Below are positions 1 to 64,000 of a stretch of 64,000 nt of DNA, piece after piece. The position numbers and the translations under genes are program-made. The first letter of the stretch is position 1. The number at the start of each line of letters is the position of its first letter. Source of the stretch: an uncultured Bacteroidota bacterium (GTDB lineage Bacteria > Bacteroidota > Bacteroidia > Flavobacteriales_F > PHOS-HE28); the NCBI GenBank assembly GCA_902826215.1, contig CADEDY010000008.1, positions 62,001 through 126,000 on the forward strand, in the 5' to 3' direction. The notes under the pieces are model-generated. The model had not been told where the DNA came from and searched no databases. It was given only the letters and a program-made list of their open reading frames with translations.

Positions 1-2151
1 ATGCAGAGCGATGCCAACGGCACCGGCCGTCTGGGTCCTGTAGGTGGTGTGTTCACCGGTGAGATCACCATGCAGCGGTACATCCCTGCTGGTGCCACCA
101 ACTGGCGCCTCATGGGTAGCCCGGTCCTCGGTCAAACAGTGAACGAGTGGAAGGACGACTTCATCACCGCCGGTTTCCCTGGATCCAACTTCCCCAATTT
201 CGACAACCCGGTGGGCAGTGGGAACATTTGGCCTAGCGTGCGTTGGTATGATGAGTCCTTGGCCTATGCCGACATCGATACCGGTTGGGTAGGGGTTTCG
301 AGCGTTTCGCAATCCCTTGCACTTGGCCAAGGCTTTGCAGCTTGGTGCGGCACCGGCCTCACTACCACCACCGCCTTTACGGTGGACATGATCGGGAATC
401 CCAACATCGCCAGCACCTCGATCGATGTGCCACTGAGCTACACCAACAACAGCGCACCGACGATCGACGGTTGGAACGCAGTGAGCAATCTGCTTCCGAG
501 CCCGATCCTCTTCAGCAACATCGACCGCACCAACGTGGAAGACTACATCTGGTACTACAACCCGGTCAATGGCAACACGGCGGTGTACGACATCAGCCTC
601 GACAACGGCACCAACGGTGCAACCGATACCATCCAGAGTAGCCAAGCCTTCTTGGTGAAAGCCAATGCAGTCAGTGCCCAACTCTCGTTCAACGAGTCGG
701 ATAAAGTGGCCCAGCGTGCGGGCGGCTTCTTCGGTGGCGATCAAGTGAGCTCCTTCACCGGCCTGCGCCTGAAGGTGACCAGTGCTGTGAATACGTACAA
801 CGATGAGACCGTGGTGATCTTCAACGCGGGAACCGCCGAACTCGACGGGGACGACGTACCGAAGATGACCTTCGCCCACCCGGATGCACCGCAGATCGCG
901 ACCATGGCACCCACCGGTGAGATGATCGCCATCAGTGCCTTCGGGGAGTACAACACGGACATCACCATCCCGGTGATGGTGGACGTGGCCGTGAGCGGAA
1001 CGTACACCGTGACCGCCAGCAACATGGAGAACCTGGGTCTTACCTGCCTGGTGCTGGAAGATCTCCAGACCGGTACCATGACATCCTTGGTGGAAGGCGC
1101 TTCCTACAGCTTCGCCATCGACGCGGCTGATGCGAACGACGAGGCCCGCCTGTTGCTGCACGCCAGCGCACCGGTGCCGTTCTACGCGGATGCAGCGCGT
1201 TGCTTCGGCAGCGATGGCGCGGGTTCCATCGTCCACGTCGGCGATGCGCCCATGGAGATCATCTGGTTGAACGCTACCAACAACGTGATCCTGCAACAGA
1301 CCATCGCTGAAGGTGTGGCCATCAACGACCAATTGCCTGCTGGTGAATACACCGTGCGGGTGAGCAGCGCTGCCGGTTGTGGTGCCTTGGAGCAAACCTT
1401 CCGCATCGAACAGCCTGCGGCCATGGAAGCCACCGCGGACCTCGTGGATGCGACCTGCCCGGACATGGAGGATGGCCTCGTGGACATTCAGGTGCTCGGC
1501 GGCACGGCCCCATACACCTACGCGTGGAGCAACGGTAGCACCGAGGAGGACCTCGTTGCCCTGCCAGGTACGTACGGTCTGTCTGTGACCGACGCCAACG
1601 ACTGCGCCTTCGAGGCCGGATCCTTCGTGATCGGTGCGGGTGAAGCACCTGTAGCCAGCGCAACCGTGGAAAGCACCACTGTGCTGGTGAATGCTCCGGT
1701 GTTCTTCGACAACACGAGCGGTGAGATGGATTCGTACTTCTGGGAGTTCGGCGACGGCATGACCAGCGTTGAAGCAACACCGACCTACAGCTGGGCCGAA
1801 GCAGGTACCTACACCGTGACGCTTACGGTGAGCAATGGCATCTGCTCAGGCACATGGACCACGGACATGAGCGTGGAACTGTCCACGAGCATGGCGAGCG
1901 CTGCCGCTACGGCCGGTTTGAACGCCTACTACGCCAATGATAAGTTCATCGTCGCCCACGGCTTCGACAACGGCCTCAAGGTGGTGATCGACGTGTTCGA
2001 TGCGACCGGTCGCTTGCACACCACCCGCGTCGCTGCCGGTTCACCTGCACGCGTGAGTATCCCTGCTGAAGGACTGAACAACGGCATCTGGTTCCTGCGC
2101 ATCACCAACGGCAACGACCAACGCACCATCCGTGTGCCACTGGTACGCTGA
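1..2151 (+). CDS. T9SS-secreted SprB/PKD-repeat surface protein, 3' part only
   Basis: The reading frame is open at the left edge, and the first residues resemble the middle of a T9SS adhesin rather than a signal peptide, so the true start lies outside the window. Visible parts: a beta-rich region (about 1-470); a SprB-like repeat (about 484-535, with GGTAPYTYAWSNG and GTYGLSVTDANDC); a PKD domain (about 555-612, with FWEFGDG and AGTYTVTLTVSN); and a T9SS type A sorting domain (about 640-716) with a DVFDATGRL strand and a WFLRITNG strand near the end. Proteins of this build are exported through the Sec system and then the type IX system, and sit on or leave the cell surface. Substrate or ligand is unknown. 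A strong terminator follows directly. Confidence 0.85.
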   Translation: MQSDANGTGRLGPVGGVFTGEITMQRYIPAGATNWRLMGSPVLGQTVNEWKDDFITAGFPGSNFPNFDNPVGSGNIWPSVRWYDESLAYADIDTGWVGVSSVSQSLALGQGFAAWCGTGLTTTTAFTVDMIGNPNIASTSIDVPLSYTNNSAPTIDGWNAVSNLLPSPILFSNIDRTNVEDYIWYYNPVNGNTAVYDISLDNGTNGATDTIQSSQAFLVKANAVSAQLSFNESDKVAQRAGGFFGGDQVSSFTGLRLKVTSAVNTYNDETVVIFNAGTAELDGDDVPKMTFAHPDAPQIATMAPTGEMIAISAFGEYNTDITIPVMVDVAVSGTYTVTASNMENLGLTCLVLEDLQTGTMTSLVEGASYSFAIDAADANDEARLLLHASAPVPFYADAARCFGSDGAGSIVHVGDAPMEIIWLNATNNVILQQTIAEGVAINDQLPAGEYTVRVSSAAGCGALEQTFRIEQPAAMEATADLVDATCPDMEDGLVDIQVLGGTAPYTYAWSNGSTEEDLVALPGTYGLSVTDANDCAFEAGSFVIGAGEAPVASATVESTTVLVNAPVFFDNTSGEMDSYFWEFGDGMTSVEATPTYSWAEAGTYTVTLTVSNGICSGTWTTDMSVELSTSMASAAATAGLNAYYANDKFIVAHGFDNGLKVVIDVFDATGRLHTTRVAAGSPARVSIPAEGLNNGIWFLRITNGNDQRTIRVPLVR

Positions 2152-2166
2152 ACTCTTTGATCTTTT

Positions 2167-2204
2167 CGAACGCCCCGCCCCGAAAGGCGGGGCGTTCGCT
2201 TTTG
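2167..2204 (+). terminator. Intrinsic terminator after the T9SS adhesin gene
   Basis: A perfect 13-bp GC-rich stem (2167-2179 with 2186-2198) closes a 6-nt loop and is followed by CTTTT. It lies 16 nt after the stop codon. Confidence 0.85.
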
Positions 2205-2258
2205 GGCTACACGTTCCGTCACTGGTTCCTGAGGTGCGGTCGGTTCGGTCGAGGGCGC

Positions 2259-2266
2259 TACCTTAG
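2259..2266 (+). promoter_or_regulatory. Probable -7 box for the lipoprotein gene
   Basis: TACCTTAG lies 17 nt before the ATG at 2284 and resembles the Bacteroidota -7 consensus TAnnTTTG. I see no convincing -33 TTTG at the usual 19-bp spacing. Confidence 0.4.
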
Positions 2267-2283
2267 CCCACTACTCGACGTCC

Positions 2284-2970
2284 ATGCGCCTCCAACTCCG
2301 TCCACGGTTCATCGCCGCCATTGCCCTACTTGCTGTTTTCACGGGCTGTATCACCATCGAAGAGAATTACACCTTCAAGAAGGATGGTAGTGGCACCATG
2401 GAATACGTGGTGGACATGAGCGAAATGGGCGAGATGATGAAGGCGCTGGAAGGTCTCGACAAGACCAAGAACAAGGATGCCGGCGACATGGGCACCATGG
2501 ACCTGAAGGATGAAGTGGCCGCGTTGAAGCAGGTGCCCGGCATCAAGAAGGTGAAGGTGACCGACAAGGAGAAGTACGTGCAACGGCTGCAATTCTGCTT
2601 TGCGGATGTGACCGCGTTGAACGCCGCCTTGAACGTGTTGATGAAGGACAGCACCGGTGTGAACCACGACTTCTTCGCCTGGGAAGGGAACACCTTGGTG
2701 CGCACGAACAATGGGCACGCGCGCGGCATCGGCGCCGACATGGGCAAAGAGGACGACCCTTCCGACACCACGGACATGACGCAGTTCCTCAGCACCATGA
2801 AGTACAAGATGAGCTTCGCTTTTGCCAACCCCATCGCCAACACCGGGGCGGCAGAGACGATGCTGAAGGAAAGCCCGGACCCCAAGAAGGTGAAGTTGGA
2901 CACCGACTTCTCCGCCATCGCCAACGATCCCAAGGCGTTGGATCTCCGCATCGAACTGACAAAGCCCTGA
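2284..2970 (+). CDS. Hypothetical lipoprotein
   Basis: 228 residues. The N-terminus is a lipoprotein signal peptide: basic MRLQLRPR, a hydrophobic stretch, and the lipobox VFTGC, which puts the lipidated Cys at about residue 22. The mature part is charged and acidic, with many Met and Lys residues (for example a Met-rich EMGEMMK stretch near 45) and a LKQVPGIKKVKV segment around 85. I recognise no domain. It is probably anchored in a cell-envelope membrane facing the periplasm or surface. The HD-domain gene starts 9 nt after its stop, so the two are probably cotranscribed. Confidence 0.75.
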   Translation: MRLQLRPRFIAAIALLAVFTGCITIEENYTFKKDGSGTMEYVVDMSEMGEMMKALEGLDKTKNKDAGDMGTMDLKDEVAALKQVPGIKKVKVTDKEKYVQRLQFCFADVTALNAALNVLMKDSTGVNHDFFAWEGNTLVRTNNGHARGIGADMGKEDDPSDTTDMTQFLSTMKYKMSFAFANPIANTGAAETMLKESPDPKKVKLDTDFSAIANDPKALDLRIELTKP

Positions 2971-2979
2971 CGGCAGACC

Positions 2980-3468
2980 ATGGAACACTTGCTGGAAACC
3001 GCCATCCGGCTTGCCGCGAAGGTGCACCGTGGACAGACCGATCGTTTCGGCAACCCGTACATCCTGCACGTGATGCGCGTGATGATGCGCGGCCACGACC
3101 TCGACGAACAGATGCTAGGCGCCTTGCACGACGTGCTCGAGCGATCAACCTTGACCGAAGCAGAGATCCTCAAGAAAGGATTCTCTCCCCGTGTGGTGAA
3201 AGCCTTGAAGCACATCACCCGTGTTCCTGAGGAGACCTACGAGCAGTACATCGATCGGGTGGTGCAGGACAACCTCGCCATCCGCGTGAAGATCAATGAC
3301 CTGGCGGACAAGATGGACCTGTTGCACGTGCAACAACTGGATCCCGCCGACCTGAAGCGTTACAACAAACAACTGACGGCCTACCACCGGATGAAGAAGC
3401 TGGTGGAGGAAGCCAAAGCCAACATGACACTTGCCGTTGCACCGCGTAAGGTGAAGGCCACCGAGTAG
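2980..3468 (+). CDS. Small HD-domain phosphohydrolase, MESH1/SpoT-hydrolase-like
   Basis: 162 residues, about the size of a single-domain (p)ppGpp hydrolase. Family landmarks: KVHRG with the first metal His (about 16), GNPYILHVMRV, the LHDV His-Asp pair (about 50) and the late metal Asp in NDLADK (about 109). These are the four metal ligands expected for the RelA/SpoT HD fold. The usual catalytic Glu-Asp after HDVV is here Glu-Arg (HDVLERS), and the Asn of the LADKLYNL motif is replaced. The protein may therefore act on another nucleotide or be a weak enzyme. There is no synthetase or regulatory domain. It is probably an operon with the upstream lipoprotein. Confidence 0.75.
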   Translation: MEHLLETAIRLAAKVHRGQTDRFGNPYILHVMRVMMRGHDLDEQMLGALHDVLERSTLTEAEILKKGFSPRVVKALKHITRVPEETYEQYIDRVVQDNLAIRVKINDLADKMDLLHVQQLDPADLKRYNKQLTAYHRMKKLVEEAKANMTLAVAPRKVKATE

Positions 3469-3540
3469 TTCCTCTTTTCCCTTTGACCGTTCGCGATCAC
3501 CAAGCCCAATTGAATTCGACACCCATTCCTGATACCAACC

Positions 3541-5577
3541 ATGCGCAGATCCCTTTTCCCCATCTTGACCTTACCCTTGCTGATGGCCTGTGGCGGACAC
3601 GATGACACCACCGGCACGGACATGCCGGATTCCACCGCAACCACCGAATTCCAATGGGAGGCCGAGCAGTTCGGCGACATCCGCGTGCTGCGCTACCAGG
3701 TCCCCGGTTGGGACCAACTCAGCCTGCAACAGAAGCAGCTCAGCTACTACCTGAACATGGCCGGTCTGGCCGGTCGCGATATCATGTGGGATCAGAACTA
3801 CCGCCACAACCTCGTGATCCGTCGAGCCTTGGAGAAGATCATCAAGGAATACAAAGGCACACGCAGCGGCGTGGATTGGGATGAGTTCATGCTCTATGCG
3901 AAGTCCGTGTTCTTCAGCAACGGCATCCACCATCACTACAGCAACGACAAGCACACGCCCACGTTCAGCCAAGGCTATTTCGAAGGCCTGCTGAAGGAGA
4001 GTGGCGCAACGCTCTCGCCGGAGGTGCTCACCGCCATGTTCGATCCTTCCGTGGATGCCAAGAAAGTGAGCTTGGATGCGGACAAGGATGTGGTACTGGC
4101 CAGTGCGGTCAACTTCTACAGCGATGACATCAACGAGAAGGAGGTGGAGGCATTCTATGCCAGAATGGAGAAGAAGGACGATCCCCGCCCATTGAGCTAC
4201 GGCATCAACAGCAAGCTCGTTCGCGGCGCGGATGGTCAGTTGATGGAGCAGGTCTACAAAGTGGGAGGGATGTATGGAGCCGCTTTGGAAGAAAGTGTGA
4301 AGTGGTTGGAGAAAGCCGTGGGCGTTGCCGAGAACCCGCAACAGAAAGCGGCGCTCGAACTGCTCATTCAGTACTACCGCACCGGCGACCTGAAGACCTG
4401 GGACGATTTCAACGTGGCGTGGGTGAAGGACACCACCAACACCGTTGATTACATCCTTGGTTTCGTGGAGGTGTACAACGATCCACTCGGCAAGCGCGGC
4501 AGCTACGAGGCCTGCGTCGAGGTGAACGATCCGATCGCGTCGAAGAACATGCACGTGATCATGGAGAACGCGCAATGGTTCGAGGACAACTCGCCCCTGC
4601 TTCCGCAACACAAGAAGGAAAAGGTCGTGGGTATCACCTACCGCTTCATCAATACGGCTGGTGAGGCTGGAGATGCCGCACCGAGCACGCCCATCGGTGT
4701 CAATCTGCCCAACGCCGATTGGATCCGCAAGGACCACGGTAGCAAGAGCGTGAGCTTGGGCAACATCAGCGATGCATACGACAAGAGCAGTGGCACCAGC
4801 ACCCTGGAGCTCTTCTGCCATGATCAGGAGGAGATCGACCGCGCGAAAGCCCATGCATCCTTGGCCGGTATCCTGCACACCGCCTTGCACGAGGTGGTGG
4901 GACACGCGAGCGGCAAGATCGAACCCGGTATCGCTGGACCTGATGTCACCTTGAAGAGCTATGCCAGCACCTTGGAAGAAGGCCGCGCTGATCTCGTAGC
5001 ACTGTACTATGTGCTCGATCCGAAACTGGTTGAACTGGGCGTGATGCCGAACCTCGAGGTGGGCAAGTCCGAGTACGATGGCTACATCCGCAATGGCCTG
5101 CTCGTGCAATTGCGTCGCTTGAAGGAGGGTAAGAACATCGAAGAAGCCCACATGCGCAATCGCCAATGGGTGAGCGCTTGGGCGTACGAGAAGGGCAAGG
5201 CCGACAGCGTGATCGTGAAGGTGGTGCGGGACGGGAACACCTACTACGACATCCGCGATTACGAAAAGCTGCGCGTCCTTTTCGGCGACCTGCTCCGCGA
5301 GGTGCAACGGATCAAGAGCCAAGGCGATTACGAGGCCGGCAAAGCCTTGGTGGAGAACTATGGCGTCAAGGTCGATCCTGCGATCCACCGCGAAGTGCTC
5401 AAGCGCGCAGAAGCGATCAAGACCGCACCGTACGCCGGCTTCATACAACCCGAAATGGTGCCGGTGATGGATGCCGATGGCAAGATCACGGACGTGAAGT
5501 TGGAGTACCCCATGGATTTCGTGAAGCAGATGCTCATGTATGGAGAGAAGCACAGCTTCCTACCGGATGTGAATTGA
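3541..5577 (+). CDS. Dipeptidyl peptidase III-like M49 metallopeptidase, lipoprotein
   Basis: 678 residues. M49 enzymes are zinc exopeptidases that remove dipeptides from the N-terminus of short peptides. The family zinc motif HExxGH is present as HEVVGH (residues 450-455), and the second motif EExRA(D/E) as EEGRAD (479-484); these supply the two His and one Glu zinc ligands plus the catalytic Glu451. The N-terminus MRRSLFPILTLPLLMAC is a lipoprotein signal with lipobox LMAC (Cys at about 17), followed by a Gly/Asp/Thr-rich linker, so the enzyme is membrane-anchored outside the cytoplasm. Many characterised DPP III enzymes are cytosolic. Length fits the family. A strong terminator follows. 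Confidence 0.92.
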   Translation: MRRSLFPILTLPLLMACGGHDDTTGTDMPDSTATTEFQWEAEQFGDIRVLRYQVPGWDQLSLQQKQLSYYLNMAGLAGRDIMWDQNYRHNLVIRRALEKIIKEYKGTRSGVDWDEFMLYAKSVFFSNGIHHHYSNDKHTPTFSQGYFEGLLKESGATLSPEVLTAMFDPSVDAKKVSLDADKDVVLASAVNFYSDDINEKEVEAFYARMEKKDDPRPLSYGINSKLVRGADGQLMEQVYKVGGMYGAALEESVKWLEKAVGVAENPQQKAALELLIQYYRTGDLKTWDDFNVAWVKDTTNTVDYILGFVEVYNDPLGKRGSYEACVEVNDPIASKNMHVIMENAQWFEDNSPLLPQHKKEKVVGITYRFINTAGEAGDAAPSTPIGVNLPNADWIRKDHGSKSVSLGNISDAYDKSSGTSTLELFCHDQEEIDRAKAHASLAGILHTALHEVVGHASGKIEPGIAGPDVTLKSYASTLEEGRADLVALYYVLDPKLVELGVMPNLEVGKSEYDGYIRNGLLVQLRRLKEGKNIEEAHMRNRQWVSAWAYEKGKADSVIVKVVRDGNTYYDIRDYEKLRVLFGDLLREVQRIKSQGDYEAGKALVENYGVKVDPAIHREVLKRAEAIKTAPYAGFIQPEMVPVMDADGKITDVKLEYPMDFVKQMLMYGEKHSFLPDVN

Positions 5578-5592
5578 TCCTAAGCTTGATCC

Positions 5593-5630
5593 AGAACAGG
5601 GCGGTCCGATCGACCGCCCTGTTCTTTTTC
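5593..5630 (+). terminator. Intrinsic terminator after the DPP III gene
   Basis: A 14-bp stem (5593-5606 with 5612-5625) and 5-nt loop, followed by a T-run (TTCTTTTTC). Confidence 0.9.
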
Positions 5631-5750
5631 AAGGCGGGTCCAATTGTCTCGTCAACTTTCTTCGCCCGTCAATACTGGGGAAAATGGAAAAGTTCGTTCC
5701 GCGTGGAACCTATTGCCCGAACCTGCCGTTGAACCCCTTGTCCAAGTAGT

Positions 5751-6293
5751 TCAGAGGTCAATCTGAAGAGTCACGTCGCCCTCGTCCCTTCCCGGGATGG
5801 GGGCTTCGTGCTTCAGGACCGTTCCATTGCAAAGAAGGTTCGCCGCCCACGTAGCGATCAGCATATCCGGCTTGGTATGCGGTTCGTAGCCGTGCGACCG
5901 GATATAACCTACAGCAGCAGCGTGCAGCTTGTTGGACCCGAATCGCTCGTCGCTGTTCAGGTCCATGTCGATCCGTTCCACGGGAATGTTCCCGGTCTCC
6001 CGCAGGAGGGTGGCTACCGTCAGGCTTCGTTCCACCTCGCCCCACAGTCTGGTCCAAAGATCCGTGACCTTGGGTGCCCGCTCGCGATGGTAGATCACTT
6101 GTGCTCCATTCTGGTGATAGCGAAGCACGATCGCCGTGGAATACACGGTGTGATGGGATCGATTGTGGCTGTCCGTTCCAACGAGGACTTCAACGTCCGG
6201 CGTGCGTTCCAGGACGGCACGAACTTGCGCCAACACGTCCACGGATCGACCGTCGTACATGCTCCGAAATCCGTTCAGGCCTGAGAGTGGCAT
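5751..6293 (-). CDS. Ribonuclease H-like YkuK/DUF458 family protein
   Basis: 180 residues from the ATG at 6293; a TTG three codons upstream would also fit. The core matches the YkuK/DUF458 family, which is predicted to have an RNase H fold: EVLVGTDSHN with an acidic residue on the first strand, STAIVLRYH on the next strand, then a helix with ERSLTVATLLRE, a second acidic strand RIDMDLNSDE and a late KPDMLIATWAAN. The conserved Asp/Glu residues suggest metal-dependent nuclease activity, but the family's substrate is not established. It stands alone, convergent with the DPP III gene. A partial -7-like TACCTTGT ends 7 nt before the ATG. Confidence 0.75.
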   Translation of the reverse strand: MPLSGLNGFRSMYDGRSVDVLAQVRAVLERTPDVEVLVGTDSHNRSHHTVYSTAIVLRYHQNGAQVIYHRERAPKVTDLWTRLWGEVERSLTVATLLRETGNIPVERIDMDLNSDERFGSNKLHAAAVGYIRSHGYEPHTKPDMLIATWAANLLCNGTVLKHEAPIPGRDEGDVTLQIDL

Positions 6294-6354
6294 CTTGCAC
6301 AAGGTAACGGCCTCGAGCGCGCTTTCTTTCGTGAACGATCACGAAGCGAACCAC

Positions 6355-6362
6355 TATATTTG
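6355..6362 (+). promoter_or_regulatory. -7 box of the tRNA-Leu promoter
   Basis: TATATTTG matches TAnnTTTG exactly and lies 28 nt before the mature tRNA 5' end. The same octamer precedes the tRNA-Met gene at 51187. Confidence 0.6.
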
Positions 6363-6390
6363 CGCCCCCTGCGAAGGAAATGCCCTCTTT

Positions 6391-6473
6391 ACCGAAGTGG
6401 CGGAATTGGTAGACGCGCACGTTTCAGGGGCGTGTGACCGTAAGGTTGTGCGGGTTCGAGTCCCGCCTTCGGT
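6391..6473 (+). tRNA. tRNA-Leu (anticodon CAG)
   Basis: Class II tRNA. The acceptor stem ACCGAAG (6391-6397) pairs with CTTCGGT (6467-6473). Conserved D-arm sequence GGCGGAATTGGTAGACGC, anticodon CAG at 6425-6427 inside loop TTCAGGG with stem CACGT/GCGTG, a long variable arm, and a T-arm with GGTTCGAGTCC. A is the discriminator at 6474; CCA is not encoded. Confidence 0.96.
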
Positions 6474-6482
6474 ACTTCTCGG

Positions 6483-6510
6483 AGCGGCCCATGAGGCCGC
6501 TTCTTTGTTC
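6483..6510 (+). terminator. Terminator after tRNA-Leu
   Basis: A 7-bp stem AGCGGCC/GGCCGCT (6483-6489 with 6495-6501) and 5-nt loop, followed by TCTTTGTT. Confidence 0.65.
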
Positions 6511-6569
6511 AAGGCACTTTGGTTCGTTGTCAAGCGACCAAGTGCAGGTATTTTTAGGAACGAACCGGA

Positions 6570-7142
6570 ATGTCGACCAAACGCTACCGTACGCTTCGGG
6601 TCTGGCACAACACGCTGCTGATGGTATGGGCGGCTCCTTTCGTTGTGCTTCCAGGCGTGATCGCAGGGGCCTACGGTGGTCATTTCGAATTGCTGCAGGT
6701 CCTTGCCGGCTTGGCGGTCGTTGGGCTGGTCGTCGCCAATGTGAGGGATCGGCGCCGGAAGTGCCACTATTCCTTGGATGACGAGCGGCTGATCCTGGAG
6801 CGCAACGGAAAAGAACGATCCATCGATCTCGGTGCCATATCCGATGCCAGCTTGATCGATCGCGCAGCCGGCCGCGAATACCTCCGGGAATGGTCCTCTG
6901 GACGTGATCGCGAAAGGAAGGCGGATCCGGCAGCCATTGAGGAGTACGCCAAGTACTGCACCGTCGATATCGGGATCACCAGCCTGACCTTGGGGCTTGG
7001 TAGAAGCATGATCGATCGGCTTCCGAATGCGAAGACCGACCTCGTCCTGATCCGATTAGGTGACGGTTCGGCCCTGTTGCTTTCCCCGGTTCATTCCCAA
7101 GACCTGGTTGAGCGGATCAGTAGGAAGAAGATGCAACGCTGA
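6570..7142 (+). CDS. Hypothetical membrane protein with two N-terminal TM segments
   Basis: 190 residues. A short basic start (MSTKRYRTLRVWHN) leads into two hydrophobic segments (about 14-33 and 40-58), then a positive DRRRK stop-transfer and a cytoplasmic region. The strand pattern there (CHYSLDDERLILERNGKERSI, later LVLIRLGDGSALLLSP) resembles a bacterial PH-like domain, but I am not certain of it. The AT-rich TATTTTTA at 6549 could be its -7 element. It converges on the M23 peptidase gene with only 9 bp between the stop codons. Confidence 0.6.
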   Translation: MSTKRYRTLRVWHNTLLMVWAAPFVVLPGVIAGAYGGHFELLQVLAGLAVVGLVVANVRDRRRKCHYSLDDERLILERNGKERSIDLGAISDASLIDRAAGREYLREWSSGRDRERKADPAAIEEYAKYCTVDIGITSLTLGLGRSMIDRLPNAKTDLVLIRLGDGSALLLSPVHSQDLVERISRKKMQR

Positions 7143-7151
7143 AACCAGCGT

Positions 7152-8054
7152 TCACCGATAGCGCAAACGCTGGCCGATCGACAAGGTGCTGCTCTCACGG
7201 ATCCCGTTGATGCGGCAAAGTTCCCGAACGTTCACGCCATAGCGCCGCGATAGCCCGTACAAGGTGTCGCCCGAGCGGATCACATGGTACTTCTTTCCGA
7301 CCGCAGGGGTCGTCGTTGCAGTTCGTGCAGCGATCGACGAAGTGAAGGTCGATCCGTACAGGTCGTAGTGCAGTGCTTTCAGCGAACCATGCTCGATGTC
7401 CACCACAGTAGCAGGGTCGATCGGCTGGTCCAAGAAGCGGACCTCGAAGTGGAGGTGACTGCCGTAGCTCCGACCCGTATTGCCACCCAAACCCAAGGTA
7501 TCGCCAGCATCGATCAGATCGCCAGGCTCCACGCTTCGCTTGCTCAAGTGGGCGTAAAGCGTTTCCAGACCATTGTAGTGGCGCACCACCACGACGTTCC
7601 CGAAGGTCTTGTTGTACTTGCTGATCCGCACCATTCCGGGGAAGGCGCTGAGCACAGGGTCGCCCGTCTCGAGGTCCAGATCAACCCCATAGTGCATCCG
7701 TCCCTTGCGCATGCCGAAAGGGGAGGTCAGCTTTCCATCGCACGGCATGGCGATATCGCACTCGTGCATTCCCAATTCGATCCGCAGGGTGTCGTGATGG
7801 AAGGGCTTGGAGGAGAGCCGGTCGAAAAGCACGTCCGTGTTCCAGTGGCAGTACATGTCGTACCCCGGAATGAAGGTGAGCGAATCGTTCACATCCCAAT
7901 TGGACGTGGTCTCGATAGCCTCTTCCGTCAACTCCTCATAGATGTCCAGACCTTCCGGGCCACCGATGTCCGGGCGATCCACTTGAGCAAGCCCCGGTTG
8001 GCTCCATGAAAGGGCCGCTACTATCAGGCTTGGGATCAGGTTCCGTGAATTCAT
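7152..8054 (-). CDS. Secreted M23 peptidase with C-terminal LysM domain
   Basis: 300 residues with a cleavable signal peptide (MNSRNLIPSLIVAALSWSQPGLAQ). The central lysostaphin-type M23 domain (about 110-215) has the zinc-ligand motifs HYGVDLD (HxxxD) and HLHFE (HxH), plus the typical GDTLGLGGNTG strand. The C-terminal 45 residues are a LysM peptidoglycan-binding module (YHVIRSGDTLYGLSRRYGV, then a LxxINGI turn and IGQRLRY). Such proteins are murein endopeptidases or non-catalytic activators acting in the periplasm during wall growth; here the zinc ligands are intact, so hydrolysis is expected. A near-perfect promoter sits directly upstream and predicts an almost leaderless mRNA. Confidence 0.92.
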   Translation of the reverse strand: MNSRNLIPSLIVAALSWSQPGLAQVDRPDIGGPEGLDIYEELTEEAIETTSNWDVNDSLTFIPGYDMYCHWNTDVLFDRLSSKPFHHDTLRIELGMHECDIAMPCDGKLTSPFGMRKGRMHYGVDLDLETGDPVLSAFPGMVRISKYNKTFGNVVVVRHYNGLETLYAHLSKRSVEPGDLIDAGDTLGLGGNTGRSYGSHLHFEVRFLDQPIDPATVVDIEHGSLKALHYDLYGSTFTSSIAARTATTTPAVGKKYHVIRSGDTLYGLSRRYGVNVRELCRINGIRESSTLSIGQRLRYR

Positions 8055-8061
8055 CGGATCG

Positions 8062-8092
8062 CAAAACTATCCGACTCTTCCAGCGGGCCAAA
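8062..8092 (-). promoter_or_regulatory. Consensus Bacteroidota promoter of the M23 peptidase gene
   Basis: On the minus strand TTTG (8092-8089) is followed by exactly 19 nt and then TAGTTTTG (8069-8062), a full match to TTTG-N19-TAnnTTTG. Only 7 nt separate the -7 box from the ATG at 8054, so transcription should start at or next to the start codon. Confidence 0.85.
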
Positions 8093-8281
8093 TCACCCGG
8101 ACCTTGATCTTTCAACACCCGAGCCGGAATTCGCTTCGTCTTGGTTATTCAGTTGATCATGGGTGGATTTATGGTCTTCGTAGTCGAAGTTAAAGTCTGT
8201 TAACCATCTGGAAAGCCGGTCCGTGAACCGACCTTTGTGGGGTTGGAAGCAATTGCCGAACGGTCATCTCGAACCATTCGC

Positions 8282-9235
8282 ATGGAGGAGCGTAGCAAGG
8301 ATATGGTCGATCTGAAGGAAAAGGAGGAACAAATCGTTCGCGCCGGTGACCGTCTTGCGCACGTGGTCATTGTCTACCTCGTCGCCCTCTTGCTCACCCT
8401 TCCGCTCTTCATCATCCTATACCCGTACGTGCCGGAAATGAAGCTGCCCATCGGGGACGGGTTCCGGTTCGATCATGTGCTCTCGTTCGGGGTGATCATG
8501 ATCGCTTTCATCGTTCTGGTCCGGAAGTTCCAGTTCGTTGTCTATGTGGCCCTCATAACCGGTCTGGTAGCGATCACCATCACCAGCTTGGTCGGTGGTT
8601 ATGGCTTCGGGAACATGTACCGCGACTATGCCGACCTGCTTGGCAACCTGCGTGTAGCTGCCGTTCGCACCCCGCTGGCAGCGCGCAAGCTGGCTCCCTT
8701 CCACGACGCCGAGAAGCTGGAGGCCTTGGTCGCCGATCCCGATGGTGCCGTGCGGAAAGCGGCCGTGCGCATGGCGACAGCCAATTTCACGGAGGTAACT
8801 GCCGATCCCGGCGAGTTCACCTTGATCCAGTCCCTGTCGGTGTTCAAGGAGATCAATTCCCGTTGGAGGTATGTGTCCGATGTGAAGGGTGGGGAGTATT
8901 TCGCATCACCGGCCGAGAGCGTTGAATTGATGGCCGGCGATTGCGACGACCACGCCCTGTTGATGGCAGCGTGCATCAAGGCCATCGGTGGCGAGGTTCG
9001 TTTGGTGCGCACCGAAGGCCATGTCTATCCTGAATTGCTCGTCGGCGATGAAGCGCACATGGAGCGTGCCGGTTACCTGATCAGGAAGGTGCTTTTCGCG
9101 CGGGAGGTCGGTGACAATCCGCTGTACCACCATACCGATGCCGATGGTCGTCATTGGATCAACCTTGACTATACGAGGCATTATCCCGGTGGAGAACTCA
9201 TGAACGAACGCATCGTGGGCCTTCTTCCCGTTTAG
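8282..9235 (+). CDS. Membrane protein with transglutaminase-like domain
   Basis: 317 residues from ATG 8282. A GTG at 8237 is in frame but falls inside a -7-like box (GACCTTTG, 8230-8237), so the later start is preferred. Four hydrophobic segments lie between about residues 22 and 110, followed by a soluble domain. That domain carries the Cys-His-Asp triad of the transglutaminase-like fold: Cys221 in GDCDDHALLM, His247 in EGHVYPEL and Asp296 in WINLDYT. Bacterial members are usually cysteine proteases or structural relatives; activity is plausible but unproven. It is followed 60 bp later by the OlsF-like acyltransferase, which has its own -7 box. Confidence 0.75.
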   Translation: MEERSKDMVDLKEKEEQIVRAGDRLAHVVIVYLVALLLTLPLFIILYPYVPEMKLPIGDGFRFDHVLSFGVIMIAFIVLVRKFQFVVYVALITGLVAITITSLVGGYGFGNMYRDYADLLGNLRVAAVRTPLAARKLAPFHDAEKLEALVADPDGAVRKAAVRMATANFTEVTADPGEFTLIQSLSVFKEINSRWRYVSDVKGGEYFASPAESVELMAGDCDDHALLMAACIKAIGGEVRLVRTEGHVYPELLVGDEAHMERAGYLIRKVLFAREVGDNPLYHHTDADGRHWINLDYTRHYPGGELMNERIVGLLPV

Positions 9236-9275
9236 TGCGCTGGTCGTCGATCGGCCTCCGGTCCGTGCGGTTGGG

Positions 9276-9283
9276 TACATTCG
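9276..9283 (+). promoter_or_regulatory. -7 box before the OlsF-like acyltransferase gene
   Basis: TACATTCG, one mismatch from TAnnTTTG, ends 12 nt before the ATG at 9296. No clear -33 element was seen. Confidence 0.45.
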
Positions 9284-9295
9284 CGGAGCGTTCGT

Positions 9296-11047
9296 ATGAA
9301 GAAACTCGTTCATCCTGTGGATCTGGCCAAAGCCAGCCATATGCGCCCCGGCGACCCGCGCATCACCTTGCTTACGGAGGTCAGTGGGCTCAAGAAGTTG
9401 GAACGCTTCTATAACGCCATCGACGATCTTCAGGATCTGGATTTCGTGGGAGCCGTCTTCAAGAACTTGGAGTTGGAGATCGAAGTGGATGCAAGCGATC
9501 TGGCGAACATCCCCAAGGAAGGCGGACTCATGTTCTGCTCCAACCACCCGTACGGTGCCATCGACGGACTGGCCCTGGTGCATGTTCTGGGAAGGGTACG
9601 GCCTGACCTGAAGGTGATGGCCAATTTCCTCTTGCAGCAACTCGAGCCGTTGCGGGATCGCTTCATCGGCGTGAATCCATTCGAACAGTTGACCTCGTTG
9701 AGCAGCTTCCAAGGCATGCGGCAGGCCATGGCACATGTGAAGGATGGGGGAGCGCTGGCCGTTTTCCCGGCCGGTGAGGTGAGCAGTTGGAGGACCGAAC
9801 TGAAGGCCGTGGCGGATCCGCGGTGGAAGACACCGGTGATCAAGCTGGCCCAGCATGTGGGTGCTCCCGTGGTGCCTGTTTGGTTCGATGGGGCCAACAG
9901 CTTCGTTTTCCAGATGCTGGGGATGATCCATCCCAACCTGCGCACCTTGGCCTTGCCCAAGGAAATGCTGCGCATGCGTGGCCGCTCGGTGCGCATGCGG
10001 ATCGGTAAGCCGATCGCACCAAAGGACATCGCCGCGTTCACGTCCACCGAACAGCTGGCGCGCTACCTGCGTGCGAAGACGTATGCACTCGGAAGTGGCC
10101 TGGTTGTGAAGCGGGAATTGTTCAGTCCACTGCGCTTCCCACAGCGCCCGAAGGAGGTCGTTGAGCCCGTGGAAACCGAAAGGCTGGTGCGTGAGATCGA
10201 CGGTCTCGCTGATCTGAAGTTGAACACGCAGGCCGAGTTCGACCTGTACCTCGCACCTACCGGCCGCATTCCCAACCTGCTGCGCGAGATCGGTCGGTTA
10301 CGCGAAGAGACCTTCCGCGCGGTGGGCGAGGGGACCAACAAAAGCGTCGATCTCGATGAGTTCGATCTGTACTACGATCACCTCTTCCTCTGGGACCGTG
10401 AGCGCAAACAACTGGCCGGTGCCTACCGCATCGGCGATGGCAAGCGCATCATGTCGCGCTACGGCAAGCGTGGCTTCTATACGTACACGCTTTTCCGCAT
10501 GGACCGCCCGATGGATCGGGTCCTTCGTCGCAGTTTCGAATTGGGCCGGTCCTTCATTTCGATGCCCTATCAGCGGCAGCGATTGCCCTTGTACATGCTC
10601 TGGCGTGGTTTGTTGTTGCACATCACGGCCAATCCGCATCACCGCTACCTCATCGGGCCGGTGAGCATCAGCGGCACGTACAGCCGTTTCGCCCGTGCCC
10701 TGATCATGGAGTTCGTGGAGCAGAACCACTACGATGCGGAGATGGCGGCCTCGGTGCGCCCACGCAATCGCTTCAAGGTGAAACGGGAGAAGAGCGATAG
10801 CGAGGCCCTGGTGCAGGCTTCCATGGCCGATCTGAAGAAGATGGATCGCTTGATCGCCGAGGTGGATCCGCACGAGACGTCCATGCCGGTGTTATTGAAG
10901 AAGTACCTGCTGTTGAATGCCAAGATCATCGGCTTCAACCGCGACCCTCGGTTCAACGATGCTTTGGACGGGTTGATGGTCCTGGATCTCACCAAGCTTC
11001 CAGAGCGCACGGTTGAGGACCTCCGAAAAGGAATGTCCGAAGTATAG
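9296..11047 (+). CDS. OlsF-like bifunctional aminolipid acyltransferase
   Basis: 583 residues in two parts. The N-terminal half is a PlsC/LPLAT acyltransferase: NHPYGAIDG (His84 to Asp90, an HX5D spacing rather than the usual HX4D), then a FPAGEVSSW substrate motif near 160 and VVPVWFDG. The C-terminal half (about 300-580) resembles the OlsB-type, GNAT-fold N-acyltransferase: FDLYYDHLFLWD, a GAYRIGDG strand and ELGRSFISMPYQ. This order, O-acyltransferase then N-acyltransferase, is that of OlsF, which makes ornithine lipids in some bacteria; split homologues make glycine lipids in Bacteroides. The amino acid head group here cannot be told from sequence. Probably cytoplasmic, at the inner membrane. 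Confidence 0.78.
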   Translation: MKKLVHPVDLAKASHMRPGDPRITLLTEVSGLKKLERFYNAIDDLQDLDFVGAVFKNLELEIEVDASDLANIPKEGGLMFCSNHPYGAIDGLALVHVLGRVRPDLKVMANFLLQQLEPLRDRFIGVNPFEQLTSLSSFQGMRQAMAHVKDGGALAVFPAGEVSSWRTELKAVADPRWKTPVIKLAQHVGAPVVPVWFDGANSFVFQMLGMIHPNLRTLALPKEMLRMRGRSVRMRIGKPIAPKDIAAFTSTEQLARYLRAKTYALGSGLVVKRELFSPLRFPQRPKEVVEPVETERLVREIDGLADLKLNTQAEFDLYLAPTGRIPNLLREIGRLREETFRAVGEGTNKSVDLDEFDLYYDHLFLWDRERKQLAGAYRIGDGKRIMSRYGKRGFYTYTLFRMDRPMDRVLRRSFELGRSFISMPYQRQRLPLYMLWRGLLLHITANPHHRYLIGPVSISGTYSRFARALIMEFVEQNHYDAEMAASVRPRNRFKVKREKSDSEALVQASMADLKKMDRLIAEVDPHETSMPVLLKKYLLLNAKIIGFNRDPRFNDALDGLMVLDLTKLPERTVEDLRKGMSEV

Positions 11048-11058
11048 TCGGGATCGGC

Positions 11059-11862
11059 TCAGGCCAACTCCAAGGCTCCGAGGGCCTGTCGATCCAAAGC
11101 CCACCGCGCCGAAATACTGGGCTGACCGTTCTCCCCGTGGGTGTACATGCTCCACTTACCGTCAACGAATTCCAGCGCGCTCATGTGCTCGATCCAGTCG
11201 CCGCTGTTCATGTACCGCACAGAACCTTTGGCCGTTGTGATCTGTCGCATCTGGGGTTGGTGGATGTGACCGCAGACCACATGGTCGTATCCTTCATGAA
11301 TGGCGATCGCCGCCGCCGTCTCTTCGAAGTCGTCGATGTAGGCCACGGCCCGCTTCACGCTTTGTTTCACCCTCTTGCTGAAGCTCATGCGCGGCCGACC
11401 GGTGCGAACGAGCACCCAATTCACCACGTGGTTGATCCGGATCAGCAGGTCGTAGCTCGATCCGCCCAGCTTCGCCAACCACTTGGCGTGCTTCATGCTC
11501 GCATCGAAGACATCTCCATGGAAGAACCAATAGCGCTTGCCATCCACCACCAGATCGAGCTTATCCACGAGGCGCAGGTTGCCTAAGGTGGCAGGACTGT
11601 AGCGGCGCAACGCTTCATCGTGGTTGCCGGTGATGTAGTAGACGGGGATCTTGGAGGCCAGTTTGAGCAAGCGCTTGAGCACTTTCATGTGGCTTGCCGG
11701 GAAGAAGGACTTCTTGAACTGCCAGATGTCGATGATGTCCCCGTTCAGGATCACCATGGCCGGTTTGATGGTGCGCAGGTAGTCGGTGAGTTCTTTCGCC
11801 CGGGATCCGTAGGTGCCCAAGTGCAGATCGGAAAGGACCAGAATGTCGACTTTGCGCTTCAT
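11059..11862 (-). CDS. LpxH-like metallophosphoesterase (UDP-2,3-diacylglucosamine hydrolase family)
   Basis: 267 residues from ATG 11862, the start that puts MKRKVDILVLSDLHLG first; a longer reading upstream has no family match. All calcineurin-type metal motifs are present: SDLHLG, NGDIIDIW, GNHDE, FHGDVFD and GHIHQP. The family hydrolyses the pyrophosphate of UDP-2,3-diacylglucosamine in lipid A synthesis, and this paralogue type is common in Bacteroidota beside a canonical LpxH, so a different phosphoester substrate is possible. It is convergent with the acyltransferase gene, with 11 bp between stop codons. Confidence 0.8.
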   Translation of the reverse strand: MKRKVDILVLSDLHLGTYGSRAKELTDYLRTIKPAMVILNGDIIDIWQFKKSFFPASHMKVLKRLLKLASKIPVYYITGNHDEALRRYSPATLGNLRLVDKLDLVVDGKRYWFFHGDVFDASMKHAKWLAKLGGSSYDLLIRINHVVNWVLVRTGRPRMSFSKRVKQSVKRAVAYIDDFEETAAAIAIHEGYDHVVCGHIHQPQMRQITTAKGSVRYMNSGDWIEHMSALEFVDGKWSMYTHGENGQPSISARWALDRQALGALELA

Positions 11863-11992
11863 GGGGCTAGGGATTCCAGGTTCTTCTTCAGCCTGCAAAG
11901 CTGGTCGGCGTGTGTTGCCGCAATGCGTCTGGAAAGTGAATTCCCACGATGCTGTGAACAAGGCCTGTTCATGAAGCTCGATCTTTGGACCA

Positions 11993-12355
11993 ATGAGCCG
12001 ATCCACCTTGGTCCTTGGTGCCAGTCCAGAACCATCCCGGTACGCGTATTTGGCTGCCCTGAAATTGCTTCAACATGGTCACTTGATCACTTTGGTGGGC
12101 AAGCGGACCGGTGAAGTTGGAGGGGTGCCGATCCTGCAGGAGATCCCATCAGCTAGCCGGTTCCACACGGTCACCCTCTACCTGAACCCGATGGTGCAGG
12201 AGAGCTACCACGCGGAGCTTCTTGCCCTGCGACCCGAGCGCATCATCTTCAATCCGGGCACGGAACACGACGCCTTTGCCGAACGTGCGCGCGCGAATGG
12301 GATCGAGGTGGTCTACGGTTGCACCCTTGTGATGCTCGGCACTGGCCAGTACTAA
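11993..12355 (+). CDS. CoA-binding domain (Rossmann) protein, YccU-like
   Basis: 120 residues, the usual size for stand-alone CoA-binding proteins. TLVLGASPEPSRYAYLAA is the first strand plus phosphate-binding loop of the CoA-binding Rossmann fold, followed by VGGVPILQEIPS, a central strand HTVTLYLNP, and IIFNPGTEHDAF near residue 85. These proteins bind CoA or acyl-CoA; no reaction is assigned. GATCTTTG ends 5 nt before the ATG, again suggesting a very short leader. The gene is convergent with the M43 protease, sharing a bidirectional terminator. Confidence 0.8.
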   Translation: MSRSTLVLGASPEPSRYAYLAALKLLQHGHLITLVGKRTGEVGGVPILQEIPSASRFHTVTLYLNPMVQESYHAELLALRPERIIFNPGTEHDAFAERARANGIEVVYGCTLVMLGTGQY

Positions 12356-12372
12356 CGGATCTTCCAATACGA

Positions 12373-12402
12373 GAAAGCCCCCCGGTATTCCGGAGGGCTT
12401 TC
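12373..12402. terminator. Bidirectional terminator between CoA-binding and M43 genes
   Basis: A 13-bp stem with one mismatch (12373-12385 with 12390-12402) and a TATT loop, lying between two convergent stop codons. T-rich tails are short on both sides. Confidence 0.65.
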
Positions 12403-12421
12403 GATGTGAAGTGTCGTAGGA

Positions 12422-15238
12422 TCACTGTCCCACGATCAGCTTTTGGGTGCTGTTCCCCGCTTCGTTCGTTGTGCGGATCATGTAGATACCGTTCGCCAAG
12501 CCCATTTGCTGCGCATTCAATTCGATGCCGTTCTGGCCAGCAGGGCGATGCGTTGTCTGGTACACGACTGCACCACGGATGTCCGTTACCAGGATGTCCG
12601 TAGGGAAGCGATCCATGCCGTACACAGCCACCGAGAAACGATCGTTGGTCGGATTCGGGTACAGGCTCATGAAGAACGAAGGGCTCAGGTCCTTGATGCC
12701 GACCGCTCCGCTGATATTGATGTCGTCGATGTACAAGTTGCCGGAGAACGCGCTGCTCGTATAGCGGAAGCGGAAGCGGACGTTGGGCACCAAGCGTGAC
12801 TGGCTCAAGGTGTACGTCTTCGTTGTCCAAGCTGGTGGAGGAAGCTCCGGGTTGTTTCCGTTCACCAGGATATTCGCGCCGGTCATTTGACCACCGGGTT
12901 GGAAGAGGTTCCACGTCTTGCCGCAATCGGTGCTCACATACACCTCGAGGGCTTCGGTTACTTCAGCAAGTGTACTAGTGCTGGTGGAGTATGCGAACTT
13001 GAAGCTGAACTCGCCGCTTTGCAACGAGGATAGGTCGAAGGACGGCGATATCAACTCGTCGATATCCTTTTCATTGTTCGGGTCGATCAGGTCCAGGAAG
13101 TTGCGCTCACCGCTGTTCAGAACGGCGCAGGCATTGCCCGAGTAGGACGTGGCCGTTGTTCGCTGGAAGAACGTGGTATTGCCCGCATAGTTCATGTTGA
13201 ACCAAGGGTTGATGCCATCGTCCTCGAAGCCTTCACTGTAGCTCCCCACCACATCGTATGGGTCGCCACCGATCAACACGCTGTAGAGGTCGACCTTGGT
13301 GTCGCTGCCATTGTCGTTGCTTGCGGTGAGGGTAACGGCTTTCCAGCCTGGTGAGTTGAACGACACGATCGGGTTGCGATCGGTGGAAGTGGATGGGTTG
13401 CCATCCGGGAAGGTCCATGACCATCCGGTTGGCAATCCGCCCACGGAGTTATCGAAGAACTGTACGTTCGTTCCAACACAAACCGTTGGGCTGTACGGGA
13501 TGACCTGGGTGCCGACGGTGATCGTGCGCACAAAGAAGTCAGCCTTCGGTGGGCATTGAGCGCGGAAGCCCTCGGAGATACCCACAGCTTGCAGGTTCAC
13601 ATCAGTCCATAGGTTGTTCCGTTCTCCGATGTTCGAGTTCAAAGCAGCGCGCATGCGTGCGGTCTGACCCATGGAGAACATGTTCGAGCAGTAGGAATAC
13701 TCCATATAGTTCTGCACGTTCTCGATCACGCCGAAGTTTCCTAGGAGTTCCACATCATCAACCTCGAACGTGCCATCCACGTCTTCTGCGTTCCAACCGT
13801 AGATGCGGAAGGTGATGGGGTCCTCGAAGTTGAAGTACTTGTCCGATCCGGCACCCGTGAATGGGCCTACGGTGACCGTTTGGACCGTCAGGTTGGTGTC
13901 CGTATCGTAGAAGGCTGTGGTGCCGCCCACGATGGTGATCAAGGTATCGCCATTCGCCCCTATCGGTAGGTTCGAGGCGTAGTTGTTCGTGCTGGACCGG
14001 ACCGCGAAGGTGCGAACACCGTTGTTGTTACGGGACATGTTGAACTGAACACCCGTAACGGTCGCAACATCCTGCACCCGTGGGTCGATCGATACGCTGT
14101 AGTACTTGTCCGTGCTGGGGTTCGGGTTCAACAGGCTGAAATCGTTGTCCCCGTTGGTAGCGCCCAGGTCCCATTGGGTGAAGGCGAACTTGTCTTCCAC
14201 CGCGGAATTGCTCGATACGCCTTGGGCGGTGAATGGCGCTGTCGTACAACGGATCTCGCCATTGGCCGTATCCAGTACGTTGGGCACGGCGGTAGGATCG
14301 GTCGTTCCAGAACCCGTGCTAACGTCATCGAAGCTGTACTTGACATTCTCGAATTGCTGTTGCTCACAATCACGCCAATTCTTCCAAACGAGTGGTTCGT
14401 TACTTGCTCCGGTCGGGCACACGTTCCACCCTCGGGTGAACGGGGTATCGTCCACGTTGTCGTCCCCACAAGTTGCTTGCATATGTCCTGCAGGCGCATC
14501 GCCGCCCGCTTCTTCACCACCGTTGTTGTTCCCCCATACGTGGGAGAGGTTGAGGTAATGCCCCACCTCATGCGAAAGAGCCGTCGATCGACCGGGTGTG
14601 CCTGTTCCGATCTCGCCGATGTAATTGCTCAAAATGATGATGCCGTCCGCCAACCGACCGATCGGATCGGAGAACGAGCCCGGATAGTAGGCATAACCAG
14701 CGACCCCGTCCCGCATCTGCTTGACCACCCATACATTCAGGTACTTTTCCCGTGGCCAAGGGTTCATCTTCGAACCGTCGTCACCAACAAGGGTTTCCGG
14801 CGTAAGGACCCGATCGATGCCATTGGTGCAGTTACCATCCGGGTCCAGCGTTGGTAACTCGAAACGGATCTCTGCATTGCCAATGAAGGGTGCCATTCCA
14901 AGGCGCACCAGACCGATGTCCGGGTTCGTAGCACTGTAGTCCTGATTGAGCAGGTCAACGGCGTTCAGTATCTGCTCGTTGGAGATGTTCTCCGAACCGT
15001 TCAAGTGGATGATGTGGAACACGATCGGGATGGTGATGATGACATCGCGATCCCGCATGGTCGTGCCATTCTGGATAAGCCGTTGGATGTCCTGCTCGTA
15101 TTCGGCCTCCCGTTGCAGATAGGTCGGGTCTTCAGCGATGCGCTTGGCCCGCATCTGGTCGATCCCACATTGGAAATGCTGCGCTCCCACCGTGAGGGAT
15201 AGTGAGAAGGCTGCCAAGCCGAGTAATGCGTGTTTCAT
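12422..15238 (-). CDS. Secreted M43 (pappalysin/cytophagalysin) metalloprotease with T9SS domain
   Basis: 938 residues from the ATG at 15238, which gives a clean signal peptide (MKHALLGLAAFSLSLTVGAQ). The metzincin zinc site is HEVGHYLNLSH (223-233), with Asn where HExxHxxGxxH has Gly; a downstream ANSM-like Met-turn is suggested by NYMEYSYCSNMF. M43 enzymes are secreted endopeptidases. A PKD-like domain (about 565-645, with GWSWTFPDG) and a jelly-roll-like region with EDDGINPWFN come before the T9SS type A domain, which has SLYPNPTNDRF and ends GNSTQKLIVGQ. Activity outside the cell on proteins is expected. It is transcribed from its own good promoter. Confidence 0.9.
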   Translation of the reverse strand: MKHALLGLAAFSLSLTVGAQHFQCGIDQMRAKRIAEDPTYLQREAEYEQDIQRLIQNGTTMRDRDVIITIPIVFHIIHLNGSENISNEQILNAVDLLNQDYSATNPDIGLVRLGMAPFIGNAEIRFELPTLDPDGNCTNGIDRVLTPETLVGDDGSKMNPWPREKYLNVWVVKQMRDGVAGYAYYPGSFSDPIGRLADGIIILSNYIGEIGTGTPGRSTALSHEVGHYLNLSHVWGNNNGGEEAGGDAPAGHMQATCGDDNVDDTPFTRGWNVCPTGASNEPLVWKNWRDCEQQQFENVKYSFDDVSTGSGTTDPTAVPNVLDTANGEIRCTTAPFTAQGVSSNSAVEDKFAFTQWDLGATNGDNDFSLLNPNPSTDKYYSVSIDPRVQDVATVTGVQFNMSRNNNGVRTFAVRSSTNNYASNLPIGANGDTLITIVGGTTAFYDTDTNLTVQTVTVGPFTGAGSDKYFNFEDPITFRIYGWNAEDVDGTFEVDDVELLGNFGVIENVQNYMEYSYCSNMFSMGQTARMRAALNSNIGERNNLWTDVNLQAVGISEGFRAQCPPKADFFVRTITVGTQVIPYSPTVCVGTNVQFFDNSVGGLPTGWSWTFPDGNPSTSTDRNPIVSFNSPGWKAVTLTASNDNGSDTKVDLYSVLIGGDPYDVVGSYSEGFEDDGINPWFNMNYAGNTTFFQRTTATSYSGNACAVLNSGERNFLDLIDPNNEKDIDELISPSFDLSSLQSGEFSFKFAYSTSTSTLAEVTEALEVYVSTDCGKTWNLFQPGGQMTGANILVNGNNPELPPPAWTTKTYTLSQSRLVPNVRFRFRYTSSAFSGNLYIDDINISGAVGIKDLSPSFFMSLYPNPTNDRFSVAVYGMDRFPTDILVTDIRGAVVYQTTHRPAGQNGIELNAQQMGLANGIYMIRTTNEAGNSTQKLIVGQ

Positions 15239-15281
15239 GGGCGTACTGGAACTGGGGGTTGATCGTTTTCCCAAAGCGGGC

Positions 15282-15311
15282 CTAAAGTACAATAGGAACC
15301 TGAGCATTCAA
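15282..15311 (-). promoter_or_regulatory. Promoter of the M43 metalloprotease gene
   Basis: On the minus strand CTTG (TTG at 15311-15309), exactly 19 nt, then TACTTTAG (15289-15282). The predicted leader is about 37 nt. Confidence 0.7.
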
Positions 15312-15472
15312 GCCCCGCAAAGCTCTACGGGTGGAATGGAACGAATTCCGGGGTTGTTGGTCCGGGGAACGGTACGATCGCCTGGAACGCGCGTGGATCT
15401 TGCGGACGCGTTTCCGGCGCTATCTTCCCCAGCACTTCTGGGTTGTCAACTTCCACGGATACTTTGTTCCGT

Positions 15473-16666
15473 TCAGGCTGCAGTTTTCCGCTCCAACGCA
15501 TCCAGAATAGTGTGGCATGCATGCCTGACATCCGCTTCGGAGATCGTCAGTGGCGGTGCAATTCGGAAGGCCGTTGGGCAAGAGAGGAACCAGAAACCGA
15601 GCACCCCATGCTCAAGGCAGTCCATCACCACCTGTTGCACACGATCGGCGTTGCCCAACTCCACGGCGAGCATAAGTCCTTCGCCCCGTACCTCTGCGAT
15701 CGCCGGGTGGACGAGCAGTTCCTTGAAGAGTGCACCCATCTGAAGCGCATTTCCCGGAAGTCCTTCATCCAGAAGCGCTTTCAACCCAGCCGCCCCTGCA
15801 ACGCATGGCAAGGGATGTCCACCGAACGTGGTGATGTGCCCGAGGACCGGGTCATGGGTCAATGCGTGCATGTGTTCACGAGAGCTGATGAATGCGCCCA
15901 TCGGTAACCCTCCGCCAAGTGCCTTGCCGAGCACGAGGATGTCCGGGACCACCCCGAATCGCTCGAAAGCGAAGGTGGTGCCGGTCCGGCCGAAACCGGT
16001 CTGCACTTCATCGAAGACGAGCATCGCACCAACGGACGTACACCGTTGGCGAAGACTGATCATCCAAGAAGGATCGGGGACCCGAACGCCCGCGTCGCCT
16101 TGGATCGGTTCCACCACTACCCCAGCTGTGTTCGCGTTGATCAGCTCCAGGTCGAGCGGCTCGTTGAACGTCATGAAACGGATATCCGGAAGAAGAGGGC
16201 GGTTCCTGTACTTCTTCACCTCATTCCCTGTGATGCTTAGCGAACCGTGCGTGCTCCCGTGATAACTTTTGTGGCAGGCCACGAAGCCGGTTCGTCCGGT
16301 AACACGCTTGGCCAGTTTCAGGGCGCCTTCGATGGCCTCGGTGCCGCTGTTCACGAAGTAGACGCTGTTCAAATTCTTCGGAAGGAGAGCGGTCAAGGCT
16401 TCCGCGAAGCGCACCTGTGGCTCTTGAATGAACTCGCCGTAGGGGATCACGTGCAAGTAGCGATCGCATTGATCCTTGATCGCTTGCACCACGTTCGGAT
16501 GCCGGTGCCCGACGTTGTTCACCGCGAGACCAGCCACCAGATCCAAATATCGTTTGCCACCCCGATCGGTGAGGTAGCACCCCTCGGCATGCACGATATC
16601 CAAGGCCAACGGATGCGGGCTGGTCTGCGCGAGATGGTCCAAGAAGGAGCGGTGAAGGGCGTCCAT
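15473..16666 (-). CDS. Class III PLP-dependent aminotransferase
   Basis: 397 residues from ATG 16666. Fold type I, class III (ornithine/acetylornithine/4-aminobutyrate group): NSGTEAIEGALKLA for phosphate binding, HKSYHGSTHGS, EPIQGDAGV, VFDEVQTGFGRTG holding the Asp that contacts the pyridine nitrogen, and VLGKALGGGLPMGAF with the Schiff-base Lys. It transfers amino groups between an omega- or alpha-amino acid and a keto acid; the exact substrate is not readable from sequence, and no arginine or lysine pathway genes are nearby. A GACCTTTG box (16680-16673) lies 6 nt before the ATG. It follows the Spy-like gene by 31 bp. Confidence 0.88.
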   Translation of the reverse strand: MDALHRSFLDHLAQTSPHPLALDIVHAEGCYLTDRGGKRYLDLVAGLAVNNVGHRHPNVVQAIKDQCDRYLHVIPYGEFIQEPQVRFAEALTALLPKNLNSVYFVNSGTEAIEGALKLAKRVTGRTGFVACHKSYHGSTHGSLSITGNEVKKYRNRPLLPDIRFMTFNEPLDLELINANTAGVVVEPIQGDAGVRVPDPSWMISLRQRCTSVGAMLVFDEVQTGFGRTGTTFAFERFGVVPDILVLGKALGGGLPMGAFISSREHMHALTHDPVLGHITTFGGHPLPCVAGAAGLKALLDEGLPGNALQMGALFKELLVHPAIAEVRGEGLMLAVELGNADRVQQVVMDCLEHGVLGFWFLSCPTAFRIAPPLTISEADVRHACHTILDALERKTAA

Positions 16667-16697
16667 GGGCGACAAAGGTCGCTTGCCGCACCCACAC

Positions 16698-17204
16698 TCA
16701 ACGACCTCGTTGCGGGCCTTCCTTGCCGCGGCGGTCTTCCATGCGATCCCTGAATTTCCGCAGGACCTCCCGGTTGAAGTCGTGCTCGGCTTTTCGCAGT
16801 TGCACGGTCTTCACGGCGCCGATGGCTTTCTTGAAGCGTTCGGTATAGGTCTTCTCCAGGTCCAGTTCCTTCTGCCTATTGACCAACCCCTTTTCAATGA
16901 GCTGGCTGGCTTCACTCTCGGTCAACTCCTTGTCCGAGTCGCGCCCGACCTTAAGAATGTCCTTCATTTCCCGGCGGAGCGCTTCCCGCTTCTCGTCCAT
17001 CTCGTTGTAGATCGGCCAGAACTGTTGGGCTTGCTCTGGCGTGAGGCCGAGTTGTGTCGTGATGTATGCGCTCTTCTGCGCTTTGATCTCCTGCAAACGA
17101 TCTTTCGAGATCGGTGCAAGGTCTTCGTCCTGTGCCACGGCCGAGGGTGCGAATGAAGCGGCACTTAGCGCGAAACAGAGGATGGATGGCAGTAGGGCTT
17201 TCAT
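16698..17204 (-). CDS. Spy/CpxP-like periplasmic protein
   Basis: 168 residues: a signal peptide (MKALLPSILCFALSAASFAPSAVAQ), then an almost wholly helical, highly charged chain with the family's LTxxQ motif as LGLTPEQAQQFWPIY (about 53-67). Spy/CpxP/ZraP-type proteins are periplasmic chaperones or stress sensors. The start codon overlaps the anti-sigma stop by 4 bp (ATGA), so translation is coupled. In comparable operons a protein of this type can modulate the sigma/anti-sigma pair, which is the inference here. The C-terminus is Arg/Gly-rich (DRRGKEGPQRGR). Confidence 0.8.
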   Translation of the reverse strand: MKALLPSILCFALSAASFAPSAVAQDEDLAPISKDRLQEIKAQKSAYITTQLGLTPEQAQQFWPIYNEMDEKREALRREMKDILKVGRDSDKELTESEASQLIEKGLVNRQKELDLEKTYTERFKKAIGAVKTVQLRKAEHDFNREVLRKFRDRMEDRRGKEGPQRGR

Positions 17205-17668
17205 AGTTCTTCGGTCAGTAGATCCAGATCGAGGTCTTCGTTCTCCAGGTAGGCAAAGAGAACATCGGTATCGGTAGGCAGGTCCATGGGAACGGAAGAG
17301 AATCCGTCTTCGCCCAAAGCGTCATAGAGCAGTTCGGTGTTCATCGCGGTCCACGGCAATTCCTCCGGTTCGATGGCAGTCGTTTCCGTCAGCACAGCAG
17401 GTCCTTCGGTCGTTGGCCAGATCTGCCATGCGACCAGCACGAGCGCGCTGATCATGGCCATAGCAGCAATGGAACGGGGGAGAAGCAAGGAGCTCCACCA
17501 AGCAGTGGTTTTGGCCACGCCGCCCGCTTCACGATGTGCGATATGCGCTTGAATGGCATGGGGGAACCGGTCGAAGAACCCTTCCGGAACGGCGAACGGG
17601 TCGTCTTTCGAAAGCCCCCTCAGGATCGGGGCATCCCGCAATTCGTCCTGTTGATCGTGGCGTTCCAT
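17201..17668 (-). CDS. Putative transmembrane anti-sigma factor
   Basis: 155 residues from ATG 17668. The layout is an N-terminal cytoplasmic part of about 68 residues (with DPFAVPEGFFDRFP), one TM helix (about 73-91, IAAMAMISALVLVAWQIW) and an acidic periplasmic tail ending DLDLDLLTEEL. No zinc-binding HxxxCxxC motif is visible. The call rests on position, 20 nt downstream of an ECF sigma factor gene, and on the single-TM architecture. Its stop overlaps the start of the Spy-like gene. A much longer reading of the same frame runs through the sigma gene and is not real. Confidence 0.7.
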   Translation of the reverse strand: MERHDQQDELRDAPILRGLSKDDPFAVPEGFFDRFPHAIQAHIAHREAGGVAKTTAWWSSLLLPRSIAAMAMISALVLVAWQIWPTTEGPAVLTETTAIEPEELPWTAMNTELLYDALGEDGFSSVPMDLPTDTDVLFAYLENEDLDLDLLTEEL

Positions 17669-17688
17669 GTTCGTTCTATTGGACGGTC

Positions 17689-18252
17689 TCAGGTCGATTT
17701 GGTTTGATCGGTGGTCACCCATCCCTCGATCTTCTTCACCGCGATGTGGTAGCTGCTCTTCAAGGCGCCAACGCTCGTCCCTGTGACCTCGCTCATGGTC
17801 TCGTATTTCATGCCTTCGAAATAGCGCATCGTGAAGACAGCCCGCTGTTTGTCCGGCAATCGCATCACAGCATTTTGTAGTTTCTTCTGGATCAGGTCGC
17901 CGTTGAAGTGTTCGCTGCTGTCCAACGTGGTGGTCAATTGCTCGATCACCGTATCGTTGCTCACGAAAAGCCCGCGCTTCATCTTCCGCAGGTGGTTCAG
18001 GCATTCGTTGTGTGCAATGCGATAGAGCCAGCTGTAGAGTTGAGAATCCGCGCGGAAGTTCTCCAAGCCCGTCCACGCTTTGATGAAGGTGTTCTGCAAC
18101 ACATCCTGCGCTTCGTCGTGGTCCGTCACCATCCGACGAATGAAGGCGTACAGTTTGCGCTGGTACTGTCGCACCAACAGGTTGAAGGCATAGTGGCGTG
18201 AATCGTCCTTCCGGAATATTGCCAGGAGTTCAGCGTCTGTCAGGTCGCTCAT
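17689..18252 (-). CDS. ECF-family RNA polymerase sigma factor
   Basis: 187 residues from ATG 18252 (MSDLTDAELLAIF). Region 2 (about 20-90) includes AFNLLVRQYQRKLYAFIRRM, the DEAQDVLQNTFIKAW core-binding motif and LYSWLYRIAHNECLNHLRK. Region 4 (about 125-180) has MRLPDKQRAVFTMRYFEGM and the recognition helix region SVGALKSSYHIAVKKIE. Such factors direct RNA polymerase to a small stress regulon. First gene of a sigma/anti-sigma/Spy-like set, 61 bp after the tkt C-terminal gene on the same strand, so partial read-through is possible. Confidence 0.92.
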   Translation of the reverse strand: MSDLTDAELLAIFRKDDSRHYAFNLLVRQYQRKLYAFIRRMVTDHDEAQDVLQNTFIKAWTGLENFRADSQLYSWLYRIAHNECLNHLRKMKRGLFVSNDTVIEQLTTTLDSSEHFNGDLIQKKLQNAVMRLPDKQRAVFTMRYFEGMKYETMSEVTGTSVGALKSSYHIAVKKIEGWVTTDQTKST

Positions 18253-18313
18253 GCCATCGACTTGTCGTTCCGGACGATGCACCGGAATTCCGAAATGACC
18301 TTGGCCGGTATGG

Positions 18314-19267
18314 CTACTTCCGGTTGATCGCTTTCAACGATGCAGCGACGATATGCGGTGCGTCCAATCCGTATTTGCTCAGCAATTGATCGGGGGTGCC
18401 GCTCTCGCCGAAACTGTCGTTCACGGCTACGAATTCCTGTGGCGCTGGTGCATGCGTCGTCAGGACTTGAGCGATCGCATCGCCCAGCCCTCCGAACCGG
18501 TTGTGTTCCTCGCAGGTCACCACACATTTCGTTTTCGCTACCGAAGAGAGGACGGCTTTCGTATCCAAAGGTTTGATCGTGTGCATGTTGATCACTTCTG
18601 CGCTGACGCCTTGCTTGGCAAGCTCTTCCGCGGCTTCCAATGCCCTCCAGACCAAGTGACCGCAGGCAATGATGCTCACATCCGTTCCTTGGATCAAGAC
18701 CTGTGCTTTGCCGATCTCGAAGGGCATGTCCGCTGGAATGAAGACCGGCCATTTCGGTCGTCCGAAGCGGAGGTATACGGGGCCTTCGTGCGCGGCGATC
18801 GCGAGCGTGGCCTGTTTCGTTTGGTTGTGATCACAGGGCACCACCACCGTCATTCCCGGCAACATGCGCATCAAACCGATGTCCTCCAGGATCTGGTGCG
18901 TGGCACCGTCCTCCCCGAGGGTCAAGCCCGCGTGGCTGGCACAGATCTTCACGTTCTTGCCGGCGTATGCGATGCTCTGGCGGATCTGGTCGTACACCCG
19001 GCCCGTGCTGAAGTTGGCGAAGGTTCCGGTGAAGGGGATCTTGCCGCCGATGGTCAAACCCGCCGCGATGCCCATCATGTTCGCCTCGGCGATGCCAACT
19101 TGGATGAAGCGCTCCGGAAAGTCCTTCTGGAAGGCCTCCATCTTCAAGGAGCCCGTGAGGTCGGCGCACAAGGCGACCACGTTCGGGTTGGTCTTGCCGA
19201 GTTCGTGCAGACCGGCACCGAAGCCGCTGCGGGTGTCCTTCTGGTCGAGTACGGGGTAGCTGCTCAT
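18314..19267 (-). CDS. Transketolase, C-terminal subunit
   Basis: 317 residues. This is the pyrimidine-binding plus C-terminal half of transketolase: [22 protein letters not shown], then [20 protein letters not shown] holding the Glu that activates thiamine diphosphate, [15 protein letters not shown] and the C-terminal [16 protein letters not shown] Rossmann-like part. Transketolase moves two-carbon units between sugar phosphates in the pentose phosphate pathway. The protein is complete for a split enzyme, with its partner encoded at 20750-21628. The vWA gene that separates the two ends only 8 nt before this start. Cytoplasmic. Confidence 0.92.
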
Positions 19268-19275
19268 GGCCTTGC

Positions 19276-20694
19276 TTAGAAGTTGAGGGTGGCGGATCGG
19301 CCACTTTCGATGGTGATGTCCTTCTTTATGGAGAGTTCGGTGCGGCGCGCACCGCGACTGCGATAGATCACTTGGTAGGTACCCGGCAGCAACCGGATCT
19401 GCGCTCGCACGGCCGTAGGGTCGAGGTCGGCCACCCATTCCAGTTGGTCGTCCTTCTTCACGAATACAGCGCCCGGACCGGGTGTGGAAGGCAGAATGTT
19501 GAGGATGCCATGGCGCGGGATCAGGATCTCATTCGTTCGACCTTGTTCGATGTGCACAACGGGGATCAGCAACCGCGGCAAGGTCAACACCTCCAGGTCG
19601 TAGGTGCCGGTTCGTAGGCGTTGTGTGGTGCCCACCTCTTGCGCGATCAAGGTGCCGGTTTCCCCGGATCGACGCACAATGGCCTGCACAATGGCGCCAT
19701 CCGAAGGTCCGTTGCCCATCTTCAGTTCCAACAAGCCGGTACCGGCATCCAATGCGATCACCGTATGTACACCGGGTCGCAGGGTGACATCGTTGCGCAC
19801 CGATGGTGGTACCGTGTGGGCAACCACTTTGTAGGTGTAGATGGGGTCGATCCGCAGCGTGTCGGGGATCCCCCGTTCGTTCATGGTGTGCATGAAGTGG
19901 TCGATGATCTTGCCCGTACGCTGGTCGTACAAGGTCACGGGTACGTCGGTCTCGGTAGGCTTGCTATCAGCCGTCATCAAACTGATCTGCGCTGTGGTGC
20001 TGTTGAGCGCTTGGGTGACCACCACTTTCAACACGTGCTCGAAGAGTTCCGGTGTGCTGGCATCGAAGTAGTTGCCCACACATTGCAAGCTGTACTTCTG
20101 CGATTCATCCAACCCAACACCGATCACGAAGGGTTTGAGCACGATGCCCTTGGCTTGCAAGGCTCGGCTCACGGCGCAGGGGTCCTCGTCGCACGCTTCG
20201 ATGCCATCGGTGATAAGGATGATGACGTTGCGGACCACACGTGTTCCATCGCTTCCTTTTGCAGGAAAATCCCCAGCGGCACGTTCCAACGAGCGAGCGA
20301 TCGGGGTGGTCCCCAAGCAGCGCACGGACTTCAGCGTGGAGCGCATCCCCGGCATGCTATTGGGGCTGAACGGCACTTCCAATCGGGTGTCGTCGCAGTC
20401 CTGTTTGCCAGGTTGGATCGGGGTCTGGTGCCCGTAGAGTCGCAACGCCAGTTCCAGATCAGGTTGGCCTTCTAGCTCCTTCAAACTTTGAAGCAAGAGT
20501 TCCCGAGCGGTGTTGATCTTCGGTTGATTGCCCCAGAACGCGTTCATGCTGTTGCTGGCATCCATCACGAACAACATCCGTGTGAGCGGAGGCCGTGGCG
20601 CGCTCTCCTGCGCATGGGAACCCAATGCAACAACAAGGGCGAACGCGAATAGAAGTGCGGTCCGGAACGAAAATGGGCGCGAACGATCATGCAT
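19276..20694 (-). CDS. Secreted von Willebrand factor A domain protein
   Basis: 472 residues from ATG 20694. A signal peptide (hydrophobic core [16 protein letters not shown], to about 29) precedes a vWA domain (about 38-240) with an intact MIDAS: DASNS at 45-49, LGTTPIARS holding the Thr, and [14 protein letters not shown]. The remaining 230 residues are beta-rich with repeated [16 protein letters not shown] and [14 protein letters not shown] patterns, like small PEGA- or carboxypeptidase-regulatory-like beta domains. The protein should bind a divalent metal and act outside the cytoplasm. It lies between the two transketolase genes (55 bp after tkt N, 8 bp before tkt C), although no link to sugar metabolism is apparent. 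Confidence 0.85.
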
Positions 20695-20749
20695 GACGTA
20701 GGTGTTCCGTAACGGAACGGTGAAAAGCGTGCCGATCGCGTTCATCCGC

Positions 20750-21628
20750 TCAATAATCGCCGAGCGTCTCTTCCAATTGGGCCAAGGCGTCCTTGAGCTG
20801 CTGGTCGTTCGGTGCGATGCCATGCCAGGCGTGGCTGTTCATCATGAAATCCACACCCTGACCCATTTCGGTGTGCATCAGCACCATGACGGGTTTGCCT
20901 TTTCCCGTTCGGCTCTTGGCCTCGTCCATGGTCTTCAATAGGGCGTCCATGTCGTTGCCATTGGTCTCCAGAACATCCCACCCGAAGGCGGCCCATTTGC
21001 CTTTGAGGTCGCCCAACGGAAGTACATCGTCCACATCGCCATCGATCTGGCGACCGTTATAGTCCACGGTGCTGATCAGGTTATCCACTTTCTTGCCAGC
21101 GGCGAACATGGCAGCCTCCCAGATCTGGCCTTCCTGCAGCTCGCCATCGCCATGCAACGTGTACACGAGGCGGTCGTCACCGTTCATCTTCTTAGCGAGG
21201 GCTGCGCCGATCGCCACACTGAGGCCTTGACCGAGCGAACCACTGGCCATGCGAACTCCGGGCAATCCTTCGTGTGTGGTGGGGTGCCCTTGCAAGCGAC
21301 TGTTGATCCTTCGGAACGTCGCAAGTTCCTTCACTGGGAAGTAACCGCTGCGAGCAAGCACACTGTAGAACACCGGGCTGATGTGGCCGTTGCTCAGAAA
21401 GAACAGATCCTGACCCTTGCCGTCCATCTCCCAAGGTTCAGGGGTATGGCGCAGGATCTTGAAATAGAGCGCGGTAAGGAAGTCCGCACAGCCGAGCGAC
21501 CCACCCGGATGCCCGCTCTGGACCCCGTGCACCTGCCGCACGATGTCGCGCCGGACCTGGCTGGCGATGCGGATAAGATCCGCAGTTGTGGTCGTTGTGG
21601 ATGCAGGTGCGGAAGTGGTCTGGGACAT
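20750..21628 (-). CDS. Transketolase, N-terminal subunit
   Basis: 292 residues from ATG 21628 (MSQTTSAPASTTTT). This is the thiamine diphosphate pyrophosphate-binding half: HGVQSGHPGGSLG, SNGHISPVFYS, GSLGQGLSVAIGAALA and the GDGELQEGQIWEA...N metal/diphosphate motif. Together with the separate C-terminal subunit it forms an active transketolase, an arrangement known in many bacteria and archaea. First gene of a probable three-gene transcription unit tkt N, vWA, tkt C. TACTTTTG (21664-21657) lies 28 nt upstream as a likely -7 box. Confidence 0.92.
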   Translation of the reverse strand: MSQTTSAPASTTTTTADLIRIASQVRRDIVRQVHGVQSGHPGGSLGCADFLTALYFKILRHTPEPWEMDGKGQDLFFLSNGHISPVFYSVLARSGYFPVKELATFRRINSRLQGHPTTHEGLPGVRMASGSLGQGLSVAIGAALAKKMNGDDRLVYTLHGDGELQEGQIWEAAMFAAGKKVDNLISTVDYNGRQIDGDVDDVLPLGDLKGKWAAFGWDVLETNGNDMDALLKTMDEAKSRTGKGKPVMVLMHTEMGQGVDFMMNSHAWHGIAPNDQQLKDALAQLEETLGDY

Positions 21629-21656
21629 CGGCGGGCTAGCCTTCTTCGAGGCTGGC

Positions 21657-21664
21657 CAAAAGTA
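21657..21664 (-). promoter_or_regulatory. -7 box of the transketolase operon
   Basis: TACTTTTG on the minus strand, a full match to TAnnTTTG, 28 nt before the tkt N ATG. No clear -33 TTTG. Confidence 0.55.
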
Positions 21665-21880
21665 GCCGGGCACCATGGGCGCACTGGTGAAGTGTGTAGA
21701 ACTTTTCAAAAGTGGAGGCCCCTTCCACGAATGCCGGCACGGTTGGATCCAGGGCGTGTTGGATCGCCTATTGGGTCGTTCCTGGGTGAGCCGGTCGTCA
21801 CCGATCGAGCAACGCGGCAGGCCATTTGCGTTGTCATTCGTGTATCCGGGACATCTGGTTTTGGCCGGAACATCGTTGAG

Positions 21881-21910
21881 CGGGTGCCTTCGGGCGCCCG
21901 TTCTCGTTTG
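21881..21910 (+). other. Stable hairpin, terminator-like
   Basis: CGGGTGCC (21881-21888), a TTCG tetraloop, and GGCGCCCG (21893-21900), followed by TTCTCGTTTG. One G-T pair. No annotated gene on the plus strand ends here. Confidence 0.35.
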
Positions 21911-21936
21911 CGGCTGTCCGTCGTGCTTGAACCGGC

Positions 21937-21944
21937 TACCTTCG
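21937..21944 (+). promoter_or_regulatory. -7 box of ychF
   Basis: TACCTTCG, one mismatch from TAnnTTTG, 40 nt before the ychF ATG. Confidence 0.45.
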
Positions 21945-21984
21945 CGGCCGCTTTCCAAAGAGGGAAGCAAGAAAGCAAGGATCC

Positions 21985-23082
21985 ATGGCATTGAAATGCG
22001 GCATCGTCGGCCTGCCCAACGTGGGCAAGAGCACACTGTTCAATTGTTTGAGCAACGCCAAGGCCCAAGCGGCCAACTTCCCGTTCTGTACCATCGAGCC
22101 GAACGTGGGTACGATCACGGTTCCCGACTCCCGCCTGAACAAGCTCGCCGAGTTGGTGAAACCGCAGCGCATCCTTCCCACAACGGTGGAGATCGTCGAT
22201 ATCGCGGGTCTGGTGAAAGGGGCAAGCAAGGGCGAAGGCTTGGGGAATCAGTTCCTTGGAAATATCCGGGAATGCGATGCCATCCTGCACGTGCTTCGTT
22301 GTTTCGACGACCCGAACGTGGTGCATGTGGATGGCAACGTGGATCCGGTGCGCGATAAGGAAGTGATCGACATCGAATTGCAATTGAAGGACCTGGAGAC
22401 CGTGGAGGCGAGGATCAAGAAGGTGGAGAAGGGAGCCCAGATCGGCGACAAGGATGCGAAGAAGCGTTTCGAGCTGCTCTCCCGGATCCGTGAGCATTTG
22501 ATGAAGGGAGAAAGCGCGCGCGCAGCGATCAACGAGAACGACGATCCTGCGCTATTGGGCGAATTCCAGTTGCTCACCACCAAGCCGGTCATGTATGTGT
22601 GCAATGTGGACGAGAAGAGTGCCACGACCGGCAATGCCTACGTAGAGAAAGTGAAAGCGGCCGTGGCCCACGAGAACGCGGAGGTGATCTTCGTTACCGC
22701 AGCCATCGAAGCGGAGATCGCATCCTTGGAGACTCCGGAAGAGCGGGAAATGTTCTTGTCGGATATCGGCCTGAACGAACCCGGCGTGAACAAACTGATC
22801 CACGCGGCCTATCACCTGCTGAAGCTACAGACCTACTTCACCGCTGGTGTACAAGAGGTTCGCGCTTGGACGATCCATCAAGGCGATACCGGTCCGAAAG
22901 CCGCAGGCGTCATCCACAGTGATTTCGAGAAGGGTTATATCCGCGCAGAGGTCATGGCCTACAACGACTTCATCACGCTTGGCAGCGAAGCGGCGTGCCG
23001 TGCTGCCGGGAAGTTGAAAGTGGAAGGCAAGGAGTACGTGGTGAAGGATGGGGATGTGATGCACTTCCTGTTCAACGTGTGA
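21985..23082 (+). CDS. ychF: Ribosome-associated Obg-family ATPase/GTPase YchF
   Basis: 365 residues, full family length (about 363). The P-loop GLPNVGKSTLFN (9-20), the switch I segment with NFPFCTIEPNVG, DIAGLV for G3 and the NVDE form of G4 identify YchF (OLA1 in eukaryotes), which prefers ATP over GTP because G4 is not NKxD. A coiled-coil insertion lies in the middle, and the C-terminal TGS-like domain is clear (AWTIHQGDTGPKAAGVIHSDF, ending KDGDVMHFLFNV). It is a cytoplasmic, ribosome-linked regulator, often tied to oxidative stress. It appears to be transcribed alone. Confidence 0.97.
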   Translation: MALKCGIVGLPNVGKSTLFNCLSNAKAQAANFPFCTIEPNVGTITVPDSRLNKLAELVKPQRILPTTVEIVDIAGLVKGASKGEGLGNQFLGNIRECDAILHVLRCFDDPNVVHVDGNVDPVRDKEVIDIELQLKDLETVEARIKKVEKGAQIGDKDAKKRFELLSRIREHLMKGESARAAINENDDPALLGEFQLLTTKPVMYVCNVDEKSATTGNAYVEKVKAAVAHENAEVIFVTAAIEAEIASLETPEEREMFLSDIGLNEPGVNKLIHAAYHLLKLQTYFTAGVQEVRAWTIHQGDTGPKAAGVIHSDFEKGYIRAEVMAYNDFITLGSEAACRAAGKLKVEGKEYVVKDGDVMHFLFNV

Positions 23083-23237
23083 TCGGGTCCTTCCTGACTA
23101 TGTACGACCGTCTTCGAATTGCGGGCTTCCGTCCTATCCGTTTCCTAGCTCGTCGAACGGAGCGGAATGGTGAATAACTATTCGCCGCATGTGACCGTCG
23201 ATCTCGTTAATTGTCGTCCGGATCACAACACTCGAAC

Positions 23238-26231
23238 ATGCTGAATTCACTACGCGCGAGACTATTGCTCTGTTTTCTGGTTTGCTGCACCCTTTTCGCA
23301 TCCGCTCGCACCGGCCAGGTCTCGGAGCGCATCATGAACCTGCAAGCCAAGGGTGTGCGATTTCAAACTGTTCCGCTGTTCGAGCAATCGCCAACGTCGG
23401 CAACTCAAGAAGATCGTTGGAAGGAAGCCCTCACCAAGGCGAACGTGCTTCGGCCTATCGCTGGAGCTACGAATGGGCTTGTGAAAGCTGCCCCGGCCTA
23501 CATCAGTTTGAACATTCCTTCCGCTTCCGGTAGTTTGAACCTTGACCTCGAGTACACCGAGATCACCACAGCTGATTTCCGGATCAGTACGGCCAGCGGC
23601 GCTCCGGTGAGCAATGGGGTGGGCGTTCACTACCGCGGTATGGTGCGCGGCATTCCTGGTTCTTGGGCAGCGATCAGCGTGTTCGATGGCGAGGTGATGG
23701 GTTTGTTCGATGATGGCCAAGGCGAGTCAGTACTCGGTCGTTTCGAGGATCGCCGCGATGACCTGCATGTGTTGTACCGCGAACGTGATCTGCGCCGTCG
23801 CAACTCCTACACCTGTGGAACACCGGATGATGGCGAGCCCTACCATACCGACCAATTGGAAATGGCAAGCGCTGATCGCACGGTCCGCTGCGTTCGCTAC
23901 TACTGGGAAGTGAACCATGACGTTTTCCTGAACAAGGGAAATGTGGTGAACACGACGAACTATGCTACTGGCCTCTTCAATCAAAGTGCGATCCTGTACG
24001 ACAACGACGGGATCGATGTAACTCTATCGGAACTCTTCATCTGGGACGTGCCCAGTCCGTACACGGGACCTGGAAGTGGGGATTACTTGGATCAATTCGG
24101 AGTGCAGCGCACGAGTTTCAACGGCGACATGGCCCACCTGCTCGGTTTCGGTGGTGGAGGTGGTGTGGCCTATCTGAATACGTTGTGTAGCAGCTTGAGC
24201 TATCTGCGCATGGCATACAGTGGCATCAACAGTTCGTACTCGAACGTGCCCACCTACAGTTGGAGTGTAGAAGTCGTTACGCACGAACAAGGCCACAACC
24301 TCGGTTCGAAGCACACCCATGCTTGCGCTTGGAACGGTAATGCCACGGCGATCGATGGTTGCGGTCCAGCGGCCGGATATACCGAAGGCAGCTGTGCAAC
24401 GGCACCGGTTCCGACTTCAGCAGTTGGCGGGACGATCATGAGCTATTGCCACTTGGTGAGCGCAGGCATACGCTTCCAGAACGGTTTCGGGCCACAGCCG
24501 ACCGCAGTGATCGTGAATGCGGTGAACGCAGCGTCCTGCTTGGGAAGCTGCGGGACCTCTTGTGATGCTCCTGGGAACTTGACCGCCACAAGTATCACGG
24601 TGAACTCGGCCCTGTTGTCCTGGAGCTCGATCGGGGCATCCAGCTACGATCTGCAATGGCGACAGGTAGGTGCGGGTACATGGACCACAGTGTCAGCCTT
24701 GACCGGCAACACGTACAACTTGACCGGTCTATCCCAAGGCACCAACTACGAGTTCCAGGTGCGGAGTATCTGCGGTGCGTCGACATCCGCTTATTCCACG
24801 GTCCGCACGTTCACCACTGCAGTGCCATGCCCGGATTCATTGGAACCGAACAACACGCTCGGGGCCCCGGCCAATATCACGCTGCCGGTGAACATCAGTG
24901 CCTTGATCGCGGTGAACGGGGATCAGGACTACTACCGATTCACGCTGACCACGACCAGCACCATCAACCTCTATCTCTCCAATCTCGCTGGTGACTATGA
25001 CCTCTTCTTGTTGGATAACACCGGTGCAACCTTGGCTTCTTCTGAAGCTGGTGGAACGACCAATGAAAACGTCAATTTCGCCAACGCAGCTCCAGGTACC
25101 TACTTCATTCGGGTCTTCGGGTACAACGGTGCTTTCAGCGCGACACAGTGTTATTCGCTCAACGCAAGTGCCTTTGCGACGGGATGTCAAGTGCCGGATG
25201 GTGTGAGCGCTTTGAGCATCACCGAGACCACCGCAAGCATTTCGTGGCCTTCGGTCCAGGGAGCCTCGGGGTATGAGTTGCGTTACCGGGTCCTCGGTGC
25301 GCCGAGTTGGATCGATGTCACTGGAATTTCGGCCAGTCCTTATGCCCTGAATGGACTCCAATTCTCAACGACCTACGAGGTGCAGGTGCGTTCGGTATGC
25401 AGTGGCGGAGTTCAGGGGGGAACATCCAGCAATTCCGCATTCACCAGTTCGACTGAATTCACCACGCTGGTGTATTTCTGCGCAAGTGGTGCACCTCTAC
25501 AGGCCAATATCCTTATGTTGCTCGACGGTCCATATCGTTCTGGCGACCAGCTCATGATCGACTCGTTGCGTGCTCTGGGCATGCTCCCCTTGACAGAGCC
25601 GTACACCGCTCTCGGTTATGCCGTGGATGGTCCAACGACCACAACCCCCGGGGTATTCCAGGTCACCGGGCCGAATGCCATCGTGGATTGGGTGCTTGTG
25701 GAACTACGAAGTGATGTAGCCCCATATCCTATAGTTACCTCCAGGGCCTTGCTGCTGAAAAGGAACGGTACGGTGGTTGATCGAGATGGTGTTTCCTTCG
25801 CTCAGTTTTGTGCGCCTTCTGGTGTGCCATACCGTGTCGCGGTGCATCACCGTAATCACCTTGGATGCATGACGGATATTAGCGTTGGCTTGTCACCACT
25901 TCCTTCGTCGGTTCCGATCTCAACCCCGGGTTTTATTGCGATGTACGGCACCAATGCCCTGCGGATCAGGGATGGCGTTGCGCTCCTCTGGGCGGGCAAC
26001 TGCATGCGCAATGGCCAGGTGGATTACACCGGTGACAACAGTGACCGGGATGCGGTGCTTGGTGCCATCGGTGGTGTGGTGCCTACGGCTACTGTAACCG
26101 GCTACCGTGCAGAGGATTGCAACATGGATGGCCAGGTGAAGTACACCGGCGACGAAAGTGATCGGGACGTGATCTTGAACACCATTGGCGGGGTGGTCCC
26201 CACCAATTTCATCATCGAGCAGATGCCCTAG
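23238..26231 (+). CDS. Secreted metzincin protease with FN3, PPC and dockerin-like domains
   Basis: 997 residues from ATG 23238, which gives a proper signal peptide (hydrophobic LLLCFLVCCTLFASA). A propeptide-like region is followed by a reprolysin-type catalytic domain (about 220-430) with the zinc motif HEQGHNLGSKH (349-359) and a Met-turn GTIMSYCH (near 400). Then come an FN3 domain (about 440-530), a PPC domain (SLEPNNTLGAPANI, DQDYYRFTL), a second FN3 domain and a 250-residue beta module. The end consists of two calcium-loop repeats of the form GQVDYTGDNSDRDAVL and GQVKYTGDESDRDVIL, each followed by IGGVVPT. There is no T9SS type A domain; the protein stops at EQMP. Confidence 0.85.
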   Translation: MLNSLRARLLLCFLVCCTLFASARTGQVSERIMNLQAKGVRFQTVPLFEQSPTSATQEDRWKEALTKANVLRPIAGATNGLVKAAPAYISLNIPSASGSLNLDLEYTEITTADFRISTASGAPVSNGVGVHYRGMVRGIPGSWAAISVFDGEVMGLFDDGQGESVLGRFEDRRDDLHVLYRERDLRRRNSYTCGTPDDGEPYHTDQLEMASADRTVRCVRYYWEVNHDVFLNKGNVVNTTNYATGLFNQSAILYDNDGIDVTLSELFIWDVPSPYTGPGSGDYLDQFGVQRTSFNGDMAHLLGFGGGGGVAYLNTLCSSLSYLRMAYSGINSSYSNVPTYSWSVEVVTHEQGHNLGSKHTHACAWNGNATAIDGCGPAAGYTEGSCATAPVPTSAVGGTIMSYCHLVSAGIRFQNGFGPQPTAVIVNAVNAASCLGSCGTSCDAPGNLTATSITVNSALLSWSSIGASSYDLQWRQVGAGTWTTVSALTGNTYNLTGLSQGTNYEFQVRSICGASTSAYSTVRTFTTAVPCPDSLEPNNTLGAPANITLPVNISALIAVNGDQDYYRFTLTTTSTINLYLSNLAGDYDLFLLDNTGATLASSEAGGTTNENVNFANAAPGTYFIRVFGYNGAFSATQCYSLNASAFATGCQVPDGVSALSITETTASISWPSVQGASGYELRYRVLGAPSWIDVTGISASPYALNGLQFSTTYEVQVRSVCSGGVQGGTSSNSAFTSSTEFTTLVYFCASGAPLQANILMLLDGPYRSGDQLMIDSLRALGMLPLTEPYTALGYAVDGPTTTTPGVFQVTGPNAIVDWVLVELRSDVAPYPIVTSRALLLKRNGTVVDRDGVSFAQFCAPSGVPYRVAVHHRNHLGCMTDISVGLSPLPSSVPISTPGFIAMYGTNALRIRDGVALLWAGNCMRNGQVDYTGDNSDRDAVLGAIGGVVPTATVTGYRAEDCNMDGQVKYTGDESDRDVILNTIGGVVPTNFIIEQMP

Positions 26232-26318
26232 TGGCAGCGGAAAGGAGCTTGTTGAAAACTCCGATCGATCGTTGAAAACAGGGTTTTTCGACGACCCGAA
26301 CCGGCGTGGATGAAGGGC

Positions 26319-26326
26319 TACCTTCG
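26319..26326 (+). promoter_or_regulatory. -7 box upstream of parE
   Basis: TACCTTCG, one mismatch from TAnnTTTG, 51 nt before the parE ATG. Confidence 0.4.
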
Positions 26327-26377
26327 TGCCACGCGCCGCGAACCCTTGTCCCTAGCGGGTTCTGCGCCATTTCTGCG

Positions 26378-28291
26378 ATGAGCGAGACGAGTTACAATGA
26401 GGAGAACATCCGTTCCCTCGACTGGAAGGAACATATCCGCCTGCGGCCTGGCATGTACATCGGCAAGCTGGGCGATGGCAGCAGCTTCGATGACGGGGTC
26501 TATATCCTGATCAAGGAGGTGCTGGACAACTGCATCGATGAGTTCGTGATGGGCCACGGCAAGAAGGTCGATGTCACCATCAACGGTCCCCGTGTTGAAG
26601 TGCGCGATTACGGACGTGGTGTTCCGCTGGGCAAAGTGATCGATGTGGTCAGCAAGATCAATACGGGCGCCAAGTATGACAGCAAGGCCTTCAAGAAGAG
26701 CGTTGGTCTGAATGGGGTTGGTACGAAAGCCGTCAACGCACTGAGCGGCTACTTCAAGATCGAAAGCATTCGCGACGGCCAGATGAAACGTGCCGAGTTC
26801 GATCGCGGTGTGTTGCGCAAGGACGAGAAACTGGTGAAATCCGACGAGCCTAACGGGACCCGCGTGGTCTTCGAACCGGATGAACAAATGTTCCGGCATT
26901 TCCAGTTCCGGGACCCGCACATCGATCGCTTGCTCTGGAACTACTGCTACCTCAATACAGGCTTGGCCATCTACTACAACGGCCAGAAGTACCAGAGCAA
27001 GAACGGACTGCTCGATCTGCTTCAGGTAAAGATGGATGGCGAGCCGCTCTATCCGATCATCCACCTCATCGGCGACGACATCGAAGTAGCGCTCACCCAC
27101 GCGAACCACTACGGGGAAGAGTACTACAGCTTCGTGAACGGACAGCACACCACACAAGGTGGAACACACCAAGGCGCCTTCCGTGAGGCGGTGGCCAAGA
27201 CCATCAAGGATTTCTACAAGAAGGATTGGGAGGCCGGTGATGTGCGCACGGGCATCGTCGCTGCAGTGAGCGTGAAGGTGATCGAACCGGTGTTCGAGAG
27301 CCAGACCAAGACCAAGCTCGGATCGCTCGAGATCGAACCCGGTGGGCAGAGCATGCGCTCGTTCATCGGTGACTTCATCGGGCGTGAGCTCAACAACTTC
27401 CTGCACAAGAATCCGGAGGTCGCGGACATCCTCCAACAGCGGATCCTCAACAACGAACGGGAACGCAAGGAACTCAGCGGTATCCGGAAATTGGCTCGTG
27501 ATCGTGCCAAGAAGGCGAGCCTGCACAACCGCAAACTGCGCGACTGTCGCCTCCATCTCAACGATCCGAAGAAGGACGATCGCAAGGAGGCGACCACCCT
27601 TTTCATCACGGAGGGCGACAGCGCCAGTGGTTCCATCACGAAGAGCCGGGATGTGAATTTGCAAGGTGTGTTCAGCTTGAAGGGCAAACCGTTGAACTGT
27701 TACGGTCTTACCAAGAAAGTGGTGTACGAGAACGAAGAGTTCAACCTGATCCAAGCTGCGCTGAACATCGAGGACGGCATGGACGGCCTGCGCTACAATC
27801 GCATCGTCATCGCGACGGATGCCGATGTGGATGGGATGCACATCCGCCTGTTGCTGATGACCTTCTTCCTCCAGTTCTTCCCGGATCTGGTGAAGAACGA
27901 CCACCTGTACATCCTGCAAACACCGCTCTTCCGGGTTCGCAACAAGAAAGAGACCATCTACTGCTACAGTGATGAAGAGCGACAGCGCGCATTGTTCAAA
28001 CTGGGCAAGAGCGCGGAGATCACCCGGTTCAAGGGCTTGGGAGAGATCAGTCCGGACGAATTCAAGAACTTCATCGGAGAGGACATCCGTTTGGAACCCG
28101 TGATGATCACCAAGGATGCCGTGGTGCAGGACCTGCTCGGTTTCTACATGGGCAAGAACACGCCGCACCGTCAGGAATTCATCATCGAGAACCTGAAGGT
28201 GGAGAAGGACCTGGTGGAGGAGAAGGGGGAACATCCAGCCCGAGCGATCGCACGCAAGTTGGAAGCGAACGAAGTGGAAATGGACGTGTGA
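26378..28291 (+). CDS. parE: DNA topoisomerase IV subunit B (ParE)
   Basis: 637 residues from ATG 26378 ([11 protein letters not shown]); an upstream in-frame ATG adds 24 residues with no family similarity. The GHKL ATPase domain has EVLDNCIDE (the Mg-ATP Glu and Asn), [10 protein letters not shown] and the [14 protein letters not shown] lid. The transducer ends near 390, and the TOPRIM domain carries EGDSASGS (Glu412) and DADVDG (481-486). Bacteroidota topoisomerase IV B has this length and the [20 protein letters not shown] start, distinguishing it from GyrB. With ParC it decatenates daughter chromosomes using ATP. parC follows two genes downstream on the same strand. Confidence 0.93.
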
Positions 28292-28385
28292 TCGATGAAG
28301 CGCTCTCCGAAGGGTCTTCAAGGAACGGTTGTTCTCGATCGAGTTGGAGCACCGCGATGATCAATGGAATGGTGAACATTGAGCC

Positions 28386-29111
28386 ATGAAACCGAGAATA
28401 ACAACTTCCATCACGCTGGTTGTCCTCACGGTGGCATCGGTGTGCGCCCAGGAGACCGGCACACTGCGCATGCTCATCGACCCCGGGCACGATTTCTCCT
28501 TCATCGTGGATCACAAGCACCGCATGCAGCAGCGTGAGGTGAAGCTTACAGAAGGGCTGCACCATTTCTCCATTTGGGCGCCGGAGCGTGTGGTCGTGGA
28601 TACCAATGTTTTCGTGATCGCGGATCGCACGACCGACATGATCCTGAAGCTTCCGTACAGCGCGGAATTCGTTCAGTTCAGAAAAGAACTGGGTGCCTAC
28701 CAGACCAAGAAACGTTGGGTGCGGACCACGCCTATGCTCGCGCTCGCCGGTGGGCTTATTTGGACCGGCGTCAGTGCAGGTAGCTATGGCAAGGCGAAGA
28801 AAGCCCTTGATGCAGATCGCGAAAACTACGCCATCAATGTCGATCCGGCGACGATCCTCATCTTGAAGAATTCGACCATTCCCCAGCACAACGATGACCT
28901 GAAGAGTGCTCGAAGCATGCTCTACATCACTTCGGCATTCACTGCGGTCAGCGCTGCGGCGACCTACTACTTCTACCGGCGCACGGCCAAGTGGGAGAGG
29001 CCCTTGTTCGATGACAAGGAAAAGGTGAAGTTCGACGGAATGGCATGGCTTCCAGGGGAGCGCGGCGGAGCATTCATGGCTGGTCTCACGATCGATCTCT
29101 CAACGCGATGA
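28386..29111 (+). CDS. Hypothetical exported membrane protein between parE and parC
   Basis: 241 residues: signal peptide (MKPRITTSITLVVLTVASVCAQ), a beta-strand region (about 25-90, ending in an IWAPERVVVDTNVFV strand, reminiscent of PEGA-like domains), and two hydrophobic segments (about 115-132 and 178-197) that should span the membrane. I recognise no family with confidence. The stop overlaps the start of the next gene (ATGA), so the two are translationally coupled. It lies 94 bp after parE and may be in the same transcript; no promoter is visible in the gap. Confidence 0.65.
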   Translation: MKPRITTSITLVVLTVASVCAQETGTLRMLIDPGHDFSFIVDHKHRMQQREVKLTEGLHHFSIWAPERVVVDTNVFVIADRTTDMILKLPYSAEFVQFRKELGAYQTKKRWVRTTPMLALAGGLIWTGVSAGSYGKAKKALDADRENYAINVDPATILILKNSTIPQHNDDLKSARSMLYITSAFTAVSAAATYYFYRRTAKWERPLFDDKEKVKFDGMAWLPGERGGAFMAGLTIDLSTR

Positions 29112-29536
29112 GCAGGATCCTATCACTCTTCGTGCTTGCCCTTCTTGTTGGACTGGGTTCCTGCAAGAAGGACGAGATCGATCTGGCATCGTTGAACACG
29201 AATCCGTTCGACGCCGATTATGTGGGCACGCCGATCTTCACTTTCGTGAGTGCAACAACGACTTCCGGTGTGGTGAACGGTGTTCCGGTGAACATTCTGA
29301 ACGTGGATGTTCAAGTGCACACAGAACTGTTCGGACGACAGACACCATACATCGTACGAACGGTGAATTCCAATACCGGTGCTGAGACGATGATCACCTC
29401 CGGTTCGATGGTCGACGATCGATTCACGGTAAGAGCCAATGGTGTGCAACCAGGTGCGGTTCACTGTTGGAACCTTCAGGTCGGTAATGCCAATAGTTTC
29501 GGGGGGGGTAACCAAGTGTGTGGTACAGCGGAATAA
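29108..29536 (+). CDS. Small hypothetical lipoprotein
   Basis: 142 residues from ATG 29108 (MSRILSLFVLALLVGLGSC), a lipoprotein signal with lipobox LGSC and Cys at 19, followed by KKDE. The rest is beta-rich, with FTFVSATTT, ILNVDVQVHT and PYIVRTVNS strands, and the C-terminus has a Cys pair region (VHCWNLQ and QVCGTAE). Family unknown. It overlaps the preceding gene by 4 bp and ends 6 bp before parC, so all three are probably one transcription unit. A run of eight G residues (29501-29508) lies 28 bp before the stop. Confidence 0.65.
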   Translation: MSRILSLFVLALLVGLGSCKKDEIDLASLNTNPFDADYVGTPIFTFVSATTTSGVVNGVPVNILNVDVQVHTELFGRQTPYIVRTVNSNTGAETMITSGSMVDDRFTVRANGVQPGAVHCWNLQVGNANSFGGGNQVCGTAE

Positions 29537-29542
29537 GAAGTC

Positions 29543-32281
29543 ATGAGCGACGAATTGGACAACAACGACGAACAGCAGGAACTTGATCCGAACGGCAAAG
29601 GAGTACCTGGTTCGACCGGTGCGGGAGCCTTTTCGGTGAGCGGTATGTACCGCGACTGGTTCCTGGATTACGCGAGCTACGTGATCCTGGAACGTGCGGT
29701 TCCTGCGCTGTACGATGGATTGAAACCGGTGCAACGCCGTATCCTTCACTCCATGAAGGATCTGGATGATGGACGCTACAACAAGGTCGCGAACATCATC
29801 GGGCATACGATGCAGTATCACCCGCACGGTGATGCGAGCATTGGTGATGCTTTGGTGCAGATCGGACAAAAGGACCTGTTGATCGACTGCCAAGGGAACT
29901 GGGGGAACACCTTGACCGGTGATAGCGCTGCTGCGCCGCGTTACATCGAAGCACGCCTCAGCAAGTTCGCACACGATGTTGTCTTCAATCCGAAGACGAC
30001 CGAATGGCAACTGAGCTACGATGGTCGGAACAAAGAGCCCGTCTTCCTGCCGGTGAAATTCCCTTTGCTGTTGGCACAAGGTGGTGAAGGCATCGCGGTC
30101 GGCCTAAGCTGCAAGGTGCTGCCGCACAACTTCAATGAACTCATCGACGCCAGCATTGCGTGCCTGCGGAAGAAGTCCTTCGATCTGGTCCCCGATTTCC
30201 CGACGGGCGGTATGGCCGATGTGCAGGCGTACAACGAAGGACAACGCGGTGGCCGCATCCGGGCACGTGCGCGGATCCGGAAGGAGGACGCGAAGACCCT
30301 TGTGATCAACGAGATCCCCTTCGGTACGACAACGACCAGCTTGATCGAGAGCATCATCAAGGCCAACGAGAAGGGCAAGATCAAGGTGCGCCACATCGAG
30401 GACAACACCGCTGAGAATGCGGAGATCCTCATTCACCTCGCAGCTGGTGTGTCACCGGACAATACCATCGACGCACTCTACGCCTTCACGGATTGCGAAG
30501 TGAGCATCGCGCCGAACGCGGTCGTGATCGAAAGTGACAAGCCGCGTTTCGTGGGTGTGAATGAGCTGTTGAAGATCAGCACCGACAACACCTTGCGCTT
30601 GCTTGAACTCGAGTTGAAGATCAAGAAGAACGAATTGGAGGAACAATGGCACTTCGCCTCGTTGGAGAAGATCTTCATCGAGAAGAAAGTGTACCGCAAG
30701 ATCGAGGAAGCCGAGACCTGGGAGCAGGTGATCGCTTTCATCGACAAGGGCCTGAAGCCGCACATCCAAGAATTGAAACGACCAGTAACGGAGGACGACA
30801 TCGTGCGCCTCACCGAGATCCGGATCAAGCGCATTTCGAAGTTCGACAGCTTCAAGGCCGACGAGCACATCAAGCAATTGGAGGACAACTTGACCGAGGT
30901 GCTGCGAAAACTGGCACACTTGGTGGATCACGCGGTCGACTACTTCAAAGAGCTGAAGAAAAAGTACGGTACTGGACGCGAGCGCAAGACGGAGGTCCGC
31001 ACCTTCGATACCATCGTGGCCACCAAGGTCGCCGTGGCGAACAGGAAACTGTACGTGGATCGCGAAGAAGGTTTCGCAGGAACGAGCTTGCGCAACTTCG
31101 AGTTCGTTGGTGAATGCTCTGACATCGATGACATCATCGTTTTCCGTGTGAACGGTACGATGATGATCACCAAAGTGGCCGACAAGAAGTTCATCGGAAA
31201 AGGGATCCTGCACGTTGGTGTTTGGAAGAAGGGCGACGAGCGTACCATCTACCATTTGATCTATCAGGACGGTACCAAGGGTGCATTCTACATGAAACGC
31301 TTCGCGGTCACTGGGATCACGCGTGACAAGGAATATGATCTCACGAACGGTGCACCTGGTTCCAGCGTGTGGTACTTCACAGCGAATCCCGATGGAGCCG
31401 CTGAAGTGGTACAGGTGCAACTACGCCCACGTCCGAACTTGCGCAAAGCGAAGTTCGATATCGACTTTGCACAGATGGCCGTGAAAGGCCGTGGAAGCAA
31501 AGGCAATCTGCTCACGCGATACATGGTGTCGAAGGTCACGCAGAAGGAGCGGGGAGGGAGCACGCTCGGCGCCATCCCGATCTGGTTCGATGAGGCCGTG
31601 CGGCGTTTGAACGATACCGGACACGGTCGTTACCTCGGACGTTTCGCAGGCGATGATCGGATCCTTGCGATCACGTCCAGTGGTCAGTACCACTTGATGC
31701 CTTTTGCCTTGAGCACACACTTTCCGGACGACGCGGTGACCGTGTTGAAGTGGGATCCGAAAGCGGTGGTCAGTGCCGTGTATTGGGAAGGGGAAAAGCA
31801 GGTGTTTCAGGTCAAGCGATTCCAGATCGAACCTGCCAAGGATCCGGTCAGGTTCATCACGGATCACCCAGATAGCAAACTCGCGCTCCACAGTCTAGTT
31901 GGCCATCCTCGTTTACGCGTTGCCTTCGACAAACGCAGCAGTGATCGACCCGATGAAGAAGTGGATCTGGAGGAGTTCATCGCCGTTAAGGGTGTGAAGG
32001 CACTTGGGAATCGACTCACACAACACAAGGTGAAGGACCTGCATTTGCTCGATGCGGTCTTCGTTCCCATGACGCCGGAGCTGGAAGAGGTGCAAGGCAT
32101 GTTGATCTCCGAGGACGAGATCGGCAACATGGAAGCGCCCGAGGAGGAAGGTCTGGAGGAAAGCCCGATGGCGAAGATCAAGCGCCAACAGGCTGCGGCG
32201 GCCAAGGAGCAGGAACGTCATCCGGATGATCCGTTGATCGGGAAGGATCCCGGAAAACAGATCAAGCTCGGTCTGGACTGA
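29543..32281 (+). CDS. parC: DNA topoisomerase IV subunit A (ParC)
   Basis: 912 residues. The breakage-reunion domain begins about residue 35 (YRDWFLDYASYVILERAVP, LKPVQRRILHSM, YHPHGDASIGDAL), and the catalytic Tyr is Tyr134, preceded by Arg133 in APRYIEARLSKFA. A long coiled-coil segment (about 370-490) and a C-terminal beta-propeller-like region follow, with strands such as FRVNGTMMITKVADKKF and DRILAITSSGQYHLMPF. The acidic N-terminal tail (1-34) and the Lys/Gln-rich tail (870-912) are extra. It works with ParE in chromosome decatenation. It converges on a T9SS gene with 33 bp between stops. Confidence 0.93.
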   Translation: MSDELDNNDEQQELDPNGKGVPGSTGAGAFSVSGMYRDWFLDYASYVILERAVPALYDGLKPVQRRILHSMKDLDDGRYNKVANIIGHTMQYHPHGDASIGDALVQIGQKDLLIDCQGNWGNTLTGDSAAAPRYIEARLSKFAHDVVFNPKTTEWQLSYDGRNKEPVFLPVKFPLLLAQGGEGIAVGLSCKVLPHNFNELIDASIACLRKKSFDLVPDFPTGGMADVQAYNEGQRGGRIRARARIRKEDAKTLVINEIPFGTTTTSLIESIIKANEKGKIKVRHIEDNTAENAEILIHLAAGVSPDNTIDALYAFTDCEVSIAPNAVVIESDKPRFVGVNELLKISTDNTLRLLELELKIKKNELEEQWHFASLEKIFIEKKVYRKIEEAETWEQVIAFIDKGLKPHIQELKRPVTEDDIVRLTEIRIKRISKFDSFKADEHIKQLEDNLTEVLRKLAHLVDHAVDYFKELKKKYGTGRERKTEVRTFDTIVATKVAVANRKLYVDREEGFAGTSLRNFEFVGECSDIDDIIVFRVNGTMMITKVADKKFIGKGILHVGVWKKGDERTIYHLIYQDGTKGAFYMKRFAVTGITRDKEYDLTNGAPGSSVWYFTANPDGAAEVVQVQLRPRPNLRKAKFDIDFAQMAVKGRGSKGNLLTRYMVSKVTQKERGGSTLGAIPIWFDEAVRRLNDTGHGRYLGRFAGDDRILAITSSGQYHLMPFALSTHFPDDAVTVLKWDPKAVVSAVYWEGEKQVFQVKRFQIEPAKDPVRFITDHPDSKLALHSLVGHPRLRVAFDKRSSDRPDEEVDLEEFIAVKGVKALGNRLTQHKVKDLHLLDAVFVPMTPELEEVQGMLISEDEIGNMEAPEEEGLEESPMAKIKRQQAAAAKEQERHPDDPLIGKDPGKQIKLGLD

Positions 32282-32314
32282 AGTGGTCCGCGTGAAGTGA
32301 AACAGTAGGTTCGA

Positions 32315-35074
32315 TCAATCCACTTTGATCGCACGCAGGGAACGTACGCCACCGTCGTGGATCACTTGAATGGTGTAAAGTCCAGCTAGGTGACCACTAA
32401 GATCGATCGCGAGTCTTGAATCAGCTGAGTTCGTACTCCTGCTTACCGACCGACCGCTCGCGTCCAGAACGTTGATGGTCACCGGTCCTTGCCCATTGAA
32501 GGTCAAGAAGGTGAGTTCCGTGAAAGGATTCGGAGCCAAGCCGATCTCCATGGATCCGCTTTCCTGAACCCCTGCGCAGATGTCAACGACCAGTTCCGTT
32601 GTTGCGCTACCCGCGCATTCGCCCAATGGTGTCACGGTCAAGGTGATAGGCCACACACCTGGTCCTAGTTCGGATGGATCTATCAGGATGCTAGTGCCTT
32701 CGCCGTTCACCGCGCCGCTCCAGATCCCGCTACCCGTGCCTTCCAATTCGAATGGTGGAGTGGTTGTACACAACGCACCAACATCTAGGATCTGCACGGC
32801 TTTGGGTGCTCCCATTTCGATCATATGTTCAGTGGCTGAAAGCACACAACCCCGTGGATCGGTATAGGCGTAGAGGACCGTGATCGGACCGGGTGAAAGC
32901 AAAGCAGGGTCGAGCAGACCTCCCGCCGATACTGGAGTATTCCATGTACCACCCATCGGTGTGCCAAAGAAAGGAACGGGCGCATCACCTGGACATAGCA
33001 CGCCGGTAGGTCCTGTCACCGTTGCGACATCACTCAATTCTATCGTGGTGGCACTTTGCGAACTACAGCCTTCATCCGTCGTGACGAAATAGCTGATCAA
33101 GTGGATCCCAGGACCAGCGACTTCGGGATCGATCGATCCATCAGACACTCCTGAACCGCTCCAGAACCCATCTTCCGGTGTGGCCATATTCAGCGGGATC
33201 GGGGTACCCGAAACGCAATAGGTCGACGTTGGTGTGAAGGCGATCAACGGTGTCTGATGAACGACGACAAGCAGTGTATCGCTATTGCCACATTGATTCG
33301 GCCCATATGGCTCTACCGTCATGATGATCTCGTATGCGCCAGCGCCTTGGCTCGGATCAAAGAGCGAAGACGCAGGGGTTGATCCGCTTACGGGACCGCT
33401 CCAGGTCACATTGGACGGAGGAGCTGCTGCCGCTGAGATCGTTTGCACTTGATCACCGGTACAGAATGGACCCGCTGGAGCGATCGAAGCGGGCAGCGTG
33501 TTCCAGCGAAGGATCGGACCTTCCACGTCCGTACACGTTGTCATCGTCGCGTCGGTATACGTGCACACGATGTAACCCCCGTTCCAGATCGCGGGGTCGA
33601 TGATGCTCGATCCGTTCAAGCCATACCAAGCGACATCCATCGGGTCCGAGGCGAGTTGGATCGGCGCGTCGGCTGAGCACAGGACGCCTGGCACCGTTGT
33701 GGTGACCACCGGTGCTTGGATCAATCGAATGCTGGTTGATGAGGCCATCGGGCAACCTTCTTCAGCGTACACCGCGTGGACCATCGGTAGATCCATTGTC
33801 GCGCCAAGATTGCTTCGGAACAGCAGGTCATTGCTGATCTGACTGCCATACCAACGACCTCCAGCGGGGACCGCGTCCGGCAACGGAACCGGATCACCGA
33901 TAACACAGAGCGTGTCGAGAACGGGAAGCTCCAACACACCGGAGAAGGGTACAAGTGAATTCGGGTACCAAACGACGCGATCGTTCAGGGTCATCACCAG
34001 ATCATCCTTACCATCACCGTTGAGATCGGCAAGCAACACATTCTGGCCGCGCGGGAGTGCCGGTAGATCGTTGCTGTACGCGAAGCCTTCCAACTCAGGA
34101 AGGTAGTTGTTCCACCTCACGGGCAGTGAAGGATTTCCGGGAACGAAGACCACCGCAGATCCAATTCCACACGGCGATGTTCCGAATACGCCATTGCCAC
34201 TGCTCGTCCACGTTTCGATGACGTTCTCTCCGAAGTCCAACACACCACCCTCATCCAAACCGTTCTTCAGCCAATGCACCGAAGGTCCACGGCTCTCGGC
34301 CAGATCAAGGTCGCCATCACCATCGACGTCGATCAGTTGGGGCGCACGATAGGCATACGCTGGCTGTCCGGCAGCAAGCGGCAATGGTTCATTGGACCAG
34401 TTCAGACCATCTCCGGATCCGTTCCGCAGAAGTATCAATTCATCGTTCACGCCACGCATCACAAGGTCCACACCGCCAAGCAGATCGAGGTCGCCGATGA
34501 GCAGCGTGGAATTCGGCGATGCTTGATGGATACCATCGAAGTCGATGGCTTCATCGAATCCGGAAGCGTTGCCGAAATGGATGCTGAAGCCTGCACCTGT
34601 TGGATAACCAACGCTACTGATGATGTCCACGAAACCATCACCATTCACATCGTCGCAAGCAAGTCCTTTCGGATGAGAGGAAGCAGCAACTTGAAGCCAG
34701 GTCGCAAATTGCCCGTTTCCATCGTTCGTCAGGATCTCGATGCCGTCCTCGTTCGTCTCGACTAGGATGACGTCCACGTCGCCATCCCCATCCACATCGC
34801 GCAGAAGGTATCGATCACAATCACCGAGCAGGGATTGCACAGAAATGGCATTGCTGAAGGTTCCAGCGCCGTCGAGGTTCGCGAACCACTTCAAATGATG
34901 CCCACCGAAAACGCCGAATAGATCCTTGTCCCCGTCGCCGTCGATATCAGCGGCACGCATGTCATTGTTCCCGCCAAAGGGATGCACGAGCTGTTCCGCA
35001 CCGAATTGCCCCCATGATGCGTTGACGAACAACGAGAGGAAGGAGAGAAAGAGGATGCGAAGAGACCTGATCAT
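32315..35074 (-). CDS. VCBS/FG-GAP repeat protein with T9SS sorting domain
   Basis: 919 residues. A signal peptide (IRSLRILFLSFLSLFVNASWG) is followed by FG-GAP/VCBS repeats (about 38-370), recognisable from the calcium loops DIDGDGDKDLFG, DVDGDGDVDVIL, DVNGDGFVDI and DLNGDGKDDLV. The middle (about 390-830) is built from repeated short beta modules with Gly-Thr-Trp and APVTT patterns typical of gliding-type adhesins. The last 85 residues are the T9SS type A domain (LAPNPFTELTFL, then NVLDASGRSVSRS, ending RSLRAIKVD). Probably a large surface-exposed, Ca-binding protein; partner unknown. TACCTTCG at 35118-35111 is a likely -7 element, 36 nt upstream. Confidence 0.88.
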   Translation of the reverse strand: MIRSLRILFLSFLSLFVNASWGQFGAEQLVHPFGGNNDMRAADIDGDGDKDLFGVFGGHHLKWFANLDGAGTFSNAISVQSLLGDCDRYLLRDVDGDGDVDVILVETNEDGIEILTNDGNGQFATWLQVAASSHPKGLACDDVNGDGFVDIISSVGYPTGAGFSIHFGNASGFDEAIDFDGIHQASPNSTLLIGDLDLLGGVDLVMRGVNDELILLRNGSGDGLNWSNEPLPLAAGQPAYAYRAPQLIDVDGDGDLDLAESRGPSVHWLKNGLDEGGVLDFGENVIETWTSSGNGVFGTSPCGIGSAVVFVPGNPSLPVRWNNYLPELEGFAYSNDLPALPRGQNVLLADLNGDGKDDLVMTLNDRVVWYPNSLVPFSGVLELPVLDTLCVIGDPVPLPDAVPAGGRWYGSQISNDLLFRSNLGATMDLPMVHAVYAEEGCPMASSTSIRLIQAPVVTTTVPGVLCSADAPIQLASDPMDVAWYGLNGSSIIDPAIWNGGYIVCTYTDATMTTCTDVEGPILRWNTLPASIAPAGPFCTGDQVQTISAAAAPPSNVTWSGPVSGSTPASSLFDPSQGAGAYEIIMTVEPYGPNQCGNSDTLLVVVHQTPLIAFTPTSTYCVSGTPIPLNMATPEDGFWSGSGVSDGSIDPEVAGPGIHLISYFVTTDEGCSSQSATTIELSDVATVTGPTGVLCPGDAPVPFFGTPMGGTWNTPVSAGGLLDPALLSPGPITVLYAYTDPRGCVLSATEHMIEMGAPKAVQILDVGALCTTTPPFELEGTGSGIWSGAVNGEGTSILIDPSELGPGVWPITLTVTPLGECAGSATTELVVDICAGVQESGSMEIGLAPNPFTELTFLTFNGQGPVTINVLDASGRSVSRSTNSADSRLAIDLSGHLAGLYTIQVIHDGGVRSLRAIKVD

Positions 35075-35110
35075 TCAACGGACCGCCCAATGATGTATTG
35101 GTCCAGACCG

Positions 35111-35118
35111 CGAAGGTA
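35111..35118 (-). promoter_or_regulatory. -7 box of the VCBS-repeat gene
   Basis: TACCTTCG on the minus strand, one mismatch from TAnnTTTG, 36 nt before the ATG at 35074. Confidence 0.4.
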
Positions 35119-35183
35119 GAGGTTAGGTAGGAGGCAGGGGGGCTATTTCACGGTCCGTGGACCGTTGACAAACCGATCGACGT

Positions 35184-35981
35184 TCAGATGCAGATCACCG
35201 GAATGCGCGCATGGTTCGCGAGGATGCGTTCTTTTTCCGCATCGGCGATGTACCTGTACTCGTCCGAAGCGTGGGACATGATCGCAATGGCCCCAGAACC
35301 GATCCGTTCGGCATAGTTGATCGTGGGTTCTGCGAAGCCGATGCTGAAGGTGGTGCTGGGTTCGTTCACTTCCAGATGACGGATGTTCTCGCGCTCCATG
35401 CACTGGAGCATGCGTAGTTTATTGGCCAACAGTTCATCCGAGGGAGACTCCATTGGGCGCATCAATTGGTACACGTGGACCTCCGAGGCGAAGACCTTGG
35501 CCAAGGCGCACACCACATCCAGCAGCCGGTGGATGTCCGAATGTGCAGCCACAGGTAGGACGATACGCTCGAGTAGGCGTGTCGTGTCGGTCCCTTCTTG
35601 CACGACCAAGCTGGGTATTTCGGATGCGCGCACCAACTTCAGGATGTCCGCTCCGAACAAGGTCTGCCGGATCCCGCGAGGACCATGCGTGCCGAGCACC
35701 AGCATCGAATGGTCTTTCGCTGTTTCTTCAGCTATACGTTTCATGAAATCACCGTCCAGCAGTTTGTGCGACACGCGCTCGCCCCCATGCGCCAATTCGG
35801 CTTGCGCTCGCATCCGTTGAAGGACCTCTTCGCGCCCTTCGTCGGACCTTTCGTTCCGGTTCAGCACGTGAAGCAGGCTCACATGCATGCCACTGCGTTC
35901 TGCGAGGATCACTGCTGCACGAACGGCTTGGTCCGCAGCGGGCGTAAGGTCGGTGGCACAGAGGATGTCCTTGTCGAACAT
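35184..35981 (-). CDS. Universal stress protein, tandem UspA domains
   Basis: 265 residues from ATG 35981 (MFDKDILCATDLTPAADQAV). Two UspA folds in tandem: domain 1 (about 1-140) has the first strand DILCATDLTP, LLHVLNRN and the ATP-loop-like VLGTHGPRGIRQTLFGAD; domain 2 (about 148-265) has IVLPVAAHSD but ends in IAIMSHASDEYR, which lacks a clean G2xG9xG(S/T) nucleotide motif. Cytoplasmic USPs respond to starvation, low oxygen or other stress. The gene stands alone, divergent from the choice-of-anchor B gene. A TACATTCG box at 36009-36002 gives a leader of about 14 nt. Confidence 0.85.
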   Translation of the reverse strand: MFDKDILCATDLTPAADQAVRAAVILAERSGMHVSLLHVLNRNERSDEGREEVLQRMRAQAELAHGGERVSHKLLDGDFMKRIAEETAKDHSMLVLGTHGPRGIRQTLFGADILKLVRASEIPSLVVQEGTDTTRLLERIVLPVAAHSDIHRLLDVVCALAKVFASEVHVYQLMRPMESPSDELLANKLRMLQCMERENIRHLEVNEPSTTFSIGFAEPTINYAERIGSGAIAIMSHASDEYRYIADAEKERILANHARIPVICI

Positions 35982-36001
35982 GTTCTTCAGATTGGTCGTT
36001 G

Positions 36002-36009
36002 CGAATGTA
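36002..36009 (-). promoter_or_regulatory. -7 box of the universal stress protein gene
   Basis: TACATTCG on the minus strand, one mismatch from TAnnTTTG, 20 nt before the ATG at 35981. Confidence 0.4.
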
Positions 36010-36120
36010 CCGGTTCCTTCGGACGCTGTTGGCTTCCAAAGCTTCGCGCATTCGTGGTGTCCAGATGGCTGCACAGCGAGCAACCCGGCGAGGTAACTTG
36101 GTCGCATGCTTCATTCTTCC

Positions 36121-38514
36121 ATGTTCAGGCGGATCGTGTTCCTTTCCTTCGCTCTGTTCCTAGGCCTATCATCCAACGCACAAACGAACGTCAATTTCGT
36201 TGGTCAACTGTCCTATCAGCAGTTGCGCAACAGCGATCTGGCCAACATCTGGGGATACACCGATGAGTTCGGAACCGAGTATGCCCTGGTAGGCGTGAAT
36301 GGGGAAGGAGGGAATACAGGAGGGATCTCGGTGGTGGATCTCAGCGATCCAGCTGATCCACTGGAGGTCTTCTTTCTTCCCGGTCCTACCTCCATCTGGC
36401 GCGAGATCAAAGTGTGGGATGACCATGCGTACATCACCACGGAAGCGAATGGTGGCGGATTGACCATTGTGGACCTTTCTCCGCTGCCGCAAAGCACCGA
36501 TCTACCATCCACCGTCTTCCTCGGGGAGGATTGGGATACTTCCCACGCGCTTTTCATCGATGAGAATGGAAGGCTCTTCCTCTTCGGTGCGAATACGGGA
36601 AATGGCGGGGCGATCATGTACGACCTTGCGCAGGACCCCATGGCTCCTGTAGAAGTGGGCCGTTATGATCCGTCCTACATCCACGATGGATATGCTCGCG
36701 GCGATACGCTCTACGCCGGTCACATCATCAACGGCTATTTCACCATCGTTGATGTTTCGGATCCTTCCGTTCCCGTTTTGCTCGGCCAACGGAGCACACC
36801 GAATTTCTTCACACACAACGTGTGGCTGGACGATAGTGGAGATCATCTGTTCACCACGGATGAACGGGAGAATGCCTATGTCGCTTCCTATGATATCAGT
36901 GATCCATCGGATATCCAGTTCTTGGACAAACTCCAGAGCGACCCTGGCTCCAACGCGATACCGCACAATACCTATTGGCTGCCCGGAGGCTATGTGGTGC
37001 AGAGCTATTACACCTACGGCGTCAGTATCTACGATGCCTCCCGTCCGGACAACCTTGTGGAAGTGGGCCACTACGATACCTCGCCCGTGAGTGGTGGAGG
37101 TTTCTTCGGCGCTTGGGGCGTCTATCCTTTCTTCAACTCCGGCCGCTTGATCATCTCCGATATCGAGGAAGGACTTTTCGTGTTGGACCCGACCTATGTG
37201 CGCGCGTGTTGGTTGGAAGGTTCCATCACCGATGCTGTATCCAGTGTTCCCGTCAATCAGGCGACACTATCGATCAGTGGTACCACATCCACGGCGATCA
37301 CCGGTTTCGATGGCGCTTATGGGACGGGGTATGTTGAACCGGGGACGTTCACAGTTACGGTCGCAGCCCCTGGTTATTTCCCAGCCACGGTCACGGGAGT
37401 TGTACTTGAAACTGGCGTGGTGACGCTGTTGGACGTACAATTGGACCCTTTGCCCACCTATTCGGTCTCAGGTAGGGTCCGTACCACAGGCACGAACGCA
37501 GGTGTGCCCGGCGCTCAGGTTTGGATGAAGAACAACACCTACACCTTCCAGACCCTGTCCGATGCCGATGGCAACTTCTCCTTTCCTGCTGTCTATTCGG
37601 GCAGCTATGTGGTCGATTGCGGGCAATGGGGTTGGCACAATGCGTGCCCTCCGGATCAAGTCGTGGGCGAGAGCGACATCGCGAATTGGATTATCGACCT
37701 CGATCCGGGCTATGCCGACGATTTCGCGCTGGACCAGAACTGGCAGGTGCAGACCACTGCGGCGCGCGGAGCATGGACCCGTGGCGATCCGGCAGGTACC
37801 ATGTTCGAAGGTCAGCGAGCGAATCCGGAGGATGACGTGACGGATGATTGCCGAGCACAGGCCTTCATTACCGGCAACAGCGGCGGTAACCCAAGCTCCG
37901 ACGATGTCGATGAGGGCGGAACCTTGCTCACGTCACCGGTCTTCGATGCTACAGGCATGGAGGATCCCCACATCCGTTTCGCCTATTGGTTCTTCAATGC
38001 GGGAGGCAGTTTGCCGGTGGATGATGCCTTGGTGATCTCTCTGACCGACGGCACCGATACGGTCGCCATCCAGACCACAACAGCACCCGGTGCGGTGAAC
38101 TTCTCGGCTTGGCGATACAGCAACATCCGTATTGCTGATCATTTGGTACCGAACACCACCATGCGCCTCTTGGTCTATACCGCTGACGAAGCTCCCAATG
38201 GACACTTGGTTGAAGCCGGCTTCGATGACTTTTCGGTGGTGCCCAATGCGACGGTGGGCATCGCGGGAACACCCAACGCAGCAGCCTTCGAACTTTGGCC
38301 CAATCCAGCAGCGGATAGGTTGAACATCCGACTTCCACAAGGGGAGGAGGCAATGGTCGACATGCTGGATGTTGCAGGACGGGTCGTCCTCACTGGATCC
38401 CGAACTCGCGGTGGCCTCTTACAACTCGGCGTTACACTGCCTTCGGGAACCTACATCGTCCGCGCAACTGGCATGAGCAGAACGTACACGCGTCGCGTGG
38501 TGATCTCGAACTAG
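36121..38514 (+). CDS. Choice-of-anchor B / LVIVD-repeat protein with T9SS domain
   Basis: 797 residues from ATG 36121. An ATG 15 nt earlier is in frame but lies within about 5 nt of a TAACTTGG box, where the transcript should start. After the signal peptide (MFRRIVFLSFALFLGLSSNAQ), residues 22-360 are beta-propeller-like LVIVD repeats: GISVVDLSDPADPLEV, GLTIVDLSPLP, YFTIVDVSDPSVPVL. This is the choice-of-anchor B region. Two carboxypeptidase-regulatory-like domains follow (about 365-440 and 445-510), then a jelly-roll-like domain (near 540-710), and the T9SS type A domain (FELWPNPAADRLNI ... TYTRRVVISN). Exported and surface-linked; ligand unknown. The stop lies 7 bp from that of the convergent TPR gene. 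Confidence 0.85.
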   Translation: MFRRIVFLSFALFLGLSSNAQTNVNFVGQLSYQQLRNSDLANIWGYTDEFGTEYALVGVNGEGGNTGGISVVDLSDPADPLEVFFLPGPTSIWREIKVWDDHAYITTEANGGGLTIVDLSPLPQSTDLPSTVFLGEDWDTSHALFIDENGRLFLFGANTGNGGAIMYDLAQDPMAPVEVGRYDPSYIHDGYARGDTLYAGHIINGYFTIVDVSDPSVPVLLGQRSTPNFFTHNVWLDDSGDHLFTTDERENAYVASYDISDPSDIQFLDKLQSDPGSNAIPHNTYWLPGGYVVQSYYTYGVSIYDASRPDNLVEVGHYDTSPVSGGGFFGAWGVYPFFNSGRLIISDIEEGLFVLDPTYVRACWLEGSITDAVSSVPVNQATLSISGTTSTAITGFDGAYGTGYVEPGTFTVTVAAPGYFPATVTGVVLETGVVTLLDVQLDPLPTYSVSGRVRTTGTNAGVPGAQVWMKNNTYTFQTLSDADGNFSFPAVYSGSYVVDCGQWGWHNACPPDQVVGESDIANWIIDLDPGYADDFALDQNWQVQTTAARGAWTRGDPAGTMFEGQRANPEDDVTDDCRAQAFITGNSGGNPSSDDVDEGGTLLTSPVFDATGMEDPHIRFAYWFFNAGGSLPVDDALVISLTDGTDTVAIQTTTAPGAVNFSAWRYSNIRIADHLVPNTTMRLLVYTADEAPNGHLVEAGFDDFSVVPNATVGIAGTPNAAAFELWPNPAADRLNIRLPQGEEAMVDMLDVAGRVVLTGSRTRGGLLQLGVTLPSGTYIVRATGMSRTYTRRVVISN

Positions 38515-38521
38515 CGCGGGA

Positions 38522-39499
38522 TCACCTCCCTTTCTTGGGAAGTGTGCCACTGTCACAGTTCTCCTTGATCAGCCGTTCCACCTCTGGAACACCTCCCAAG
38601 GCTTTCGCAAGGGTCAGGTCTTCACAGGCTTTCGCCCGGTCGCCTTTTCGCAACCGCAACATGGCACGTGTGCGCAACGCGAATGGATTAGCAGGGTAGA
38701 AGCGAAGGCTGCGCTCAATATCCGACCAAGCCTCTTGATCGTTGCCGAGCATCATGCTCACGTAAGCCCGATTGCTCAATGCAACCGGCTCGTCCTTGTC
38801 AATGGACAGTGCTTCTTGGATCATGGTCATGGCCTCGTCGTAACGCCCTAACTGCGTCAATTCGAAGCCGCGGTTGCTCCAATGGCCGACCTGGCCGGGC
38901 TCCAATACGCAGAGCTTTTCCAAAATGTGCAAAGCATCCTCGTGCCGTCCTTCTTGATCGTACAAGCGACCCAGGGTCTTCAGAACCTCAGGGTCCGTGG
39001 GTGTTCCCGCTACACCTTGCTCCAGGTCATCGATCGCTTGTGAATAACGCTTCAGTTGGCTGCGAGCTTCGCCACGAACCACCAGGGCTTGTGCTTTCAG
39101 CAATGGTTGTGTCGCAAAGTCGTGTGCCTTGGTTGCATGATACTCTGCGGCAGTGGGGTCCTCCGCGCGCAGCGCGTACAGCGCACGCTGGTAATGGGCG
39201 GTGGCCGAAGTGCTGTCCTTCCGGAGCGCCTGTTCCACATCAAGAATGAACCGATCCATGCGGTCCATCATGTACCACGCCTTCGCTCGAGCCAGGTAGC
39301 TGTTCGCACTAGGGTCCGAAGCGATGGCTTTCTCGTAATACTCCACGGCGCGTTGGGGCTTCTCCAAGCGCAACAGGGAATCGCCTTTCAGGATCAGGAT
39401 CCTCGCGTCCTGAGCGAAGCAGCTGGTCACCCCGATGCCCCCAACCAGAGCGCTGAGAAGCAAGGCAATAAGACGCAACTTGAAAAGGTCGACGAACAT
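38522..39499 (-). CDS. TPR-repeat protein, exported
   Basis: 325 residues from ATG 39499 (MFVDLFKLRLIALLLSALVGGIGVTSC); a longer reading upstream is not supported because a -7 box lies between. The N-terminus is a signal peptide, possibly a lipoprotein signal (Cys27 in VTSC). The rest is helical tetratricopeptide repeats, about eight, with the usual small residue at position 8 and Ala at 20, for example PQRAVEYYEKAIASDPSANS and GRYDEAMTMIQEALSIDKDE. TPR solenoids mediate protein-protein contacts. It follows tsaD by 65 bp on the same strand, with its own TACCTTTG promoter box. Confidence 0.8.
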   Translation of the reverse strand: MFVDLFKLRLIALLLSALVGGIGVTSCFAQDARILILKGDSLLRLEKPQRAVEYYEKAIASDPSANSYLARAKAWYMMDRMDRFILDVEQALRKDSTSATAHYQRALYALRAEDPTAAEYHATKAHDFATQPLLKAQALVVRGEARSQLKRYSQAIDDLEQGVAGTPTDPEVLKTLGRLYDQEGRHEDALHILEKLCVLEPGQVGHWSNRGFELTQLGRYDEAMTMIQEALSIDKDEPVALSNRAYVSMMLGNDQEAWSDIERSLRFYPANPFALRTRAMLRLRKGDRAKACEDLTLAKALGGVPEVERLIKENCDSGTLPKKGR

Positions 39500-39509
39500 G
39501 AATGGGCCG

Positions 39510-39517
39510 CAAAGGTA
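39510..39517 (-). promoter_or_regulatory. -7 box of the TPR gene
   Basis: TACCTTTG on the minus strand, a full TAnnTTTG match, ends 10 nt before the ATG at 39499; the leader would be a few nucleotides at most. Confidence 0.6.
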
Positions 39518-39564
39518 GCTGGTCTCACCGTGTGCGGGATGACGGAGGAGTACACCGGACATGT

Positions 39565-40578
39565 TCAACGTGGATGCGGCACGGTGTCCATCGTCGCGAA
39601 TTGCCCGGCTTGGAACAAGAAATGACCGGCGATGGCGACCATCGCGCCATTGTCCGTGCAATACACGGGTGGCGGAATGAACACGGCCCATCCTTCCCGG
39701 TCCCCAAGGCTCTGCAATTGCTCGCGCAACGCGCTGTTGGCGCTCACACCGCCGGACATGGCGATGCTCGAGATGTTCAACGTCCGGCCAGCCTTCTGCA
39801 CTTTGCGCAGGACGATGTCGATGATGCATTGCTGAAGTGATGCGCAGAGGTGTGGCAATTCCCGTTCCACGAACGCATCCTCCTTCGATACACCACGCTT
39901 CACCAGGTCGTTGAAGGCCGTCTTCACCCCGCTGAAGCTCATGTCATACCCTTTGATGCCGGGCGCGGGAAGTTTGTACCGCTTGGTATCGCCTCCTTTG
40001 GCATTCAGGTCGATCAGCGGCCCGCCGGGGTACGGCAGACCAAGCACCTTCGCGCCTTTGTCGAAGGCTTCTCCGGCGGCATCGTCCAACGTGGTGCCCA
40101 GCACTTCCATGTCCAGAGGGCCTCGGATCAGGACGATCAACGTGTGGCCACCGCTCACGGTGAGGTTCAAGAACGGGAATGCAGGCACCGGACGGTCGGA
40201 ACCATCTTGGATGAAATGGGCCAGCACATGGGCCTTCATATGGTCCACGGCGATCAACGGGACACCCAAAGCTTGAGCATACGACCGTGCGAAACAGGTA
40301 CCTACCAGCAAAGCGCCTATCAGTCCCGGTCCTTGTGTGAAAGCAACAGCCGAAAGATCGGATCCAATCACGCCCGCCTCATTCAGCGCCTCGTGCACCA
40401 CCGGAACGATGTGCTCCTGATGGGCACGGCTGGCCAATTCAGGAACCACTCCGCCCCAGTGCCGGTGTACATCCTGCCCGGCGATCACGTTGGAGCGCAC
40501 TACGCCATCAATAAGTACCGACGCTGCGGTCTCATCGCAAGAGCTTTCGATGCCAAGTATGATGGTAGGGCCGGACAA
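39565..40578 (-). CDS. tsaD: tRNA N6-threonylcarbamoyladenosine transferase TsaD
   Basis: 337 residues, standard length. ILGIESSCDETAASV is the ASKHA-fold first motif; HMKAH (His113, His117) supplies the metal ligands; SGGHT and GEAFDKGAKVLGLPYPGG bind nucleotide; SGGVSANSALR closes the site and the late CTDNGAMVA supplies the metal Asp. TsaD transfers the threonylcarbamoyl group from the adenylate made by TsaC to A37 of tRNAs that read ANN codons, working with TsaB and TsaE (not in this window). The start appears to be TTG at 40578; no in-frame ATG precedes GIESS. Divergent from tamB with 38 bp between the starts. Confidence 0.96.
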   Translation of the reverse strand: MSGPTIILGIESSCDETAASVLIDGVVRSNVIAGQDVHRHWGGVVPELASRAHQEHIVPVVHEALNEAGVIGSDLSAVAFTQGPGLIGALLVGTCFARSYAQALGVPLIAVDHMKAHVLAHFIQDGSDRPVPAFPFLNLTVSGGHTLIVLIRGPLDMEVLGTTLDDAAGEAFDKGAKVLGLPYPGGPLIDLNAKGGDTKRYKLPAPGIKGYDMSFSGVKTAFNDLVKRGVSKEDAFVERELPHLCASLQQCIIDIVLRKVQKAGRTLNISSIAMSGGVSANSALREQLQSLGDREGWAVFIPPPVYCTDNGAMVAIAGHFLFQAGQFATMDTVPHPR

Positions 40579-40591
40579 TGCGGGGCGAGGC

Positions 40592-40599
40592 TACTTTTG
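40592..40599 (+). promoter_or_regulatory. -7 box upstream of the TamB-like gene
   Basis: TACTTTTG, a full TAnnTTTG match, ends 17 nt before the proposed TTG start at 40617, in the narrow gap to tsaD. Confidence 0.55.
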
Positions 40600-40616
40600 G
40601 GCGCTAGGCCCGTTCC

Positions 40617-43600
40617 TTGCAAGGGAAGGGCAAAACTACGAGGAAGCTGGCAGCACACCCCCTATACAAATGGACAGGACGTGTGGTGCGCTGGATCGGC
40701 GTTCTGCTTCTGGCGTTCGCCATTCTGGTGGTCGCAGCCGGACTATTGCTGCTGTGGCCACCTGTCCAGAACCGCGTCGTGCATTGGCTCAGCACCGAAG
40801 CCTCCGAGACCTTGGGAACCGATGTTCGGGTGGGTCGCGTGTTGCTTTCGCCATGGGGGCAGTTCCTGCTCGAGGATGTGTACATCGCTGATCTGGATCG
40901 GGATACGCTGTTCGCTGCCGATGTCATCCGCGTGAAAGCACTACGGGTCCATCCCCGGGCCAAGGTCATTGCTGTAGGTGGATTTGAATTGAACGGTTCC
41001 CGTTTCGCCCTGCGCACACCAAAAGGAGGGACGAAGAGCAACCTCACTCTGCTTTTGGACAAGTTGGCCAGCGCGGATACGACGTCCTCCGATGCGAGTT
41101 GGCGTGTTCGGTGCAAGCGGTTCGCCATCGAGGATCTGCACTTCTCCTTCCACAACACCAACACCGAACCGATTCCTTTTGGCGTTGATTTCGAGCATGT
41201 GGATGTCACCCATGCGCACATCGCGGGACGCGACCTTTCCGTTGAAGGCGACTCCATCCGGGCACGGCTCTTCCGCTTCCAGCTTCACGAGCGCAGCGGG
41301 CTTGATGTGGATGAACTCAGCGGTATGGTGGCCCTGAGCGGCCGTGGTATCCATGTGGACGGATTGAAGCTGGCCACACCCTCATCCGAAGCAGAAGGTG
41401 AACTCACCTTCACCACCGAAGCTTGGGTGGATTACAACGATTTCAACGACCGCGTGAACATGCGGTTGGATCTGGACACGGCGCTGATCGACTTTTCGGA
41501 TATCGCCTACTTCGCCCCGGAGCTTGAAGGGATCAAGTATCCCGTTCGGATCAGTGGTCGGGTGCGGGGAACAGTCGCGGAGCTGAAGGGGCGAGGGCTC
41601 AACGTCGGCTTCGGGGATCATTCGCGGTTCATCGGAAGTGCTGAGTTCAGCGGTTTACCCGATATCGCCAACACGTTCATGATCGTGGACGTGAACGACC
41701 TGGTCACCGACCATTCCGACCTCTCCAAGCTGCCGTTACCTCCGTTCACATCTGGTGAAACGCTCGAACTTCCCAGCGAGGCGAAGGAACTGGGTCGCAT
41801 CGGCTTTTCCGGGAATTTCACGGGCTTCACACGGGCCTTCACGGCGTATGGACGTACAACGACCAACGTGGGCAATGTGAATACCGATATCAGCTACGAG
41901 CGGGATACGATCACCGAGGTCTTCACCATTGCGGGCCGTGTGATCACAGAGGGCGTGGATCTCGGGCCATTGATCGGTACCTCTACGTTGGGTCCGCTCG
42001 CCGCGAACGTTCGATTGAAGGCAAGTGGAAAGTCGTTCAGAGCATTGAAGGCCGACCTCGATGGCACATTGCCCTTGCTTACCGTGAACCGAAAGGCGAT
42101 CACAGGCATTACGCTGAATGGCCATTTGGAGAAGAACCTCTTCAACGGTGAACTCGACACGCACGACGAGGACCTGCGTATGCACTTCAAAGGGTTGGCC
42201 GACCTACGCGGTCGATGGCCCTTGGTTGACTTCACCGCCGAGGTGGGGCATATGGACCTGTACGCCTTGGGTGTGGTGGAGAAGCCGGGATACAATTCCT
42301 TGCAACTGGATATCAAAGCCGATGGTAGGCTTTCGCCGGATAGCTTGTTGGGCACACTGGCGTTGCGAGATATCTCGTATTGCGTGGGTGCGGACGAGCA
42401 TGACCTCGGTGATGTGTTCATCCGCAGTGGGCGCGAATTCGGGCAGAATATCCTCGAACTGACAAGCGATGCGGTTTCGGCACGGGTGGAAGGGACTTTC
42501 CTCCCGACGCGACTGGTGGAACTGACCACGAATACGGTCTATAGCGTGTTCCCCGCGTTGCGGAACGATGTCGTTTACACCCAAGCCGAACAGCATTTCA
42601 CCTTCGAGGTCGTCACCGGCAACACCGGACCGGTGCTCGATCTCTTTGCGCCGTCCTTGTCGATCGATCCAGGTGCAACGGTGACCGGTGCACTGGACAG
42701 TCGTTCGTTCGATATCGACCTCACCGCAAAGATCCCTTCGATAAGCTACGGAACCTCGCGTTTCGATAGTGTTGAAGTGATCATGGACAAGACCTTGGAT
42801 GTGCTTGCCTTCTCGGTGAACAGCACCCGACAGACCTTCAAGGACAGCACGTGGTTCAGTGGCTCCTCGGCGACCGGTATCGTCTATCAGGATGAAGTGG
42901 AAGCGGCTTTGGGTTGGCGGAGTTCCAACAGCGGCACCAATGGTCAACTTGACGTTGTAGGCCAAGTGCGCGGGACACGTTCCATGGACCTTGACCTCTT
43001 GCCTTCCACGTTGTTCTTCGGGCGCGGGAACTGGGCCAATACGAGTACCGCACACTTCCGCATCGACTCCTCTGAAGTTGCTCTGGATTCGCTCGTCCTC
43101 TTGAATGCTGATCAGCGGTTGGCTTTGGGAGGGGCCTTGTCGCGAGATCCTTCCAAGGCGATGAACTTCGACCTGCTCAATGTGCGGTTGGAGAACATCG
43201 CTCCGCTCGTGAACGGCCCATTGCTGCAAGGCGCGGTCACCGGCGACGGTCGTGTGTTCGATGTCTACGGAGCCACGTATCTCACGAGCTACTTGTGTGC
43301 AGATAGCGTGCGGATCAAGGACAAGCCCGTCGGCGATATCAAATTCAACGCGGGCTGGTCCGAAGGGCAGGGAAGCATCGACCTGAATGGTGAACTCACA
43401 CGTGGGCCGATCAAGGCCTTGGATTTCTTCGGACGATTGGAGCCCCAGAAGGAGAACAAACTGAGCTTGGATCTCGTGTTCGATCGCTTCGATCTGGCGT
43501 TCATCGAGCCCTACCTGCCAGGATCATTGAGGGATATACAAGGTCTGGTGACCGGTACGGTGGATGTTACTGGCACCTTGGCCGAGCCGCTCGTGAACGG

Positions 43601-45077
43601 CGTATTGGACATGGAGGATGCCGGCCTTCGGATCGACTACCTGAACACACTTTACACCTTCACCCATCAAGTGAAGATCGCACCCGATATGTTCGCCCTG
43701 GACCTGGTGACCCTGCGCGATGAAGAGGGCAATACAGCACGGATCGGCGGCACCATTCTGCACAAAGGATTGAGCGATTGGAACTTCAACGTTTGGGGTG
43801 AGATGAATAACCTGATGGTCATGAACACCTCGCTCGCCGAGAACTCCCTGTACTACGGCAAGGCGTATGCGAACGGGGAACTTGAAGTGAGCGGAAGCAT
43901 CGACCTGTTGGAGATCACGCTCGATGCCAGCACCGGACCCGGTACCGATATCCATTTTCCACTTGGCGGAAGCACGGAGGTCTCCGACTTCGGCTTCATC
44001 CGTTTCGCTACTTCGGACAGCGCGGAGGTGGACGAGCAACTCGTCGATCTCAGTGGGGTCACCCTGGATATGAAGGTGCACGTTACACCCGATGCACATT
44101 TCGAGTTGATATTCGACCCCAAGATCGGCGACATCATGGCCGGCCGTGGTCGTGGCGACATCGAGATGAACGTGAGCCAGGCTGGTGACTTCCGCATGCT
44201 TGGTCAGGTTGAACTCACCGAAGGCGATTACCTCTTCACCCTGCGGAACGTGGTGAACAAGCGGTTCACCGTAGTGCCCGGTGGACGGATCGTGTGGTTC
44301 GGTGATCCCTTCGATGCGCAGTTGGATATTCAGGCTACCTACCGGGTACGGGCGCCCTTGTACGATATCATGTACGAGAAGAACGAAGCTTACAAGAAGC
44401 GTGTTCCGGTGGATGTTGTGATGCGGTTGCGCGACAAGCTCATGAATCCGTCCATCGGATTTGAAGTGCGCATGCCGACCGTGGACGAGAACGTACGCAC
44501 ACAGGTGAACAGCGTTCTGAGTACCGAGCAGGAATTGAACAAGCAGGTCTTCGCCTTGATGGTGGTGAATCGCTTCGTTCAGCCCCAGAGCTACACCGGC
44601 GGGGGGGCACCAAGTGAAACGGCCAACTTCTTCGGTACCACCGGAAGCGAATTGCTCAGCAACCAGATCAGCAACTGGCTCTCGAAGCTGAGCGATGATT
44701 TCGACCTCGGGGTGAACTATCGACCCGGCGACAACATCACGCAGGATGAGGTGGAAGTGGCGCTCAGTACCCAACTCCTCAACGAGCGGTTGCTGCTCAG
44801 TACCAACGTGGGCGTGAGTTCCGGTGCCCAACGAAGCACAACGAACAACCAGATCATCGGTGACTTCCAATTGGAATACTTGCTTACTCCGGAAGGACGC
44901 TTAAGGGCCAAGGTCTTCAGCATCGGCAACGATCAGAACCTCACTGGCGCCAACCAATCGTTGACCACACAAGGCGCAGGTGTCGCGTACCGAGAAGAGT
45001 TCAGCACGTGGGGTGAGTTCTGGCAGAAGCTCTTGAACAACTTCCGCAAGGACGAGAACGACCGGAAGTTCAACTGA
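40617..45077 (+). CDS. tamB: TamB-like translocation and assembly module protein (DUF490)
   Basis: 1486 residues from a probable TTG start; the nearest in-frame starts are also non-ATG. A short basic N-terminus (GKGKTTRKLAAHPLYK) precedes one TM anchor (about 24-46, IGVLLLAFAILVVAAGLLLL). The long periplasmic body is a beta-taco-like, AsmA-superfamily chain with alternating hydrophobic strands. The C-terminal DUF490 domain (about 1130-1470) has the family landmarks TEGDYLFTLRNVVNKRFTV, a PGGRIVWFGDPFDAQLDIQA strand and LSTQLLNERLLLSTNVGV. TamB-type proteins bridge the inner and outer membranes for lipid or protein transport. A G7 tract (44601-44607) falls near codon 1330. The stop codon abuts that of ribBA. 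Confidence 0.88.
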   Translation: MQGKGKTTRKLAAHPLYKWTGRVVRWIGVLLLAFAILVVAAGLLLLWPPVQNRVVHWLSTEASETLGTDVRVGRVLLSPWGQFLLEDVYIADLDRDTLFAADVIRVKALRVHPRAKVIAVGGFELNGSRFALRTPKGGTKSNLTLLLDKLASADTTSSDASWRVRCKRFAIEDLHFSFHNTNTEPIPFGVDFEHVDVTHAHIAGRDLSVEGDSIRARLFRFQLHERSGLDVDELSGMVALSGRGIHVDGLKLATPSSEAEGELTFTTEAWVDYNDFNDRVNMRLDLDTALIDFSDIAYFAPELEGIKYPVRISGRVRGTVAELKGRGLNVGFGDHSRFIGSAEFSGLPDIANTFMIVDVNDLVTDHSDLSKLPLPPFTSGETLELPSEAKELGRIGFSGNFTGFTRAFTAYGRTTTNVGNVNTDISYERDTITEVFTIAGRVITEGVDLGPLIGTSTLGPLAANVRLKASGKSFRALKADLDGTLPLLTVNRKAITGITLNGHLEKNLFNGELDTHDEDLRMHFKGLADLRGRWPLVDFTAEVGHMDLYALGVVEKPGYNSLQLDIKADGRLSPDSLLGTLALRDISYCVGADEHDLGDVFIRSGREFGQNILELTSDAVSARVEGTFLPTRLVELTTNTVYSVFPALRNDVVYTQAEQHFTFEVVTGNTGPVLDLFAPSLSIDPGATVTGALDSRSFDIDLTAKIPSISYGTSRFDSVEVIMDKTLDVLAFSVNSTRQTFKDSTWFSGSSATGIVYQDEVEAALGWRSSNSGTNGQLDVVGQVRGTRSMDLDLLPSTLFFGRGNWANTSTAHFRIDSSEVALDSLVLLNADQRLALGGALSRDPSKAMNFDLLNVRLENIAPLVNGPLLQGAVTGDGRVFDVYGATYLTSYLCADSVRIKDKPVGDIKFNAGWSEGQGSIDLNGELTRGPIKALDFFGRLEPQKENKLSLDLVFDRFDLAFIEPYLPGSLRDIQGLVTGTVDVTGTLAEPLVNGVLDMEDAGLRIDYLNTLYTFTHQVKIAPDMFALDLVTLRDEEGNTARIGGTILHKGLSDWNFNVWGEMNNLMVMNTSLAENSLYYGKAYANGELEVSGSIDLLEITLDASTGPGTDIHFPLGGSTEVSDFGFIRFATSDSAEVDEQLVDLSGVTLDMKVHVTPDAHFELIFDPKIGDIMAGRGRGDIEMNVSQAGDFRMLGQVELTEGDYLFTLRNVVNKRFTVVPGGRIVWFGDPFDAQLDIQATYRVRAPLYDIMYEKNEAYKKRVPVDVVMRLRDKLMNPSIGFEVRMPTVDENVRTQVNSVLSTEQELNKQVFALMVVNRFVQPQSYTGGGAPSETANFFGTTGSELLSNQISNWLSKLSDDFDLGVNYRPGDNITQDEVEVALSTQLLNERLLLSTNVGVSSGAQRSTTNNQIIGDFQLEYLLTPEGRLRAKVFSIGNDQNLTGANQSLTTQGAGVAYREEFSTWGEFWQKLLNNFRKDENDRKFN

Positions 45078-46310
45078 TCACAAGTCCTCCAGGCCCAGGT
45101 GGTGGCCCATCTTCCTTTTCTTCGTGAGCAGGTAATCGCGGTTGTGCTTGTTCGGCGCGATCTCGATCGGGAGGTTCTCGACGATCTCAAGTCCGTAGCC
45201 TACCAGTCCGGTGCGCTTCTTCGGGTTGTTGGTGAGCAACCGCATCTTGCGCACACCGAGATCGTGCAGGATCTGTGCACCCACGCCGTAATCGCGGGCG
45301 TCCATATCGAAGCCGAGCATGAGGTTCGCTTCCACGGTATCCGCTCCGCGCTCCTGTAACTGATATGCTTTCAACTTGTTCAACAAGCCGATGCCACGAC
45401 CTTCCTGCTGCATGTACACGATCACACCGCGACCTTCCTTCTCGATGAGTTCCATGGCGCGATGCAATTGCGGTCCACAATCGCAACGGCACGATCCGAA
45501 GATGTCGCCGGTGACGCACGAGGAGTGCACGCGCACGAGTACCGGCTCCTCCGGCGTCCACGTGCCTTTGGTCAAAGCGAGGTGCTCTTCGCCGGTCGTG
45601 GTCTGTTTGTAGGCCACCAGTTCGAAGTCGCCGTATGCGGTCGGGAGTTTCACATCCACTTGACGCTCCACGATCCGCTCTTTTTGCATGCGGTAGGCCA
45701 CCAGGTCCTCGATGCTGATAAGCTTCAAGCCGAAACGCTTTGCGATGACACGTAGCTGTGGCAAGCGGGCCATGGAGCCGTCCTCGTTCATGATCTCCAC
45801 GATCAATCCGGCCGGTTCGAATCCTGCCAAACGAGCCAGATCCACGGCTGCTTCGGTATGCCCGGTGCGGCGCAATACACCACCGTTGCGGGCCTTCAAC
45901 GGAAAGATGTGTCCTGGGCGCGCAAGGTCCTCGCCCTTGGCAGCGGGGTCGATCAGGGCATACATGGTCTGCGAACGATCGCTGGCACTGATACCAGTGG
46001 TGGTGCCGCGACCTTTCACATCCACGCTCACCGTGAAAGGCGTTTCGTGCAAGGCGGTATTGTCCCGCACCATCAGGTCCAGGCCCAGTTGCTCGCAACG
46101 TTCTTCAGTGAGCGGTGCACAGATGAGACCCCGGCCGTGCATGGCCATGAAGTTGATGATCTCCGGTGTGCTGTTCCGAGCGGCCGTAACGAAGTCGCCT
46201 TCGTTCTCGCGGTCCTCGTCATCCACCACGATCACGACCTTGCCTTGTCGAATGTCCTCGACCGCGTCCTCGATGGTATCGAAGCCGATCTTTTCTTCTG
46301 TGGATCCCAT
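45078..46310 (-). CDS. ribBA: Bifunctional DHBP synthase / GTP cyclohydrolase II (RibBA)
   Basis: 410 residues from ATG 46310. The N-terminal RibB domain (1 to about 205) has [11 protein letters not shown] (the acidic metal loop), GLICAPLT and GHTEAAVDL; it converts ribulose 5-phosphate to 3,4-dihydroxy-2-butanone 4-phosphate. The C-terminal RibA domain (about 206-410) has the zinc cysteines in [15 protein letters not shown], the QQEGRGIGL catalytic region and [10 protein letters not shown]; it opens the GTP ring. Both supply riboflavin synthesis. It is probably the last gene of the lptF/glycosyltransferase directon (36-bp gap), but it has its own TACCTTTG box 6 nt upstream. Some bacterial fusions lack one activity; both sites look intact here. 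Confidence 0.95.
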
Positions 46311-46316
46311 GGAGCA

Positions 46317-46324
46317 CAAAGGTA
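46317..46324 (-). promoter_or_regulatory. -7 box of ribBA
   Basis: TACCTTTG on the minus strand, a full TAnnTTTG match, ends 6 nt before the ribBA ATG, predicting a leaderless mRNA. No FMN riboswitch can fit between this box and the start. Confidence 0.6.
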
Positions 46325-46346
46325 TGCAGCCGCTACGCCTCCGGGC

Positions 46347-47534
46347 CTAGCCGCCGTGCCGCGGCGTATCAAGGATGATCCGCTCCAGGTCCGCTGCTGC
46401 CCTGTCCCAATCGAAGTGTTCATGCACAAAGCGGAATCCGTTCTGCGCCAATCGGTCGCTCTCCTCTGGGTCGGCCAGCAGACGAAGGATGTGGTCCGCA
46501 TAGTCCTGCGGGCTGTTTCCGATGAGGATGGAATGCCCCGGATCCGCGCCTACGGCGTTGTTGGCCAAAGCACTGGTGATGCACGGCAAACGCATGGCCA
46601 TGGCTTCCAGGATCTTGTTCTGGAGGCCGGTTCCGATCTGCATCGGAGCGACGAAGATCCGTGCTGTGGCGTAGGAGGTTCGGATGTCCTTCACCCAACC
46701 CGACACGGTCACCAGTGGATCCACCCTAGCGAGGTCGCGCACGCTGGCACTGGGGTCTACGCCGGAGATCAGCAGGCTCGTTCCCGGGCGCTTATGTCGC
46801 ACGATCGGCAGGACATGCTGCACCAGGAAAAGCACACTGTCGATGTTCGGTGGGTAGTTCATGTTCCCCGTGAAGAGCAGGTCGTGCGTCTTCGTGTGAT
46901 CCTGTGGGCTGAAGTGTCGCGTGTCCACGCCGTTCGGGATCACCTGCACCTGATCGCGTAGTGGGTGATAGATGAATTCGCGGTCCTGTGCGCTGATGAT
47001 GACCGAGTTGTCGAACAGGTCGAACATCAGGTTCTCGTAGCGGATCAAACGACGTGTTTCCGCTTGGAACAATGGGCGCAAATAGAAAGGCGAGGTTTCC
47101 GTTCTCCGCTCCATTCCCTTGGACAAGGTGTCCATGTAATCCAGCGTCTTCGGGAGTAAGGGATGGCTTCGCACGTATTCCGTGGTCCGCACCAATTGGC
47201 ACAGCACATGGTCGGGCTTCAGCTCGCGGATCACCTTGTCGATCGCACGTTGTGCACTTCGGTGGTGGAAGTAGGCCACCTGAAAGGGCAGGCGCGAGAA
47301 TACCGCTGATGCGAGCTTGAGAATGATCCGCCATCGCGGCACACGGATCACGTCGATGTGCGAACAGAATTGCTTCAGGTGCGCGAGGTGTGCCGGATCC
47401 GTGGGTGTGTCGCTCAGGCAGCAGAGGATCACCTCATGCTTGTGTGCCAGGCGGATCATCAAGTGATACGCCCGCAACTTGTCGCCTTTCTCCAAAGGGT
47501 AGGGTACACGAGAGAGCAACAACAACAACTTCAT
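46347..47534 (-). CDS. Glycosyltransferase, GT4-type
   Basis: 395 residues. A GT-B fold is indicated by MKLLLLLSRVPYPLEKGDKLRAYHLM at the N-terminus, VQVIPNGVDTRHFSP in the linker, DLLFTGNMNYPPNIDSVLFL at the start of the donor domain, and the donor motif GTGLQNKILEAMAMRLPCIT, where the EX7E Glu should contact the nucleotide sugar. It resembles sugar transferases of exopolysaccharide or LPS loci. The start overlaps the stop of the preceding glycosyltransferase by 4 bp. Probably acts on the cytoplasmic face of the inner membrane; donor and acceptor are unknown. Confidence 0.85.
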   Translation of the reverse strand: MKLLLLLSRVPYPLEKGDKLRAYHLMIRLAHKHEVILCCLSDTPTDPAHLAHLKQFCSHIDVIRVPRWRIILKLASAVFSRLPFQVAYFHHRSAQRAIDKVIRELKPDHVLCQLVRTTEYVRSHPLLPKTLDYMDTLSKGMERRTETSPFYLRPLFQAETRRLIRYENLMFDLFDNSVIISAQDREFIYHPLRDQVQVIPNGVDTRHFSPQDHTKTHDLLFTGNMNYPPNIDSVLFLVQHVLPIVRHKRPGTSLLISGVDPSASVRDLARVDPLVTVSGWVKDIRTSYATARIFVAPMQIGTGLQNKILEAMAMRLPCITSALANNAVGADPGHSILIGNSPQDYADHILRLLADPEESDRLAQNGFRFVHEHFDWDRAAADLERIILDTPRHGG

Positions 47535-48736
47535 CGCTTGCGCAAACGCTCATAGAAGGCCACGAGGTCCTCCACGATCCGCGTATCCGAATAGGAGGCC
47601 TCCACCAACTTGCGCGCTTCAATACCGAGCAGATCCCGGTACTCGGTCGATTCATCCAGTGCCACGATATGCGCCGCGAACTCCGTGGCTGTGTGCGCGA
47701 TCAGTATGTTGAGGCCTGCGGTGTATTCGATCCCCTCTGCGCCGATCGGTGTGGAGATCACCGGTTTTCCCAAAGCCATGCCTTCGATGATCTTCACGCG
47801 CATGCCGCCGGCCGAGAACAGTGGCACCACCATCACGTGACGGGAGCGCATGTAGTTAAGGGCATTCTTCACCCGACCGCGGATCTGCACTCCGGGCATC
47901 TCCCGCTTCAGCAACTCCTCGGGCATCTTGTTGCCGGCCAGGTGCAACTGTGCATTCGGCCGTTTCTTCAACACCTTTGGCCATACCTCATCCAGCAGCC
48001 ATTGGATGCCTTCTACGTTCGGAAGCCAATCCATGCTTCCCAAGTGGAAGAAAATGGTCGGACCTTCCTTGTGCTTGGTGTCGGTCTTGTATTCACCAGG
48101 TTCTACGGCGAACGGAATGGTGGTCACCGGGGTGCGCGTACCGTGTTCCAGGAAGTGCTCCGCATCCGACGGACTGATCGCGGCAACGCCATCCACCCGG
48201 TCCAGGATCGACATTTCGTAATCGTGGAGCTGCTTCGCGAGGAACTTGCGATACGGCCGCTTCAGGATGTTCTTCTCACCGGTGGCGATGCGATCCTGTA
48301 TCACGTGTTCCAAGTTGTGCGAACGCAGTACGATGGGGGAGTTGGTGTACCGCCGTATCGTTGGTATGTACGGCGTCATGAACAGGCTCTCCAAATGGAT
48401 GATGTCGAACTTCTCCTCGGTAAGCAGGCGGATCAACCGGATGTCCACGTCGGGCGAGAAGAACCGACTGATGTTGTAGTTGTCCGCGGTGAGCAGGTCC
48501 GTGAAGGCATCCACGATGTTCACGCTGGTGTCCACGTACACCCCTTCGATCCGTGTCTTCTCTTGGTAATCCTTGGGGATGGTCTCCAGGTCCAGCGAAT
48601 TCTTAGGGGTGCTGATGCACAGCACCTTTACCGTATGCCCCGCCGCCAGCAGGCCTCTCGTGAGGTTGTGCATGGCCTTGCTGCCGCCATCGATGGGCGG
48701 GTAGGGCGGTTTGTTACAAAGCTGAAGGATCCGCAT
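47531..48736 (-). CDS. Glycosyltransferase, GT4-type
   Basis: 401 residues from ATG 48736 (MRILQLCNKPPYPPIDGGSK). GT-B fold: the glycine-rich acceptor loop GGSKAMHNLTRGLLAAGH, DIIHLESLF and VLRSHNLEH in the N-terminal domain, then TIFFHLGSMDWLPNVEGI and the donor motif GGMRVKIIEGMALGKPVISTPIGAEG. Related to the following gene but not a close copy. The 5' end overlaps the lptF/G gene by 23 bp, and the 3' end overlaps the next glycosyltransferase by 4 bp, which argues for one tightly coupled operon. Likely in surface polysaccharide or glycolipid synthesis. Confidence 0.87.
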   Translation of the reverse strand: MRILQLCNKPPYPPIDGGSKAMHNLTRGLLAAGHTVKVLCISTPKNSLDLETIPKDYQEKTRIEGVYVDTSVNIVDAFTDLLTADNYNISRFFSPDVDIRLIRLLTEEKFDIIHLESLFMTPYIPTIRRYTNSPIVLRSHNLEHVIQDRIATGEKNILKRPYRKFLAKQLHDYEMSILDRVDGVAAISPSDAEHFLEHGTRTPVTTIPFAVEPGEYKTDTKHKEGPTIFFHLGSMDWLPNVEGIQWLLDEVWPKVLKKRPNAQLHLAGNKMPEELLKREMPGVQIRGRVKNALNYMRSRHVMVVPLFSAGGMRVKIIEGMALGKPVISTPIGAEGIEYTAGLNILIAHTATEFAAHIVALDESTEYRDLLGIEARKLVEASYSDTRIVEDLVAFYERLRKR

Positions 48737-50156
48737 GCGAACGCCTGAACAGGGAACGGAACCGCTCCCAGCCGCGATAATACGCATCGGCATCGAAGAG
48801 CGGGCTGTCCGTTGATGCCTTCCACGTTAATAGCAAGCCGATGGGCAAAAGCACCATGCTGCTGATCCACATGCCAGGCCAAGGGCTGAGCTTGCCCGAG
48901 ATCACCAGTTTCTCGGTGCTGAACGAGACGATGTGGAAGATGAGGAAGAAGATGATGGCGAACACCACGGGCAGGCCCATGCCGCCTTTGCGGATGATGG
49001 CCCCCAGCGGCGCCCCGATGAAGAAGAACAGCAGACAGGCCAAGGCCAACATGGGTTTGCGGTGCCATTCCACCTGGAAACGGGAGATCTGCTCCAACCG
49101 CCCGCGACGCTCTTCGGCCGAGCGGTCGATGAAATTGATGTTGTTACGCACCATGTTCACCGCCGCATCGTAGTAGTTGCGGCGTTGCTCGGGCGCGAGG
49201 CTTTTCTCGAAGTCGGTCTGGCTGCTCACCGTGGCCGTGTCCGCTCGGGCGGTGGTGTCGCGCGTCACGAGCAAGCTGTTGGCGAGGTGGCGCTGTTGTT
49301 CCTCCACCCGGTTCTGCATCTGCCGCTCCAAGCTGTCCTCCGCGAATTGCAGCTGACCGATGGTGAGCATCTTGTAATGGTCCTTGAAGAGGTCGCGGTC
49401 CGTGCGGTCCAAGCCCAAGCCGCTGAGGTCGAAGCGGATCTCGTCCTCGGCGAAGGTGCCGCGCATCATGGGGTATTGGCTCTTGGCTTCGCCGGGCGAG
49501 TGCTCGTCGTAGAAGTGGCCGTCGAACAAGGTGAGGATGAGGTAGGCGCCATCCGTGCTACGGCGCATGGTGCCCCGCTTGGCCCGCACCACCGTGCGAT
49601 TCCCTTGGAAGGGTGCCCGGTGGTCGTAGATCAGCACATCGCGCAACTCGCCGCCTTCCTGGTCCTTCTCCATCGCACGAATGCTGAACCCATCGATGCC
49701 GTTGTAGAAGATGCCCGGCTGCAGGTTCATCGTCGGCTTCTTCCGGGTGACATCCCAGAGGAGGGAGTGGAAGCGCAAATTGGCTTGCGGCAATACGTTG
49801 TTGCTGAAGTAAAAGGAACCAACGGCCAGAAGACCCACGGTGAAGGCCAGCGGCGTAAGGATGCGCAGAAGCCCCAGCCCAGCCGAACGCATGGGCACCA
49901 GTTCGGTGTTCTCGCCGAGGCCGCCCATGGTCATGATGCTGCTGAGCAGGATCGCCAAGGGTAAGGCCAACGGCACGAAGCTGGCCGTGGCGTACATCAT
50001 CAGTTCCACGAGCACGTACCATTCCAAGCCCTTTCCCATCAGGTCGTCCACGTACTTCCACAGGAACTGCATCACGAGGATGAACAGCACGATGACGAAC
50101 GTGATGACCAGCGGTCCCACGAACGCCCGGATGATCATGCGGTGCAGGCGTTTCAT
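48714..50156 (-). CDS. LptF/LptG-family permease
   Basis: 480 residues from ATG 50156 (a GTG one codon earlier is also possible). The topology is that of LptF/LptG: three TM helices in the first 125 residues (LVITFVIVLFILVMQFLWKYVDDLMGKG, a hallmark start), a large periplasmic jelly-roll domain (about 130-385) with a long helical insertion, and three C-terminal TM helices (about 385-450) with GAPLGAIIRKGGMGLPV, the conserved cytoplasmic loop. These pair with the LptB ATPase to extract lipopolysaccharide from the inner membrane. Whether this is LptF or LptG cannot be decided. It sits between the START-like gene and the glycosyltransferases. Confidence 0.88.
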   Translation of the reverse strand: MKRLHRMIIRAFVGPLVITFVIVLFILVMQFLWKYVDDLMGKGLEWYVLVELMMYATASFVPLALPLAILLSSIMTMGGLGENTELVPMRSAGLGLLRILTPLAFTVGLLAVGSFYFSNNVLPQANLRFHSLLWDVTRKKPTMNLQPGIFYNGIDGFSIRAMEKDQEGGELRDVLIYDHRAPFQGNRTVVRAKRGTMRRSTDGAYLILTLFDGHFYDEHSPGEAKSQYPMMRGTFAEDEIRFDLSGLGLDRTDRDLFKDHYKMLTIGQLQFAEDSLERQMQNRVEEQQRHLANSLLVTRDTTARADTATVSSQTDFEKSLAPEQRRNYYDAAVNMVRNNINFIDRSAEERRGRLEQISRFQVEWHRKPMLALACLLFFFIGAPLGAIIRKGGMGLPVVFAIIFFLIFHIVSFSTEKLVISGKLSPWPGMWISSMVLLPIGLLLTWKASTDSPLFDADAYYRGWERFRSLFRRSHADPSAL

Positions 50157-50196
50157 CACCGGAACAACGAAAAGGACAGGATGGTGGTATGCCGAC

Positions 50197-51087
50197 TCAC
50201 GCGCCCAGAACCCGCTTCAACTCGTGGATCTGCGACTCCCACAGCTGCTTGGTCTCCGCCACTTCGGGTGGCCATGCGTGGTCGGTGACCACCAAGCAGA
50301 CTTCGTTCGTCATGGCGTCCACGCGGATGCGCATTTCGTAGAAGGCCTCGGGGTCCTCATCGTCGTTGCGACGGAAGCGGATCACCTCGCCCAGCTTTCG
50401 GCCGATCAAGGTGGTCTCTTCGCGTTCCTGTTCACCCCAGATGAAGGTGTATTGGTCGTCGCGAACGTCAACGTCCTGGCAGTACCATTCGCTGAAACCG
50501 CTCGGGCTGCTGATCAGGTCATAGAGGGCGGTGGGGGTGCTGTTCAGGTAGAACTCCATCACCACGCGCTCTTTCAAGGGTAGTTTCTTAGGTGCCGGTT
50601 TCGGCATTGGCTTTGGCGCCACCATTCCTTCGGCTTTCGCAACAGGTGCGGGTGCCTTGGCAGGTGCTGCTTTCACAGGAGCCGCCTTCGGTGTTGGCGC
50701 GGCTTTGGCTGGTGCGGGTTTCGCCACCGGCGCCGTTTTCTTCACTGGTGCTGGCTTTGCGACCTTCTTGGCCACGGCCTTCCCGTTGGTGCGGGACGGG
50801 GACGTCTTCGGAGCAACTTTCACGATCTTCTTGATGGGTTTAGCGGCAACCACCTTTTTGGCTGCTGCTTTCTTAACTGCTTTAGGCTTCGCCGCAGGCT
50901 TCACTTTAGCTCCTTTAGCGGGCGCTTTTGACCTTACCACTGGCTTTGCTTTTGTTTTCGGCTTCGCAGCCTTGGCTGGCGTGGTCTTCTTGGCTTTGCC
51001 TTTCACCGCTGGCTTCGCTGCTTTCTTCGCTCCGGCTTTCTTGGTGGTGGGCTTTCCCTTGGGAGCACTTGTCTTCTTCTTGGCCAT
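50197..51087 (-). CDS. START-like (SRPBCC) protein with histone H1-like Lys/Ala/Pro-rich tail
   Basis: 296 residues from ATG 51087. Residues 1 to about 165 are almost only Lys, Ala, Pro, Val and Thr in short repeats (KKAGAKKAAKPAVKGK and similar), like histone H1 or Hc1/Hc2 tails: no predicted fold, strongly basic. Residues 170-296 form a compact domain (VVMEFYLNSTPTALYDLISS, GFSEWYCQDVDV, EVCLVVTDHAWPPE, ending LKRVLGA) that matches the START-like/AHSA1 domain, typically a stand-alone protein of about 130 residues in Bacteroidota. The tail suggests nucleic acid binding; the ligand is unknown. It precedes lptF/G by 40 bp. TACCTTGG at 51121-51114 is a likely -7 box. Confidence 0.8.
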   Translation of the reverse strand: MAKKKTSAPKGKPTTKKAGAKKAAKPAVKGKAKKTTPAKAAKPKTKAKPVVRSKAPAKGAKVKPAAKPKAVKKAAAKKVVAAKPIKKIVKVAPKTSPSRTNGKAVAKKVAKPAPVKKTAPVAKPAPAKAAPTPKAAPVKAAPAKAPAPVAKAEGMVAPKPMPKPAPKKLPLKERVVMEFYLNSTPTALYDLISSPSGFSEWYCQDVDVRDDQYTFIWGEQEREETTLIGRKLGEVIRFRRNDDEDPEAFYEMRIRVDAMTNEVCLVVTDHAWPPEVAETKQLWESQIHELKRVLGA

Positions 51088-51113
51088 AGGATTCGGTAGT
51101 GGTTCGGTGAGGG

Positions 51114-51121
51114 CCAAGGTA
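51114..51121 (-). promoter_or_regulatory. -7 box of the START-like gene
   Basis: TACCTTGG on the minus strand, one mismatch from TAnnTTTG, 26 nt before the ATG at 51087. Confidence 0.4.
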
Positions 51122-51186
51122 GAGAAAAGCCCTCCCGTTCCAAGCCCCAGTTCTCGTCGCCCGCTACAAGCAGCGGGCCGGATCGC

Positions 51187-51194
51187 TATATTTG
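51187..51194 (+). promoter_or_regulatory. -7 box of the tRNA-Met promoter
   Basis: TATATTTG, identical to the box before tRNA-Leu, 29 nt upstream of the tRNA 5' end. Confidence 0.6.
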
Positions 51195-51223
51195 CCGCCC
51201 CTTGGACCCTATCCAAGGCGTAT

Positions 51224-51297
51224 GGCGCGGTAGCTCAGCTGGTTAGAGCGCGTGATTCATAATCACGAGGTCGGGAGTTCAAGTCTCCCCCGCGCTA
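51224..51297 (+). tRNA. tRNA with CAT anticodon, probably elongator tRNA-Met
   Basis: The acceptor stem GGCGCGG (51224-51230) pairs with CCGCGCT (51290-51296), with one G-U pair; D-arm TAGCTCAGCTGGTTAGAGC; anticodon CAT at 51258-51260 in loop TTCATAA with stem GTGAT/ATCAC; T-arm GGGAGTTCAAGTCTCCC; A discriminator; no encoded CCA. A CAT anticodon can also be tRNA-Ile2 (read as AUA after lysidine modification), and the body does not settle this. It is not initiator-like, because the anticodon stem lacks three G-C pairs. Confidence 0.9.
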
Positions 51298-51299
51298 CG

Positions 51300-51325
51300 A
51301 AGGTCACCTTTAAGGTGGCCTTTTT
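51300..51325 (+). terminator. Terminator after tRNA-Met
   Basis: AAGGTCACC (51300-51308), loop TTTAA, GGTGGCCTT (51314-51322) with one wobble pair, then a TTT run. Confidence 0.85.
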
Positions 51326-51587
51326 CGTTGGGAGGGGATGCGTAAGGCTAATATATGGAGATGCGTACCCAACGTACTCCGACCAGAGGCCTTGCTTGTT
51401 ATGTAGACCTTGGTGCAGCGACCGCCTTTAGTCCTTGGTAGAGTGTCCGCCCGTAAACCTCCGAAGGTGTATGTTAATGAACTTCTGCAGGTGCCCGAAG
51501 CGAAGAACCTGCCCGGTTCAAAGGAACCGCACACTGTCTTATCGCACAGCGGGGTATCACGTGTGCCTCCGCGTGGACAGCAACCCC

Positions 51588-52340
51588 TCAATCCCGAACG
51601 CAGCGTAGTGAATGGCCCATCGATCGGGCAGCGGTTCCGCTGCCTACCTGACCATACGAGTGGGACAGCGAATAGAACCAAGCACCCGTGGTGCTCCAGG
51701 GCGTTGAACTCCACCATATGGCCTCCGTATTCAGCGTGCCGAAAGTGCACAAGATGCCTTGGGCCCAACTACCGCCCACTGCGGAGAACCCACTTTCGTT
51801 CGTCGCCAGCACGTTCGGGTCCTGCCAATAGGTCGTGCCCACGGTCTTCATCTTCCCGCCGGCATCCAAGGGGCCGCCGAGATAGTCCACCAGTGCTGTC
51901 CATTCCACATCAGTGGGCACGTGCCATCCCGTGGGGCACACGTTGCGTGCATCGTCCACGGCGTACCAGTTGTACAACTTGCCATAGGGGTCGTCGTACT
52001 GGGCATTCTCATTGTAATGCACCCAGGCACCCGCGATCTGCGCGCACCACTCGGTCATGTTGCCCACGGTCGGGATCGGGTCGCCGTTGGCGTAAGTGGC
52101 CGTGCGCAGGTTCGCCGCCGTCCATTCCTGCCCGTTGCCATAGATCAGGGTAGGATAGGTGTTGCCGTCGATGTCCGTGACACCCGGCCCCGGTGTATAG
52201 ATGTACGTGTAGGTGATGCTGTCAATGGAGTTCACCGGGATCTGCAGCACCGTACCCGTGTTCTGGTGGATGTTCATGAACAATTGCGCCGACGACGCAG
52301 TGCCGCTCAGGACCAGAGCGAGAGAGGCAAGGAGTTTCAT
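51588..52340 (-). CDS. Secreted FISUMP-domain protein, copy 1
   Basis: 250 residues. The signal peptide (MKLLASLALVLSGTASSAQ) is followed by a short motif IHQNTGTVLQIPVNSIDSITYT and a linker YTPGPGVTDIDGNTY. The rest is a Fibrobacter succinogenes major paralogous (FISUMP) domain: NGQEWTAANLRTATYANG, LYNWYAVDDARNVCPTGWHVPTD, WWSSTPW and the terminal SMGHSLRCVRD. FISUMP domains are extracellular, probably with a C-type-lectin-like fold; the function is unknown. There is no T9SS domain. It lies 40 bp downstream of the small T9SS gene on the same strand, and has a close paralogue at 53100-53858. Confidence 0.85.
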   Translation of the reverse strand: MKLLASLALVLSGTASSAQLFMNIHQNTGTVLQIPVNSIDSITYTYIYTPGPGVTDIDGNTYPTLIYGNGQEWTAANLRTATYANGDPIPTVGNMTEWCAQIAGAWVHYNENAQYDDPYGKLYNWYAVDDARNVCPTGWHVPTDVEWTALVDYLGGPLDAGGKMKTVGTTYWQDPNVLATNESGFSAVGGSWAQGILCTFGTLNTEAIWWSSTPWSTTGAWFYSLSHSYGQVGSGTAARSMGHSLRCVRD

Positions 52341-52380
52341 GGCTTCGTGCGAGGGTGTTCTTACCGATCGTTCAGAGCAG

Positions 52381-52917
52381 CTATTGAATGACCAGAGGCT
52401 TCGCCGTGCTTCCACCGGCCGTCACCAAGCGCACCAGGTAGCTGGCTGGCGCCACCCGGCCTCCGCGACCATCGGCTCCATCCCACTGCAACTGGAAGGG
52501 CCCCGCCGCCAGCTCTCCCTCGAACAGGCGACGCACCATGCGCCCCTGGGCATTCCACACCTCTACCACCAACCGGCCCGGCTCCAGCATCTCCGTGGCG
52601 ATGTTCACCTCGGCCGCGCTCGGGTTCGGGTTCAGGTGAAGGTCCAGAGGCTCCATACCTGAAGACACATGCATCACGTCGGTGCTGAGGTCGGCGAACT
52701 CCACACGATCGACATCGCCAAGCGCCCAGGTGTATTGGGTGCCGTCCGCCAGCCAAAGCACCTGGTCCAACCCGGCGAAGGTGCATTTGCGGATGGCGGC
52801 CACCGCAAAGCTTTCGGCACTGCCATTGGTGAAATGGAAGACCACGGATTGTGCGCACAGCACGATCGGAAGGAGCGCCACGACGAGTGCGGTGGCACGC
52901 TGGATGGAACGGGGCAT
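52381..52917 (-). CDS. Small T9SS-secreted protein
   Basis: 178 residues from ATG 52917 (MPRSIQRATALVVALLPIVLCAQ, a signal peptide). Two similar short strands follow: FHFTNGSAESFAVAAIRKCTF and LWLADGTQYTWALGDVDRVEF, a pattern also seen in weaker form at the start of both neighbouring FISUMP proteins. Residues 100-178 are a T9SS type A domain (LHLNPNPSAAEVNIATE, VEVWNAQGRMVRR, ending SYLVRLVTAGGSTAKPLVIQ). The mature part before the sorting signal is only about 75 residues. TATTTTTG (52929-52922) lies 4 nt before the ATG. Possibly the first gene of an operon with FISUMP copy 1. Confidence 0.8.
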   Translation of the reverse strand: MPRSIQRATALVVALLPIVLCAQSVVFHFTNGSAESFAVAAIRKCTFAGLDQVLWLADGTQYTWALGDVDRVEFADLSTDVMHVSSGMEPLDLHLNPNPSAAEVNIATEMLEPGRLVVEVWNAQGRMVRRLFEGELAAGPFQLQWDGADGRGGRVAPASYLVRLVTAGGSTAKPLVIQ

Positions 52918-52921
52918 AGGC

Positions 52922-52929
52922 CAAAAATA
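52922..52929 (-). promoter_or_regulatory. -7 box of the small T9SS gene
   Basis: TATTTTTG on the minus strand, a full TAnnTTTG match, ends only 4 nt before the ATG at 52917; transcription would begin at or just inside the start codon. Confidence 0.55.
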
Positions 52930-53099
52930 GCACGATGACCAATACCTGTGCACGCGAGATCCCGGCACTGCGGTGGATGGGCACGTATCCCTCCATGGAA
53001 GCTCGCGAGCAGGACCTTGGGGTTCGTGACCCATGCTGGTGGATATTCGCGGAACCGCGACAACCATCTGTTCGAGGAACGACCGTTGCAAGCTCCTCC

Positions 53100-53858
53100 T
53101 CAATCCCGAACGCAGCGCACCGAGTGGCCCATTTCCCTGTTCTGAGGTGGGGTGAGCACAAACCCGGAGGTATGTAAGAGCGAGATCGTATATGCACGTG
53201 TGCTGTTCTCTGGTGTTGAACTCCACCATGTGCCTTTCTCGTGAAGCGGACTGAAGGTGCATAGGATCGAATTGGCAAAACCACCTCCCATGCCTCCAAA
53301 ACCACTTTCGTTGGTGGCCTCTGCATTCGGCTCCAGCCAATGGTCGGTGCCCACGGTCTTCATCTTCCCGCCGGCCGTTAAGGAGCCGCCGAGAAAGTCC
53401 AGCAACGCAGTCATCTCCACATTGGTGGGCACATGCCAGCCCGCAGGGCACACGTTGCGTGCATCCGCCACGGCGTACCAGTTGTACAATTTGCCGTAGG
53501 GATCCTCGTACTGCACATCCAGGTCATAATGCACCCAAGCACCCGTGTCCAAGGCGCACCATTCGTCCAAGACCGCCACCGTAGGAATGGGATCGCCGTT
53601 GGCGTAGGTGGCCGTGCGCAGGTTCGCCCCCGTCCACTCCTGACCGTTGCCATAGATCAGGGTGGGATAGGCGTTGCCGTCGATGTCCGTGACCCCCGGC
53701 CCTGGTGTGTACACGTAGAAGAAGGTGTACGTAATGCTGTCGATGGCGTTCTGCGGCACCTCCAGCACCGCACCCGTGTTCTGGTGGATATTCATGATGG
53801 TCTGCGCCGAAAGCGCAGTACCAACAAGGACCAAGGCGAGGCAGGCGAGGTGTTTCAT
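53100..53858 (-). CDS. Secreted FISUMP-domain protein, copy 2
   Basis: 252 residues, same layout as copy 1: signal peptide (MKHLACLALVLVGTALSAQ), IHQNTGAVLEVPQNAIDSITYT, YTPGPGVTDIDGNAY, then the FISUMP domain ending REMGHSVRCVRD. The 5' half is nearly identical to copy 1, while the region from about residue 185 onward differs strongly (SILCTFSPLHEKGTWWSSTP versus GILCTFGTLNTEAIWWSSTP, then dissimilar). The 11 nt before the ATG (CGCACGAAGCC) match those of copy 1, so the leader was duplicated too. Extracellular; role unknown. Confidence 0.85.
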   Translation of the reverse strand: MKHLACLALVLVGTALSAQTIMNIHQNTGAVLEVPQNAIDSITYTFFYVYTPGPGVTDIDGNAYPTLIYGNGQEWTGANLRTATYANGDPIPTVAVLDEWCALDTGAWVHYDLDVQYEDPYGKLYNWYAVADARNVCPAGWHVPTNVEMTALLDFLGGSLTAGGKMKTVGTDHWLEPNAEATNESGFGGMGGGFANSILCTFSPLHEKGTWWSSTPENSTRAYTISLLHTSGFVLTPPQNREMGHSVRCVRD

Positions 53859-54295
53859 GGCTTCGTGCGGAAGAGTGGGTGAAAGTGGATGAGATCGGTC
53901 AGCGGATCAGTACTATTAACCAGCTAGGGATTTCGCTGCGCTGCTGTACGCCTTCACTCTCTCGCTTCGCGGCGAATTTAGCGAAGTGCTGGCTTGCCGA
54001 AGCCTCTTAACCGCAGCACAAGTTCGATCCTTGCACACGAGTTCTTCCGAGACCGTTCAGATGTTAATAACGCATTGAACCGTGGCACGGTAAGGTGCTT
54101 CATGCCCCAGCAGGGTGTCTGCTTACGCGGCCCCTTGACAAGACCTCCGCCGTGGTCTTCCGTAGGCGCCCAAGCGGCCTCGAGGCCGAGTTCATGTTTG
54201 CTTGTCGAGGTCGGATATCAGTACGAGCAACGGGCAGTGTTGGAAGAAACCTTTGCCAAGTCTGCCATAGGTGACCCTGCGCCTCGAAGCCGTGA
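53859..54295. other. Gene-free interval upstream of FISUMP copy 2
   Basis: 437 bp between the FISUMP copy 2 start and the stop of the S9 peptidase gene. It has short open frames on both strands but none with a recognisable protein. I see no tRNA, no clear terminator and no strong promoter. The leader of FISUMP copy 2 must lie here; an AT-richer patch at about 53911-53921 is the only hint. Confidence 0.5.
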
Positions 54296-56506
54296 TCACA
54301 GATTCTCCTCCAACCACCGTGTCATCATCTCGAAGAGGTGCAGGCGGGTGCTGCCGCCATGGATGCCGTGGTTGCGGTCCGGGTAGGCGAATTGCTCGAA
54401 GGGGATGTTGTTCTTCACCAATGAGTTGGTCATTTCCATGGTGTTCTGGTAGTGTACGTTGTCGTCGCCCGTGCCGTGGATCAGGAGGTACTTGCCTTTC
54501 AACTTACCCACGTGGTTGATGGGGCTGTTGTCGTCGTACCCACTGCCGTTGGCTTGGGGTAGGCCCATGTAGCGCTCGGTGTAGATGCTGTCGTAGAAGC
54601 GCCAGTTGGTGACGGGTGCCACGGCGATGGCGGCCTTGAAGACGTCGGCGCCCTTGGTGATGCACAAGCTGCTCATGTACCCGCCGTAGCTCCAGCCTTG
54701 GATACCGATGCGCGACGCATCCACGTAGGCTTGTTTGCCGAGCCATTGCGCCGTCGCGATCTGGTCCTCGGTCTCGTACTTGCCCAGTTGGCCGTAGGTG
54801 ATGTGGCGGAAGTCCTTGCCGCGATGGCCCGTGCCGCGTGGGTCCACACACACGACGATGTAGCCCTTCTGCGTGAGCAGCGCATGCCACAGGTGGTCGC
54901 GACCGCCGAACTGATCGAGCACCTCGTTGCTGTTGGGCCCGCTGTACTGCGTCATGAAGACGGGGTAGCGCTGGCCCGGTTTGAAGTCCGCAGGCTTCAT
55001 CATCCAACCGCGCAGGGCAACGCCGCCTTCGGTGGTGAACTGGAAGAACTCCTGCTTCGGCACACCGAAACCGGCGATGGTCGTGGCCAGTTGTGCGTTG
55101 TCCTCCAAGGTCTTCACCAGCTTTCCGTTGCGGTCGTGCAGGGTCATCACGGGTACGCCGTCTGCCGTGCTGCGGGTGTTGATGAAGTATTGGTTGCCGG
55201 TGCTGAATTCCGCTTCGTTGTAACCACCGGTCGGGCTCAGTTGCTTCATGCCTTTGCCATCCAGCCCAACGGCCATCACCTCTTGGTGCTCCGGTGCGCT
55301 CTTGGAAGCGTTGAAGAGTACGCGCTTGCCTTTCTCGTCGATGCCGATCACACTGGTGACGTCCCAATCGCCACTGGTGATGGCTTTGGGTGCGCCACCG
55401 AAGGGCACCCAGTAGATGTGGTTCCAACCGCTTTGCTCGCTGGTGAGGACGAAGCCCGTTCCATTCGCGAGGAAGTGCAGATCATCCGTGACCTCGATGT
55501 AGGTCTTACTCGTTTCGCGGTACACTTCCTTGGCGGTCAACTTGGCCATGGCACCGGCAGGAGGGAGGTCCACGGTCAAGATCAGTTTCTCGTTCTGCAA
55601 GCGGTTCATGCGCATGAACCAAGCCGTGCCTTTCGGCGTGAAACCCAATCGCGGGATGTAGATGTCCGTCTCGTCGGTTCCCAACGGAAGGTTGGTGGTC
55701 GCACCGTTGGTGATGTCGTACACGTGCAAGCTCACCTTGCTGTTGGCCTCGCCGGCCTTCGGGTACTTGAAGCGGTACTCGCTCGGGTAAAGCTGGCCGC
55801 GGTAGAAGGTGAGGTCGAATTCGCGCACGTCGGATTCGTCGCTGCGCAGGTAGAGGATGCGGTTGCCGTCGGGGCTCCATGCGTAGCCTTGCACCAACAC
55901 GAATTCCTCTTCGTACACCCAGTCCGTAGCGCCGTTGAGGACTTTGTTCCATTCGCCATCGGTGGTCACACGGGTCTCTTTCATCGTGGCCAGATCAACC
56001 ACATACAGGTCGTTGTCGCGTACGAAGGCGGCACGCTTGCCATCCGGACTGAAGGTCGCGAGGCGTTGCTTGGAGAGGCTGACATCGGCCAAGGGCACGG
56101 TGGTCTTCGCTGCACGGTCGTACACGTAGTTGTGCGCTTGGGAACTGTGGCGGTAGATCGATTCCACGTCGGTCTCGATCATCAACTTGCGCTCGTCACC
56201 ACTGAAGCTGTACCCTTCGATCGGGATCGCCGCGCTACTGCCACCGGGGATCAAGGTGCCGCCCATCACCACGTTGCTCACCTTCTCGCCGGTCTTGTAG
56301 GCATAGAGGTCGATCACGGGTTGGCCGTCCACTTCGTCGAGCACGCTGTAGTGCAGGCCATCGTTCATGCTGGCCAAGCCACCTACGTACTGCGCACTGA
56401 ATTGCGGACTTGCCCAGATGTCGCGGTTGGTAAGCGTTTTCTGCGCCGTGGCGAACGTGAACGTGAGGCAGAGGCCCGCGCCGAGGGCGATGAAGCGTTG
56501 GAACAT
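54296..56506 (-). CDS. S9 family dipeptidyl peptidase IV-like serine peptidase
   Basis: 736 residues with a signal peptide (MFQRFIALGAGLCLTFTFATAQ). The N-terminal beta-propeller (about 40-490) contains the DPP IV Glu-Glu motif in DWVYEEEF (near 198-200), which holds the peptide N-terminus. The alpha/beta hydrolase domain has Ser606 in GWSYGG, Asp681 in HGTGDDN and His713 in DRNHGI. Such enzymes release X-Pro or X-Ala dipeptides outside the cytoplasm. Length and motifs fit bacterial DPP IV. TACCTTGG (56533-56526) lies 19 nt before the ATG. Together with the DPP III lipoprotein it forms a peptide-scavenging set. Confidence 0.95.
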   Translation of the reverse strand: MFQRFIALGAGLCLTFTFATAQKTLTNRDIWASPQFSAQYVGGLASMNDGLHYSVLDEVDGQPVIDLYAYKTGEKVSNVVMGGTLIPGGSSAAIPIEGYSFSGDERKLMIETDVESIYRHSSQAHNYVYDRAAKTTVPLADVSLSKQRLATFSPDGKRAAFVRDNDLYVVDLATMKETRVTTDGEWNKVLNGATDWVYEEEFVLVQGYAWSPDGNRILYLRSDESDVREFDLTFYRGQLYPSEYRFKYPKAGEANSKVSLHVYDITNGATTNLPLGTDETDIYIPRLGFTPKGTAWFMRMNRLQNEKLILTVDLPPAGAMAKLTAKEVYRETSKTYIEVTDDLHFLANGTGFVLTSEQSGWNHIYWVPFGGAPKAITSGDWDVTSVIGIDEKGKRVLFNASKSAPEHQEVMAVGLDGKGMKQLSPTGGYNEAEFSTGNQYFINTRSTADGVPVMTLHDRNGKLVKTLEDNAQLATTIAGFGVPKQEFFQFTTEGGVALRGWMMKPADFKPGQRYPVFMTQYSGPNSNEVLDQFGGRDHLWHALLTQKGYIVVCVDPRGTGHRGKDFRHITYGQLGKYETEDQIATAQWLGKQAYVDASRIGIQGWSYGGYMSSLCITKGADVFKAAIAVAPVTNWRFYDSIYTERYMGLPQANGSGYDDNSPINHVGKLKGKYLLIHGTGDDNVHYQNTMEMTNSLVKNNIPFEQFAYPDRNHGIHGGSTRLHLFEMMTRWLEENL

Positions 56507-56525
56507 GGTTCTTCAGTAAGGTCGC

Positions 56526-56533
56526 CCAAGGTA
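56526..56533 (-). promoter_or_regulatory. -7 box of the S9 peptidase gene
   Basis: TACCTTGG on the minus strand, one mismatch from TAnnTTTG, 19 nt before the ATG at 56506. Confidence 0.4.
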
Positions 56534-56667
56534 ACGAGCAGGCGTGGCAGGGCAAGATCCGTGCTGGGGTGGACGGGGACGCCCGGTACGAACGGGATGG
56601 CGCCGCTCCGTCGATGCCGCACCGGGCTTGGCCCGAGACCGGGTTAATTTCAGCGTCCCATTCGCAC

Positions 56668-57159
56668 ATGACCACTCCCGACTTCAACCCCATTCCCAGC
56701 AGCATCCTCACCATCCGGTTCCAGGATTGTGATCCGTTCAATCACTTGAACAACGGGCGCTACGTGGACTATTTCCTCAACGCACGCGAAGACCATCTGC
56801 TCACGCACTATGGGATCGACATCTACGGCATTGCGCGCGAGGTCGGTGTGAGCTGGGTGGTGAGCACCAGCCAGATCGCCTACCTGCGGCCCGCCTTCCT
56901 CATGGAGCGAGTGGTGGTGGAGAGCCAGCTGATCGCGTACAGCCCCAAGCATGTGCAGGTCGAGATGCGCATGTGGGACGCCGCCAGGAAGGTGCTCAAG
57001 TCCGTTTGCTGGATGGAGTTCGTGCATTTCGATCTGCGACAGAACAAGGTGAACGCACACGATGCGACGTACATGGCCCTCTTCGAACGGGTGCATCAAC
57101 CGGTTCCCGAGGCCGTATTCATGGAACGCGTCGCTGCGTTGAAGGCAGGGCGACCATAG
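56668..57159 (+). CDS. Acyl-CoA thioesterase, hotdog fold (4HBT-like)
   Basis: 163 residues from ATG 56668 (MTTPDFNPIPSSIL). The hotdog signature RFQDCDPFNHLNNGRYVDYF carries the Asp-x-x-x-His-x-x-Asn arrangement of 4-hydroxybenzoyl-CoA-thioesterase-like enzymes, followed by the long helix FLNAREDHLL and strands SWVVSTSQIAYLRPAFLME and HVQVEMRMWDAARKVLKS. They hydrolyse acyl-CoA or related thioesters; the substrate is not predictable. Longer in-frame reading upstream has no similarity. The alpha/beta hydrolase gene begins 151 bp downstream on the same strand. Confidence 0.85.
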   Translation: MTTPDFNPIPSSILTIRFQDCDPFNHLNNGRYVDYFLNAREDHLLTHYGIDIYGIAREVGVSWVVSTSQIAYLRPAFLMERVVVESQLIAYSPKHVQVEMRMWDAARKVLKSVCWMEFVHFDLRQNKVNAHDATYMALFERVHQPVPEAVFMERVAALKAGRP

Positions 57160-57310
57160 CGGCGTGTTTCCCGAGGCCGACCGAGAAGCCAGGCTGCTGA
57201 AATCGGCTGCTTTACGATATGCCATTGGCAGCGATCGAGCGTGCTTTCTCGAAGCACCGAGCGACCATCCCGAACCATTCCCCGACTTCCGGGTTATACG
57301 CACGCCGCAC

Positions 57311-58108
57311 ATGGCGCATCCCGACCTGCTTCATTTCGAAACCCATGCTTCGCATCCGCACGGACGTTGGTTGGTGCTGATCCACGGTGCAGGTGGAAGC
57401 ACCGTTACGTGGAAACGCCAAGTGCCGGTGCTCTCCGAACACTTCAACCTCGTGCTCTTGGATCTGCCCGGGCACGGGCGGATGGCCGAGCGCACCAACA
57501 CCGAAGCCGCGTACACCTTCGAGGGCATCGGCCAACGCATTTGGGAGGTGGTGGACCATCTCGGTCTACAGAAGGTGACCTTGGTGGGCGTGTCGCTAGG
57601 CACCGTCATCGCCTTGACCATGCGCGCCGAACGACCGCACCAGGTGGAGGCCCTCGTGAACGGTGGAGCCATCCTACGCCTCAGCACCCGCCTGAAAGTC
57701 CTCGCGCGCTCCAGCCTCTTGCTGGCCAAGGTGATCGGCTATCCGGCCTTCTACAAGTTGAGCGCCGCCATCATGATGCCGCGCCGCAACCACGATGCTT
57801 CGCGCAAGGTCTTCATCCGCGAATCGCGCCACCTCAGCACAGCGGAGTTCCGCAAGTGGACCGCCATGTATCGCGGCCTCGACCGGACCCTCACCCAGCT
57901 CTTTGCCGCTCCATCGAACGCACCGCACCTGGTGGTGATGGGCGCACAGGACCACCTCTTCCTGGACCAAGCACAGCGCTACGCGCAGTCGCACCCATCG
58001 GTGCAATTGGCCGTGATCCCACGCTGTGGTCACGTGGTCACGATCGAACGGGCCGATCACTTCAACGCGCTGTGTATCGATTTCCTGAACACGCTCTTCG
58101 ATCGGTAA
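57311..58108 (+). CDS. Alpha/beta hydrolase
   Basis: 265 residues from ATG 57311. Canonical fold and catalytic residues: oxyanion-loop HGAGGS (25-30), DLPGHG, nucleophile Ser95 in GVSLG, probable Asp214 in GAQDHLF and His241 in RCGHVV. The cap region (about 125-195) is Arg- and Met-rich helices. There is no signal peptide, so it is cytoplasmic. Esterase, lipase, haloperoxidase and C-C hydrolase functions are all possible. A strong terminator follows 32 bp after the stop. Confidence 0.88.
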   Translation: MAHPDLLHFETHASHPHGRWLVLIHGAGGSTVTWKRQVPVLSEHFNLVLLDLPGHGRMAERTNTEAAYTFEGIGQRIWEVVDHLGLQKVTLVGVSLGTVIALTMRAERPHQVEALVNGGAILRLSTRLKVLARSSLLLAKVIGYPAFYKLSAAIMMPRRNHDASRKVFIRESRHLSTAEFRKWTAMYRGLDRTLTQLFAAPSNAPHLVVMGAQDHLFLDQAQRYAQSHPSVQLAVIPRCGHVVTIERADHFNALCIDFLNTLFDR

Positions 58109-58140
58109 TACTGGTCCGAACTCGCGATCGAATGAATGCA

Positions 58141-58170
58141 GAACCCCCGCCCTGGAGGGGGCGGGGGTTC
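58141..58170. terminator. Bidirectional terminator between the hydrolase and the large repeat gene
   Basis: A perfect 12-bp GC-rich stem (58141-58152 with 58159-58170) and 6-nt loop between convergent stop codons. Confidence 0.8.
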
Positions 58171-58203
58171 GCTTAGGATGGCCTTTCGGCGATCCGAGGG
58201 TGC

Positions 58204-61200
58204 TTACGGCTGCACAACCAAGCGCTCCGTATAGGTCTTGTCACCAGCGGTGATATTGACCATGTACAGACCACCACTGAGGTCACCGTTGAGTGCTACT
58301 GCGCTGTTCAAGAAACCGTCCTGTACGGCGATCTTGCGGGCAGCAACGCGCTTGCCCGTCATGTCGTAGATGTCCATCGTTACCGTGCGCACATCGGCAC
58401 CCACCTCGCTGAGGGAGATGAAGATCTGGTCGCCACGGTTCGGATTCGGATACATCGTGAAGGTGGAGACCGGCAGGTCGCTGTCCGTCCCTTGACCCTC
58501 CAGGACCATGGCCGAGGACACACCACCGGCGATGGTGACGTTGCATATCGGCCCCCATGGTGTGAGATCAGCGCAGTTGTCCGCAGCGCTCGTGCTGCTG
58601 AGGCCTGTGCACCAAGTGGCTCCACCGTTCAAGCTCACCCGCACGTCGACCTGGTACGTACGCCCAGGTACCAGTGGTGGCGCCACGCTTGCATACCAGT
58701 TCAAATGACGTGTAGGGCTGGTCTGCGGAGGCAGTACGATGCACGATTCAGGGTGACGGAACCGGAACTGGTACCTTACCATATTGCTCGCTACGGACGG
58801 CGTAGCCTGTGGTGAATTGGACCGCAGCTTATTCGCCGCACTGTTCGATCCACCCCATGAACGGGTCTGGTCGCAACTCGGTCCAGCTGGCGTGTTGTTC
58901 TCCGTCGTCAATCCAACGAACGGGCAAGCCGCACGCACGGGATCGATCATGAAGGTGCATGCTGGTCCGAACTCTGAGTTCACACCGTTCACACGACTTC
59001 GGACCCTCACGTTCATCAGTACCTGTTCCGGGATGTGCGGTGTGGTTGCTGTGTTGACCCAGCCGTTTATGCGCATGTGGCAGGCACGGATGGCGTTCGC
59101 GGGCGACTTGCCATCGCTCACGTTGTGGCTACGGAAACGTCGGTAACTGTAGCTGCCGTTCGGGTCGTAGATCCAGAAGATATAACCACTGTTCGGATCC
59201 TGTACGTTGTTCGCACCACCGTTCACCCATTCGGCACTGACGGGTGCATTCTCCGAAGCGACCAGGTAGTTGTTCGCGACCCAATCGGTCTTGTCGCAGT
59301 TCGAGTAGATGAGACGATCGTCACTTATTGGCAGGCAGAAGCCCAAGCCACCACTGATCGCACTGACGGAGCCGGTGCTGAAGTTGTTGGAGTTCTCGAT
59401 GATGCGTTCTCCTGACAACAGGTGCAAGAGATAGCCGCCACCCGTGACACCATCACCAGCGTCGTCCGTCACTTCCAGACGATAGCAGCCATCAGCTAGG
59501 CAGAGGGCATGGCTCACGGTGCCGGGTGGGTAGATCTGTCCACCGTTCTCCACCACCGTTGAGGTGCCACCTTCAAAGATGGTCCAGTTCAGTTCACTGA
59601 CACCATCACCTTCGATGTCGAGCAACACTTCGTTCCCAGCACAGCCACCGACAGGAGTGCCCGCACAGGTGCAACCTGCAGAGACCGTGTCATTCTCCGT
59701 GTTGTTGTCTCCATCGTCGCAGGGATCGCCCGGCGCCAGATCGGCGAGCAGGGGACAGGCATCCTCTGCGTCGCACACACCATCGCTGTCGCTGTCCTCG
59801 AATGTACCCGCGCAGTTGCAGTTGCTATCGTACACGTCGTTGATCGTGCAGTCGTTGTTGTCGTTGCAGGCCGTACCGGGTTGTGCAGGACCTCCGGGTA
59901 CGCCTTCGCAATCATCGTCCACCAATGTTCCGGCACAGAGGCAATTCGCGCCGACCATATCGTTGATCGTGTTCGCGTTACCGTCGTCGCAGGGATCGCC
60001 CGGCGCCAGATCGGCGAGCAGGGGACAGGCATCCTCTGCGTCGCACACACCGTCGCTGTCGCTGTCCTCGAAGGTGCCCGCGCAGTTGCAATTACTGTCA
60101 TAGACGTCGTTGATGGTGCAATCACTATTGTCGTTGCAGGCGGTGCCGGGCTGGGCAGGACCGCCGGGGACACCTTCGCAGTCGTTGCCGAGCAGGGTGC
60201 CGGCGCAAATGCAGTTGGTCACCACATCGTTGATGGTGTTCGCGTTACCGTCGTCGCAGGGATCGCCGTTCACCAAGTTGGCGAGCAGCGGACAAGCGTC
60301 GTTGCAATCAAGTGTACCGTCGCTGTCGCTATCGGTATCGGCAACACCGCATCCGCAAGCACCTGGTGTGATCTTGTTCGGGTCGTTCGGGCAGCCGTCA
60401 TTACAGTCGGCGGTGCCGTCGGTGTCGGTGTCGGTATCAGCCACACCACAGCCGCAGATGCCTGGCGCGATCTTGTTGGGGTCGTTCGGGCAAAGGTCAT
60501 TGCAATCAGCAGTGCCGTCGCTGTCCGAGTCCACATCGCTCACACCACAGCCGCAGATGCCGGGCACGGTCTTGTTCGGGTCGTTCGGACAGCCATCGTT
60601 GCAATCAGCGGTGAGGTCACCATCGGTGTCCACATCGCTCACACCGCAACCGCAGATGCCAGGCGCGATCTTGTTGGCGTCATTGGGGCAACCGTCGTTG
60701 CAGTTGGCCGTGCCATCGCTATCGCTGTCCGTATCGGCAACACCACAACCGCATTGGCCCGGTGCGATCTTGTTCGGGTCGTTCGGGCAGCCGTCGTTGG
60801 CATCGCAGGTCAGGTCACCATCCGCATCCTGGAAGGTGTTGATAACGTTACCGTTCAGGCAGGCGTCCAGCGTACACACGTCATTGTCGTCGACCACCAC
60901 CTGCGAGCACGAGCAGCCGTTGCTGTTCACGCCTTCGCCGGTGGGTGTGCCCGCGCAGAGGTCGCCGGAATTGCACACACCGTCGTTGTCATCGTCGTAG
61001 CAATCGAGGCGGTAGCTCACGCCGCATACTGCGGGGCTTTCCACTTCGATGTAGTAGGTTCCTGCCGCTACGGAACCTACGGTTGCAATGCTGCTCGAGG
61101 CTCCCACGCCACCGCCGCCCACCGCTGCCGTTGCATTGGTGACAAGGACGGTGGAGCTTGAATTGCGGATGCGCAAGGTCATGACCCCTGTAGCACCGGC

Positions 61201-62988
61201 GTTCTCTGCACGCACATTCACGGTGAGCACACCCCCGGGATGGTTCACCTCGAACCAATCGCTGGTGTTGTCATACTCGAAGCTCGCGCGACCGAAGGCC
61301 GGTGCGGCGCTCAGGTCGATGACGATCGCTGGACCAGCGCTCTGGTTGGGCTCAGCATCATCCGCATAGAGCGGTGCGGCAACGGTATAGTTGAAGCGGT
61401 AGGAAACTCCGCAAACGGTGGGATCCCGCAGGTCCAGATAGTACTCGGCCTCGGTGCCGGTGCAGTTGCGGGTGAAGGTTGTGGTGGCGGGCGATCCGTT
61501 GGCGCCCACGTTCGCGGTCCAGGTCTCTAGCACGGTGCTTGAGCTGTTCCGGAAGAGGAGGTTCATGGTGCCTGCCGTTGGGCCAGCGTTCTCGGCCAAC
61601 ACGGTCACGGTGATCACCCCATCGTTGGGTGCTTGCAACCGGAACCAATCGCTGGCGTTGTCGTAATTGAAGGTCACGCGCCCATCGTAATCGGTTCCAG
61701 CATTGGCGATGATCGCTGGGCCTGCGGATTGGTTCGGCTCTTGGTCATCCGCATAGAGCGGCGCTGCCACGGTGTAATTGAAGCGGTAGGAAACACCGCA
61801 ATCATCCGGGGTGTCCAAGGATAGGTAGTACACGTCTTCAGTGCCGGAGCAAGTGTGCGTGAAGGTGTTGGACACCGGCACTCCGCTGGCGCCGATCACG
61901 GCAGTCCACGTCTCGATCACCGTGGAAGCGTCGTCGCGGAGGTTCACTGTCACCTCACTGGGCAGGGCGCCCGCATGTTCGGCAAGCACGGTCACCGTCA
62001 TCAATCCGTCGGTGGGTGCTTGCAGTCGGAACCAATCGTTCGAATTGTCGTACTCGAAGCTCAGCCGGCCATCGTAGTTGGAGTTCGCATTGGCCACGAT
62101 CGCCGGGCCTGCGCTCTGGTTCGGTTCGGCATCGTCGCCATAGAACGGGGCAGCTACCGTATAGCTGATACGGTACGAAGCGCCGCACATGGAGGGGCCA
62201 TCGAAGGTGAGGAAGTAGTGCGCTTCTGCACCGGTGCAATTGCGTGTGAACGTGTTGGTGGTCGGAGCGCCCGATGCTCCCACGTTCACGGTCCATGTCT
62301 GTAGGACTGTGGAAGAACTGTTGCGAAGGCGCAAGTTCATCGTGCCCGGTGCAGCATCAGCATGCTCAGCCAGTACGGTTACCGTTATCACACCGTCGTT
62401 CGGCGCCAGGATGCGGTGCCAGTCGTCGGCATCACCATATTCGAAGTTGATCTGTCCATCGCGAGGCACGCCGGCATCCAGCGTGTCCAAGGTTTGGCCA
62501 GCGTTGCCGTTCGGCTCGCTATCGTTGGCGTAGTCCGGTGCAAGCCGATCATACGTGAGCGAATAGTTCGTGCAAACCGAAGGGCTCGTGTTGGCGATGC
62601 TGATGTAGTACACGCCGGGACCTGCGCACAAGTGTGTGAAGGTCTCGTTCACGGCCACGCCGTTCGCGCCAGCCGTAGCCGCGAAAGTGGCGATCACCGT
62701 TTGGGAGCTGTTGCGTAGCAGCACGCTGACGGGCACATCCGTACCACCCGTGTTGCTCATGCTGGTCTGCAGTCGCAGCACCCCTTGTGCGGTGGAGGTG
62801 ATGGAGTACCAATCGACGCTCACGTCAGTAGGCGCGCAAGCGCCGCTACTGCCGGTCATGGCCGTGTTGTAGGTCAATGGGTTCGCGGCACCGGCGGAGT
62901 TGTTCGGTTCGGTCTCCGTTTGCGCCCACGTACACAAGGGCACCACAAGGGCCATTGCGCAAGCGAGCAGTTTGTTGAGGGTTCTCAT
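58204..62988 (-). CDS. Very large T9SS protein with PPC-like and thrombospondin type 3-like repeats
   Basis: 1594 residues. After the signal peptide (MRTLNKLLACAMALVVPLCTWAQ) come five PPC-like beta domains, each opening with an EPNxSAG motif (period about 129 residues; about 25 to 670). Next is a Cys/Asp-rich stretch of thrombospondin type 3-like calcium loops: a 33-residue unit repeated about five times (CNDGCPNDPNK ... GCGVADTDSDSDG), then two longer 90-residue units (PLLADLAPGDPCDDGN). A beta region with a WYASVAPPLVPGRTY segment and FN3-like strands precedes the T9SS type A domain (TMYPNPNRGDQI ... TYTERLVVQP). Likely a stiff, calcium-loaded cell-surface stalk or adhesin. One frame, no breaks. 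Confidence 0.88.
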   Translation of the reverse strand: MRTLNKLLACAMALVVPLCTWAQTETEPNNSAGAANPLTYNTAMTGSSGACAPTDVSVDWYSITSTAQGVLRLQTSMSNTGGTDVPVSVLLRNSSQTVIATFAATAGANGVAVNETFTHLCAGPGVYYISIANTSPSVCTNYSLTYDRLAPDYANDSEPNGNAGQTLDTLDAGVPRDGQINFEYGDADDWHRILAPNDGVITVTVLAEHADAAPGTMNLRLRNSSSTVLQTWTVNVGASGAPTTNTFTRNCTGAEAHYFLTFDGPSMCGASYRISYTVAAPFYGDDAEPNQSAGPAIVANANSNYDGRLSFEYDNSNDWFRLQAPTDGLMTVTVLAEHAGALPSEVTVNLRDDASTVIETWTAVIGASGVPVSNTFTHTCSGTEDVYYLSLDTPDDCGVSYRFNYTVAAPLYADDQEPNQSAGPAIIANAGTDYDGRVTFNYDNASDWFRLQAPNDGVITVTVLAENAGPTAGTMNLLFRNSSSTVLETWTANVGANGSPATTTFTRNCTGTEAEYYLDLRDPTVCGVSYRFNYTVAAPLYADDAEPNQSAGPAIVIDLSAAPAFGRASFEYDNTSDWFEVNHPGGVLTVNVRAENAGATGVMTLRIRNSSSTVLVTNATAAVGGGGVGASSSIATVGSVAAGTYYIEVESPAVCGVSYRLDCYDDDNDGVCNSGDLCAGTPTGEGVNSNGCSCSQVVVDDNDVCTLDACLNGNVINTFQDADGDLTCDANDGCPNDPNKIAPGQCGCGVADTDSDSDGTANCNDGCPNDANKIAPGICGCGVSDVDTDGDLTADCNDGCPNDPNKTVPGICGCGVSDVDSDSDGTADCNDLCPNDPNKIAPGICGCGVADTDTDTDGTADCNDGCPNDPNKITPGACGCGVADTDSDSDGTLDCNDACPLLANLVNGDPCDDGNANTINDVVTNCICAGTLLGNDCEGVPGGPAQPGTACNDNSDCTINDVYDSNCNCAGTFEDSDSDGVCDAEDACPLLADLAPGDPCDDGNANTINDMVGANCLCAGTLVDDDCEGVPGGPAQPGTACNDNNDCTINDVYDSNCNCAGTFEDSDSDGVCDAEDACPLLADLAPGDPCDDGDNNTENDTVSAGCTCAGTPVGGCAGNEVLLDIEGDGVSELNWTIFEGGTSTVVENGGQIYPPGTVSHALCLADGCYRLEVTDDAGDGVTGGGYLLHLLSGERIIENSNNFSTGSVSAISGGLGFCLPISDDRLIYSNCDKTDWVANNYLVASENAPVSAEWVNGGANNVQDPNSGYIFWIYDPNGSYSYRRFRSHNVSDGKSPANAIRACHMRINGWVNTATTPHIPEQVLMNVRVRSRVNGVNSEFGPACTFMIDPVRAACPFVGLTTENNTPAGPSCDQTRSWGGSNSAANKLRSNSPQATPSVASNMVRYQFRFRHPESCIVLPPQTSPTRHLNWYASVAPPLVPGRTYQVDVRVSLNGGATWCTGLSSTSAADNCADLTPWGPICNVTIAGGVSSAMVLEGQGTDSDLPVSTFTMYPNPNRGDQIFISLSEVGADVRTVTMDIYDMTGKRVAARKIAVQDGFLNSAVALNGDLSGGLYMVNITAGDKTYTERLVVQP
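59721..60190 (-). repeat. 270-bp near-identical tandem repeat in the large T9SS gene
   Basis: The sequence at 59721 onward recurs at 59991 onward (AGGGATCGCCCGGCGCCAGA in both), with about 60 identical bases before the first differences. A third, diverged copy starts near 60258. It encodes the 90-residue repeat. Confidence 0.9.
60297..60810 (-). repeat. 99-bp repeat array encoding thrombospondin type 3-like units
   Basis: GTCGTTCGGG-type segments recur at 60382, 60481, 60580, 60679 and 60778, exactly 99 bp (33 codons) apart. Each unit gives a Cys-Asn-Asp-Xaa-Cys-Pro and Gly-Cys-Gly calcium-loop motif. Confidence 0.9.
61000..62900 (-). repeat. PPC-like repeats, about 387 bp each
   Basis: The segment at 61361 recurs at 61748 (TCCGCATAGA in both), 387 bp apart, with further diverged copies up to about 62500. 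They encode the EPNxSAG-type beta domains. Confidence 0.75.
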
Positions 62989-63437
62989 GGGACTAGGGTT
63001 TTGGTTTTTGTTCGGGAGGGATCGAGGTAGTTGATGAGATTACTTTCCACCAAATCGGGATCGTGCTGCGGATGTGAACGATCGCTGAATGCGATAAGGC
63101 CGGTGCCTGTCCCACTGCTCTGCTCCGACATGCGCAAATGGCCCTTGGGATACATCCTGGATGCGATCTTCCTGCTTTCGATGCATAGCTCAGCTGGTCA
63201 TGATCCACTCTTGAAGACCTGCAGGAAGGAAACACCAGTGTGTATGGATCTTCGCGGTACGCGATGCCCGTTGTCCAGGATACGTTGCGATCAGCCCTGC
63301 ACCGTACCTAGGCGGATCGCTGAGGATCATCGATCGAGCCCGCGAACATGCGAACGGATCAGTGTGCTTGCCATGGATCGATCCAACGACTGTACGCTGA
63401 TCATGACGATCACTTCGATCGTAGGCGTTTCGCATGC
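62989..63437. other. Gene-free interval upstream of the large T9SS gene
   Basis: 449 bp with no supported gene. It has weak -7-like sequences on the minus strand, such as TACCTCGA near 63025, but no confident promoter. A 13-base tRNA D-arm lookalike at 63186 was rejected. Confidence 0.5.
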
Positions 63438-64000
63438 TCAGTGCGCGATCACCACCAGTTGATGGCCGATCATGCGACCTTGATGATCGTGCACACGTGC
63501 CGCATACACGCCCGAGGGCAAGGCGCTGGTATCCACGAGTGGCATGTTGGTAGAAGTCAACGCGAGCCGACCATCCATGGTGAAAAGGTTGAGCGTTGCA
63601 TGCATTGGGAACGCGGCCAAGCTCAGGTGGTCAGTGGCCGGGTTCGGTTGGATCAACGCGCTGTCGCCCTCGCGTTCGGCCATTCCTGTCGTTAACCCGA
63701 GCGTATACAATTCCTGTCCAACGGCGGTCAGGTAATTCGCGCGGAAGAACAGGGTTCCACTGCAACTGCGCATGACGGTGGCATTCGCGAACGGCGAGAT
63801 CACATCACTACCGGGGAAGAGGATCTCCGCCGTACCAGCTTCTGTACCATCGGTGCGCCAGAGCTGCCGGTAGGTGCTGGCACCGATGGCCGTGATGTAC
63901 AACGATCCATTGTGACTGCAGAGGTTGTCCGGGTTGGTGTAACCGAACGTAGGCCACGACACGGTGCCCGGCTGTGTTCCATCGCTTTGCCAGATCAGGG
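63438..64000 (-). CDS. T9SS protein with ELWRTDGT repeats, 3' part only
   Basis: The frame is open to the right edge, so only the last 187 codons are visible and the start lies beyond 64000. Two ELWRTDGT-type repeats are seen (IWQSDGTQPGT and LWRTDGTEAGT), each the loop of a beta-propeller-like blade found in large Bacteroidota and cyanobacterial surface proteins. The last 80 residues form a T9SS type A domain (LIQPNPATDHLSLA, NLFTMDGRLALTST, ending GHQLVVIAH). The apparent ATG-less start at 63962 is internal. Exported; substrate unknown. Confidence 0.82.
   Translation of the reverse strand, partial: LIWQSDGTQPGTVSWPTFGYTNPDNLCSHNGSLYITAIGASTYRQLWRTDGTEAGTAEILFPGSDVISPFANATVMRSCSGTLFFRANYLTAVGQELYTLGLTTGMAEREGDSALIQPNPATDHLSLAAFPMHATLNLFTMDGRLALTSTNMPLVDTSALPSGVYAARVHDHQGRMIGHQLVVIAH

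Follow-up and report, generated by a model that had tools for sequence, protein, structure and literature searches.

A lipid-type START domain, encoded beside LPS-export genes in an uncultured Bacteroidota bacterium, carries a tail of Lys, Ala and Pro that resembles histone H1 in its composition. This fusion recurs widely and tracks with similar tails on two proteins connected with the chromosome. Tails of the H1 type had been described on a few bacterial proteins, most of which bind DNA, and the START_2 family was also known already; what is new is their fusion, its recurrence and the company in which it is found. The interpretation that we favor, to which we give about an even chance, is a two-part adaptor in which a domain binding a ligand or partner from the LPS pathway is joined to a polycation that tethers it to the nucleoid or to another polyanion. 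If such tails address proteins to the nucleoid, the proteins that a bacterium collects there could be listed from its sequence, and START_2 would gain a first point of entry for study.

Searches of the open-licence literature found nothing on the fusion of an H1-like tail with START_2, no paper on lysine-rich DksA in Bacteroidetes, none describing the START_2 fusion among H1-like or lysine-rich tails in the phylum, and none for PF19569 or its Pfam description. A START-like domain in Bacteroidetes is treated in one article, whose relevant passages are about sterols (PMC10942540).

Architecture of the START_2 fusion protein

The window (the whole stretch of 64,000 nucleotides that was analyzed) contains the gene at 50197..51087 on the minus strand, with the ATG at 51087 and the stop codon at 50197-50199, coding for 296 aa. 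A previous sequence-only reading had located it correctly, without giving the strand, and had described a Lys/Ala/Pro stretch of about 165 residues ahead of a START-like domain. The fusion is real, as indicated by the composition and by the Pfam match. The tail covers residues 1-165 (50593..51087, minus strand) and is predicted to be disordered, and Lys makes up 29%, Ala 26% and Pro 17% of residues 1-171. The domain follows at residues 172-296 (50197..50574 with the stop codon, minus strand) and matches START_2, PF19569, with 99.6 bits over a cut-off of 23.6 (E=1.6e-28), covering positions 4-126 of a profile of 126. One START_2 match was found in the own genome of the bacterium, and a consensus scan for a promoter of the gene gave no match.

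Modelled alone, the domain had a pLDDT of 95.5 and showed strands followed by a helix at 107-129, that is, the curved beta sheet and long C-terminal helix of the SRPBCC/AHSA1-type fold. Aha1-type and other START-superfamily chains were among the best 50 PDB structure matches listed, which had Z values of 13.3-16.0 and rmsd of 2.1-3.4 over 116-129 aligned residues. The nearest solved relative by sequence was PDB 2lio (E=2.6e-20); it was absent among those best 50, which does not argue against kinship. When the full-length protein was modelled, the domain was the sole folded part, and the tail had a pLDDT of about 50 without secondary structure. The tail had also been called H1-like from the sequence. 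This is true of the composition and of the predicted disorder, and does not extend further: START_2 was the sole Pfam family matched by the whole protein at E<=1, with no linker-histone model among the matches, and neither Pfam nor the full-length model gave a globular winged-helix domain. Since no such domain was found, the protein is not a histone H1 and "H1-like" describes only its composition.

Distribution of the fusion

Among genomes at least 80% complete the order consists of this one genus. The START_2 gene was present in 43 of the 44 genus relatives (the exception, G012, is 76% complete), and the tail was found in every one of the 44 genus genomes with the gene, own genome included, although in three of them (G009, G029 and G040) the gene runs into a contig end and the tail is seen in part. 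The tail is thus present in the close homologues, on which the sequence-only reading had made its proposal depend.

A class-wide search found START_2 in 342 of 396 genomes, and the gene was read in 128 of them, belonging to 48 family groups; this sample is non-random, many genomes having been chosen for their long open frames. Thirteen of the groups were tailed only, 3 mixed and 32 untailed only, in keeping with the earlier statement that the START-like domain usually stands alone. Outside the genus, 30 of 84 genomes were tailed, in 15 groups, and 54 were untailed, in 35 groups, which brings the family groups with the fusion to 16 in all. These counts include as tailed three genomes missed by the automatic tail flag: G027, diluted by an upstream open frame, G040, at a contig end, and G112, with low Ala and at a contig start. 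G058, which has a Lys-rich extension of 49 residues, was scored as untailed. The START-domain tree is weak, with 21 of 123 inner branches well supported. Parsimony requires 9 changes of the tail on it and the well-supported branches force only 2, and therefore the fusion has been gained or lost more than once.

Similar tails on other proteins

When the own genome was searched with the tail as a protein, only the tail itself matched, probably because low complexity is discounted. Two DNA patterns for lysine-rich stretches gave 11 places (control 2) and 8 places (control 1); they may miss tails, and neither detects the one in the window. Three of these places (L187, L188 and L190) look like chance. 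In the own genome, a DksA/TraR-like protein (L179, G000:C2 near 141655) carries about 170 tail residues at its N-terminus, and TopA has a C-terminal tail of the same kind. A short C-terminal tail was also found on a protein tentatively named glyoxalase-like (23 bits, below the cut-off of 24.5), so that tails of this kind extend beyond proteins that work on nucleic acids. Besides, there are two small Lys/Ala-rich ORFs. One (L180, G000:C5:38161-38273) has 44 codons from the ATG with KKAAP-type repeats throughout and is possibly a free-standing H1-like peptide; the other (L189, C28:26423) has 69 residues.

The DksA-like protein was present in 78 of 80 chosen genomes (G014 and G087, without a match, were dropped), and the own genome was added to the comparison. 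Sequences were fetched for the 40 genomes whose open frames were longest; the tail was at least 80 residues long in 39 and 48 residues in the remaining one. The 38 unfetched genomes were scored as untailed, since their open frames, of at most 157 codons, leave no room for 80 tail residues. A DksA-like tail was found in 31 of 36 genomes with a tailed START_2 versus 9 of 43 with an untailed one, or in 13 of 14 versus 6 of 31 family groups (each given the state of its majority, with ties counted as untailed), in both cases ignoring relatedness. TopA was fetched from 40 of 44 genomes, keeping as untailed G056 (contig end) and G316 (early stop), and was tailed in 18 of 21 START-tailed versus 6 of 19 untailed genomes, again ignoring relatedness. 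With related genomes treated as independent, the Fisher values were 5e-9 (DksA-like, genomes), 4e-6 (DksA-like, family groups) and 9e-4 (TopA). Supported branches provided only 2-3 independent contrasts, too few for a test, also after adding TopA. Where the second trait differed in a contrast, it did so nearly always in the same direction; on the START tree there was mostly no difference. Exceptions were five START-tailed genomes whose DksA-like protein lacks the tail, four of them in family group f28 (TopA was read in two of these four and was tailed in both), and, in reverse, nine genomes, G058 included, with a DksA-like tail and an untailed START_2. Our analysis indicates that the START_2 tail mostly tracks with those of the DksA/TraR-like protein and TopA, as a correlation and not as a set of independent events. 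The presence of such tails on these two proteins lends indirect support to the suggestion of the sequence-only reading that the fusion might link a ligand-sensing fold to DNA.

Strong polycations bind RNA, polyphosphate and anionic lipid as well as DNA. The tail, being a lysine polycation without DNA specificity, might bind polyphosphate or RNA and place the protein in granules or condensates, an explanation that we consider unlikely: the same kind of tail is found on TopA and on DksA-like proteins, which act on DNA and transcription. In its favor, the Lys/Ala/Pro composition resembles the KPAA tail of AlgP, a protein reported to sit on polyphosphate granules (PMC9239181).

Gene neighbourhood and envelope lipids

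The gene heads a series on the minus strand. About 40 bp downstream lies a permease of the LptF/LptG family at 48714..50159 (PF03739, E=1.2e-70), for which the NCBIfam models of LptF and of LptG both score below their cut-offs. Two GT4-type glycosyltransferases follow, one at 47531..48793 (PF13692/PF13439), whose given ORF start overlaps the permease gene and for which inspection pointed to an internal ATG near 48736 as the likelier start, and the other at 46347..47534 (PF13692/PF00534). The Pfam matches agree with the lptF/G and two glycosyltransferases expected from the earlier reading. Next is ribBA (DHBP synthase/GTP cyclohydrolase II) at 45078..46319 (PF00926 and PF00925, minus strand). 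Upstream of the START_2 gene a divergent tRNA-Met was located by ARAGORN at 51224..51298 on the plus strand, and two nearby paralogues with a Fibrobacter succinogenes major domain (PF09603) lie at 51588-52337 and 53100-53858 on the minus strand.

The co-directed LptF/G gene downstream is kept across relatives. Of the 44 genus genomes, 43 have it within 250 bp, and the sequence of the other, G030, stops at a contig end; the order of permease and both glycosyltransferases is maintained in the genus loci with enough flank, most of which also have ribBA downstream (not G018 and G040). Outside the genus, counts are limited to the fetched stretch, with only 1.5 kb of flank at some loci: LptF/G was found downstream on the same strand in 8 of the 30 other tailed genomes (within 250 bp in 1) and in 31 of the 54 untailed ones (within 250 bp in 20). 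A PAP2 phosphatase (PF01569) was in the stretch in 16 of the 30 other tailed and 8 of the 54 untailed genomes, in these lineages often together with a PMT_2/ArnT-like gene and sometimes with a family 2 glycosyltransferase; PAP2 and ArnT-like calls come from BLAST clusters, with one representative of each checked in Pfam. At least one of LptF/G and PAP2 was near START_2 in 56 of the 84 non-genus genomes, both in six, and neither in 28, which include 9 of the 30 other tailed genomes. Three loci (L102, L144 and L157) have PAP2, LptF/G and START_2 in one stretch, and give the impression of an insertion that placed the PAP2 and ArnT-like genes between LptF/G and START_2.

The LptF/G, PAP2, ArnT-like and glycosyltransferase families act on lipid A, lipid phosphates and lipid-linked sugars. 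Because the domain has such neighbours with the tail or without it, START_2 probably works in an envelope-lipid pathway in either form. These neighbour families might suggest that the tail binds the inner membrane or the phosphates of lipid A and so brings START_2 to LptF/G at the cytoplasmic face. We regard this as quite improbable. The untailed homologues have the same neighbours, so the neighbourhood does not require the tail. Membrane-binding basic stretches typically contain aromatic residues, which the tail lacks (F+W+Y about 0.2% in the genus), and the TopA and DksA-like proteins that carry similar tails are cytosolic and work on DNA and transcription.

Composition and drift of the tail

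The tail does vary in length among relatives, as the sequence-only reading had proposed to check, from 125 to 291 aa in 40 genus genomes (G009, G029, G040 and G027 left out), counted from the first ATG, which is possibly too early in a few. A fixed rule for a Lys/Ala/Pro segment selected 73 of 5,458 ORFs in 129 stretches; all 73 were START_2 ORFs, the one of the window counted twice, and no other ORF of the loci had such a segment. All 71 tails examined had a net charge per residue above that obtained after shuffling their own nucleotides (mean 0.266 vs 0.122), with Lys fractions of 0.26 vs 0.08, and the median K/(K+R) was 0.90 in tails against 0.32 in domains. Within the genus (41 tails), Lys decreases with GC (rho -0.60) and Arg increases (rho 0.58), leaving a smaller change of Lys+Arg (rho -0.29, p=0.06). 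When all 72 tails are taken together, Lys+Arg decreases with rising GC (rho -0.55), and tail charge is therefore not independent of base composition. Sequence and length drift, and the positive charge is kept across the tails. In 9 of the 41 genus tails (L050, L051, L057, L060, L062, L065, L067, L068 and L075) the otherwise drifting sequence contains, shortly ahead of the domain, a motif like QAVMxGxEP that might be a short motif for binding.

The strong drift, such as replication slippage could produce, and the fact that both Lys+Arg and Ala+Pro follow GC over all tails would be expected of a neutral low-complexity expansion without function. Such an origin seems very unlikely to us, given the presence of the tail throughout the genus and in 15 more family groups, the charge in excess of shuffled nucleotides, the preference for Lys over Arg that the domains do not share, and the restriction of such segments to START_2 among the ORFs of the loci. 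Least credible is that the tail folds back as an intramolecular lid on the acidic domain, for which the charges speak (domain mean about -11, genus tails median about +53), but the tail charge is far above that of the domain, domains without a tail are as acidic as those with it (median pI 4.46 vs 4.51) and the model shows no tail structure.

Proposed mechanism

In the two-part adaptor that we favor, the C-terminal SRPBCC domain would bind a hydrophobic ligand or a protein partner of the lipid A/LPS pathway, as its fold and gene neighbours suggest, and the disordered N-terminal polycation would anchor the protein to a polyanion in the cytoplasm, most probably the chromosomal DNA, in the manner of the H1-type tails of TopA, AlgP and PhaF that serve as models for the tether. 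The charge is kept, as the comparison shows, and so probably is the lack of structure, as predicted for the protein of the window, the only one modelled. The tail would be an add-on, gained or lost more than once in lineages that mostly also tail their DksA/TraR-like protein and TopA. A possible outcome is that the protein is kept off the membrane until a ligand appears; alternatively, a function linked to LPS may be placed near the nucleoid.

As a wider and rather unlikely extension, H1-like tails reaching about 300 residues might serve many Bacteroidia as one shared electrostatic address tag, which would bring START_2, the DksA/TraR-like factor and TopA together at the nucleoid or in the same condensate. 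Such a tag, if true, would link the status of envelope lipids with supercoiling and transcription.

Comparison with known systems

The protein has nearly the whole PF19569 profile, and shares the frequent vicinity of LptF/G with the untailed members of START_2; it differs from them in the long tail ahead of the domain. The chlamydial histone H1-like proteins Hc1 and Hc2 are similarly lysine-rich, and are DNA-binding proteins not known to have a START domain. Their profiles gave no match to the START_2 protein at E<=1, although HMMER discounts low-complexity sequence. Hc2 is reported to vary in size with the number of its lysine-rich pentamers (PMC2848022).

Closer in design are AlgP and PhaF of Pseudomonas, in which a Lys/Ala/Pro-rich tail is joined to an unrelated domain. 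The source cited above for AlgP describes its KPAA tail as binding DNA, and PhaF as a presumed link between a hydrophobic granule and the chromosome (PMC9239181). In START_2 the tail is N-terminal and the partner domain is SRPBCC; we liken it to these proteins by composition and infer the binding. In actinobacterial TopA, and also in Caulobacter and Bordetella, a conserved enzyme carries lysine repeats resembling histone H1, in actinobacteria within the domain that gives processivity (PMC7398561). There the tail is C-terminal and belongs to a DNA enzyme, whereas that of START_2 is N-terminal and precedes a domain without a known DNA role. By analogy, PhaF, AlgP and lysine-repeat TopA would be the nearest working analogues of the tail.
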